Shown: positions 1-41,154 of the stretch, piece by piece | How positions within the stretch are numbered: the first letter of the stretch is position 1 | How the letters are laid out: every line of letters starts with the position of its first letter | Source of the DNA: Acidobacteriota bacterium | Lineage (GTDB): Bacteria > Acidobacteriota > Terriglobia > Terriglobales > Acidobacteriaceae | Assembly (NCBI GenBank): GCA_021806005.1 | Contig: JAJZDM010000021.1 | Coordinates: forward strand, 1 to 41,154 | Direction: 5' to 3' | Length of the DNA: 41,154 bases | The notes under the pieces: model-generated | Database searches by the model: none | Told to the model about the DNA's origin: nothing | The model's input: only the letters and a program-made list of their open reading frames with translations | Program-made: the position numbers and the translations under genes

Positions 1-979
1 GGCGCTGAAAGATCGGTGTGCGCATACCACCCGGCGGCGTCGCCGGGGCGCTGTAGGTCGGGCGTGGGCCGGTCTGCGGCATCACCACGCGCCGCTGTAC
101 CGGCGCGGGAGCCGCTGGCGCTGCGGCCACCGGTGCGGCGGCCGGCTCCACCAGCGGAGTAGCAGCGGAGGCTGCAGGTTCTGCGGCGGCCGAAGTTGCC
201 GCGGGTTCTGCGGTGGCCGAAGTTGCCGCGGTTGCCGCGGGTGCCGGCGCTGGAGTACCTGTCGCGAGGACCGGCGCAGCAGGTTGAGCCGGGGTCGGCT
301 TCACTACCACCGGCTCAGCCGGAGGCACAGACGCCACCGCCGGAGGCGGAGCTCCGGCAGCCGGCGGCCTCGCCACCACCGGCCCGGTGACCGGACGGCT
401 GGCAATCGCGGGCGGTACAACGAAGTTCGGTGTCGCCGGCCGCGGAATGGGAACGATTCGCCGCGGCGCGGGCGCTGCAGGCGCTGCGGCGGCTGCAGAC
501 GGAGGGGGAGCCGAAGGAGCTGGCGCGGCAGGAGTCTGCACGGCGGGAGCGACGGGCTTGGGGCTGGGAACAGCAGGACGGGCAACCACAGGGTTGGCGC
601 CGGTCGCGACGGATGGGGCCGGCCTGACTACCGCAGCAGGACGGCTGACCGGGTTGGCCACGGTGACAGCGGGCCGGGCGGGTGGCGCCATTCTGGCTGC
701 CTGCTCCGCCTGCTTGCGCTCCAGAATCGCCTTGAGCGCGTCTCCCGGCTTGGAGACATGCGACAGATCAAACTTCGGCCGGGCCTCAACCTGCGGCGCA
801 CGCGCAGGGCGCGTTCCACGGCTGCTGAAATAGCCACGCACTTTTTCGGCTTCATCCACTTCGATGGAGCTCGAATGCGTCTTCTTTTCGGTAACGCCGA
901 CCGCGATCAGAGCATCCAGAATGGATCTGCTCTTGACCTCTAACTCACGTGCAAGATCGTTGATGCGAACTTTGCTCAT
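1..979 (-). CDS. infB: Translation initiation factor IF-2, N-terminal part (cut by window edge)
   Basis: IF-2 is the GTPase that brings initiator fMet-tRNA to the 30S subunit and promotes subunit joining. Only the first ~326 residues are in the window; the G domain lies beyond base 1. The start is ATG at 979, preceded by an AAGGGA Shine-Dalgarno sequence 3 nt upstream. Residues 1-55 form the IF2_N domain (MSKVRINDLARELEV, then a short helix ending near RGYFSSRG). After that comes a long Pro/Ala/Val-rich linker, low in complexity and probably disordered, with a 9-residue tandem repeat. It follows nusA after a 190-bp gap, the conserved rimP-nusA-infB order, but the small ylxR/rnpM gene often found between nusA and infB is missing. 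Identification is firm from the N-domain and the context. Confidence 0.95.
   Translation of the reverse strand, partial: MSKVRINDLARELEVKSRSILDALIAVGVTEKKTHSSSIEVDEAEKVRGYFSSRGTRPARAPQVEARPKFDLSHVSKPGDALKAILERKQAEQAARMAPPARPAVTVANPVSRPAAVVRPAPSVATGANPVVARPAVPSPKPVAPAVQTPAAPAPSAPPPSAAAAAPAAPAPRRIVPIPRPATPNFVVPPAIASRPVTGPVVARPPAAGAPPPAVASVPPAEPVVVKPTPAQPAAPVLATGTPAPAPAATAATSATAEPAATSAAAEPAASAATPLVEPAAAPVAAAPAAPAPVQRRVVMPQTGPRPTYSAPATPPGGMRTPIFQR
177..230. repeat. 27-bp tandem duplication inside infB
   Basis: Two adjacent copies of a 27-bp unit start at 177 and 204 and differ at one base (GCGGCGGCC versus GCGGTGGCC). On the coding strand they give two 9-residue units, ATSATAEPA and ATSAAAEPA, in the IF-2 linker. 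A shorter, degenerate piece follows at about 231-240. The unit is a multiple of three, so copy-number change keeps the frame. Confidence 0.85.
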
Positions 980-1169
980 CCGTCCCTTTTCAGTTCCACT
1001 GCGCACTTAGCTGTTCATATCAGCCTCAATCGAAGTAGGAGTTCGTCCAAGGTTATTATCCCTTGAATTGGTTAACTTTTCAGCCATCCGGCTGGTATTT
1101 CCATCTTCTCCTGCATATCCAGCCGTTCGACAGGCGCTCTTCTGCGCTGGCCAAGCCGGCCGCATCTCC

Positions 1170-2813
1170 TCAGTCCCGGGCATGCCCTGCCTCGTCGGGC
1201 CCTTCCTCAGAGACTTCCTGGGCCTGGTCGACGAGCTGGTCCACAGCTTCATTCTCCTGCTCGATGTCCGCTTCGCGAGCGTCGCTGGCATCGTTGGCGT
1301 CCACCTCGGACATCCGATCTTCGGCATCCGCAAGATCCTCAGTTGAAAGATCACCAACCTCCCGGATTGAACCTGCATCCGCCGCCTGCCGGGCAAGAAT
1401 CTGCTCTGGCGTACTGGTCGCAAACTGCATGGGATCCGCCAACGGGTCGGATTGCGAGGCGACAATGGCTTCTTCACCAGAGGCGAGAGCCGGATCCGTA
1501 CCGGATGGAACCGCGGTCGCTGGCCGCTCCTCGCCCTCCTCGTACTGTCCAAAGTAGTGCCGGACGGCGACGGCGATCTTTTCCACCGTCTTATCTCCAA
1601 TACCCGGGATCTCACCGAGTTCCTCCGCCGTCATATCCGCCAGCGACTCAACGGTGGTGATGCCGGCGGCGATCAGCTTCTCCATCACCGCTTCGCCCAG
1701 CTCCGTAATCTGCTCGATCGGTGTGGCAGGGCCACCGCCCATCGCCTGCATCTGCTGCTCGACCTCCTGGCGCTTCTCCTCTTCGCTCTTGATGTCGATC
1801 TTCCACCCCAGCAGCTTCGCAGCCAGACGGACGTTCTGGCCTTTCTTGCCGATGGCCAGGGAAAGCTGGGTGTCATCCACGATGACCTCAAGCTGCTTCT
1901 CCGCCACATCCGTAATGGAGACGCGCGAAACCTTGGCCGGCTGCAGCGCCTTCTCCGCAAAGGTGGTGATCTCCTCGGAGAACTCGATGATGTCGATCTT
2001 TTCGCCGCGCAGTTCGCGGATGATCGACTGCACCCGCATGCCCTTCATGCCCACGCAGGCGCCCACCGGATCGACGTCCTTGTCACGGCTCATCACGGCG
2101 ATCTTGGTCCGCTCGCCGGCCTCGCGGGCGATGGCGCGGATGGTCACCGTTCCGTCGTAGATCTCCGGCACCTCTGACTGAAAGAGTGACTGCACCAGCG
2201 CCGGGGCCGCGCGCGAGACGATCACCTGCGGTCCCTTCGCCGCACGATCCACGCGCAGCAGCACCACCCGCACCCTCTCTCCCACAGAAAACTGCTCCAG
2301 CCGCGACTGCTCGCGCTTGGGCATCCGCGCCTCGGCCTTGCCCAGATCGAAGATCACATCCATCGGCTCCAGCCGCTTGACCGTGGCCGTAACAATCTCC
2401 CCGGCGCGGTGCGCATACTCATTGAATACGGTGTCCCGCTCGGCCTCGCGAACCTTCTGGAAGATCACCTGCTTGGCCATCTGCGCGGCAATTCGTCCCA
2501 GCGGCGTAGTGTCCTTGTAAAAGCGCAACTCGCCGCCCACCTCCACCTCGGGCGCCAGCTCGCGGGCCTCTGCCAGGGTAAGCTGGTTATCCGAATCTTC
2601 GATCTGCTCCGGCGTCTCCACCACAGTCTTGAAGACGTAGGCACGAATCTCGCCCGATTCGCGATCCAATTCGCCCCGCATGTTCTCCACCGTCTTGTAG
2701 TACTTGCGAGTTGCCAGCGCGATCGCATCTTCCACGGCGCCTACGACGATCTCCGGGTCAATGCCCTTCTCCCGGCTCAAAATCTCAATTGACTGATACA
2801 GAGCGCTTGCCAT
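1170..2813 (-). CDS. nusA: Transcription termination/antitermination factor NusA
   Basis: NusA binds RNA polymerase and modulates pausing, termination and antitermination. The protein is 547 aa from ATG 2813, chosen because the family begins at MASALYQSIEIL and a purine-rich GAGAGAAGAGAC precedes it; an upstream in-frame ATG at 2858 would add 15 unlikely residues. In order: NusA N-domain (1-~130); S1 domain (~140-205, from EIVTATVKRLEP); two KH domains (~210-345, with VGMKGMRVQ and the second KH loop IGKKGQNVRLAA); one helix-hairpin-helix region (~370-425, EIPGIGDKTVEKI); and a ~120-residue Asp/Glu-rich tail with no obvious fold. It sits between rimP (158 bp upstream) and infB (190 bp downstream) and is probably co-transcribed with both. 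The acidic tail is the one unusual feature. Confidence 0.97.
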   Translation of the reverse strand: MASALYQSIEILSREKGIDPEIVVGAVEDAIALATRKYYKTVENMRGELDRESGEIRAYVFKTVVETPEQIEDSDNQLTLAEARELAPEVEVGGELRFYKDTTPLGRIAAQMAKQVIFQKVREAERDTVFNEYAHRAGEIVTATVKRLEPMDVIFDLGKAEARMPKREQSRLEQFSVGERVRVVLLRVDRAAKGPQVIVSRAAPALVQSLFQSEVPEIYDGTVTIRAIAREAGERTKIAVMSRDKDVDPVGACVGMKGMRVQSIIRELRGEKIDIIEFSEEITTFAEKALQPAKVSRVSITDVAEKQLEVIVDDTQLSLAIGKKGQNVRLAAKLLGWKIDIKSEEEKRQEVEQQMQAMGGGPATPIEQITELGEAVMEKLIAAGITTVESLADMTAEELGEIPGIGDKTVEKIAVAVRHYFGQYEEGEERPATAVPSGTDPALASGEEAIVASQSDPLADPMQFATSTPEQILARQAADAGSIREVGDLSTEDLADAEDRMSEVDANDASDAREADIEQENEAVDQLVDQAQEVSEEGPDEAGHARD

Positions 2814-2971
2814 GTCTCTTCTCTCTCTTTCGGCGATCCTGATCGCCGGGCGGTTCAATTTGTTCTGCCTGCGCCAAATCCCTGAAGAAGCCGGTCCCGA
2901 CTCCTCAATCTCCTCAGGCGAGCCTCGAAGCTCTCTGTCTCCGAGTTCCCGCCTGCCATCTCTTTGAGCTT

Positions 2972-3604
2972 CTATATCTCAGCAACCAGATGCGCCTTCT
3001 CCACATTGGTCAGTGGAATTTCGACCGTCTGGGCGGCCAGGGCCCTGCCTGCCTTGCCTCTTTGCTTGACAGCAGAGAGGTCAAGGGTAATGCCGGTTCC
3101 ATCAAAGGAGATCAGCCGGCCAGTAAAGTGGCGATTATTCGCCACCGGAGTAAAGGTCTGCACCTTCGCCAGACTGCCTTGAAAGCGCTCATAATCGGCT
3201 GGTTTCAGCAACTTGCGCTCCAGCCCCGGCGAACTGACCTCCAGCGTGTACTCTGTCCCCGGAATCAGATCCTCTACATCCAGCACCGCTCCAAAGTCGC
3301 GGGCAAAGCTGGCGCAGTCCTCATGGGATACGCCGGAGAGCGTCTCGACCGGAACCCGCGGCGACAACCGGGCTGCTGAGTTGGATGCGCCTGGACGGCG
3401 TGCCGCCTGTTCCGCTGTCTCTGCCGCCGCCTGTTCCGCCAACTCCACCGCCATGCGGGCGCGCACCTCGGAGTTCTTCTCCACAAACACCCGCAGACAC
3501 CGGTGTTTGGCCCCTCCGGTGAACTCAAGATCCACGATCTCGAGCTGCAGCGAAGCCGCAATGCGATCAGCGGTGGCACGAATTGTCTCCATCTGCAGGG
3601 CCAT
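2972..3604 (-). CDS. rimP: Ribosome maturation factor RimP with an internal insertion
   Basis: RimP assists late maturation of the 30S subunit. The protein is 210 aa from ATG 3604, supported by a GGAG 5 nt upstream; a GTG at 3625 in the same frame has no ribosome-binding site. The N-domain has the family pattern LEIVDLEFTGGAKHRCLRVF and the signature VEDLIPGTEYTLEVSSPGLER is intact, followed by the C-terminal SH3-like domain. Most RimP proteins are 150-180 aa. The excess here is residues ~45-90, an Ala/Glu/Arg-rich stretch (VELAEQAAAETAEQAARR) inserted between VFVEKN and GVSHEDC, the point where other RimPs go directly on to their 'GVTxDDC' segment. It is the first gene of the rimP-nusA-infB operon and has a ~200-nt leader. 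Confidence 0.95.
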   Translation of the reverse strand: MALQMETIRATADRIAASLQLEIVDLEFTGGAKHRCLRVFVEKNSEVRARMAVELAEQAAAETAEQAARRPGASNSAARLSPRVPVETLSGVSHEDCASFARDFGAVLDVEDLIPGTEYTLEVSSPGLERKLLKPADYERFQGSLAKVQTFTPVANNRHFTGRLISFDGTGITLDLSAVKQRGKAGRALAAQTVEIPLTNVEKAHLVAEI

Positions 3605-3689
3605 AGCGTCTCCGGCAACGCTCACTCTGCCGACCGGGCCGCGCTACCGCCACCCTCCGCCAAAGCAAGTCTTCCGACCAGAATTTGAA

Positions 3690-3717
3690 GCAAACAAAAA
3701 GTGGGCTCTCGCCCACT
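3690..3717 (-). terminator. Intrinsic terminator in the leader of rimP (attenuator candidate)
   Basis: On the minus strand a perfect 7-bp stem AGTGGGC/GCCCACT with a GAGA tetraloop is followed directly by TTTTGTTTG. It lies about 86 nt upstream of the rimP start and about 90 nt downstream of the predicted rimP promoter. No minus-strand gene lies between it and the promoter, so it would terminate only the rimP leader transcript. The plus strand has no comparable T run after the stem. Confidence 0.75.
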
Positions 3718-3812
3718 CCTTTCCTCCGCCACTCCTCCGGTGCGCTCACGGAGACCGGCCGTTTGCCGGACGGCAGCTTTCAGCGGCAGAACAAATTCGT
3801 CTGCTGGGGTCA

Positions 3813-3842
3813 ATTCTAGGCCAACCGGTACCAAAAGTTCAA
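3813..3842 (-). promoter_or_regulatory. Predicted promoter of rimP-nusA-infB
   Basis: Minus strand: TTGAAC (3842-3837), an 18-bp spacer, then TAGAAT (3818-3813, 5 of 6 to the sigma-70 consensus). The expected start is near 3806, which gives a leader of about 200 nt containing the terminator at 3690-3717 and, before it, short potential hairpins (for example GCCGT/ACGGC and CCGGT/ACCGG). Confidence 0.55.
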
Positions 3843-3930
3843 CTACCCCGCCGGGCCCCACCTCGCTCCTCCCGCACCCTCTCCGCGGAACTCCCGGTGC
3901 GCTACACTAAATCAGTTTTTCCGTGGTGGA

Positions 3931-5760
3931 GTGTCTCGTGGTAGACGCGCAGCCGCGTCCGCCAGGGGATTAGCCCATCTCTTTCGAGACGCCGCGGGCA
4001 GGAGAGCCACCATCGCCTCTTACACCGCAAGTCAGGGCTCGGGCGGGGCAGGACGAAGAAACTTGTTCGAGAGTCTGCGGCCATTTCGCTGGAAGGACAC
4101 ACTGCGCGACGCGCGCGCCGGCCTGGCCCTGGCCGCCATGAACATCCCCCAGGTGCTGGGTTACACGCGGATAGCCGGCATGCCCGTGGTCACCGGCCTC
4201 TACACGCTGCTGGCGCCCCTGGCGGCCTTCGCCGTCCTTGGATCCTCGCGTTACCTGGTGGTGTCCGCGGACTCGGCGACAGCCGCCATCCTCTCCGGAG
4301 GACTCGCAGGCATGGCTCCCATGGCCAGCCCGCAGTGGGTCACCCTGGCTGGCTACGTCGCCCTGCTCACCGGAGCCTTCCTTCTGCTGGGACGCCTGCT
4401 GCGCATGGGCTTCATCGCCGACTTTCTCTCCCAGACAGTACTGATCGGCTTCCTTACCGGGGTTGGCTTCCAGGTCGGCATCGCGGTGATGGGTGAGACG
4501 CTGGGCCTGCCCGTCCACTCCCACAGCACCCTGGGACAGTTGCTCGAGGTCCTGCATCAACTGCACAATCTCCATCTCCCGGTGCTGCTGGTCTCCGCCG
4601 CCGTCATGGGCCTGGTCGTGACCTTCAAGGCTCTCTGGCCCCGGTTGCCCGGAGCCCTGATCGCCGTGGCCGGCACAACCGCCGCCAGTGCGGCGTGGAA
4701 CCTCTCCGCCCATGGAGTGCCCACCATCGGCGCGGTCGCCGGCGGCCTGCCGCACGCCCACCTGCGGTTGCTTCCATGGTCGCAGATCGCCCAGCTGCTT
4801 CCCATCGCAGGCTCCTGCGCCATCATGGTTGTCACCCAGAGCGCAGCCACCGCACGTGCCTACGCTCTGCGCCATGAACAGCGGCTGGACGAAAACCGTG
4901 ATCTGATCGGGCTCTCGGTAGCCAACCTGGCCTCCGCACTCAGCGGCAGCTTTGTGGTCAACGGCAGCCCTACCCAGACCGCAATGGTGGAGACCGCGGG
5001 CGGCACGAGCCAGAAGTCCCAGCTTGTCACGGCGCTGCTGGTAGCCGGCGTCCTTCTGTTCCTCACCCCGACCCTCCGCTACCTTCCGCAGAATGTACTC
5101 GGCGTGCTGGTGCTGCTGGTGGCCATTCATCTGGTCGACGTGCGGGGACTGCGGGCGTTGCACCGGGAGAGCCCGGCAGAGTGCGCCGTAGCCCTCATCA
5201 CCGCCGCCGCCGTGGTCGGCATCGGCGTGGAGGCCGGCATCCTGCTCGCGATGGCGCTCTCGCTCCTGCGCATCGTGCGCCACAGCTACCGGCCGCATAC
5301 CGGGGTCATCCATCTGGAGAACGGCAACGCCTGGAGAGCCGCCCCCGTCTCCGCCGGCGAGGTTACCGAGCCGGGACTGGTGCTCTACCGCTTTGGCTCT
5401 GCGCTCTTTTACGCCAACGCCAACCGCTTTGCCGAAGAGTTGCTCCTGCTCTCCGGCACCCAACACGCCGAAACCCAGCTCCACAACACCCCGGGCCGGC
5501 AACCGCCCCGGGTTCTCTGGCTCATCGTGGACGCCGAGGCGATCACTCAGATCGACTACTCGGCCGCGCGCGTGATCGCGCAGCTCAACCTGCAGTTGAG
5601 CAAGAACGGGATGGTGCTTGGTTTCGCCCGGATGTCACCCGATGCCCTGTCCGACTTTCAGCGCCACCACCTGGCCGAGTGCACCCCCGCCCTGCGCCTC
5701 TTTGACCGCCTGCACGATGTGGTCAGCGAGTTTCGCGCCTGCCAGCCACCACCCGCGTAG
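3931..5760 (+). CDS. SulP-family anion permease with C-terminal STAS domain
   Basis: SulP (SLC26-like) proteins move sulfate, bicarbonate or other anions across the inner membrane. The protein is 609 aa. A polar N-terminus (1-~55) leads to FRWKDTLRDARAGLALAAMNIPQVLGYTRIAG, the usual entry to the first transmembrane helix. About 10-12 hydrophobic segments follow to ~residue 450, including the conserved NLASALSGSFVVNGSPTQTA block. The last ~140 residues are a STAS domain (LVLYRFGSALFYANANRFAEE ... IDYSAARVIAQL). The GTG start at 3931 is uncertain: a TACACT (-10-like) hexamer at 3903 fits it, but a TTG near 4063 with a purine-rich stretch before it would also produce a normal SulP. Substrate cannot be read from sequence. 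It is the only gene of its transcription unit and converges on the GH127 gene. Confidence 0.9.
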   Translation: MSRGRRAAASARGLAHLFRDAAGRRATIASYTASQGSGGAGRRNLFESLRPFRWKDTLRDARAGLALAAMNIPQVLGYTRIAGMPVVTGLYTLLAPLAAFAVLGSSRYLVVSADSATAAILSGGLAGMAPMASPQWVTLAGYVALLTGAFLLLGRLLRMGFIADFLSQTVLIGFLTGVGFQVGIAVMGETLGLPVHSHSTLGQLLEVLHQLHNLHLPVLLVSAAVMGLVVTFKALWPRLPGALIAVAGTTAASAAWNLSAHGVPTIGAVAGGLPHAHLRLLPWSQIAQLLPIAGSCAIMVVTQSAATARAYALRHEQRLDENRDLIGLSVANLASALSGSFVVNGSPTQTAMVETAGGTSQKSQLVTALLVAGVLLFLTPTLRYLPQNVLGVLVLLVAIHLVDVRGLRALHRESPAECAVALITAAAVVGIGVEAGILLAMALSLLRIVRHSYRPHTGVIHLENGNAWRAAPVSAGEVTEPGLVLYRFGSALFYANANRFAEELLLLSGTQHAETQLHNTPGRQPPRVLWLIVDAEAITQIDYSAARVIAQLNLQLSKNGMVLGFARMSPDALSDFQRHHLAECTPALRLFDRLHDVVSEFRACQPPPA

Positions 5761-5847
5761 CATCTCAATCCCCTGCGCGCCAGGCACGGGAACTCCGGTT
5801 CCAAGATCCTGGGCCGAGGCGCGGCGGGGCACCGGCTGGGGATGGCT

Positions 5848-8004
5848 CTACGCCTTGTCCGCCTTCGGGACCTTGTCCACCCTCGGGGCTCTCTCCGCCC
5901 TCGGGAAGATGGTCACACGCAGATGCGTGGAACCGTAGGGCGCCAGCGTCAGCTCCTCCAGATCCCCGAACTGCAGTTTGCCCTCCCCGCCCAGCGTCTC
6001 TGCGGAGCTCTCCGGCAGCGGCGGCGTAAAGAGCTGTTCCGGATTGTCCGGATTGGCCTGCAACTGCCAGCTCGCAAGGCTCTTCGCCGGCACCCGCAGC
6101 GTCACCGGAGGATCCACCCAGGGATCCTTCGTCATCGGTTTGCGTTGCAGCTTCACCTCTTCGTGCAGCCGCGCCTCATCGATCTCCAGCCCATAGTTCC
6201 AGGCGCTCGCAGGAAGCGCATTCCAGCCCGGAAACTCCGCCGTGGTGTACCGCTCCACCGCCACCGGCGTCCAACTCTCCTTGATCGGCAGGGAGTACAC
6301 CAGCGGTCCATGCTCCAGGCCAACGCCGTTCTGCGGCCAGTGCGAGAGGGCCGTCTTCATCGGCAGCGTCAGCGTCACCGTGTCCCCCGCGGAGAATCGC
6401 CGTCGCAGCGTCGCAAAGCCGTTCTTGATCTGCGGCAGGCTCACCGGCTTGCCGTTCACCGCCAGGCGCGCGGCAGAACACCATCCCGGAATACGCAGCG
6501 AGAGCGGGAAGACCACCGGAGCCGTCGGATTCAGGGTGAGATGAATCTCTTCCCCAAACGGATAATCGGTCCGCTGCACGATCTCGATCTCCCGCGCCTC
6601 AGCGCCCACCGTCGTCTTCACCCGCGAGGGACCGTACAGAACGGCCGCCAGCCCGCCCGCCCCGTCCCGCATCCACATGCGGATCACAAAGTTCGGCAGC
6701 ATCCGGTGAACGTTGCCGCCGCAGCAGGCGGTGTGTCTCCCCGGATTGGGTTGATAGGCCATCATGAACCCGCCGTGCTCCATCACGTTGTGGTCAGAGT
6801 CGATGGTAGCCAGAAACTGGTTCGGGCAGGAGAAGTACTGCAGCGCCTTCCAGTCCTTCTTGATGGCACCAAAGCCTGCGTTCAGACAGCCGCGCTCCAC
6901 CGCATCGGCCCAGCGCGCGTCTCCGGTCGCCATCAGCATGTAACCCCACGACCAGGTATGGTCTGCAATATCGCAGGTCTCGTGCGAGTCCAGCGAGGTG
7001 CGCGTACGGAACCACTCGGTGGTAGATGGAATCCCATCGATGAGCATGTGATGGTCAAAGATCCGCCGCTGCGCAGCCAGGGCGAGGCGCAGATACTCCT
7101 CCTTGCCCGTGTAAAGATAGAGAATCGCAGGCTGCTTGACGATCTCGGCGTAGGTCACGCCATGCGCGTTGATCGGCGTGGCGGCGTACACCCGCATCTG
7201 CGAGAGGTCACCCAGGTCGGCCGGCCCCGGACCCGTTACGGTCATGTACTCGTTCCAGGCTCTCTCGGCCATCTCCAGCAACTGGTCGTCGCCGGTATGT
7301 TGATAGCACCAGAGAATATCCTCCACATTGGTTATATTGCGTATCGGCTTGCCGTAGTCCGCCTTGTCATTCAGATAGTGCTTGTGCAGCGCCCGAATCG
7401 CCTCATGACCTGAGCCCGCATCGCGTTTCAGATCCGCAGCCTGGCCGGAGCCGGCGGAATCACTCAATTCCGCGTCGCTGTTGGCCGCCAGCCCCCGGAA
7501 GAAAACGTTCTGCGGCCAGCGGTGGTAGTCGCCCACAGGATCTTCGAAGAACTTCGGCCCCAGGTAGCCATTCGAACCGGGATGGTCCAGCGTGTAACGC
7601 AGATAGGACCGGGTCTTGTCCAGCAACTTCTGGTCGCCCAGCACCAGCGCCAGTCGCGTCGCGCCGTCCAGCCAGTAGGCCTTTTGCTCCCAGGGCCACC
7701 AGGACTCTGCTTGTTCCTCGCCCGCCCAATAGGGCTCGGTAAATGGCCAGGACACCTCCGGAAGCTGTGAGCCCAACTGCGCGGCCTGCCGCTCCAGATA
7801 GAGGCGCAACCATCCCTCCGGCCGGATCGCACCCGGAGCCAGGGGCGTCAGCACGGCGTAGGGAGCTCCATCCAGAGCCGCGCTGGTCTCTGCCACCGCG
7901 CCTCGGTTCAGGTCTGCAACCGCTATCATCGCCGAACTCATCAGCGTCAGCCGCACAAACTCTCTGCGATTCATCTCCAGGATTGAGTCCCCGCCATCCG
8001 CCAT
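5848..8004 (-). CDS. Tat-exported GH127-like (DUF1680) glycoside hydrolase, putative beta-L-arabinofuranosidase
   Basis: The family removes L-arabinofuranosyl groups from plant glycans using a zinc-bound cysteine nucleophile. The protein is 718 aa from ATG 8004, placed 6 nt after an AGGAG; an ATG at 8010 is too close to that site. A twin-arginine signal is visible (NRREFVRL, Arg13-Arg14, then a hydrophobic stretch ending AVA). Both metal/catalytic motifs of the family are present: HETCDIAD (Glu342, Cys344) and TACCGGN (Cys427, Cys428). Their spacing is close to that of characterised beta-L-arabinofuranosidases, so the site looks intact. A C-terminal beta-sandwich region follows. It is divergent from a GntR regulator and convergent with SulP. 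GH146 and other DUF1680 families share these motifs, so the exact substrate is inferred. Confidence 0.88.
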   Translation of the reverse strand: MADGGDSILEMNRREFVRLTLMSSAMIAVADLNRGAVAETSAALDGAPYAVLTPLAPGAIRPEGWLRLYLERQAAQLGSQLPEVSWPFTEPYWAGEEQAESWWPWEQKAYWLDGATRLALVLGDQKLLDKTRSYLRYTLDHPGSNGYLGPKFFEDPVGDYHRWPQNVFFRGLAANSDAELSDSAGSGQAADLKRDAGSGHEAIRALHKHYLNDKADYGKPIRNITNVEDILWCYQHTGDDQLLEMAERAWNEYMTVTGPGPADLGDLSQMRVYAATPINAHGVTYAEIVKQPAILYLYTGKEEYLRLALAAQRRIFDHHMLIDGIPSTTEWFRTRTSLDSHETCDIADHTWSWGYMLMATGDARWADAVERGCLNAGFGAIKKDWKALQYFSCPNQFLATIDSDHNVMEHGGFMMAYQPNPGRHTACCGGNVHRMLPNFVIRMWMRDGAGGLAAVLYGPSRVKTTVGAEAREIEIVQRTDYPFGEEIHLTLNPTAPVVFPLSLRIPGWCSAARLAVNGKPVSLPQIKNGFATLRRRFSAGDTVTLTLPMKTALSHWPQNGVGLEHGPLVYSLPIKESWTPVAVERYTTAEFPGWNALPASAWNYGLEIDEARLHEEVKLQRKPMTKDPWVDPPVTLRVPAKSLASWQLQANPDNPEQLFTPPLPESSAETLGGEGKLQFGDLEELTLAPYGSTHLRVTIFPRAERAPRVDKVPKADKA

Positions 8005-8280
8005 CGCCATCTCCTCCGTTCTGTTCTCTCCAACCCCGACTGCCGGCGATCTCCATCGGTTCCACCGACCAGCATCCTCCGGCAGCCGAAGTCTTCCTCC
8101 ACAGCACTCACCGGACGCCGCACGACCTGCAGCGTCCCTTGCGCCCAACGCATAGCCAGCGAGAGCAGAGCCGGAACCGCTCGACCCGACGGCACACCTT
8201 GCTGAGCAGCCTCTGGCTGTGGATCGAGCAGGCATCCTGACCCTTGGCTGGGGCTTACCCTGTCTGGGGCTTGGGGGCAG

Positions 8281-8308
8281 ATTAGCTTTGCCCTTTTCCT
8301 TGTGTCAA
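8281..8308 (-). promoter_or_regulatory. Predicted promoter of the GH127 gene
   Basis: Minus strand: TTGACA (8308-8303, perfect), a 16-bp spacer, then GCTAAT (8286-8281, 4 of 6). The start would be near 8274, leaving a leader of about 270 nt before the ATG at 8004. The palindrome at 8402-8420 is about 95 bp upstream of the -35 box, so the same regulator could act on both genes only at a distance. Confidence 0.5.
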
Positions 8309-8401
8309 TCTTTGCCCGGCCGCTCATCCCGCCCTCAGCCATCCCACCCCGCCCTGGCAGCTCACGCCGGAGGCCTGCAGTAGCGAACGATCATCGCCAA
8401 A

Positions 8402-8420
8402 ACTACCAATAATTGATAGT
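8402..8420. promoter_or_regulatory. 19-bp palindrome, candidate operator for the GntR regulator
   Basis: ACTACCAAT-A-ATTGATAGT: the two 9-bp arms match at 8 of 9 positions around a central A. The right arm contains the TTGATA -35 box of the regulator's own promoter (8413-8418). GntR/FCD repressors bind short inverted repeats of this size, often over their own promoter. It lies in the 448-bp divergent region between the GH127 gene and the regulator, the only two genes facing it. Confidence 0.6.
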
Positions 8421-8443
8421 GGGGCGGCGGCAGATCCTATAAT
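8413..8443 (+). promoter_or_regulatory. Predicted promoter of the GntR gene
   Basis: TTGATA (8413-8418), a 19-bp spacer, and a perfect TATAAT (8438-8443). Only 9 nt separate the -10 box from the ATG at 8453, so transcription should begin at or within a few bases of the start codon. Confidence 0.6.
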
Positions 8444-8452
8444 AATAAGAGG

Positions 8453-9100
8453 ATGTCTCCCGCCACGCCCGGATTCCAACGCGACTCGACCGCCCTGCGG
8501 GTTAAGCAGGAGCTGCTGCGCCGGATCCTGAGCGGAGAGCTCGCTCCCGGCGCCCGCCTGGTCGAACTCAAGCTCGCCGGCGAGTTTCGTACCAGCCAGG
8601 GGCCAGTTCGTGAGGCGCTCTGTGAGCTGGAGGGAATGGAACTGGTGACCACCGCTCCCTACCGGGGCACCCGGGTGCGCCAGGTCACGGTAAAGGATGT
8701 GCGTGAGGCCTACCAGGTCCGGGCTTACCTGGAGGAGCTGGCGGGCAAGGTTGCAGCCGGCCTGCTGCAGGGCGACCTGCAACCCTTTGAGAAAGCAGCC
8801 CAGGATGTTCTGGGAGCGGCAAAGCGCAACGATATCCGGGGATACACCCGCCACGACATCCGCTTCCATCGCTTGATCGTCGCCGCCAGCGACAATCGCA
8901 TCCTGCTCAGAACCTGGGACTCGCTGGCCCTTGAGGTCCACGTGCAGATCCGCCTGCTCCGGGACAAGATCGATCTGGTGGCCGCGCAACAGGATCACTG
9001 GCGGATCCTGGAGGCGCTGCGCAAAGGCAACGGCGCCACTGCGGGAAGGCTCCTGCGCACCCACATTCTGAACTCCCAACCGGCTCCCACGGCGCCCTGA
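8453..9100 (+). CDS. GntR-family transcriptional regulator, FCD (FadR C-terminal) subfamily
   Basis: A 215-aa DNA-binding regulator. Residues ~12-75 form the winged helix (LRVKQELLRRILSGELAPGARL, then FRTSQGPVREALCELEGMEL with the GntR recognition pattern 'S.xPVREAL', and the wing GTRVRQVT). Residues ~85-205 are an all-helical FCD ligand domain. Its usual metal-binding positions are present: Asp and His in RHDIRFHRLI, His in QDHWRIL, and His in LLRTHIL. FCD ligands are mostly small carboxylates or sugar acids. It is divergent from the GH127 hydrolase, with a palindrome over its own promoter, so it probably represses itself and may control the hydrolase in response to a pentose-derived compound; that ligand is inference. 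Confidence 0.93.
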   Translation: MSPATPGFQRDSTALRVKQELLRRILSGELAPGARLVELKLAGEFRTSQGPVREALCELEGMELVTTAPYRGTRVRQVTVKDVREAYQVRAYLEELAGKVAAGLLQGDLQPFEKAAQDVLGAAKRNDIRGYTRHDIRFHRLIVAASDNRILLRTWDSLALEVHVQIRLLRDKIDLVAAQQDHWRILEALRKGNGATAGRLLRTHILNSQPAPTAP

Positions 9101-9179
9101 CCATCCCACGGCTACAACTCCGAGCCTGCCGCTGCGCCTGGAAGCGACTACCCCCGGGAAGCCCCCTGCTTGATTAAGA

Positions 9180-10619
9180 TTAATTAGACGGAAGCTGACT
9201 CGCGTTCCAACCGCCCCCCAGAGAGATCATGAGCTGAGCGCTGGCCAGGATGCGACGCGTCAACAGATTCGCCACCACCTGCTCATCCTGAAGTTCGATC
9301 GTCTGGTCAGTCAGCACCTCCAGATAGTTGCCCAGCCCATGCCGGAAGCGATCTTCGGCGAGCTGGGTGCTGAGAGTGGCCGAGTGCACGGCTTGCTGCT
9401 GCTGCTCTGTCTCCTGGGCCAGCAGACGCAGGGTGCCAAGCTGGTCCTCCACATCGCGAAACGCGGAGAGCACCAGGTCCCTGTAAAGCGCCACGGACTG
9501 CTGGCGCTGCGCCATGGCGGCAGCCAACTCCGCCTTGCGCCGGCCGGCATCAAAGATCACCTCGCTCACCGTGGCGCTGCCGTCCCAGGTGGTGCTGCCC
9601 TTGTTCGCCAGCTCCGTAATCTGATCGCTCTCCAGACCGCCGCCTGCGCCCAGCGTGATGTTCGGATAATAGGCAGCCGCGGCCACGCCGATCAGCGCAT
9701 TCTCCGCCGCCACTCTGCGCTCCATGGCGGCGATGTCCGGGCGCCGCTCCAGCAGCTCGGAGGGAACTCCGGTCGGAATCGACGGCGGCTCGCCCGTCAG
9801 CGGATCCTCCGCCAGATGAAATCCGCTGGCCGGCACGCCGATCAGCGCGGCGATAGCGTGCTCCTCGTGGGCACGCTCCACTCCAAGATCCACCAGCTCT
9901 GCCCGCACCTGGTCCAGTTGCGCCGCTGCCTGTTCCACATCACTGCGGCTATCCAGGCCCACCTGGAACCTCTTCTGGGTCAGGCTCAACGTACTCTCAT
10001 CGGCGTGAATCGTATCGCGCAGCAGCCGGGCCTGCAGGTCCACCCCGCGCATCTGGAAGTAGGTAGTCGCCAGCAACCCCTGCAGGCTCAGGCGTACGTT
10101 GGCCAGTTCCGCGGCGGAGGCCTGAGCACTGGCCTGGCTGGACTCGATCTGGTGGTGGATGCTGCCCCAGAAGTCGGGCTCCCACGAGATGCTCACCGGA
10201 ATCAGAAAGTCCCAGAAGGACTGCGACACATTCGGCGGCAGCAGCGGATTGGTTCGGGAGAAGCGGCTTCTGGTCGCGCTGGCCCCGATCGCAATCGTGG
10301 GATAGAGCGCAGACTTTGCCACCAGCACCATATCGTGGGCCTGCGCATAGGCATCGGCCGCGGCCTGAAGACTCTGGTTGGAGGCCGCACAACGCAGCTC
10401 CAGCCGATCCAACCGGTCGTCCCCATAGATGCTCCACCAGCTTCCTCGATTCGCCGCATCGGCTGGCCGGGCATGCTTCCAGTCGCCGTTGTGCCCGTCC
10501 TCGCTGTAGGCCGGCGGCGCCGGCGCCGAGGGGCGCTGGTACTTTGGCCCCACCGAGCACCCGGTGCCGCCCAGCACCAGCGCCAGCGCAGCTCGAGCGA
10601 GGCTCTGTTTCGCTCTCAT
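9180..10619 (-). CDS. RND efflux outer-membrane factor (TolC/OprM/NodT type)
   Basis: A 479-aa outer-membrane channel subunit that docks with the adaptor and pump encoded upstream. It starts with a short signal peptide ending GTGC (Cys21), an atypical lipobox, followed by SVGPKYQRP, the typical opening of OprM/NodT lipoproteins. Two repeated coiled-coil/barrel segments follow, each with outer-membrane efflux family features: ANVRLSLQGLLATTYFQMRG with KRFQVGLDSRSDVEQA in the first, and RRPDIAAMERRVAAENALIGVA with AEDRFRHGLGNYLEVLTDQ in the second. Its ATG overlaps the stop of the adaptor gene by 4 nt (10616-10619), a clear sign of translational coupling. It converges on the GntR gene 79 bp away. 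Confidence 0.94.
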   Translation of the reverse strand: MRAKQSLARAALALVLGGTGCSVGPKYQRPSAPAPPAYSEDGHNGDWKHARPADAANRGSWWSIYGDDRLDRLELRCAASNQSLQAAADAYAQAHDMVLVAKSALYPTIAIGASATRSRFSRTNPLLPPNVSQSFWDFLIPVSISWEPDFWGSIHHQIESSQASAQASAAELANVRLSLQGLLATTYFQMRGVDLQARLLRDTIHADESTLSLTQKRFQVGLDSRSDVEQAAAQLDQVRAELVDLGVERAHEEHAIAALIGVPASGFHLAEDPLTGEPPSIPTGVPSELLERRPDIAAMERRVAAENALIGVAAAAYYPNITLGAGGGLESDQITELANKGSTTWDGSATVSEVIFDAGRRKAELAAAMAQRQQSVALYRDLVLSAFRDVEDQLGTLRLLAQETEQQQQAVHSATLSTQLAEDRFRHGLGNYLEVLTDQTIELQDEQVVANLLTRRILASAQLMISLGGGWNASQLPSN

Positions 10620-11902
10620 CGGGCCTCACCCATGCTGTTGTTCACCTCCGTCATCACACGGACGGTTTCGCCATCGGTCAAAGAGTCGGGAGGATTGCTG
10701 ATGATCGCCTCTCCATCGGCCAGGCCGCTCAGCACCTCAGCCGTCGTCCCCAGCTCCTTGCCGATCGTGACCCGGACCAGCCTGGCATGATGGCCGCTGT
10801 CCACGGTTCCCACATACTCGCCGCCGGGGAGCAGGATCAGAGAGCTCTCCGGAACGATCCGCACCGGCACCGGATCGGTGACGTGGAGGTGAACTTCGGT
10901 ATAGCTGCCGGGCTGCAACGCCCCGTCCGCGTTCCGCACATCCACCTCGGTCAGCAGGGTGCGCATCACCGGATCAATAGCGTCGGAGGATCGCACCAGT
11001 GTGCCGTGGAAGGTGCGCCCCGGATACTGGGGCAGCGTCAGGGCCGCCGCCACTCCCGGGCGCGCCAGCGGAGCGTACTGTTGCGGCACATTGACGAAGA
11101 CCCGCAGCACATCCACCCTGGAGAGATCAAAAATCTCGCGGTTACCGGGCACGGTTCCAGCGCCGGCAGTCACGGTGCTTCCGGTGGTGGTAATCAACTG
11201 CCCTGTATCGATATTGCGCGCCGTGATCACTCCGTCAAAGGGAGCGACCACCCGTTCAAAACCCTGCAGGACCTCCAACCGGTGCACATTGGCCTCGGCA
11301 GAGACCACCTGCGTGTCCGTGGACCGCAACTGGTCCACGGCGCTGTCCGTATTCTGCTGCGAGACCGCGTTGCTGCTGATCAGAGCCTGGTAGCGCTGCG
11401 CCGTCACCTTGGCCAGAGCGGCGTTGGTCTTGGCCGTCGCCAGCTCCGCCTTGGCCTGGGCCAGTTGCTGGTCCAGCTCCGGGGTCTCAATCACGGCCAG
11501 CAGGTCTCCGCGGTGCACATGCGACCCGATGTCGTAGTACCAGCCCTTCACGTATCCCGTGGTCCGCGCATAGATCGGCGCCATCGTATACGCCTGCATA
11601 TTGCCCGGCAGCACGATCTCCTGCGCGCTCTTTTCCACCTCCGGGACAGAGAGCGATACGCTCGGCGCTGCATTGGCTTCGGTATCCTCGGCCAGACTGT
11701 GCGCCTGCTGCTGCCGCCGGGCGATGCCGTAGACCGCAGCAACGATCAGCACCAGAAGCACCAGCAGAAGCCACCCGGCGATCCTCCGCCGCGGCGGGTT
11801 CGCCGCCTCCGCCCACTCCGCTCCACCTTCCCGGCGCAGGTCCATGCCGTGCGGATCTCCGCCGCCGTTGGTCCGCTTGGTTGTACCCTTCTCTGCGCTC
11901 AT
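10616..11902 (-). CDS. RND efflux periplasmic adaptor (membrane fusion protein)
   Basis: A 428-aa adaptor linking the inner-membrane pump to the outer-membrane channel. A charged cytoplasmic N-terminus (1-40) precedes one hydrophobic anchor (~41-61), so it is membrane-anchored and not a lipoprotein. Next are a lipoyl half-motif (VLPGNMQAYTMAPIYARTTGYVKGWYYDIGSHVHRGDLLAVIETPEL), a coiled-coil hairpin rich in Ala/Gln (~130-200), the second lipoyl half (VVAPFDGVITARNIDTGQLI) and beta-barrel regions to the C-terminus. It starts 5 nt after the pump gene and overlaps the outer-membrane factor gene by 4 nt. Confidence 0.94.
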   Translation of the reverse strand: MSAEKGTTKRTNGGGDPHGMDLRREGGAEWAEAANPPRRRIAGWLLLVLLVLIVAAVYGIARRQQQAHSLAEDTEANAAPSVSLSVPEVEKSAQEIVLPGNMQAYTMAPIYARTTGYVKGWYYDIGSHVHRGDLLAVIETPELDQQLAQAKAELATAKTNAALAKVTAQRYQALISSNAVSQQNTDSAVDQLRSTDTQVVSAEANVHRLEVLQGFERVVAPFDGVITARNIDTGQLITTTGSTVTAGAGTVPGNREIFDLSRVDVLRVFVNVPQQYAPLARPGVAAALTLPQYPGRTFHGTLVRSSDAIDPVMRTLLTEVDVRNADGALQPGSYTEVHLHVTDPVPVRIVPESSLILLPGGEYVGTVDSGHHARLVRVTIGKELGTTAEVLSGLADGEAIISNPPDSLTDGETVRVMTEVNNSMGEAR

Positions 11903-11907
11903 CGTCT

Positions 11908-14900
11908 CTACTCCTGCTCCGCGTTCGTGGGGCCCGGGGTGATGCTGTCCTCCGCCACGGCCCCGTCGCCGGGCGTCTGGTCATGCCGGTGCATGAAGGA
12001 GAAGAACGCGGGCACAAAGGTCAGCGTACCCAGCGTTGCCAGCAGAAGTCCTCCGATCACGGCCCGTCCCAGGGGCGCATTCTCTTCGCCTCCCTCGCCC
12101 AGCCCCAGCGCCATCGGCACCATGCCGATCATCATCGCCAGGGCGGTCATCAGCACCGGCCGGAAGCGCGTAAATCCCGCGCTCAGCGCCGCCTCGGTCG
12201 CTTCCATCCCAGCCTGCATCTGGTCTTTGGCAAAGCTGACCACCAGAATCGAGTTCGCCGTTGCGATGCCAACGCACATGATCGCTCCGGTAAGCGCCGG
12301 TACACTCAAGTGCGTTCCTGTCAGAAAGAGCATCCACACAATACCGGCCAGCGCCCCGGGCAGAGCGGCGATGATGATGAACGGATCCAGCCAGCTCTGA
12401 AAGTTGACCACAATCAAGGCATAGACCAGCACGATCGAAAAGACCAGTCCCTCGAAGAGATCGGTGTAGGAGCTGCGCATCGTCTGCACCTGCCCGCGCA
12501 GAAACACCTGCGTTCCGCGCGGCATCTCGCCCCGGCTCTGTGCAATGATGCGGTCCAGTTGGCGCGCCGCCCCTCCCAGGTCGGTACCCTCCACCGCGCC
12601 ATAGATGTCAATCACCGGCCGGGCATCGTAGTGGCTCACCGTAGCCTGCTCGGTGGTGCGCACCACGCTGGCCAGGTTGCCCAGAATCTGTGGCGGAGCC
12701 CCGGATCCACTCACCGCCACCGGGAAGTTCTCCAGCTCCTGCAGGTTCTTCACGTCAAACTGGGGCGTCTGCACCGCAATGCTGTAGGCGATATGGCTGC
12801 GCGGGTCAAGGTAGAAGTTCGGTGTTGTCTGAAAGCTTCCACTCAGCCCGATCAGCAGGTCCGAGGAGACCTGGGCGTCAGTGTAGCCCGCCTGCTGGGC
12901 GCGCGTCCGGTCGACGTCCACCCTCCAGGTCGGCAGATTGAAGGGCTGCTGGATGCGCAGATCCACCACTCCCGGAACGTGCGCGAACCTCTGCATCAGG
13001 TGCTCGGCCACAACCCTGTTGGCCTCTACCTCCTGCCCCACCAGTTGAAAGTCCATCTGCGCCGGCAGGCCGAAGTTCAGGATCTGGCTGATCATATCGG
13101 TGGGCAGAAAGTAGAACTCCACCCCTGGAAACTGCCGGTTCAGAATCTCCCGCAGCGAATGAACATACTCAGCCGTCGGCCGATGGTTCCTGGCCAGCGA
13201 AACCGTGATATTCGCATCCTCCGTGCCCACCGTCGCCGAGTTCGAGTAAGAGAGATTCATACCCGAGTACGGCACCCCGATGTTATCGATGATGTTCTCA
13301 ACCTGCCCCGGGGGGATCTCCCTGCGGATCACTCCCTCCACCGAGTCACAGATGCGCGCCATGTTCTCGATACGCGTACCGGTGTGGGCTCTTACATGCA
13401 ACTGGAACTGTCCACCATCCACCGCGGGGAAGAAGTCCTGACCCAGCCAGGGCGTCAGCACCGCCAGCGAAACCACCCAGAACAGCACCGCGCCGATCAA
13501 AAACACGCCCCGCCGGGCCAGGCAGAGCACCAGGATCCCGCGATACCAGCGCCGCAGCCGTTCAAAGCTGTGCTCAAAGGCCAACTGGAAGCGGGTAAAC
13601 GGGTTCCTGGAGGCCTCCTGCCCCGCCGGATGGAGGATCTCATGCCCCTTCAGCAGATACTTCGCCATGGTGGGGACAATCGTGCGCGAAAAGAAGTACG
13701 ACGCCAGCATCGCGAAGACCACGGCCTCCGCCATGGGAACAAAGAGGTACCGCGCCACCCCGTTCAGAAAAAACATCGGGACAAAGACAATGCAGATGGA
13801 GAGCGTCGAGACGAACGCCGGTACGGCGATCTGCGCCGAGCCATCCAGAATGGCCTGCTCCAGTTCCTTGCCCTCTTCCAGATTGCGATCGATGTTCTCA
13901 ATCGCCACCGTGGCGTCATCCACAAGTATGCCGACCGCCAGCGCCAGACCACCCAGGGTCATGATATTGATGGTCTGTCCCAGCGCGGGCAGCAGCAGCA
14001 GCGACGAGATCACCGACAGCGGAATCGAGACGGCGATGATCAGGCTCGAGCGCCAGCTTCCCAGAAAGATCAGGATCATCAGCGCCGTCAGAGCGGCGGC
14101 GATCAGCGCCTCACGCACCACTCCGAAGATGGCGGCGCGAACAAATACGGACTGGTCAGAGATCAGGTGAACCCGCAGCGCCTGCGGAAGCTCAGCCAGA
14201 ATCGATGGCAGTTCGGCGCGAATCGCGGAAATGATCTCCAGCGTGGACGAGTTGCCCGTCTTGTACACCGTCAGCAACGTGGCGCGCTGCCCATTCACCC
14301 TCACCAGGTTCATCTGCGGCGGAAATCCATCCCACACCGCCCCCACATCGCGCAGATAGATCGTGGCTCCGTTCTGCGTCTTGATGGGCATGTCATTCAG
14401 GGCGGCGATCGTCCGCGGAGCGCTGTTGGACTCGATCTGCCAGTCAAAGTCTCCCATCTTGGCGTCGCCAGAGGGAAGAATCACATTCTGCGCGTTCACC
14501 GCGTTCACCACATCGGAGGCCGACAGGCCGTAGGTCTGCAGCTTCCGAGTATCGATGTCCACCTGAATCTGGCGCACCTTGCCGCCATAGGGCCAAGGGA
14601 TGGATGCTCCCTGCACCATGGACAACTGCGTGCGCAGGAAGTTCATCGCGATGTCGTTCAACTGCTGCTCGGTCATGCCCTTGCCCGAGAGACTCATCTG
14701 GACGATCGGGACGCTGGAGGCGCTGTATTGGATCACCAGCGGAGGGGTTGCGCCCTGGGGAAGCTGGCGCATCACGGTCTGCGATGCGGCCGTGATCTGG
14801 GCTACCGCCTGGGAGATCTTCACCGAGGGACGAAAGAAGATCTTGGTGACCGCAACTCCGTTCAGCACCTGTGATTCCGTATGGTCGACGTCGTTGACCA

Positions 14901-15120
14901 GCGTCGGCACCGTACGTTCCAACGGGGAGACGATGCGGTCCGTCAACTCCTGCGGAGAGAGACCCGCATAGGTCCACACCACGGAAACCACTGGAATATC
15001 AATGTTGGGAAAGATATCGACCGAGGTGTTCAGTATGGCCAGCGGACCGGCGATCAACAGCAGCAAGGCTAAGACAACGAACGTGTATGGCCGGTTAAGG
15101 GCCAGTCGAACGATCCACAT
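11908..15120 (-). CDS. RND efflux pump, inner-membrane permease (AcrB/HAE1-like)
   Basis: A 1070-aa proton-driven pump. The N-terminus has TM1 followed by VDIFPNIDIPVVSVVWTY, the signature start of RND pumps. The proton-relay helix TM4 carries GGLALAVGILVDDATVAIENI with the paired aspartates of the multidrug (HAE1) group. Two large periplasmic loops and a second six-helix set follow (GAIMCVGIATANSILVVSFA, and GMVPMALGLGEGGEENAPLGRAVIGG near the C-terminus). A metal-efflux specificity is less likely but cannot be excluded. The ATG at 15120 has an AGGAG 7 nt upstream. It leads a three-gene operon (pump, adaptor, channel). No TetR, MarR or two-component gene adjoins it, so its regulator is probably encoded elsewhere. 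Confidence 0.95.
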   Translation of the reverse strand: MWIVRLALNRPYTFVVLALLLLIAGPLAILNTSVDIFPNIDIPVVSVVWTYAGLSPQELTDRIVSPLERTVPTLVNDVDHTESQVLNGVAVTKIFFRPSVKISQAVAQITAASQTVMRQLPQGATPPLVIQYSASSVPIVQMSLSGKGMTEQQLNDIAMNFLRTQLSMVQGASIPWPYGGKVRQIQVDIDTRKLQTYGLSASDVVNAVNAQNVILPSGDAKMGDFDWQIESNSAPRTIAALNDMPIKTQNGATIYLRDVGAVWDGFPPQMNLVRVNGQRATLLTVYKTGNSSTLEIISAIRAELPSILAELPQALRVHLISDQSVFVRAAIFGVVREALIAAALTALMILIFLGSWRSSLIIAVSIPLSVISSLLLLPALGQTINIMTLGGLALAVGILVDDATVAIENIDRNLEEGKELEQAILDGSAQIAVPAFVSTLSICIVFVPMFFLNGVARYLFVPMAEAVVFAMLASYFFSRTIVPTMAKYLLKGHEILHPAGQEASRNPFTRFQLAFEHSFERLRRWYRGILVLCLARRGVFLIGAVLFWVVSLAVLTPWLGQDFFPAVDGGQFQLHVRAHTGTRIENMARICDSVEGVIRREIPPGQVENIIDNIGVPYSGMNLSYSNSATVGTEDANITVSLARNHRPTAEYVHSLREILNRQFPGVEFYFLPTDMISQILNFGLPAQMDFQLVGQEVEANRVVAEHLMQRFAHVPGVVDLRIQQPFNLPTWRVDVDRTRAQQAGYTDAQVSSDLLIGLSGSFQTTPNFYLDPRSHIAYSIAVQTPQFDVKNLQELENFPVAVSGSGAPPQILGNLASVVRTTEQATVSHYDARPVIDIYGAVEGTDLGGAARQLDRIIAQSRGEMPRGTQVFLRGQVQTMRSSYTDLFEGLVFSIVLVYALIVVNFQSWLDPFIIIAALPGALAGIVWMLFLTGTHLSVPALTGAIMCVGIATANSILVVSFAKDQMQAGMEATEAALSAGFTRFRPVLMTALAMMIGMVPMALGLGEGGEENAPLGRAVIGGLLLATLGTLTFVPAFFSFMHRHDQTPGDGAVAEDSITPGPTNAEQE

Positions 15121-15333
15121 TCGTCATCTCCTCTCCGCATCGCCCCCGGGGCAGGGAGTCATCCGCGCAGTCCTTCTGGACCGTACCCAAAAGATGCTCG
15201 GCAGATACCGGAAGTTCCGTGGAAATCCCTTGAAAATCCTTACGGATCTTCACCAAAACTCTCCTCGAGACGTTTCCCCGTGCCAGCGCCGAACCTTGAA
15301 ACAACGGCCGCTTTGCTCGCGGGGACTAAATTA

Positions 15334-15362
15334 TTTATAAGTTATCCGCACCTGCCGGGCAA
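15334..15362 (-). promoter_or_regulatory. Predicted promoter of the RND operon
   Basis: Minus strand: TTGCCC (15362-15357), a 17-bp spacer, TATAAA (15339-15334, 5 of 6). The start would be near 15327, giving a leader of about 207 nt. A weaker plus-strand pair (TTGCTC at 15313, 17 bp, TATAAG at 15336) uses the same AT-rich block and could serve the divergent dehydrogenase gene. Nothing else stands out in the 431-bp gap 15121-15551. Confidence 0.5.
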
Positions 15363-15551
15363 CTCCACACCTGCGCAGGCTGCGCGCGGAGACTCGTAGC
15401 CACTGGCGATCTCGCGTAATCTCCCTGGCACTGGATATCATCAAAGGAAGATGCCGTCTCCGCCCCTGCAGAGCGGCGATGGGGCCGAGGCAGCCACCGA
15501 CAGGCGCACCAGGGTTCAGCAAAAAGCACGAGCGGGGGTAGAAGAGAGCCG

Positions 15552-16547
15552 ATGAAAATGAAGACACAAAGCAGCGCAACAGGGCTTGCAATCCCCACCA
15601 CCCGACTTGGATTCATCGGCCTGGGCCTCATGGGTAGCCGGCTCTCCGCTCGGCTGCACGCGGCTGGGTGGCAGGTTCAGACATGGAACCGGAGCCCCCG
15701 GAAGCCAGGTCTGGCCGCGGACCAGGAGCTTCCACGTGCGGCCTCTCTGGCTGATCTCTGTTCCACCTCGGACGTTCTTCTCTCCTGCCTGGCCAACGAT
15801 GCCGCCGTCGAGCAGGTCTACCTGGGCGATGGCGGCGTTCTGAACTCGGCCCGCAAGGGCAGCATCGTTCTTGAGATGAGCACCATCTCCTGGAAGCTCT
15901 CCGAGCAACTGCACCACGAGGCGGCGCAGCGTGGCCTCCGCATGCTCGATCTCCCCATCTCCGGATCCACCCCGGCGGTCGAAGCCGGATCCATCACCCT
16001 GCTCGCCGGCGGGGACCAGGCGACCTTTGACGCGTGCACACCGATCTTCGAATCGATCGCCAGGCAGTGGTTTCTGCTTGGACCCGGCGGCTCGGGGGCG
16101 AAGATGAAGCTGGTGGTCAACCTTCTGCTGGGCGTGGGAATGGCGGCCGTCGCCGAGGCCATCTCGCTGGGCCAGCACCTGCAACTGCAGCCGGGCGTCC
16201 TGCTCGATGTCCTCTCCCAGACGGCCGTCATTGCTCCCGCCTTCCGGGGCAAGTTCAACAAGATCAGCTCCGGCGACTACTCGCCTGAGTTCTCAGTTCG
16301 GCTGATGAGCAAGGATCTGGATCTGGTGGCCGATGCCGCAGCAGTCGCAGGGGCGGAGCTTCCGCTGGCTGTGGCTGCGAAGAAGCTCTATGCAGCCTGT
16401 GCGGACTCGATCGGCGATCTGGATCTCTCGGCCATCACCCCGAAGGTAGCACCCGGCGTGCTAGCCTCCCAGGTGCCATCCGACGGTAGCGGCACGGCAG
16501 AGAGCGCCGCTCAAGCGCATACAGAGTCTATCCTGAGTGCAACCTGA
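15552..16547 (+). CDS. NAD(P)-dependent beta-hydroxyacid dehydrogenase (3-hydroxyisobutyrate dehydrogenase-like)
   Basis: A 331-aa oxidoreductase of the 6-phosphogluconate/3-hydroxyisobutyrate dehydrogenase superfamily. The Rossmann motif GFIGLGLMG is at residues 20-28. The substrate-binding segment is DLPISGSTPAVEAG, a variant of the usual DxPVSGGxxGAxxG. The catalytic block GSGAKMKLVVN places Lys186 and Asn190 at the expected spacing. The second, all-helical domain ends with the usual KDLDLVADAA segment. Substrate is not determined: reductases for tartronate semialdehyde, succinic semialdehyde and related compounds share these motifs. The ATG at 15552 follows GAAGAGAG. The last ~30 residues (after KVAPG) are low-complexity. 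lrgA/lrgB-like genes follow on the same strand after 152 bp; no functional link is evident. Confidence 0.88.
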   Translation: MKMKTQSSATGLAIPTTRLGFIGLGLMGSRLSARLHAAGWQVQTWNRSPRKPGLAADQELPRAASLADLCSTSDVLLSCLANDAAVEQVYLGDGGVLNSARKGSIVLEMSTISWKLSEQLHHEAAQRGLRMLDLPISGSTPAVEAGSITLLAGGDQATFDACTPIFESIARQWFLLGPGGSGAKMKLVVNLLLGVGMAAVAEAISLGQHLQLQPGVLLDVLSQTAVIAPAFRGKFNKISSGDYSPEFSVRLMSKDLDLVADAAAVAGAELPLAVAAKKLYAACADSIGDLDLSAITPKVAPGVLASQVPSDGSGTAESAAQAHTESILSAT

Positions 16548-16589
16548 ATCCATCCGGAGTGCGTGCGCGAATCTATCCGGAGTGCGTGC
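16530..16589. repeat. Three imperfect direct repeats after the dehydrogenase gene
   Basis: ATCCTGAGTGC at 16530, ATCCGGAGTGCGTGC at 16552 and ATCCGGAGTGCGTGC at 16575 (periods 22 and 23 bp). The first, degenerate copy forms the last codons of the dehydrogenase gene; the other two are just beyond its stop. Function unknown. Confidence 0.7.
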
Positions 16590-16699
16590 AAGCAGAGATC
16601 TGCCCGGGCACACCCGCTCCTGCAGCTTCGGTTTCAGCCTCAGACGCTCCCGCGGCTTCCTGACAGCATCGCCGCAGACGTCCGCAAAGAGGAGTCTCC

Positions 16700-17065
16700 A
16701 TGCTCGGTTTCGTCATCATCGTCGCGTTTGAGTTTCTCGGCATCGGCCTGCACCACCTGGGCGTTCCCCTGCCCAGCAGCGTCCTGGGCCTGTTGCTGTT
16801 CACCCTGGCGCTGGTCCTCGGCCTGGTCCGCCTGGAGTGGGTCGAGCGCGCGGCGACCCTTCTGATTCGGCACATGACCCTGCTCTTCATTCCCCTCATG
16901 GCCGGACTCACCACCATGACCTCCGAACTGCGCAGGAACGGTGTAGCCCTGCTGGCCAGCCTGGTCGCCAGCCTGCTCGCCGTGCTGCTCACCACCGGCG
17001 GCCTGGCGCATCTGCTCCTGCGCGACGACGAGATTGCGGAGATCGCGGAGATCAGCGTCGAATAA
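16700..17065 (+). CDS. LrgA/CidA-family membrane protein
   Basis: A 121-aa protein with four hydrophobic segments, matching the holin-like LrgA/CidA family that works with LrgB/CidB in control of murein hydrolase activity or, in several bacteria, pyruvate and glycolate-type carboxylate transport. The family pattern is visible: FEFLGIGLHHLGVPLPSSVLGLLLF in the first half and TLLFIPLMAGLTTM in the third helix. The ATG has a good GAGGAG 5 nt upstream. The lrgB-like gene follows after 138 bp, a longer gap than usual for this pair. Confidence 0.85.
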   Translation: MLGFVIIVAFEFLGIGLHHLGVPLPSSVLGLLLFTLALVLGLVRLEWVERAATLLIRHMTLLFIPLMAGLTTMTSELRRNGVALLASLVASLLAVLLTTGGLAHLLLRDDEIAEIAEISVE

Positions 17066-17147
17066 CCTCCGGCCAGAGACGTCCACAGCCCCATGCGGCG
17101 CTCTATCCAGCGTCCCTGCAGTGAGCGACCAGATTCCCGGATCTCCT

Positions 17148-17177
17148 GATTTCAAAGATTCCGGATTCAAAGATCCG
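17148..17177. repeat. Short direct repeat between lrgA- and lrgB-like genes
   Basis: GATTTCAAAGATTCCG (17148-17163) is followed directly by GATTCAAAGATCCG (17164-17177), an imperfect tandem copy two bases shorter. It lies ~27 bp before the lrgB-like start. Confidence 0.5.
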
Positions 17178-17203
17178 CCCGATTCATCGAGGAAGCCGCC
17201 ATC

Positions 17204-17923
17204 GTGATCCACTCGTCCCTTCACCCTCTGGCTCAACCCGCGCTCTACATCCTGATCACCCTGGTCGTCTACGCTCTCAGCCTGCGCCTGCACAACCGCT
17301 ACTCCTGGCTGCATCCCCTGCTGTCGGCCTCGATCGTGCTCGTCTTCCTGCTTCGAACCCTGCACATCTCCTACGCGTCCTACAACAGGGGAGGAGCAGT
17401 CCTCATCTACCTCCTGGGACCGGCTACCGTGGCCCTCGGAGTTCCCATGTTCAAGCAGGGGATCAAGCTGAAGCGTGCCCTGCCTCGACTCAGTCTGGTG
17501 GTGCTGGCCGGCTCCATCGTGGGCATGGCCACCGCGGGCTGCGTCGCCAGGCTCTGTGGTGCCTCGCACCAGATGGTGATGTCGGCGCTGCCCAAGTCCG
17601 TCACCACCCCGATCGCCGTCGAGGTCTCCCGCAGCCTGCACGGCGACCCCGCCGTTACCGCGGCCATGGTGCTGCTCACCGGCTTGCTCGGAAGCGTCCT
17701 CGGTCCCGCACTCCTGCGCCTGGCACGCGTTCACCACGATCACGCCGTCGGCGCGGCCATCGGCGCCTCCTCGCATGCCATCGGAACCGCATCCCTCTTC
17801 CGTTACTCAGAGGTGCAGGGTTCGGTCTCCTCCCTGGCCATGGCCATGGCGGGCATCATCACCTCGGCTCTGGCCATGCTGCTCACCCTCTACTGGAGAG
17901 TCCGGGGAGCCGGTGGCCTGTAG
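17204..17923 (+). CDS. LrgB/CidB-family membrane protein
   Basis: A 239-aa integral membrane protein with about seven hydrophobic segments. The LrgB signatures are clear: YLLGPATVALGVPMFKQG, ALPKSVTTPIAVEVS and AIGASSHAIGTASLF. It forms the standard pair with the lrgA-like gene upstream; in other bacteria this pair is placed in murein hydrolase control, programmed lysis or small carboxylate export. The start is GTG 17204, with GAGGA about 10 nt before it. A perfect 15-bp hairpin at 17996 lies just beyond the stop. No lrgB-type regulator gene (lytSR/cidR) is adjacent. Confidence 0.9.
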   Translation: MIHSSLHPLAQPALYILITLVVYALSLRLHNRYSWLHPLLSASIVLVFLLRTLHISYASYNRGGAVLIYLLGPATVALGVPMFKQGIKLKRALPRLSLVVLAGSIVGMATAGCVARLCGASHQMVMSALPKSVTTPIAVEVSRSLHGDPAVTAAMVLLTGLLGSVLGPALLRLARVHHDHAVGAAIGASSHAIGTASLFRYSEVQGSVSSLAMAMAGIITSALAMLLTLYWRVRGAGGL

Positions 17924-17995
17924 ATCCATCGCGTCTTCTCCGCTTGCCGGAGAAGACGGCGAACGCGCCTGGAACCACCCACCCATGCTCCTTGC

Positions 17996-18029
17996 AGAAT
18001 GAGGCCGCCCGGACGGGCGGCCTCATTCT
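17996..18029. terminator. Long perfect hairpin between convergent lrgB-like gene and apt
   Basis: A 15-bp perfect stem, AGAATGAGGCCGCCC paired with GGGCGGCCTCATTCT, closed by a GGAC loop. It is followed on the plus strand by the pyrimidine run CTCTTCC. It sits midway between two convergent genes, where a bidirectional terminator is expected. The T tract is weak, so the strength depends on the stem. Confidence 0.7.
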
Positions 18030-18070
18030 CTTCCACATGCAGCGGCATCCGCCGCAGCCCGGGCATGCGG

Positions 18071-18625
18071 CTACTCGTCGTAGTGCATCAGGCTCAGGAC
18101 ATCGACCCCCGGCAACTTCTCCCGTCCCTTCAGAAAGTCAAGTTCGATAGCTACCGCTACGCCCACAATCTCGCCACCCATGCGCTTCACCAGCTCCATG
18201 GTGGCCTCCATCGTTCCTCCGGTGGCCAGCAGGTCGTCGACGATGATCACCCGCTGTCCCGGCTGGATCGCGTCCTTGTGGATCTCCAGCGAATCGCTGC
18301 CATACTCCAGGTCGTACTTCACCTTCTCGACCGCAGCCGGCAGCTTGCCCGGCTTGCGCACCGGTACAAACCCCGCCGTCAGGCGATAAGCCAGCGCCGG
18401 CCCAAAGATGAAACCCCGTGCCTCGATTCCCAGCACCAGATCGATCTTCTTGTCGATGTAGTACTGCGAAAACGCGTCGATCAACTGCGCAAAACCGGCC
18501 TTGTCCTTCAGCAGCGTCGTAATGTCATAGAACAGAATCCCAGGCTTGGGAAAATCCGGCACCGCACGGATCTTGTGTTTCAATACCTCGCAATCCTTCG
18601 TCGTCACACTCACAGGCTCCCCCAT
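18071..18625 (-). CDS. apt: Adenine phosphoribosyltransferase
   Basis: Converts adenine and PRPP to AMP in purine salvage. The protein is 184 aa from ATG 18625, chosen for the GGAGGAG just before it over an ATG at 18643. Family features: [21 protein letters not shown] at the N-terminus, the [18 protein letters not shown] block that contacts the base, and the PRPP-binding motif [13 protein letters not shown]. It is the last gene of a minus-strand run below efp and acylphosphatase. The 68-bp gap before it and its own ribosome-binding site leave open whether it is in the same transcript. Confidence 0.96.
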
Positions 18626-18693
18626 ATCTCCTCCCCGCTCCATCTTTCCCGCTCTCAGTGTCCAGCCCTCTTCCGGCCGGACTTCTTCAACCC

Positions 18694-18975
18694 TTACCAG
18701 GCGCCGTCGATCCGGAAAGCGCCCAGCGACTCGCCCTCCGGCTCGGCCAGCTCATGCTCGATGATCCCATCCACGCGGCTCCCGCGCGGGCCCTTGCGCA
18801 GCTCCGCACGCAGGTCGGCGATCCACTCGGCATCTCCCGCCGCGACCACCTCCACCTCGCCGGTCTCGGTGTTGCGCACCCATCCGCGCAGCCCAAGTTC
18901 AGCCGCCTCACGCCGCACGAACCAGCGAAACCCTACGCCCTGCACACGTCCGCGAATCAGGAAGTGGACCACCAT
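18694..18975 (-). CDS. acyP: Acylphosphatase
   Basis: A 93-aa small enzyme hydrolysing carboxyl-phosphate bonds in acyl phosphates. The family motif [16 protein letters not shown] contains the phosphate-binding loop and catalytic Arg. The second motif, [20 protein letters not shown], contains the catalytic Asn. Length and fold match the standard 90-100 aa enzyme. It begins 15 bp after the efp stop, so the two are very probably co-transcribed; no functional link between EF-P and acylphosphatase is established. Confidence 0.95.
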
Positions 18976-18989
18976 GGAAGCCTCCAGGC

Positions 18990-19550
18990 CTAAGCCCGGC
19001 TCATGTAGGCGCCTTCCGCTGTATCCACGCGGATCCGCTCGCCCTCATTGATGAACGGCGGCACCTGCACAATCAGTCCGGTCTCGGTCTTGGCCGGCTT
19101 GGTCACCGAGCTGGCCGTCGCCGACTTGATCCCCGGCTCGGTCTCCACCACCGTCATCTCCACCGCCGTCGGCAACTCGATGCCCACCGGCTTGCCATCA
19201 TGGAAGCTCACCTCGATCAGCAGGTTCGCCGTCAGATACTCCACCGAGTCACCCAGCGTGTCCCGTTTCAGCGCAATCTGCTCAAAGGTGTTCTGATCCA
19301 TGAAGTAGTAGTCGTCCCCGTCGCTATACAGGTACTCCATCTTCACCGAATCCACATGGATCCGCTCAATGGGGTCCGGCGACCGGAACCTCTCGGTAAA
19401 CATGGCGCCGGTGCGCACATTCTTCAGCTTCGCCTGGATAAACGCGCGCAGGTTGCCCGGCGTCCGGTGCTCGACGCTGAACACCAGGTGAAGGTCGTCC
19501 TTGAACTTGATAATCATGCCGGGGCGCATCTGTGTGGCCGGAATCGCCAT
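18990..19550 (-). CDS. efp: Elongation factor P
   Basis: EF-P rescues ribosomes stalled at consecutive prolines. The protein is 186 aa from ATG 19550, with CAGGAG 7 nt upstream; an in-frame ATG at 19604 lacks this. The three domains are evident: the N-terminal KOW-like domain to ~residue 63, the middle domain (RSPDPIERIHVDSVKMEYLYSDGDDYYFMD) and the C-terminal OB domain ending IVQVPPFINEGERIRVDT. The tip of the domain I loop reads TPGNLRAF, with Asn33 where enterobacterial EF-P has the lysine that is beta-lysylated and where other groups have a rhamnosylated Arg; the nearest Arg is two residues later. No epmA, epmB or earP gene is in the window. Confidence 0.96.
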   Translation of the reverse strand: MAIPATQMRPGMIIKFKDDLHLVFSVEHRTPGNLRAFIQAKLKNVRTGAMFTERFRSPDPIERIHVDSVKMEYLYSDGDDYYFMDQNTFEQIALKRDTLGDSVEYLTANLLIEVSFHDGKPVGIELPTAVEMTVVETEPGIKSATASSVTKPAKTETGLIVQVPPFINEGERIRVDTAEGAYMSRA

Positions 19551-19688
19551 GGAAAAACTCCTGATTCTAGGGGGAAATGTAAGGGCTCCTGAAAAACAGC
19601 CCAACCTTTCGATTGTAGCCTACCGGCCCAATCTCGCCCGTCGCCCACCGCCGTCTCGCCAGCAGACCTGCCCACCGGCGCAGGCGGG

Positions 19689-20600
19689 TCAGGAGGAGCT
19701 CGACTTCCCCGACCCCGGATGAAACAGGCGGTAGAAGAACCGCTTCAGCTTATAACCAAACGAGTGTTTCACCCTCCGCGCCGCCGGTCGCGCCACAACC
19801 GGTACATTCGGCCCGTTGGCGATGATCTCCGCCGGGGTCTCCATCGCATTCGGCGGAGGTCCTGCGCCCGGCGTATAGGAGAGCGTCGTGGAGACCTGCG
19901 TCTCGGTCTTGCCCGGCGGTGAGTTCTCCGCCGCCGCCGTGGGCGCCAACCCCTCGCTCTGCGCCACCGGGAACGGATGCGCGGCCGCGGCTCTCTGCGC
20001 CGCGCTGGCGCCGGAGCCGAGATGCTTCGGCTTCGTCTCTACCGGGCATCCGCAGGGCGAACCCTCACTGTCCACCACCGCGCGTAGGTTCCCCTGCTCA
20101 AACAGAACATGCTGCCCCTGCAGCAGTTGGTAACTCGCCGCAGAGAACGCATCACTGAGCATCAGCACCGGCGCCTTCTCTCCGGCATTCTCCACGCAGG
20201 TATCTCCGTTGCGCGTCACCCGCACCCGCAGATCGTAGATCCCCTTGTCCACCACCCGGAAGCGTATGTCGGGGGTCAGAATCACATCCTGCATCTCGGC
20301 TCTGGTGTGCAACTCGATCGCCCCGCGATCCAGGCCGAACAGCAGGGAGCTTCCCTTGCCCACATGCATCAGATGGAACTCGCTCGAGGAGCACACCAGC
20401 ACATCGCCACCCCGCTTCAGCTTCACCTTCGCCGTGTGGTCATAGGCTGTGATGTTGGTGTTGGAGACCAGCCGCGCACGCTTGCCCTGCATCACCACCC
20501 CGCCACTCACCCGCGCATCCCGGGATGCAACCGTCCCCATCCCCTGCGCTGGTTGCTGCGCGAACAGAGGCGCTGCGCCCGCAGCCATCAGGCACCCCAC
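19689..20600 (-). CDS. Secreted protein of unknown function, FecR-like core
   Basis: Not recognised by a precise family. The protein is 303 aa from GTG 20600, but an in-frame CTG at 20624 sits just after a strong TAGGAGGGG and would give a better signal peptide (Arg at position 2, hydrophobic core, cleavage near LFAQQ). The mature part has beta-rich alternating segments (GGDVLVCSSSEFHLMHV, LLFGLDRGAIELHTRAEMQDVILTPDIRFRVV) resembling the FecR-type beta-helix fold, a Cys cluster CGCP near residue 185, then an Ala/Pro-rich stretch and a basic C-terminus (RVKHSFGYKLKRFFYRLF). The trpG stop is 52 bp upstream (28 bp if CTG is used), so it may be read with trpG. A role in envelope sensing or scaffolding is a guess. 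Confidence 0.7.
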   Translation of the reverse strand: MGCLMAAGAAPLFAQQPAQGMGTVASRDARVSGGVVMQGKRARLVSNTNITAYDHTAKVKLKRGGDVLVCSSSEFHLMHVGKGSSLLFGLDRGAIELHTRAEMQDVILTPDIRFRVVDKGIYDLRVRVTRNGDTCVENAGEKAPVLMLSDAFSAASYQLLQGQHVLFEQGNLRAVVDSEGSPCGCPVETKPKHLGSGASAAQRAAAAHPFPVAQSEGLAPTAAAENSPPGKTETQVSTTLSYTPGAGPPPNAMETPAEIIANGPNVPVVARPAARRVKHSFGYKLKRFFYRLFHPGSGKSSSS

Positions 20601-20652
20601 CGCAATGCTCCATCCAACTCGCAGATCCCCTCCTACGCGCGGCGCGGTCGCT

Positions 20653-21285
20653 CTACTGCTTCAGAAAGTTCGCCATCAACTGCTTTCCGTGGTCGGTCAG
20701 CACGCTCTCAGGATGAAACTGCACGCCCTCGATCGGCAGCGTCTTGTGCCGCAGCCCCATGATCAGGCCACCTCCCAGCCCTCTGGTCGCCGTCTCACCC
20801 TTCACCCGCGCCGATACCTCCAGATCCCCGGGCAGCGTCTCCTCCTCCACAATCAGCGAGTGGTAGCGCGTACAGGTCATCGGCCGCGGAAGCCCCTTGA
20901 AGATCGTTCGCCCGTCGTGCTCCACCTCGCTGGTCTTGCCATGCATCAGTTGTGGAGCCCGCACCACCCTGCCGCCAAAGGCCTCGCCGATCGCCTGGTG
21001 ACCGAGACAGACGCCCAGCACCGGGATCTGTCTCTTCCGGGGAAGATCCGCCATCGCCTCCGCCAGGCGCCGGATCAGCGGCACCAGAATCCCCGCATCG
21101 CTCGGCGTACACGGGCCGGGCGAGAGCAGGATGCGGTCGGGACGCAGGGCCAGGACCTCGTCGGGGGTGATCTCATCGTTTCTCCGCACCACAATCCCGC
21201 CGGCTCCCTGGCCCTCCCCCAGTTCGCCGATGTACTGCACCAGGTTGTACGTGAAGGAATCGTAGTTATCGAGAACAAAGACCAT
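20653..21285 (-). CDS. trpG: Anthranilate synthase component II (glutamine amidotransferase)
   Basis: Supplies ammonia from glutamine to TrpE for anthranilate formation, the first step of tryptophan synthesis; the same subunit sometimes also serves p-aminobenzoate synthesis (PabA). The protein is 210 aa. The class-I amidotransferase triad is complete: Cys93 in LGVCLGHQ, and His191 and Glu193 in FHPES. The start motif [17 protein letters not shown] and the oxyanion-strand motif LLSPGPCTP are typical. There is no clear ribosome-binding site; a TAGAAT hexamer (21301-21296) ends 10 nt before the ATG. The gene lies 165 bp below trpE. Confidence 0.95.
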
Positions 21286-21449
21286 CGTAGCTTCGATTCT
21301 ACGCGTGCCCGCCGCTTCCGAGGGAGATCCCTGCGTCCTCTTCCCGGCGCAGCTTCAGACCAGGTTTCCCCGGCATCTCCCCGGCCCGGCTTCCGGCGCA
21401 AGCCTCGCTTCACAGCCGTGGCTCTTCCTTCCCCGCGCAGCGGAGCGGA

Positions 21450-23021
21450 TCAGGCCATCCGCGCCCGCTCGATGGCCCGGACCACGGCCTTTGCCTTGTT
21501 GCCACACTCTTCGTGCTCCTTGCGCGGCGCTGAGTCAGCCACAATCCCGGCCCCTGCCTGGATGTATCCCTTCTCTCCATCCATGAACAGCGTCCGGATG
21601 GCGATGCACGAGTCCAGATTTCCGCTGAAGTCGGCATAGAAGATCGCGCCGCCGTAGACGCCCCGCCGCGCCGGCTCCAGCTCCTCAATAATCTCCATCG
21701 CCCGGATCTTGGGAGCGCCGCTCAGCGTCCCCGCCGGAAAACATGCCCGGAAGGCGTCGATGGGAGCCAGCCCCTTCTGCAGTTTGCCCTCCAGCGCGCT
21801 TACCAGATGCATGATGTGCGAGTACCTCTCCACAAACATCAGGTCCCGCACCCGGACGCTGCCGAACTCGCTCACCCGGCCCACATCATTGCGCCCCAGG
21901 TCCACCAGCATCACATGCTCGGCGACCTCCTTGGCATCAGCGCGAAGATCCGCCTCCAGCGCACGGTCCTCCACCTCATCCCTGCCCCGGGGCCGCGATC
22001 CCGCAATCGGGCGATACTCCACCTTGCCCTCATGCACCCTCACCAGCAGCTCCGGCGACGAGCCCACAATATGCGCCGGACGCAACGCCCCCCCGTTCTT
22101 CGCAGCCCGGCTCCGGCGGTTACCTCCGGCCCGGCTCCGGCCCGGCTCGTGCTCCAGCCCGAAGCGCAGAAAGTACATATACGGTGAGGGGTTCACAATC
22201 CGCAGCGAACGGTAGATCTCAAATGGATCCACTCCCGGCACGCAGTCGAATCTCTGGCTCAGCACGCACTGAAAGACATCGCCCGCCGCAATGTACTCCT
22301 TCACCCGCTCCACCCCGCGCATGTACTCCGCCGTCCCGGTGCGGGCCTTCAGCTTCAGCGCGCCCCCGGGGGACTTGCGCCGCTTCGGGCGGGCGAGCGC
22401 AATGGCGGCGCTCAGCAGCTTCTCCAGCCGGTTCAGCCTCCGCTCCGCGCTGCGATATCCTGCCGCGTCCACCCTGCCCCGCGCCCCCACCGTCACCATC
22501 AGGTGGATCGCCTTGGTGACATGGTCAAACGCCAGCACCTCATCAAAGAACATCAGGTACGCATCGGGAACGTGCAGATCATCGGCGGCAATCTCCGGCA
22601 GCCGCTCAATCCGCCGCACCACGTCGTAGGCAAAGAACCCCACTGCCCCCGCTGTAAATGGAGGCAGTCCCTCGATCTTCGCCGGCTGCTCCCCCTCCAG
22701 CGCGGCCTTCAGTTCCGCAAAGATATCCCCGGCGTAGGTGCGGCGCCTCCGCCCCTCCTGCACCGTGATCTCTCCGCCCCAGGCGATCATCTTCTTGTAG
22801 GGGCGAATCCCGATGAACGTATATCGCCCCACATGCTCGCCTCCCTCCACTGACTCCAGAAGGAAGGCCTCCGGCTCCTGGGCAGCCACCCGCAGGAACG
22901 CGGAGACCGGCGTCTCCAGGTCGGCGGCCACAGTTCGAGTCACCGGCACCAGGGAATGTCCACGGGAGAGCTGCAGGAACACCTTGAGCGAAGGGGTGGT
23001 CAGTGCGCGGGAAGAAGCCAT
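21450..23021 (-). CDS. trpE: Anthranilate synthase component I, with an Arg/Gly-rich insertion
   Basis: Converts chorismate to anthranilate with ammonia from TrpG. The start is placed at ATG 23021 (523 aa); ATGs at 23030 and 23033 are equally possible, because the AGGAGG lies between them and 23021. The feedback motif LLES is present (FLLESVEGGEHVGRYTFIGI), suggesting tryptophan inhibition. The chorismate domain is complete: VGSSPELLVRV (~319), GRNDVGRV, and CFPAGTLSGAPKIRAMEIIEELE. Immediately before VGSSPE is a ~28-residue Arg/Gly/Ala-rich segment (~288-316) not expected in the family. The PabB alternative is less likely given the LLES motif and the trpG neighbour. No trp leader peptide or attenuator is visible in front. 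Confidence 0.94.
   Translation of the reverse strand: MASSRALTTPSLKVFLQLSRGHSLVPVTRTVAADLETPVSAFLRVAAQEPEAFLLESVEGGEHVGRYTFIGIRPYKKMIAWGGEITVQEGRRRRTYAGDIFAELKAALEGEQPAKIEGLPPFTAGAVGFFAYDVVRRIERLPEIAADDLHVPDAYLMFFDEVLAFDHVTKAIHLMVTVGARGRVDAAGYRSAERRLNRLEKLLSAAIALARPKRRKSPGGALKLKARTGTAEYMRGVERVKEYIAAGDVFQCVLSQRFDCVPGVDPFEIYRSLRIVNPSPYMYFLRFGLEHEPGRSRAGGNRRSRAAKNGGALRPAHIVGSSPELLVRVHEGKVEYRPIAGSRPRGRDEVEDRALEADLRADAKEVAEHVMLVDLGRNDVGRVSEFGSVRVRDLMFVERYSHIMHLVSALEGKLQKGLAPIDAFRACFPAGTLSGAPKIRAMEIIEELEPARRGVYGGAIFYADFSGNLDSCIAIRTLFMDGEKGYIQAGAGIVADSAPRKEHEECGNKAKAVVRAIERARMA
22105..22149. repeat. GCCCGGCTCC repeats inside trpE
   Basis: Plus-strand copies at 22105-22114 and 22129-22138, and a near copy GCCCGGCTCG at 22140-22149. 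They encode the Arg/Gly-rich insertion of TrpE, suggesting it arose by slippage or local duplication. Confidence 0.7.
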
Positions 23022-23205
23022 CCTCCTCATCATACCGAGCCCCCGCCGCTTCAGCCGCTTCGCGCGACACAATCTGCCCCCGGCTGTGGCAACCCGGATC
23101 TCCCGGGGGGGCCGCTGCGCGCCAAGTCCGGCCCTGGGTCTTTGGCTCTTCTGAATCTTTGCCCCTTCCGGATCTCTGCAACTCATGCACGAGCGCCAGG
23201 GCGGC

Positions 23206-23235
23206 TTGCGAGTCGCTGAGACCCGGATCTATACT
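23206..23235 (+). promoter_or_regulatory. Predicted promoter of the glutamate dehydrogenase gene
   Basis: TTGCGA (23206-23211), an 18-bp spacer, TATACT (23230-23235, 5 of 6). The start would be near 23242, giving a leader of about 220 nt that contains the palindrome at 23246 and a pair of direct repeats at 23303-23329. Confidence 0.5.
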
Positions 23236-23245
23236 CGCGGGGTTT

Positions 23246-23265
23246 GGTCACAGACCGGTCTGACC
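23246..23265. promoter_or_regulatory. Palindrome at the predicted gdh transcription start (operator candidate)
   Basis: The core CAGACCGGTCTG (23251-23262) is a perfect 12-bp palindrome. It is flanked by GGTCA on the left and ACC on the right, giving an imperfect 20-bp inverted repeat. It would lie at about +4 to +23, a classic position for a repressor that blocks initiation. No regulator gene adjoins it. Confidence 0.45.
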
Positions 23266-23302
23266 GAGCCGGTTCGATGCTGACTCCATTGCCCGATGCA
23301 GC

Positions 23303-23329
23303 GCGTCTACTCATTGGAGCGTCTACTCA
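23303..23329. repeat. 11-bp direct repeats in the gdh leader
   Basis: GCGTCTACTCA at 23303-23313 and again at 23319-23329, period 16 bp, in the transcribed leader upstream of the gdh start codon. Role unknown. Confidence 0.6.
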
Positions 23330-23461
23330 GTGCAGGGCCTGAACCCGAAGCGTATGGAGAAGATGACGATGGCCGGAGAACAATTAATACCCACGGGAGC
23401 CGCACTTGCCGGCCACCCAACGCTGGGCAGAAACACTTCCAGCGCCAACGAGGATTCCACA

Positions 23462-24745
<1,284 letters not shown>

Positions 24746-24766
24746 CAGCAGCGTCTGAGCGCGAAG

Positions 24767-24804
24767 GGTCAGGCTTCGGCGATCGCCGAAGCCTGACCTC
24801 TTTT
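24767..24804 (+). terminator. Strong intrinsic terminator after the glutamate dehydrogenase gene
   Basis: A perfect 14-bp stem, GGTCAGGCTTCGGC paired with GCCGAAGCCTGACC, GATC loop, then TCTTTT. It begins 22 bp after the gdh stop. The rest of the gap up to pgsA (24805-24985) shows only an AT-rich block near 24908-24932 (TAAAAT) that might hold the pgsA promoter. Confidence 0.93.
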
Positions 24805-24985
24805 GAGACGCTCTCCATCCCGGCGCGCCGGCGTCTTCGTCCTGGCCCGTCAGCCTGCCACCGGGTGGCCTGCCATCACGCGGGCCGCTCCGGATTCCCC
24901 ATCCGCGTTAAAGATAAAGATGCTCTAAAATGTCTGTATCCGCGGCAACGCAGCCCCCTCCCCTCTGCAGCCCGTCCAGCAGCCC

Positions 24986-25669
24986 GTGAATCTGCCCAAC
25001 TCCATCACGCTCACTCGCATCGCCAGCGTGCCGCTGCTGATCTGGGCGCTCTCTCCGCGCTTTCCCTGGCAGGGAACTCATGGGGAGCAGGAGATTGTCG
25101 CCTCGGCAATCTTCATCCTGGCTTCGGTCACCGATGGCCTGGACGGCTACCTGGCCCGCCACCGCGGCCAGATCACCACGCTGGGCATGCTGCTGGACCC
25201 GCTGGCGGACAAACTCATGGTCACCGCGGCCTTCATCCTCCTGGTGGCCTTCAACCCCGATGTCATGAAGCCTTGGATCGCCGTCTTGGTGATCGGCCGC
25301 GAGTTTCTGGTCAGCGGCCTGCGCTCGATCGCCTCTGGGGAAGGCTTCACCATTGAGGCCAGCGAGCTCGGCAAGCTCAAGACCGTCGTGCAGATCGTCG
25401 CCATCGTTGCCGTCATCCTCAACCATCGCTGGGATACATGGTTCCTCGGCTGGTTTCCCATCAGCGTCCGGCTGATCGCGGTCACGGCGACCTACTGGAT
25501 GGCGATCCTCTCGATCATCTCCGCGGCGGACTACTTTATTGGCTTCTGGAACAAGGTGGATCACGTCTCCGGCCGCCGCCGCCGCACCTCCGTGTTGAGC
25601 CGCAAGAGAAAGGCAGCCGTTCCGGCGGAGGCCGCGGTCCGCAAAGAAGGCCGGGCGCCAGCCTCTTGA
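24986..25669 (+). CDS. pgsA: CDP-diacylglycerol--glycerol-3-phosphate 3-phosphatidyltransferase
   Basis: Makes phosphatidylglycerophosphate, the precursor of phosphatidylglycerol, in the inner membrane. The 227-aa protein begins MNLPNSITLTRIASVPLL, the usual PgsA start, and the CDP-alcohol phosphotransferase motif is complete (TDGLDGYLAR ... GMLLDPLADK, Asp50, Asp53, Asp71, Asp75). About five hydrophobic helices are visible. The last ~40 residues (RRRRTSVLSRKRKA...) are a basic tail beyond the normal family end. The start codon is GTG with no obvious ribosome-binding site; no better start exists nearby. Confidence 0.94.
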   Translation: MNLPNSITLTRIASVPLLIWALSPRFPWQGTHGEQEIVASAIFILASVTDGLDGYLARHRGQITTLGMLLDPLADKLMVTAAFILLVAFNPDVMKPWIAVLVIGREFLVSGLRSIASGEGFTIEASELGKLKTVVQIVAIVAVILNHRWDTWFLGWFPISVRLIAVTATYWMAILSIISAADYFIGFWNKVDHVSGRRRRTSVLSRKRKAAVPAEAAVRKEGRAPAS

Positions 25670-25790
25670 ACCCGCAGTCTCACGCCGCTGAACTCCACCT
25701 CCCGCGAGTCGGCGCTGCTGGCAGACGGCCCATACGGCCCATCCATCGCCTCCCTGCAGGCTGCCTGAGGTACACACGCAAAGATCCAGG

Positions 25791-25816
25791 CAAAGGCCCC
25801 GGCTCTCACCGGGGCC
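25791..25816. terminator. Hairpin between convergent pgsA and gvpL/F-like genes
   Basis: An 8-bp stem GGCCCCGG/CCGGGGCC with a CTCTCA loop. On the minus strand it is followed by TTTG, so it best serves the gvpL/F-like transcript ending at 25890; it could also stop pgsA transcription. Confidence 0.6.
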
Positions 25817-25889
25817 CCTGTCGAGTACAAACCAACTCCTTGCCGAAGCAGCTTTGCCGGGAATCGGACCATCCCAGCCGGAAGACGCC

Positions 25890-26648
25890 CTACAGGTGCG
25901 CGCTGTGCCCGCGCTGCTCACGGTGCACAAAGTGATACGGGGGCCACGGACCGGAGAGCTGCATCGCGTAGTCCTTCAGCTCCAGCGTCACCGAACTGTA
26001 CTTGTTCTGGTAACGCTCCACGGTCTTCTTCTCCACCAGATGGGCGATGTCCAGCAGCATCTTGCCGGAGTCCATCCGCTTGCAGCTCACCTCTTCAGCC
26101 ACCGGTAGAAACATCCGGTGCATCTGTAGGGAGAGCGCCCGCGCGCGCGACTGCCGCTCCCGCTGCCGCGAAGCAGACTCCCGCAGGTTCGCCAGATACG
26201 CCTGACCGGTCGCCTGCACCGCCGGACCGCAGGGCTTCGCCTCCGGACAGATATCGTCCACCATCACCTTCAGGTGCATCTCGGCCATCCCGCGCAGCCG
26301 TTCCACATTGGCCATGAAGTGACGCTGGTTGGATCGCACCGATCGCCGCAGCGCCTCATCGTCCTCAAACGTGGTTCCATAGCGGAAAGGCAGCACGGTT
26401 GACTGCTCAAAACAGAGCGAGATCACCCGCGCGTGCTCGCGTGCCGCCGCCCGTCCTTCGGCCGTCACCAGCCGGCCCGCATCCTCCGGCATGTGTTCGG
26501 AGACAACAACCGCCAGATCGGCGGCTGGAAACAGAAAGGTTTGATTTCCAAAGAGTCCGGTTACTCCGGTGAGTGGCATCGGCCTTCTGTGCCGGCCCAG
26601 TTCTGTAAATGCATTGCGTTCGGTAATACAGTACGCGTACCAAGCCAT
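25890..26648 (-). CDS. Orphan GvpL/GvpF-family gas vesicle protein
   Basis: GvpF and GvpL are accessory proteins of gas vesicle assembly that bind the shell protein GvpA. The protein is 252 aa from ATG 26648 (MAWYAYCITERN), with AGGAG a rather long 14 nt before it. Family features are the N-terminal ferredoxin-like domain (YAYCITE ... TFLFPAADLAVVVSEHMPED), the block EHARVISLCFEQSTVLPFRYGTTFEDDEALRR, and the C-terminal hallmark LSGPWPPYHFV. The middle has a basic, coiled stretch (RESASRQRERQSRARAL). No gvpA/J, gvpN, gvpK or gvpG lies anywhere in the window, so a role in flotation is unlikely from this locus alone. Confidence 0.85.
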   Translation of the reverse strand: MAWYAYCITERNAFTELGRHRRPMPLTGVTGLFGNQTFLFPAADLAVVVSEHMPEDAGRLVTAEGRAAAREHARVISLCFEQSTVLPFRYGTTFEDDEALRRSVRSNQRHFMANVERLRGMAEMHLKVMVDDICPEAKPCGPAVQATGQAYLANLRESASRQRERQSRARALSLQMHRMFLPVAEEVSCKRMDSGKMLLDIAHLVEKKTVERYQNKYSSVTLELKDYAMQLSGPWPPYHFVHREQRGHSAHL

Positions 26649-26925
26649 AACGTGTCTGTCTCTCCTGAGTTTTCCTGCTCCACCGCTCGGCGGCCCGATG
26701 GTTTCCACCACCCGTTTCCCGCCAAACAACCTGTTTCTCTCTGCTTCTCTTTATGAACAGTAGAAATTGGGCCCTAGTGCGGACGATCCGGCCGGGACGC
26801 CGCGGAACAGGCCCAACCGGATTGATCCGTCGCAGATACTATGCCCTTGGAAATACGCTTGGCAAGACCGCCTCACCCGGAACCTCCGGGCAGGGTCGGC
26901 GGCGGCCGGCGGAGTACCTGTCCGG

Positions 26926-26953
26926 TTAACCCATTAGGCGAACCTGCTAGACT
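26926..26953 (+). promoter_or_regulatory. Predicted promoter upstream of the YfgM-like gene
   Basis: TTAACC (26926-26931), a 16-bp spacer, TAGACT (26948-26953), each 4 of 6 to consensus. Transcription would begin near 26960. The remainder of the 366-bp gap 26649-27014 shows no gene or clear hairpin. Confidence 0.4.
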
Positions 26954-27014
26954 AAGGGGATGCATGGGCGGTGGGCCCGATAATCTCTTTGTAGCCCTGA
27001 AGGACGGATCGTTC

Positions 27015-27767
27015 GTGGATAACGCAACCAAGCGTCAGTTGAAGAAGCAGGACCAGTTTGTCGCCCTCACCGAAACCAGTGTCCACTGGGCTGAGGAGCA
27101 CCGCCAGCAGGCCATCCTTTACGGCGTGATCGCCGTCGTCGCCACGATCGTCATCGTCGCGGCTTACACCCTCTTCCAGGACCGCTCCTCGGCCGCCGCT
27201 ACCGCCTTCGGTGAGGCCATGCAGATCTACCAGACGCCGCTGTCCAACTCCTCCGCGGAGCCGATTCCCGGAGCCAAGTACTACCCGGACTCGAAGACCC
27301 GCGCCGCGGCCGCCCTCACAGGTTTCCAGAAGGTCGCCAGCCAATATGGCCTCACTCAGTCCGGTCACCTGGCGGAGTACTTCGTCGGTCTCACCTGTGA
27401 GGATCTGGGCCAGACCTCCTGTGCGCAGGAGGCCTTCCAGAAGGTAGCCTCAGGATGGGATGGCGGACTGGCGGCTCTGGGCAAGGATGCCCTGGCCGAC
27501 CTGGATCAGAAGACCGGAGACGACAGCAAGGCGATCGCTCTCTACACCGAGTTGGGCAAGGGCCACGCCCTTACGGTTCCCCCGCCTCTGGCCAAGCTGC
27601 AGCTCGCTGAACTTTACCAGTCCCAGGGCAACACCGAGCAGGCCCGCCAGATTCTGGCGCTGCTCAAGGACAAGGATAAGGATCCCAATGGCCGCCCCGG
27701 CGCGGCGGCCGAGATTGCCACCCAGAAGCTTAACCCAGCCGCCGCTGGCGCAGGAACCCCGCAGTAA
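27015..27767 (+). CDS. Membrane-anchored tetratricopeptide (YfgM-like) protein
   Basis: A 250-aa protein if GTG 27015 is the start; the opening VDNATKRQLKKQDQF fits the short cytoplasmic tail of such proteins. An ATG at 26964, with AAGGGG before it, would add 17 residues. One transmembrane helix (AILYGVIAVVATIVIVAAYTLF) is followed by a soluble helical-repeat domain with TPR-like pairs (HLAEYFVGLTCEDLGQTSCAQEAFQKVA, PPLAKLQLAELYQSQGNTEQARQIL). In other Gram-negative bacteria YfgM associates with the Sec translocon and periplasmic chaperones; that role is inferred here. Its C-terminus is Ala-rich. Confidence 0.75.
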   Translation: MDNATKRQLKKQDQFVALTETSVHWAEEHRQQAILYGVIAVVATIVIVAAYTLFQDRSSAAATAFGEAMQIYQTPLSNSSAEPIPGAKYYPDSKTRAAAALTGFQKVASQYGLTQSGHLAEYFVGLTCEDLGQTSCAQEAFQKVASGWDGGLAALGKDALADLDQKTGDDSKAIALYTELGKGHALTVPPPLAKLQLAELYQSQGNTEQARQILALLKDKDKDPNGRPGAAAEIATQKLNPAAAGAGTPQ

Positions 27768-28140
27768 GACTCCTTGCCAGCCACCCACATCGGCCCTGCA
27801 TGCATGCGCTGCTCAGGCGCATACACGCCATCTTCGGCCTGAGCCGATGAATCTGGATTGAAATCGACACAGAGCACTCCTGCCGGTGGTCTCAGGCCGC
27901 CGTCAATCGAACCTTGACCCGCCGGACGGGGCCGGAAAGCCTGGACCCAATCCGGCCATCCACAGGAGTTGAAGGCCGCACAACGAACCGCCTCAGGCTT
28001 GCGTCTGAGACAGTAGTTGCCCCCGGAGGCGCCGCGGCCAACGAAGAAGAGACACCGGGCATCGCACGCTGATAGTCTCAGAGGAGCGCCGCAGTTGCGC
28101 CGAGGGCCGGTTGGCTCGCAGAAGCAGAAGAGGAAGACGG
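27768..28140. other. Gene-free gap before the VWA gene
   Basis: 373 bp. I see no gene; only a short CTCAG/CTGAG hairpin near 27990-28010 and no convincing promoter. A weak -35/-10-like pair (GAGACA and GATAGT, 16-bp spacer) lies just before 28080. Confidence 0.5.
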
Positions 28141-29466
28141 ATGACGTTGGGAAAGCAAACGAGACGGGTAGCCAGCCGGGTGCATGGCTTGACGCTGCTG
28201 CTGGCCGCCGCAACAGGACTGGCGCTGGCGCAAAGTACGCAGCAGGCAACAGAGACGCAGCAGAGCGTGCCGAACGCCCCGGTGCCCCAGACGCTGCCGG
28301 AGTTGCGCACCATTACGCCGGTCGGCTCGGCCACGCCTCCCACCCTCACCACCACCGCGCCAGCCCCAGCCGTATCCGCACCCGCCGCCACAGAGCCCGC
28401 GGAGGACGAACAGCAGGGCCCGCCGCCGGCAACCACCCAGAGCGCGCTCAATACCTTGAGCGTCAACGTGCAGTTCCACGAGATTCCCTTCCTGGTGAAG
28501 GACTCCAAAGGCAACCTGGTTCCCGGAATTACCTGGCGGGATGTGCGGGTGTTTGAGGATGGCGTGCGGCAGCAGATTCGCGTGTTTACCTCAGACCCGG
28601 CGCCGCTGGCCGTGGCCATGGTCATCGACCAGGGCGTGACCCACGACACCATGGAGAAGATCAACGACTCGCTGGGTGCGCTGCAGGGGGCGTTCTCGCC
28701 CTATGACGAGGTCTCCGTCTTCACCTATAACGACGGCGTCACTGAACAGACGGCGTTTACGGCGGCGCAGAGCGCCCGCCTGGGCGCGGTGCTCGAGCAG
28801 TCCAAGGGCGTTGGCCGCGATCCCCTGATGGGCCTCACCGGTCCCCTCTCCCATGACGCCGTGATCAACAACCAGCCCATCGATGGGGTTACCGACTTCG
28901 GCCATCAGCCCGGCACCCTGGCCTTTACCGTGCCCAAGGAGTACCACACCCTCAACGACGCCATCCTTGCAGCCGCCAAGGAGGTCTCCACCGCGCCCCG
29001 CGGGCGGCGGCGAATCATCTACGTGATCTCTGACGGCAAGGAGTATGGCAGCCAGACAACCCAGAAAGAGGTCATCAAGTATTTGCTGACCAACAACATC
29101 TCGGTATGGGCCACTCAGGTCGGTGACTCAGCCATCATGGGCCTGGGCTTCATGGATCGGCTGCACATCCCGTTGACCATGCGCGACGACGTCCTGCCCA
29201 GATACACTTCGGCCACCGGCGGCGAGTTTGACTCCGAGTTCCGGCCCAGAGGCATCGAAAAGGCCTTCCTCCAGATCACCAACCAGATTCGCGCTCAGTA
29301 CACCGTCGGCTATTACACCCATGCCAGCCCCTACAACGAGAGCTATCGCAAAACCGAAATTCGGATCCTGCGTCCGGGGCTGACCATCATCTGCAAGGAC
29401 GGCTACTATCCGTCTGCGGCGGACAATACCCGGGCTACCCCCGTGCATCAGCCAACCCCTCAATAG
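28141..29466 (+). CDS. Secreted VWFA-related protein of the acidobacterial type
   Basis: A 441-aa exported protein from ATG 28141 with GAGGA 6 nt upstream. The signal peptide is RRVASRVHGLTLLLAAATGLALAQ, followed by a Thr/Pro/Ala-rich linker (~30-100). The von Willebrand A region starts near FHEIPFLVKDSKGNLVPGITWRDVRVFEDG, matching the VWFA-related domain typical of Acidobacteria, and continues through a strand with VAMVIDQGVTHD, a region GRRRIIYVISDGKEYGS and a C-terminal IRILRPGLTIICKDGYYP. The metal site is degenerate: the usual DxSxS reads DQGVT. Partner and function are unknown; such proteins are abundant and uncharacterised in this phylum. The EamA gene starts 35 bp downstream. Confidence 0.88.
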   Translation: MTLGKQTRRVASRVHGLTLLLAAATGLALAQSTQQATETQQSVPNAPVPQTLPELRTITPVGSATPPTLTTTAPAPAVSAPAATEPAEDEQQGPPPATTQSALNTLSVNVQFHEIPFLVKDSKGNLVPGITWRDVRVFEDGVRQQIRVFTSDPAPLAVAMVIDQGVTHDTMEKINDSLGALQGAFSPYDEVSVFTYNDGVTEQTAFTAAQSARLGAVLEQSKGVGRDPLMGLTGPLSHDAVINNQPIDGVTDFGHQPGTLAFTVPKEYHTLNDAILAAAKEVSTAPRGRRRIIYVISDGKEYGSQTTQKEVIKYLLTNNISVWATQVGDSAIMGLGFMDRLHIPLTMRDDVLPRYTSATGGEFDSEFRPRGIEKAFLQITNQIRAQYTVGYYTHASPYNESYRKTEIRILRPGLTIICKDGYYPSAADNTRATPVHQPTPQ

Positions 29467-29501
29467 ACGGAGCTACAGCCTCTGCCACAGACCTTTCACC
29501 G

Positions 29502-30428
29502 ATGGCGTTTGCAATCCATTCCAGCGCGCTGATCGCGCTCTCCTCCGCCGCCTCCTGGGGCGGCGGAGATTTTTCCGGCGGTATGGGCGTCAAGACCAGC
29601 GGCGGAAGGGTGCCGGACGCCATTCGGTTTGTCCTCCTCGCACACGCCATCAGCCTGACGGCGCTGCTGGCAATCGCACATACCCTCCCCTTCCCCGGCC
29701 TGCCCGGACACACTGCCACCCTTTGGGCGATCCTGGCCGGGCTCACCGGCGCGCTGGGCCTGGTCGCGTTCTATATCGCCCTCAGCCGGGGAGGCATGGG
29801 GACCTCTGCGGCACTGAGCGGATTGCTGGCCGCGGCCATCCCCGCCGTGGCCTCCAGTCTGCTTGAGGGCGTCCCCTCCGCCCTGCGGCTGGCCGGCTTC
29901 GCACTGGCCGGTGGAGCGATCTGGCTCATCGCCGCTGGAAGCTCCCCCGAAGGCGCATCTGAGTCTCGCAGCACCATGGCGCTGGCGGTGTTTGCCGGAG
30001 TCATGTTCGGGATCTACTTCATCGCGCTGAAGATGGCCAACCCGCTGGGACTGGTGGCCTCCATGGCGCTGGCCAGAATCACCAGCATCACGCTCTGCTC
30101 CCTGGTCCTGGGAACAATGGCGTTCTCCAGGCGACGCCGGCCACCCTCCCCTCAGGCACAGCCGGCGGCGTCCGGACCGTGGATGAACCGGCCCGGCGTC
30201 TGGGGATGGGCCTGTGCGGTCGCCTTGCTGGATACAGGCGGAAATCTGCTGTTCATGGCCGCAACCCGCGCCGGGAGGCTGGATGTGGCCTCCGTCCTGG
30301 CAAGCCTCTATCCGGCAGGAACCATCCTGCTGGCCGCATGGGTGCTGAAGGAACGGCCCACCCAGCGCCAGGTTCTTGGCATGCTGACCGCCCTGGCGGC
30401 GGTGGCGATGATTACGCTGCAGATGTAA
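29502..30428 (+). CDS. EamA/DMT-family transporter
   Basis: A 308-aa inner-membrane protein with ten predicted helices in two EamA repeats (N-half ASWGGGDFSGGMGVK ... GLVAFYIALSRGGMGTSAALSGL; C-half VFAGVMFGIYFIALKMANPLGLVASMAL ... ASVLASLYPAGTILLAAWVLKERPTQRQVLGM). The last motif, with a conserved Glu-Arg, is typical of drug/metabolite exporters. Substrate unknown. No ribosome-binding site is visible before the ATG, which follows the VWA stop by 35 bp, so the pair may be co-transcribed. Confidence 0.9.
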   Translation: MAFAIHSSALIALSSAASWGGGDFSGGMGVKTSGGRVPDAIRFVLLAHAISLTALLAIAHTLPFPGLPGHTATLWAILAGLTGALGLVAFYIALSRGGMGTSAALSGLLAAAIPAVASSLLEGVPSALRLAGFALAGGAIWLIAAGSSPEGASESRSTMALAVFAGVMFGIYFIALKMANPLGLVASMALARITSITLCSLVLGTMAFSRRRRPPSPQAQPAASGPWMNRPGVWGWACAVALLDTGGNLLFMAATRAGRLDVASVLASLYPAGTILLAAWVLKERPTQRQVLGMLTALAAVAMITLQM

Positions 30429-30540
30429 GGCGCCCCTGCGGTCAACGCCGCGGAGTGCGGGGGCTCTGGTGCTGCTGTAGAAGTCCTACAGCGTCCGCGC
30501 AGACACAGAACGGATATCCAGCGGAACAACGCCGGTTCGA

Positions 30541-30571
30541 ACTGTGCCGGCAGCTTCAGACTGTGCCGGCA
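30541..30571. repeat. 12-bp direct repeats between EamA and tatA genes
   Basis: ACTGTGCCGGCA at 30541-30552 and 30560-30571 (period 19). A GCTGTAG/CTACAGC hairpin (30474-30492) with no T tract lies just before them; either could belong to the end of the EamA transcript. Confidence 0.6.
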
Positions 30572-30644
30572 TCTCCGAACCGCTTCGGCATCGCTGCACC
30601 CGCTCGCTCTGCGCAGCGGAGGCCATGCTCTCTGCGTCCATGCT

Positions 30645-30878
30645 TCAAGCCGCCGGCGGTTTGGGGGCTTCGTCAACCTTGGGGGTGACCGCGCGTGCTG
30701 CTTCTACGGGCTTGACGTCGGCCTTGACCTCGTCGTTGATTCCCTTCATGCCTTCCTTGAAGCCACGCAGGCCCTCTCCGAGGCCCTTGCCCAACTCCGG
30801 AAGCTTCTTGCCGCCAAAAAGAAGAACGGCAAGCACAACCAGAAGAATGATGTGCCACGGTTGCAATAGATCGCCCAT
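30645..30878 (-). CDS. tatA: Sec-independent (Tat) translocase subunit TatA/TatE
   Basis: Forms the pore-like assembly through which folded proteins with twin-arginine signals cross the inner membrane. The 77-aa protein has one transmembrane helix (~8-22, HIILLVVLAVLLF), the conserved FGGKKLPELGKGLG hinge and amphipathic helix, and a charged, Pro-rich tail. A GGGAG lies 8 nt before the ATG. No tatB or tatC is adjacent. The GH127 enzyme in this window carries a twin-arginine signal and would be a client. Confidence 0.93.
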   Translation of the reverse strand: MGDLLQPWHIILLVVLAVLLFGGKKLPELGKGLGEGLRGFKEGMKGINDEVKADVKPVEAARAVTPKVDEAPKPPAA

Positions 30879-31170
30879 ACAAGAGTCTCCCTGCTGTCAC
30901 CCCCAGGCTTGCCAGCGGGCGACGGTTTCATTGTCGCACGAGCAGCCGGGAATGTCCGCTGTCCACCACTCCATGCCTCCCCGGCCCAGTCGTTGCACTC
31001 CGCTGCGGAGGCCAGGGCCCGGCCGGATCTCGTCGCGAAAGCGGCGGTCAAGCGGTAGAACCTGCGTCGGACAGTATATCCTTGGAGAGATACAAAGCTC
31101 ATCGCGGATGCCCCGCCGTCCGCAACCCGAAACTACCGCGCCGCTCACCTGAGCCCCGCCCACGAGGAAG

Positions 31171-32004
31171 ATGCTGCAACTGATGACGAACACCTTAGAC
31201 TCCGCCACTGGCCAGGTTCGCAAAGTGGCCTGCGTAACAACCTTGAGCATGACACTTGCACTGGTGCTGGGAGTCGTTGCCAGCTTGGCTGGGCCCAGGG
31301 CGTTGGCGCAGGATTCGAACTCCCCGTCCAGCAACCCGGCGGACAGCCAGTCTCAGAGTGCAACAACCGCTCCTGGAACCGCGCCGATGTCCGCGGCGGC
31401 AGCGGCGGCGCTGGCCCCTTATACCGGACCGAAGTATGACAACCGCTGGGATCTCTATGGCGGCCTGCTGTTTATGAACGGGCAGGCAGGACAGAACATT
31501 CCCGTGCGTTACAACATGGGCGGCGGCGAAGGCATGATTACCTACTGGTTGAACGGCAAACTGGGCATAGCCGGGGATTACCGGTTCGGCGCAGGAACCA
31601 CGCCGGTCGTCAGCCCTTTTTATAACCGCATCACCATCATGCAGCACGTCATGACCGGCGGCGTGGAGTATCGAGCCTTCAAGAACCGCTACGTCGACAT
31701 CAACTTTCTTGGATTGGCCGGCGGAGACTATGGCATCTTCAACTGGGCCATCAATCACTACCCCGGCGGCAGCCCGGTAAGCGCCTGCGCCGCAGATCAG
31801 CAGCCCGGCCAGGTCGGAAACCTTGGCCTGTACTGTAACCATCTGGCTCCCTACGGCACCGCCGGCAGCAACATCGACTTCAACCAGGCCCACAACCTGG
31901 CGGTGCGTCTGCAGCCCACCCTCATCATGGAGCACTTCGGCACCAACACCAAAGAGTTCTTCGCCATCTCCCTGGGCGTCCTGTGGCGCTTCGGGCACCG
32001 CTAA
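31171..32004 (+). CDS. Outer-membrane beta-barrel protein
   Basis: A 277-aa exported protein; the first ~47 residues form a signal peptide (VACVTTLSMTLALVLGVVASLA ... RALAQ). The mature part begins with a Ser/Ala-rich spacer, then alternating strands with aromatic girdles (WDLYGGLLFMNGQAGQ, MITYWLNGKLGIAGDYRFG, VEYRAFKNRYVDINFLGLAGGDYG, FFAISLGVLWRFGHR), typical of a small barrel. No specific family recognised. The ATG at 31171 has GAGGA close by; an ATG at 31183 is an alternative. It is divergent from tatA, with a 292-bp gap in which I see no clear gene, and is followed by a terminator. Confidence 0.75.
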   Translation: MLQLMTNTLDSATGQVRKVACVTTLSMTLALVLGVVASLAGPRALAQDSNSPSSNPADSQSQSATTAPGTAPMSAAAAAALAPYTGPKYDNRWDLYGGLLFMNGQAGQNIPVRYNMGGGEGMITYWLNGKLGIAGDYRFGAGTTPVVSPFYNRITIMQHVMTGGVEYRAFKNRYVDINFLGLAGGDYGIFNWAINHYPGGSPVSACAADQQPGQVGNLGLYCNHLAPYGTAGSNIDFNQAHNLAVRLQPTLIMEHFGTNTKEFFAISLGVLWRFGHR

Positions 32005-32167
32005 GGCAAGTTCGGTGTAGGTGTTGAGGGCGACTCGACTTCGATGGGCGTTTCCCCCAATGAAACGCCACTGCAAGCCCGCTTCAGGATATCCATCAAC
32101 ACCGAAAATGCCATAATTCATAGAATATCCGGCTCACGTTCGCACCCGGTTTTTCCTGCAAGCGGGT

Positions 32168-32219
32168 ACAGCTCCTTCGGATGGTGCAGCGTAACCGCAC
32201 AGCCCGAAGGAGCTGTTTT
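32168..32219 (+). terminator. Terminator after the beta-barrel gene
   Basis: A 13-bp perfect stem ACAGCTCCTTCGG/CCGAAGGAGCTGT encloses a 23-nt loop that can form an inner GTGC/GCAC stem, followed by TTTT. It points along the plus strand. Confidence 0.85.
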
Positions 32220-32270
32220 ATCACCGGGCTGTCTGGTTGGCCGGGGACGGCTACAGCGGAGGGCCGAGGT

Positions 32271-32693
32271 TCACTTTCGCATCCCAGGCGTGTGCGTGAT
32301 GCCTACCAGCAGACCCTCCGGACCCAGCAACCGCGTCACCGTCTGCCCCCATGGTTCCTGCCGCGCCGCAACCAGCAGCTTGTATCCCTGGGACGTCAAC
32401 TCCGCCGTAGCTCTTTCGATATCCTCGACATCGAACTCCAGCCAGGCCTGCGGCACTGGAAGTTCGTCAGGCCACTGATCGGTGCCAAAGCAGGACTCTG
32501 CCGCCTGCCCCAGCGGCCACAGGGCAAAGTGCTTCACGCCCTCCAACTGGCTCGTGTACAGGTAGCCGGAGACATCCTCCCGGAACTTCAGCCCCAGCGT
32601 CTCGGAGTAAAACCTGCGGCCGGCGGCCGGATCGCGAACGATCGGGCCAAAGCCTGCCACAAACAATACATCGATGCTCCCTGGCGTCTTCAT
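32271..32693 (-). CDS. VOC-family (glyoxalase/bleomycin resistance-like) protein
   Basis: A 140-residue protein of the vicinal oxygen chelate fold, from ATG 32693 with GAGGTG 5 nt upstream. Two beta-alpha-beta-beta-beta modules are visible: VLFVAGFGPIVRDPAAGRRFYSETLGLKFRE in the first, and QAWLEFDVEDIERATAELTSQGYKLLV with a terminal LLGPEGLLVGITHTP in the second. The pattern resembles antibiotic-resistance/glyoxalase relatives, but substrate and metal ligands cannot be assigned. It lies 67 bp downstream of glgC on the same strand and may share its transcript. Confidence 0.85.
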   Translation of the reverse strand: MKTPGSIDVLFVAGFGPIVRDPAAGRRFYSETLGLKFREDVSGYLYTSQLEGVKHFALWPLGQAAESCFGTDQWPDELPVPQAWLEFDVEDIERATAELTSQGYKLLVAARQEPWGQTVTRLLGPEGLLVGITHTPGMRK

Positions 32694-32760
32694 CGGCACA
32701 CCTCGATCCGGGCATCCTTCGCCTACACCGCGGAACGCTTCGCACCCGCTGGAACAAGCC

Positions 32761-34011
<1,251 letters not shown>

Positions 34012-34094
34012 ATTCAGACTCCTCCCACGGCCAAACGATTCAGCATCGCCTGCACTCCGTTCGGATGCATATCGTGGCATCCATGAAGCCTGAG

Positions 34095-34122
34095 AGTATC
34101 AGCGAGGAGAAATCCTTGACAA
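34095..34122 (-). promoter_or_regulatory. Predicted promoter of glgC
   Basis: Minus strand: TTGTCA (34122-34117, 5 of 6), a 16-bp spacer, GATACT (34100-34095, 4 of 6). The start would be near 34088, giving a leader of about 75 nt. Confidence 0.5.
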
Positions 34123-34152
34123 ATCGAAGCGAGCAGCTCAAGCGACTATCGA

Positions 34153-34479
34153 TCAGAGTGAGGGAGTCCGGTCTTCACCACCATCTCCCGGCAGCGGACT
34201 CGCCTCATCCGTCGAGATACGCAGAGATCTCAGAAAGGTGCGGTCGCTGCGGGTAAAGGGGCCGCTCTCGGTCTCGCCCTCTTCTTCAACAGAAGCCGGT
34301 TCAGGATCGCTCTCCACCTCGTTCAGACCGATGGTGGCCTCGAGCATCAGCAGCACATCAAAGCCCTGCTCGCGAATCTCGCGGACGACACCTGAGATCT
34401 GATCAGACTCGCTGACCGACTCATGAATCGCCTCACCTAGCTTTTGGATAAGATCTTTTACCTGCTGGTTCAATGCCAC
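34153..34479 (-). CDS. Uncharacterised 108-aa acidic protein
   Basis: Not recognised by a characterised family. From GTG 34479 (MALNQQVKDLIQKLGEAIHESVSESDQISGVVREI) it is 108 aa; a TTG at 34473 after GGAGGTG is also possible. The first ~60 residues are predicted helical with heptad-like spacing and end GFDVLLMLEATIGLNEV; the rest is Glu/Ser-rich and probably disordered. I recall similar openings in other acidobacterial genomes but cannot verify this. It is upstream of glgC on the same strand, although glgC has its own promoter candidate in the 141-bp gap between them. Confidence 0.6.
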   Translation of the reverse strand: MALNQQVKDLIQKLGEAIHESVSESDQISGVVREIREQGFDVLLMLEATIGLNEVESDPEPASVEEEGETESGPFTRSDRTFLRSLRISTDEASPLPGDGGEDRTPSL

Positions 34480-34863
34480 CTCCCCGTCGCCGGAAAACAC
34501 GCCATCGATCGAGAGCTGTTTCCCTTTACTGCAATGTGCTGGAATGCCCATCCCACGCATTGGGTATTCCCTGCCAGATGCGATTTTTTGGAGGGAACGG
34601 CAGTTGCGGGTAGTCTTCTTCTCTACCTTCAAGAGTACCCCGATGATGCTGTGGAAGCCAAGTGCGTGGCCGCTTCAGAATCAGGAAAGATTACCGCCAT
34701 CGCTGCTCGGGCAGGCTACTCCATCTCCCGGGAATCCAGCCAGCTTCCACGCAGCTTTCCAGCTTCCGCATGCGGAGCCAGGCCTCGCCTTCCCTGAGCG
34801 TCTCCGCCACAGCCCGCGCCGTGGCGGGCCCTCACCGCGGGGCGCCTCCCACCGGAGATGTCG
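34480..34863. other. Gap between two small minus-strand genes
   Basis: 384 bp with no convincing gene. It holds a CGCAT/ATGCG pair followed by a run of six T (near 34577-34600, plus strand), too weak to call, and a CGCCAC/GTGGCG hairpin near 34805-34830. Overlapping open frames here look like chance. Confidence 0.5.
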
Positions 34864-35004
34864 CTAGACAAAGGTCGCGTCTTCCGCAGCGCCCTCATCC
34901 AGGTAATAGGCGGGCTCGTGAATCGTCTGCAACTTCTTGCTCCACACCAGGAACCCCGCTGCCGCCGCCGCTGCGCCACCGATAAACCAGATCAGCTTCT
35001 TCAT
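34864..35004 (-). CDS. Small single-helix membrane protein (46 aa)
   Basis: ATG 35004; the start MKKLIWFIGGAAAAAAGFLVW is one transmembrane helix with a basic N-terminus, followed by a short acidic tail (KKLQTIHEPAYYLDEGAAEDATFV). AGGAAG precedes the ATG at about 10 nt. It is divergent from the membrane protein at 35173. No family recognised; short length makes it uncertain, but the signal-like composition and the ribosome-binding site favour a real gene. Confidence 0.6.
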   Translation of the reverse strand: MKKLIWFIGGAAAAAAGFLVWSKKLQTIHEPAYYLDEGAAEDATFV

Positions 35005-35157
35005 CCCTGAACCGCTTCCTTTCCCCTTGCTCTCCTCAAACTCTATCAAACACAACCTGCCGCTCTTGTGATTTGACGCATGAGCTTTTGCAGATCTCCT
35101 CACAGCTTGCGCCGCCACCAAAATTATCGGCAGTGGGAGCCGAAACTCCACTTCCCT

Positions 35158-35163
35158 TACACT
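35158..35163 (+). promoter_or_regulatory. -10-like TACACT immediately before the 35173 gene
   Basis: TACACT ends 9 nt before the ATG at 35173. No -35 box and no Shine-Dalgarno sequence is visible, so the transcript, if this is the promoter, would be leaderless. The spacing is the same as at the GntR gene. Confidence 0.35.
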
Positions 35164-35172
35164 GGTAGCGTT

Positions 35173-35646
35173 ATGGACAGGGTCCGATTCGGTCGCGCAC
35201 TGGGCTACGGCGCTCGCCACGCGGCGAAGACGCTGCTCCAGGCCGCTGACGCTGCTCGAGCGCCCGCACCCTCACCTGCCGCGCCAGCCAACTCCACGCC
35301 GAACGCCCCCACACCCCCTGCCCAACCTCAAACCACCTCCCCGGCCCGGCCGCCGCTCAAACCCTCAGTACGTCCATCCTCGGGCGGAGCCAAACGCCTG
35401 GGACGTTCCCTCTGGTCGCCGCTGGCGAAGTTCTCCAGCATCGTATGGCTGCAGGTCACCGGTGTCCTCTTCGCCTTTATGGCGGTCTTCCTGTTCCAGG
35501 GAGTATGGCAGCAGCGCTCCGCCCGGCTGCTGCCTCCGGGCTCGCACCCTGCACAGAAGTTCTACCTGCTCTGCGCTGCGACTCTGGCCTTTGCTTACTT
35601 TGCCGTAAGCAACTTTGTCCGCGCCGCCCGCAAAGACCGTCGCTGA
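35173..35646 (+). CDS. Uncharacterised two-helix membrane protein with Pro/Ala linker
   Basis: A 157-aa protein. The N-terminal ~25 residues are basic (MDRVRFGRALGYGARHAAKTLL), followed by a ~50-residue Pro/Ala/Thr-rich linker. Two hydrophobic helices come next (SSIVWLQVTGVLFAFMAVFLFQGV and FYLLCAATLAFAYFAVSNFV), and the protein ends in a basic tail. No family recognised. It has no ribosome-binding site; see the TACACT at 35158. It is divergent from the 46-aa membrane protein across 168 bp. Confidence 0.7.
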   Translation: MDRVRFGRALGYGARHAAKTLLQAADAARAPAPSPAAPANSTPNAPTPPAQPQTTSPARPPLKPSVRPSSGGAKRLGRSLWSPLAKFSSIVWLQVTGVLFAFMAVFLFQGVWQQRSARLLPPGSHPAQKFYLLCAATLAFAYFAVSNFVRAARKDRR

Positions 35647-36059
35647 GCTTCGCCCCCGCCCTGGCCTCGCGCTGCCTTGAAGCGTGCCTGTGCCCAGTCC
35701 ACGGGTTTACCCAACCCCTGCGGTACCTGCCCCATGCTGCCACAGAGTCTCCCGGAGTGTTGCAAGGCGCAACGTCCGGGTGCATCCGGGGGAATCAAAT
35801 CCATAACGCTCCCTGAACCCCTCCTCATCCCTGTATCGGGATCGGCGTGAACCGCCTCCTCTACCTCACGCTCTCCGTAAAACCATCAAAAAAAGCTGCT
35901 TGATAGCGCCCTCCGAAGGCCAACCTCCCTCAGTCCGCCCCGGACGGACCCCTTCGTCACCCCGCAGCCGGCGCAGGCGTGCCCCCAACCGCCTGACTCA
36001 CCCTCCCTAACCGTACCGTTCGGTCCTCAGCCATGTAATTCCCACGGCCATAGCTGCCG
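35647..36059. other. Gap before the giant exoprotein gene
   Basis: 413 bp with no gene. Visible structures are a GTTGC/GCAAC hairpin extended by CGGA/TCCG (about 35753-35778), an ATCCC/GGGAT hairpin (35827-35842), and TGTAAT (near 36034), a possible -10 without a clear -35. None has a T tract. Confidence 0.5.
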
Positions 36060-39000
36060 ATGACTACCAATACCAAAGTGCCCTCTTTAGTAATCATGAG
36101 TAACCTCTGGAAGGAAGAGTCCCGCAAGCGTCCTGGGTTCAGGGACGGCCGCATCGTGCGGTCGCGCCTGGTTATGGCGTCGCCCCTGGCGCTGCTTTTG
36201 GCCTTTGCCCCCGCCCGGGCACAATCCAGCTACGCGCAGGTCAGCTGTCCTGCGGGTGAGACCACGACCATCAGCGGCACCGTCTATGATCCAGCCGGAA
36301 TCAACCCCCTCCCCAACATTCTCGTCTACGTTCCAGGGGCCGCCGTCCAACCCTTCACCGACGGAGTGAACACCTCGGATCCAGTGCAGGACAGCTACAC
36401 CAGCCTGGTGAGCGGCTCGCCGATGGTACAAACCACGACCGGAATCAACGGCTCCTTCACCCTCTCCGACGTACCGGCCGGAACCAACGTTCCGCTGGTG
36501 ATTCAATCCGGCCGCTGGCGGCGTCAGTTGGTCATCGCCCAGGTCGCCGAATGCGTCAGCACAGCCCTCTACTCCGCGCCGGCCAGCCCACCCTCAACGA
36601 CCACCGTCGGGGCCACGGAGACCGAACCGTCCGGTCTCAGCTCCAGCAACGTAACTCAGGGTGGAAGCTCGTCACTGACCGACTACGGCGAGCAAACCAC
36701 CGTTCGCTTTGCGCGCAATCAGGAGGAGGGCGACATCCCGCACATCGCCCTGGTGACCGGCGCGGTAGACGCTCTCGAGTGCACCCTGCGCAAGGCGGGC
36801 ATCAGCGACTCCGAGTTCACGGACCTGAGCGTAGGCATCAACAGCACCAGCTCCGATCCCTCCGCCGGACCAACCGGGCGCGTCAATCTCTACAACGGCA
36901 TCGGCAACTCGGGCGTCTCAGCGCCAAGCTACTACACGTCTTCGCAAGCGGTCACCCCGACGCACACAGAGAGTGTTCTGATGGGCTCTGGAAGCGAAAC
37001 CTCGCTTGCCACTACCGCCGACCTCTTCGCGAACACCTACAACGTACTCATGCTGCCCTGTCAGGGTGATGACAACAACTACACGAACCTTCAGGGAGAG
37101 ACCAACGCCGCCTGGTTCATCAACTCGGGCGGGCGGATCTTCGCCACACACCATAGCGCCTTCTACATCGACAACCCGAACGGCGAGACTTCCAGCCAGG
37201 ACAGCGTGGTCTATGACACCGCTCTGGCTGCCGACAACTGGAATAACAGCAACTCCGGCCCGCTTCAAGACACCCCAAGCATCTCCGCGACCATCAATCA
37301 GGGCTTTCCTGACGGCGCTACCCTGGCCGCCTGGCTCCAGGACCTGGGAGCCACCACCACGCAGGGATCGCTTACCCTCGACTACGACTGGAACAACCAG
37401 TCCGGTGTGGACTCGGCATATAAAACCCTCTCCTGGGCAACGGACACCGACAACGGCGACGTCATGCAACTCTCGTTCTACGCCCCGGTTTGCTCGGACG
37501 CCGGTTGTTCCCAGTTCGGCCAGGTGATGTACAACGAGTACCACGTCGACAACGCCTCGGAGAACGCCTCGACGGTCTTTCCGAATGAGTGTGTTGATGA
37601 CTCCGGTTCGAGCCGCGCCAAGAGCAGCGCGATGAGCCCGCAGGAGATGATGCTCGAGTACAGCCTCTTCAACATGATGAGCTTCGCTGTGCCCACGCTG
37701 ACCCCGCCCACCCTCAGCATCACGGCCAGCCCTTCGACCACCTTCACCGACGGCGAGAGCAGCGGATCGCTCACCTTCTCGGTGACCAACCCCAACAACA
37801 CCTCGATCACCACCTACCCCACGGTGACGCTGAACATCTCGCTGCCCAGCGGCATGAGCGCGGTTTCCATGATCGACCCCAACGGAGGCTGGAGCTGCAG
37901 TGTGGCGACGCTGGGCTGCACCCTGATGCACCCGATCGACGCGGGAGCGACGGACTCCGTAACGGTCGCCGTGACGGTCTCAGCCGATGCGCCGGCCACC
38001 AACACCGCCGTCGTCTCCGCCACGGCCTCCAGCAGCGCCTTCTCCAGCAGCGCCACGCAGAATCTCATCATCAGCACCGTCGCGGCTCCGCCCAACACGG
38101 TCACTGGTCCCACGATGACCACCCTCCCCAACACCCCGGTCGGCTCAACCAACTCCGGCACGGTCACCTTCGGCGTCAGCAGCGGAACCACCATCAGTAG
38201 CGTCGCAGTCGTCACCGAGGGGCTTCCCAACCTGGACTTTACCCTGGCCAGCGGCAACACCTGCGTCAGCTCCAGCTCATATTCTTCAGCCATCAACTGC
38301 ACGGTCACCGTCAACTTTTCTCCCAGGGCTCCCGGCCTGCGCCTGGGCGCGGTAGAGATCTTCGGCAGCAGCGGCGCGCTGCTGGACACGGCGTACATCA
38401 GTGGCATCGGCATGGGCGCGGAGGCTGCGCTGGAGCCAGGCACGCTCTCCACTCTTCTGAGCAGCGGGCTGAGCGCCCCCGGCGACCTCACCGCCGATGT
38501 GCTCGGCAACCTCTACATTGCCTCCAGCGGAAACAGCCAGATCGTCGAACTGGCGCAGGGCGTCAACACAGCAACCCTCTTCGCCGGAGGAGGCTCCATC
38601 TGCTCGAACAGCAGTGACAGCATCGGCGATGGCTGCTCGCCTACCCACGCCACGCTCAACTCCCCCCAGGGCGTCACCCTGGATGGCGCCGGCAACCTCT
38701 ACATCGCCGACCAGGGGGACGACGTGCTGCGCGAAGTTTCAGCGGTCACCGGCATCATCTCCACCGTGGCGGGCACACCAGGCGCCTCCAGCAGCTCCGG
38801 GGATGGCGGTCCGGCGACCGGCGCAACCTTCGAGAAGCTGGACGCGGTCGCGGTGGATGGATCAGGCAACCTCTATGCTGCGGACGCCGGCGCTTGCGTG
38901 GTTCGTGAGATCACCGCGGCGGACAAGGAGATCAACACCATCGCCGGGACCGGCGTCTGCGGATACACCGCCACCAGCGGTGTCGCCACAAGCATGCGCA

Positions 39001-41154
39001 TCGGCGCACCCTCTGCCCTGGCGCTGGACTCCAGCGGCAACCTCTATATCACCGATAGCAGCAACCTTGTGGTCTGGAAGCTCACGCTCTCCTCCGGCGC
39101 CCTGACGGTGACCGCCGGAACCCCCGGCCAGGCTGCGTCCAGCACCGGCGACGGCGGGCCTGCGACCAGCGCCACCTTCACCCTGCCCGCCGGCGTCGCC
39201 GTCGACGCCGCCGGGGACCTCTATATCCTGGACAACAACGCAGCCGCAACCCGCCTGCGCATGGTCTCACCCTCCACCGGCATCATCACCACCATCGCCG
39301 GTGGCGGCAACCAGAGTGGCAGCGGCATCCCAGCTACCCAGGCCGCACTCGCGCCCGGCGGCGGCGTGGCCCTCGACGCCGCCGGAGATCTCTACCTCAC
39401 CGCAACCAGCGCAGGCAGTCTCGAAGAGATTACTTCGACGGCGGCAACCATGCCCTTCCCCACACCCACTCCCGTCGGCTCCACCGACACCACCGACGGC
39501 GTTGACGGCTTTGAAGCCGTCACCCTGACCAACATCGGCAACCAGGACCTGACCGCCGTGACGCCGGGAATCGCCGCCAGCGACAGCACGGACTTCGTCC
39601 AGCAGACCGGAGCGAGCTCCGCCTGCGCGCCCACCTTCTCACTCGGCTTCGGTCGGGGCTGCTCGCTCGGCTATGAGTTTGCGCCACAGACGTTCGGCTC
39701 CCTCAGCAACACCGTCACCCTGACAGATAACTCCTATCAGGCAGCGTTGAATCAGCAGACGGCCGGTCAGCAGACGGCCCTGTTCAGCGGCACCTCCAGC
39801 GGAAACAGCACCGCCACCACGGTCAACTCCGCGCAGACTGTCTATAACCCGACCGCGCAATCCGTGACACTCTCGGCGGCGGTAACGGATACCACCAACA
39901 GCGGCACAACGGTCAGCAGTGGAACCATCACCTTCACGGTGTACAGCGGAACCACCCTCATCGGCTCGGCCGTGGGGAACATCGCCGTGAACAACGGCAC
40001 GGCCAGCGCAAACTACAGCCTTCCTGCCGGCACAGCGGCGGGAACCTACACGCTGACTGCGGCCTACAGCGGGGCTACGGACTTCACCGCAAGCACTTCA
40101 ACCGGTGGAACGCTGACCGTCAACCCGGCGTCCGGCACACTCGCCATCACCGGCCCAGCATCGGGCTTCTACGGTAGTTCGGCCACCGTCACCTTCTCCG
40201 GAAGCTACTCTGGCACACCAACGCTGAAGGGCTCAACGGCCGGCGTCTGCACGGTGAACGGCGCCACGGTGACCTACACCGGTGTGGGAACCTGCACGCT
40301 CACAGCCAGCACCTCTGCGGGCAACTACGGGGCCGTCACCAGCTCGCCGTACAGCATCAGCGTGAGCGCTGCGACGCCAACGCTCACCTTGTCCCCCGCC
40401 AACCCCGCATCCATTAACTACGGATCGTCCACCACACTGTCGGTGATCGTGACCTATCCCGGAGGCTCCCCGCCAACCGGCGTCGTAACCCTGAGCGCCG
40501 GAGGAATCTCCGCGTCTGCGACCTGTAGCGGCGCATCGGGAACCTCCATGACCTGCACCGCCTCGGTTCCCACATCGACCCTGGCGGCGTCGACCACCCC
40601 CTACACGGTGAGCGCCTCCATTGCGGCTGCGGGCAACTATGGAGCGGCCACTTCGGCCAACAGCAGTCTCACCGTGAACCAGGCCACCGCGACCGTGACC
40701 CTCGGCAGCTCCACGCAGACCTACACGGGCGCCCCCATCTCCGCCACAGCAACCACCAGCCCCGGCAGTCTGCCCGTCACCCTCACCTACACCGGCACCA
40801 GCGGCACCAGCTACCCTGCTTCATCCACGCCACCCACCAACGCCGGAACCTACACCATCACCGCAACCGTAAACAGCACCAACTACACCGGCACGGCCAC
40901 CAGCGTGATGACCATCGCCAAGGCGACCCCTGCAATCCTCTGGACCACTCCATCTCCCATCGCCTACGGCACCGCTTTGACCGGCGCCCAGCTTGACGCC
41001 TCCGCCACCTTCAACAACGCCGCCGTTGCCGGAACCTTCCTCTACTCCCCGGCTGCGGGAGCCGTGCTCTCCACCGGCCAGCAGACACTCAACGTCAGCT
41101 TTACCCCCGCCAACACCACAGACTTCAACCCCGCCACTGCTTCCACCACCCTCA
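36060..41154 (+). CDS. Giant modular exoprotein: CarboxypepD-like, uncharacterised GATase-like, DUF11-like, NHL, Ig/MBG repeats (cut by window end)
   Basis: An open frame of 1698 codons runs off the window. The start is taken as ATG 36060; ATG 36096 and 36174 are alternatives and none has a clear ribosome-binding site. Residues 1-54 form a signal peptide (MASPLALLLAFAPARA). Then: a carboxypeptidase-regulatory-like domain (ISGTVYDPAGINPLPN); an uncharacterised module (~215-500) starting EEGDIPHIALVTGAVDALEC with VLMLPCQGDD (329-338) and GGRIFATHHSAF; a DUF11-like domain (~544-672); an ASH-like domain to ~790; at least five NHL repeats (~805-1125, repeated GNLYIADxGxxxxR); another ASH-like domain; and, from ~1255, Ig-like and MBG-like repeats (AGTYTLTAAYSG, YTGAPISATA). 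Function unknown; export and surface display or secretion are inferred. Confidence 0.85.
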   Translation, partial: MTTNTKVPSLVIMSNLWKEESRKRPGFRDGRIVRSRLVMASPLALLLAFAPARAQSSYAQVSCPAGETTTISGTVYDPAGINPLPNILVYVPGAAVQPFTDGVNTSDPVQDSYTSLVSGSPMVQTTTGINGSFTLSDVPAGTNVPLVIQSGRWRRQLVIAQVAECVSTALYSAPASPPSTTTVGATETEPSGLSSSNVTQGGSSSLTDYGEQTTVRFARNQEEGDIPHIALVTGAVDALECTLRKAGISDSEFTDLSVGINSTSSDPSAGPTGRVNLYNGIGNSGVSAPSYYTSSQAVTPTHTESVLMGSGSETSLATTADLFANTYNVLMLPCQGDDNNYTNLQGETNAAWFINSGGRIFATHHSAFYIDNPNGETSSQDSVVYDTALAADNWNNSNSGPLQDTPSISATINQGFPDGATLAAWLQDLGATTTQGSLTLDYDWNNQSGVDSAYKTLSWATDTDNGDVMQLSFYAPVCSDAGCSQFGQVMYNEYHVDNASENASTVFPNECVDDSGSSRAKSSAMSPQEMMLEYSLFNMMSFAVPTLTPPTLSITASPSTTFTDGESSGSLTFSVTNPNNTSITTYPTVTLNISLPSGMSAVSMIDPNGGWSCSVATLGCTLMHPIDAGATDSVTVAVTVSADAPATNTAVVSATASSSAFSSSATQNLIISTVAAPPNTVTGPTMTTLPNTPVGSTNSGTVTFGVSSGTTISSVAVVTEGLPNLDFTLASGNTCVSSSSYSSAINCTVTVNFSPRAPGLRLGAVEIFGSSGALLDTAYISGIGMGAEAALEPGTLSTLLSSGLSAPGDLTADVLGNLYIASSGNSQIVELAQGVNTATLFAGGGSICSNSSDSIGDGCSPTHATLNSPQGVTLDGAGNLYIADQGDDVLREVSAVTGIISTVAGTPGASSSSGDGGPATGATFEKLDAVAVDGSGNLYAADAGACVVREITAADKEINTIAGTGVCGYTATSGVATSMRIGAPSALALDSSGNLYITDSSNLVVWKLTLSSGALTVTAGTPGQAASSTGDGGPATSATFTLPAGVAVDAAGDLYILDNNAAATRLRMVSPSTGIITTIAGGGNQSGSGIPATQAALAPGGGVALDAAGDLYLTATSAGSLEEITSTAATMPFPTPTPVGSTDTTDGVDGFEAVTLTNIGNQDLTAVTPGIAASDSTDFVQQTGASSACAPTFSLGFGRGCSLGYEFAPQTFGSLSNTVTLTDNSYQAALNQQTAGQQTALFSGTSSGNSTATTVNSAQTVYNPTAQSVTLSAAVTDTTNSGTTVSSGTITFTVYSGTTLIGSAVGNIAVNNGTASANYSLPAGTAAGTYTLTAAYSGATDFTASTSTGGTLTVNPASGTLAITGPASGFYGSSATVTFSGSYSGTPTLKGSTAGVCTVNGATVTYTGVGTCTLTASTSAGNYGAVTSSPYSISVSAATPTLTLSPANPASINYGSSTTLSVIVTYPGGSPPTGVVTLSAGGISASATCSGASGTSMTCTASVPTSTLAASTTPYTVSASIAAAGNYGAATSANSSLTVNQATATVTLGSSTQTYTGAPISATATTSPGSLPVTLTYTGTSGTSYPASSTPPTNAGTYTITATVNSTNYTGTATSVMTIAKATPAILWTTPSPIAYGTALTGAQLDASATFNNAAVAGTFLYSPAAGAVLSTGQQTLNVSFTPANTTDFNPATASTTL

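Follow-up and report, generated by a model that had tools for sequence, protein, structure and literature searches.

To our knowledge, the heads of the very large surface proteins of acidobacteria, which are abundant in soil, have been little studied, and the question raised by the locus described here is what such a head is and whether it holds a ligand or acts on one. The window, that is, the whole stretch of DNA that was analysed (41,154 nucleotides), contains an open reading frame for a protein of this kind on the forward strand (36060..41153, +), which leaves the contig (G000:C195) at its end, is thus cut after 1698 codons, so that the protein has at least 1698 residues, and has an uncertain start codon; a stretch judged by eye to resemble a signal peptide (MASPLALLLAFAPARAQ) begins at an internal ATG at 36174 (+). 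The original prediction had set apart a module at 36698-37560 within this frame. Those bounds enclose the core of the module but end too early, leaving out the last helix (residues 319-333 of the structure model, 527-541 of the protein) and the conserved Cys511, and alignment with relatives together with the model places the domain at 36684..37700 (+), residues 209-547, so that it extends to about 37700. The module is a maintained coding domain under purifying selection, because its dN/dS lies at 0.16-0.20 (0.156 against L002, 0.202 against L004 and 0.191 against L003, the three close relatives); the flanks gave values of 0.097 before the module and 0.256 after it in the comparison with L002.

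Conservation was counted over 35 non-redundant homologues, which remained from 38 after removal of three near-duplicates. All five motifs quoted at the outset were found (EGDIPHIALVTG at residues 223-234, ECTLRKAGISDSEF at 240-253, GRVNLYNG at 273-280, YNVLMLPCQGDD at 327-338 and INSGGRIFATHHSAF at 354-368), and residue 334 is Cys and residues 364 and 365 are His, as had been claimed. The proposal that these residues belong to a conserved core holds for Cys334 (37059..37061, +), which directly follows the third core strand of the model and is Cys in 35/35, and for His364 (37149..37151, +; 34/35), but not for His365, whose column contains Y, F, W, H, L or G. Asp237, Glu240 and Cys241 (36768..36782, +), which lie past strand 1 in the loop and the beginning of the helix, are likewise invariant in all 35 homologues. 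Alignments A1, A3 and A5 show the same invariance for His495 (37542..37544, +; in GQVMYNEYH, past the last core strand) and for Cys511 (37590..37592, +; ahead of the last helix). One relative, L016, departs from the 35-member set at the QCGRV Cys, His495 and Cys511, the C-terminal part of its match having been lost to the score threshold, and it has all three residues in alignments A1 and A3. Such conservation is beyond chance because the domain is matched in 13 of 61 relatives' genomes, the dN/dS values are as low as 0.156-0.202, and both Cys241 and Cys334 occur in 35/35. In its majority form, which is not strict in all members, the family motif reads TGxxDxxEC...LPC[QE]G...GGRVxxxH...GRVxxNEYHV; the window copy has AxY where a YxW motif follows His364 in the family. 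Tyr327, Trp394, Trp425 and Tyr494 are invariant in A5 and would be candidates for the exposed, sugar-stacking aromatics of glycan-binding heads of the SGBP/CBM type. In the clade of the window (37491-37508, residues 478-483), the QCGRV Cys is replaced by Phe and new Cys residues appear at 478 and 483 a few residues upstream, and these changes, seen in the sequences, suggest a rewired disulfide.

Direct searches with the window copy were silent as to its family. It matched no Pfam, NCBIfam or PHROGs model at its cut-off, and a Pfam scan of its domain gave no family up to E 10, so that it stands below the curated cut-off of ThuA (PF06283); PDB sequence searches with the domain returned nothing useful. 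Low-scoring rows for CobD (E 0.17-0.19), abscisic acid receptors and flavodoxins were treated as chance. Pfam ThuA was reported for two of 29 members, with a best E of 0.0022. The domain is nevertheless remotely homologous to ThuA, because the profile-profile score is 36.6, profiles match weakly in both directions, and the fold agrees, with the ThuA-like structure 4pxy in first place. The score was obtained by hhalign from 35 members against 25 ThuA sequences, while the reversed comparison gave 16.4 and 200 column shuffles gave a maximum of 20.8. Profile A5 of the family brought 12 of the 25 ThuA proteins under the HMMER inclusion threshold (top score 13.3 bits; the highest among 1000 shuffled sequences was 6.4 bits), and the ThuA profile did so for 16 of the 35 members, to which the window copy, a weak match at E 0.31, does not belong; the E-values of both reciprocal tests refer to tiny databases of 25 and 35 sequences. 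The same profile retrieved a true ThuA protein, not a member of the family, from genome G232 at E 2.8e-4 (Pfam ThuA E 9.8e-57), and this was the only one that it picked up at E 0.001 in 396 genomes of the phylum. ThuA is common in the class, where 34 of 61 genomes have a match over the cut-off, and a PF06283 search of the window's own genome gave no match. The first profile, A1, had included a DUF11 insertion, and 12 of the 20 genomes that it matched in the phylum had no match outside the DUF11 columns and their surroundings; the profile was therefore rebuilt without the insertion-bearing rows (A4, A5). An hhalign comparison of the family with four GATases of its own genome gave no useful match, but ThuA failed there too, and the comparison hence has no power.

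The structure model leads to the same superfamily. An AlphaFold2 model of the domain from 13 sequences reached pTM 0.75 and a mean pLDDT of 64.3, which is moderate confidence; a second one, built for L022 from 14 sequences, was of low quality (pLDDT 52.6, pTM 0.55) and was set aside. Foldseek matched the model to class-I-GATase-like domains, namely those of CTP synthase, GH42 enzymes, STM3548, the ThuA-like 4jqs and HisH, and among the 50 matches listed the TM-scores were low (query-normalised, at most 0.38), and only one match had E below 0.001. With VIA-align 2, ThuA-like 4pxy came out on top (Z 14.4, rmsd 3.6, 213 aligned), the levan SGBP 8aa2_G gave Z 11.6 (rmsd 3.4, 210 aligned), and Z was at least 5 for 373 of 1000 chains. 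The guess that the module has a class-I-amidotransferase-like or ThuA-like fold thus holds, because the profile-profile score, the two-way profile matches and the structural match to 4pxy all support it.

What the domain shares with ThuA, for which a role in trehalose and 3-keto-sugar use is known, is not only the fold, for which 4pxy/4jqs and 1t0b rank among the best structural matches, but also the order YDxxxF...GGxxxxxH...GRVxY...H, with one His at the elbow and, probably, a second one past the last core strand. The position taken by the His of GGGFAGIH in ThuA is, in class I amidotransferases, the elbow of the Cys nucleophile. In the hhalign register to the ThuA protein L082, YDVLMLPCQG is aligned with YRAVIFLNTTGD and GGRVYASH with GGGFAGIH, and His364, as the equivalent of the ThuA GGGFxGIH His, is therefore at the nucleophile position, while Cys334 ends the preceding strand; the elbow is placed by way of this ThuA register. 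His495 is probably the counterpart of the His of ThuA GRVFYTALGH, although in hhalign the His of GRVLFNEYH is one residue out of register with the ThuA last-core-strand motif (GRVFY..LGH). The family differs from ThuA in its own strand-1 motif TGxxDxxEC, in the invariant Cys241 and Cys334, and in its place on a surface stalk: no ThuA His motif of the HDS or HAS type follows strand 1, and all 35 homologues have the Gly, Asp, Glu and Cys of TGxxDxxEC. In one relative, L081, the elbow position equivalent to His364 carries a natural His-to-Asp change (TSDFGF), a variant that would be useful in functional tests.

In the model, Asp237, Glu240, Cys241, Cys334, His495 and the near-invariant His364 come after core strands, and from this we infer a putative pocket where the parallel strands end C-terminally. 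Among invariant polar residues, five of eight lie in loops that follow core strands, compared with 17 of the 100 polar positions considered (p=0.003), and at a conservation threshold of 93% the enrichment drops to 6/17 (p=0.039); it is descriptive, because the loops were picked after the model had been seen.

What such a pocket might do can be considered as follows. The reading that we prefer, at a probability of roughly one half, sees the domain as a binding head that sits outermost on a stalk anchored by its C-terminus. A divergent ThuA-like domain, of the class I glutamine amidotransferase-like fold, would stand near the N-terminus of the exported protein and, owing to that location, at the outer tip of the stalk; a lipo-invert anchor at the C-terminus would probably tether the Ig/propeller stalk to the cell, and the pocket would hold a ligand and keep it close to the cell. 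Our best guess for the ligand would be a soil glycan, perhaps sugars, and the domain would presumably work without catalysis. Among the points that weaken the binding-head reading are the AxY of the window copy in place of YxW and the fact that an active or metal site is a better match than a sugar platform of aromatics for the charged, Cys and His residues that are invariant.

The likeness to an active site leads to the possibility, which we consider real but on the unlikely side, of a surface-displayed enzyme, a hydrolase or lyase of the ThuA clan whose substrates would be sugars or small molecules outside the cell and whose rebuilt site would consist of Asp237, Glu240, Cys241, Cys334, His364 and His495. 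Asp237, Glu240, Cys241 and Cys334 in 35/35 and His364 in 34/35, the likely ThuA counterparts of both conserved histidines, and the enrichment of invariant polar residues after core strands all fit an enzyme, whereas the loss of both the ThuA His motif after strand 1 and the ATDT stretch after GIH, the lack of conserved neighbour genes in 15 loci, and the Asp of L081 at the His364 position do not. The fuller version, in which a ThuA-clan enzyme with its rebuilt Cys/His/acid site sits at the stalk tip, in a polarity opposite to that of the glycan-binding lipoproteins of Bacteroidota, and processes extracellular compounds, is a shade more doubtful still. The two cysteines might instead be read as a structural disulfide, Cys241-Cys334, with the conserved face as a metal or folding core and the domain mainly a scaffold or adhesion unit. 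The protein is exported and both cysteines occur in 35/35, and the exchange of the QCGRV Cys for Phe together with new Cys 478 and 483 in the window clade is what swapped disulfides would give; we regard this as improbable, however, as it leaves the invariant Asp, Glu and His of the same loops unexplained. Least probable by far, and hardly to be expected, is an ordinary class I glutamine amidotransferase domain with a cysteine nucleophile. The superfamily fold is the same and many GATases are among the fold matches, but the elbow residue is His in 34/35 homologues, Asp in 1/35 and never Cys, and the idea of Cys334 as the nucleophile is not supported, since Cys334 ends the strand before the elbow and His364 occupies the elbow itself.

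The preferred reading of a binding head has precedents, which also means that the expectation that a ligand-binding unit on a secreted stalk would be new was overstated: two reports describe binding heads of ThuA-like fold that are borne by surface or secreted proteins (PMC7618045, PMC7229062). According to the former, the levan SGBP BT1761 (PDB 8aa2 chain G) carries a ThuA-like C-terminal domain on Ig domains and binds levan via W297/W359 (PMC7618045). It shares with the window protein a ThuA-like fold and Ig domains at the cell surface (Z 11.6 over 210 residues), but it has an N-terminal lipid anchor and a C-terminal head, the reverse of the order in the window protein. At the loci of the window family, no family of neighbouring genes recurs. 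Agd3 carries a GATase/ThuA-like domain that binds galactosaminogalactan and founded CBM87, and this domain resembles the present one in having a fold of this kind without the Cys-His-Glu triad, used in Agd3 to bind a polysaccharide (PMC7229062); it differs in being joined to a deacetylase and in having a face of conserved aromatics, not of Cys, His and acid residues. Domains of PelA and of a dimethylformamidase are also likened to ThuA-like proteins (PMC12022489, PMC7686228). The SGBP/CBM-type combination of a ThuA-like head and a cell-surface Ig-type stalk is present here, with the anchoring deduced from relatives. Already known, therefore, are the fold and, as an idea, a head of ThuA type borne by a surface protein. 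The libraries that were searched do not cover the sequence family, its motif or its placement on a lipo-invert stalk, and a literature search limited to open-licence papers listed none that deals with this family of acidobacteria.

The modules around the domain support display on a repeat-rich surface protein, as had been proposed, since Pfam propeller and Ig repeats are present in the window and the lipo-invert anchor in relatives. Ahead of the domain lies a CarboxypepD_reg-like N-terminal domain (TTTISGTVYDPAG...GRWRRQ; 36270..36554, +; residues ~71-165), a sub-threshold Pfam match whose extent was set by eye (E 0.048 over residues 71-101 in the window; two homologues gave E 0.0028 and E 0.003), and the motif [GS][RK]W[RA] precedes the ThuA-like domain in 34/35 homologues. 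A DUF11-like Ig domain adjoins it downstream (37701..38054, +; profile match 37707-38048, E 4.4e-11), Pfam DUF11 itself being absent from the Pfam matches listed for the window protein. NHL/teneurin-type propeller repeats follow at residues ~818-1122 (38511..39425, +; PF25021 E 1.7e-18, PF01436 E 1.2e-11), their far end set by a sub-threshold NCBIfam match, and then Ig-like stalk repeats (39852..40928, +; Pfam Big_3_5 at residues 1265-1355, MBG_3 at 1544-1623). Across the family, DUF11-like, choice-of-anchor D, NHL/propeller and Ig-like units occur downstream of the ThuA-like domain in differing mixes, and in the 15 loci compared no gene family besides the domain's own was common to four or more. 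In six relatives (L011-L016), a DUF11-like unit is inserted within the ThuA-like domain immediately ahead of the last core strand. A homologous unit stands after the domain in the window and in L029, and a stalk module has thus apparently moved into or out of the head; in the tree, from which L016 was left out, the five insertion rows form one branch with a fork support of 96/89.

The far end of the stalk is seen in relatives. The NCBIfam putative C-terminal anchoring domain lipo-invert (NF058595) was above the cut-off in five of seven relatives tested (L023, L025, L010, L008 and L002, the last with its tail scanned alone, a whole-protein scan having given none), and it was below the cut-off in L077 and L075, although both align with the others. 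A tail pattern was found in 22 of 23 closed frames (for example L022:229-483, -); it runs from a hydrophobic stretch through an Arg cluster and a second hydrophobic stretch to GC[SG] and then a beta segment, the end of which resembles TATDGxLTHSATYxLTV. Since the tested relatives mostly end in a lipo-invert anchor, the domain probably forms the tip of a stalk that is anchored at its C-terminus, and we infer that the window protein, truncated by the contig end, would be anchored to the cell in the same way. One such acidobacterial head can now be placed as ThuA-related and on a stalk that is probably anchored, with the six residues named for the rebuilt site as test targets. If a polymer is bound or processed, the protein would be an inverted-build counterpart of the surface glycan-binding proteins of Bacteroidota and would offer a handle on soil-carbon retention by acidobacteria; if the domain is an enzyme, an uncharacterised acidobacterial family would work on extracellular compounds at arm's length.

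The spread of the family was counted with the window's own genome, which has a single copy of the domain, included throughout. Domain matches occurred in 13 of 61 genomes searched as relatives, every one of the same genus, in 44 of 398 genomes of the window's family, partly as fragments, in 13 of 399 of the class, all within that family, and in 8 of 396 of the phylum after the true ThuA protein of G232 had been dropped from the nine genomes matched by profile A5, with G210 as the sole member outside the window's family. This patchy distribution may point to loss or transfer. Plasmids, phages and viral contigs that were searched contained no relative of the domain, two stray matches having E 2 and 9. 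A single-sequence scan across phyla, which reaches close relatives only and was the one genome search to go beyond the phylum, gave three loci, all acidobacterial, and the closest named relative in it was a Granulicella sp. MAG (L002), with 84% identity in the best segment and a stop-to-stop frame of 2258 residues.
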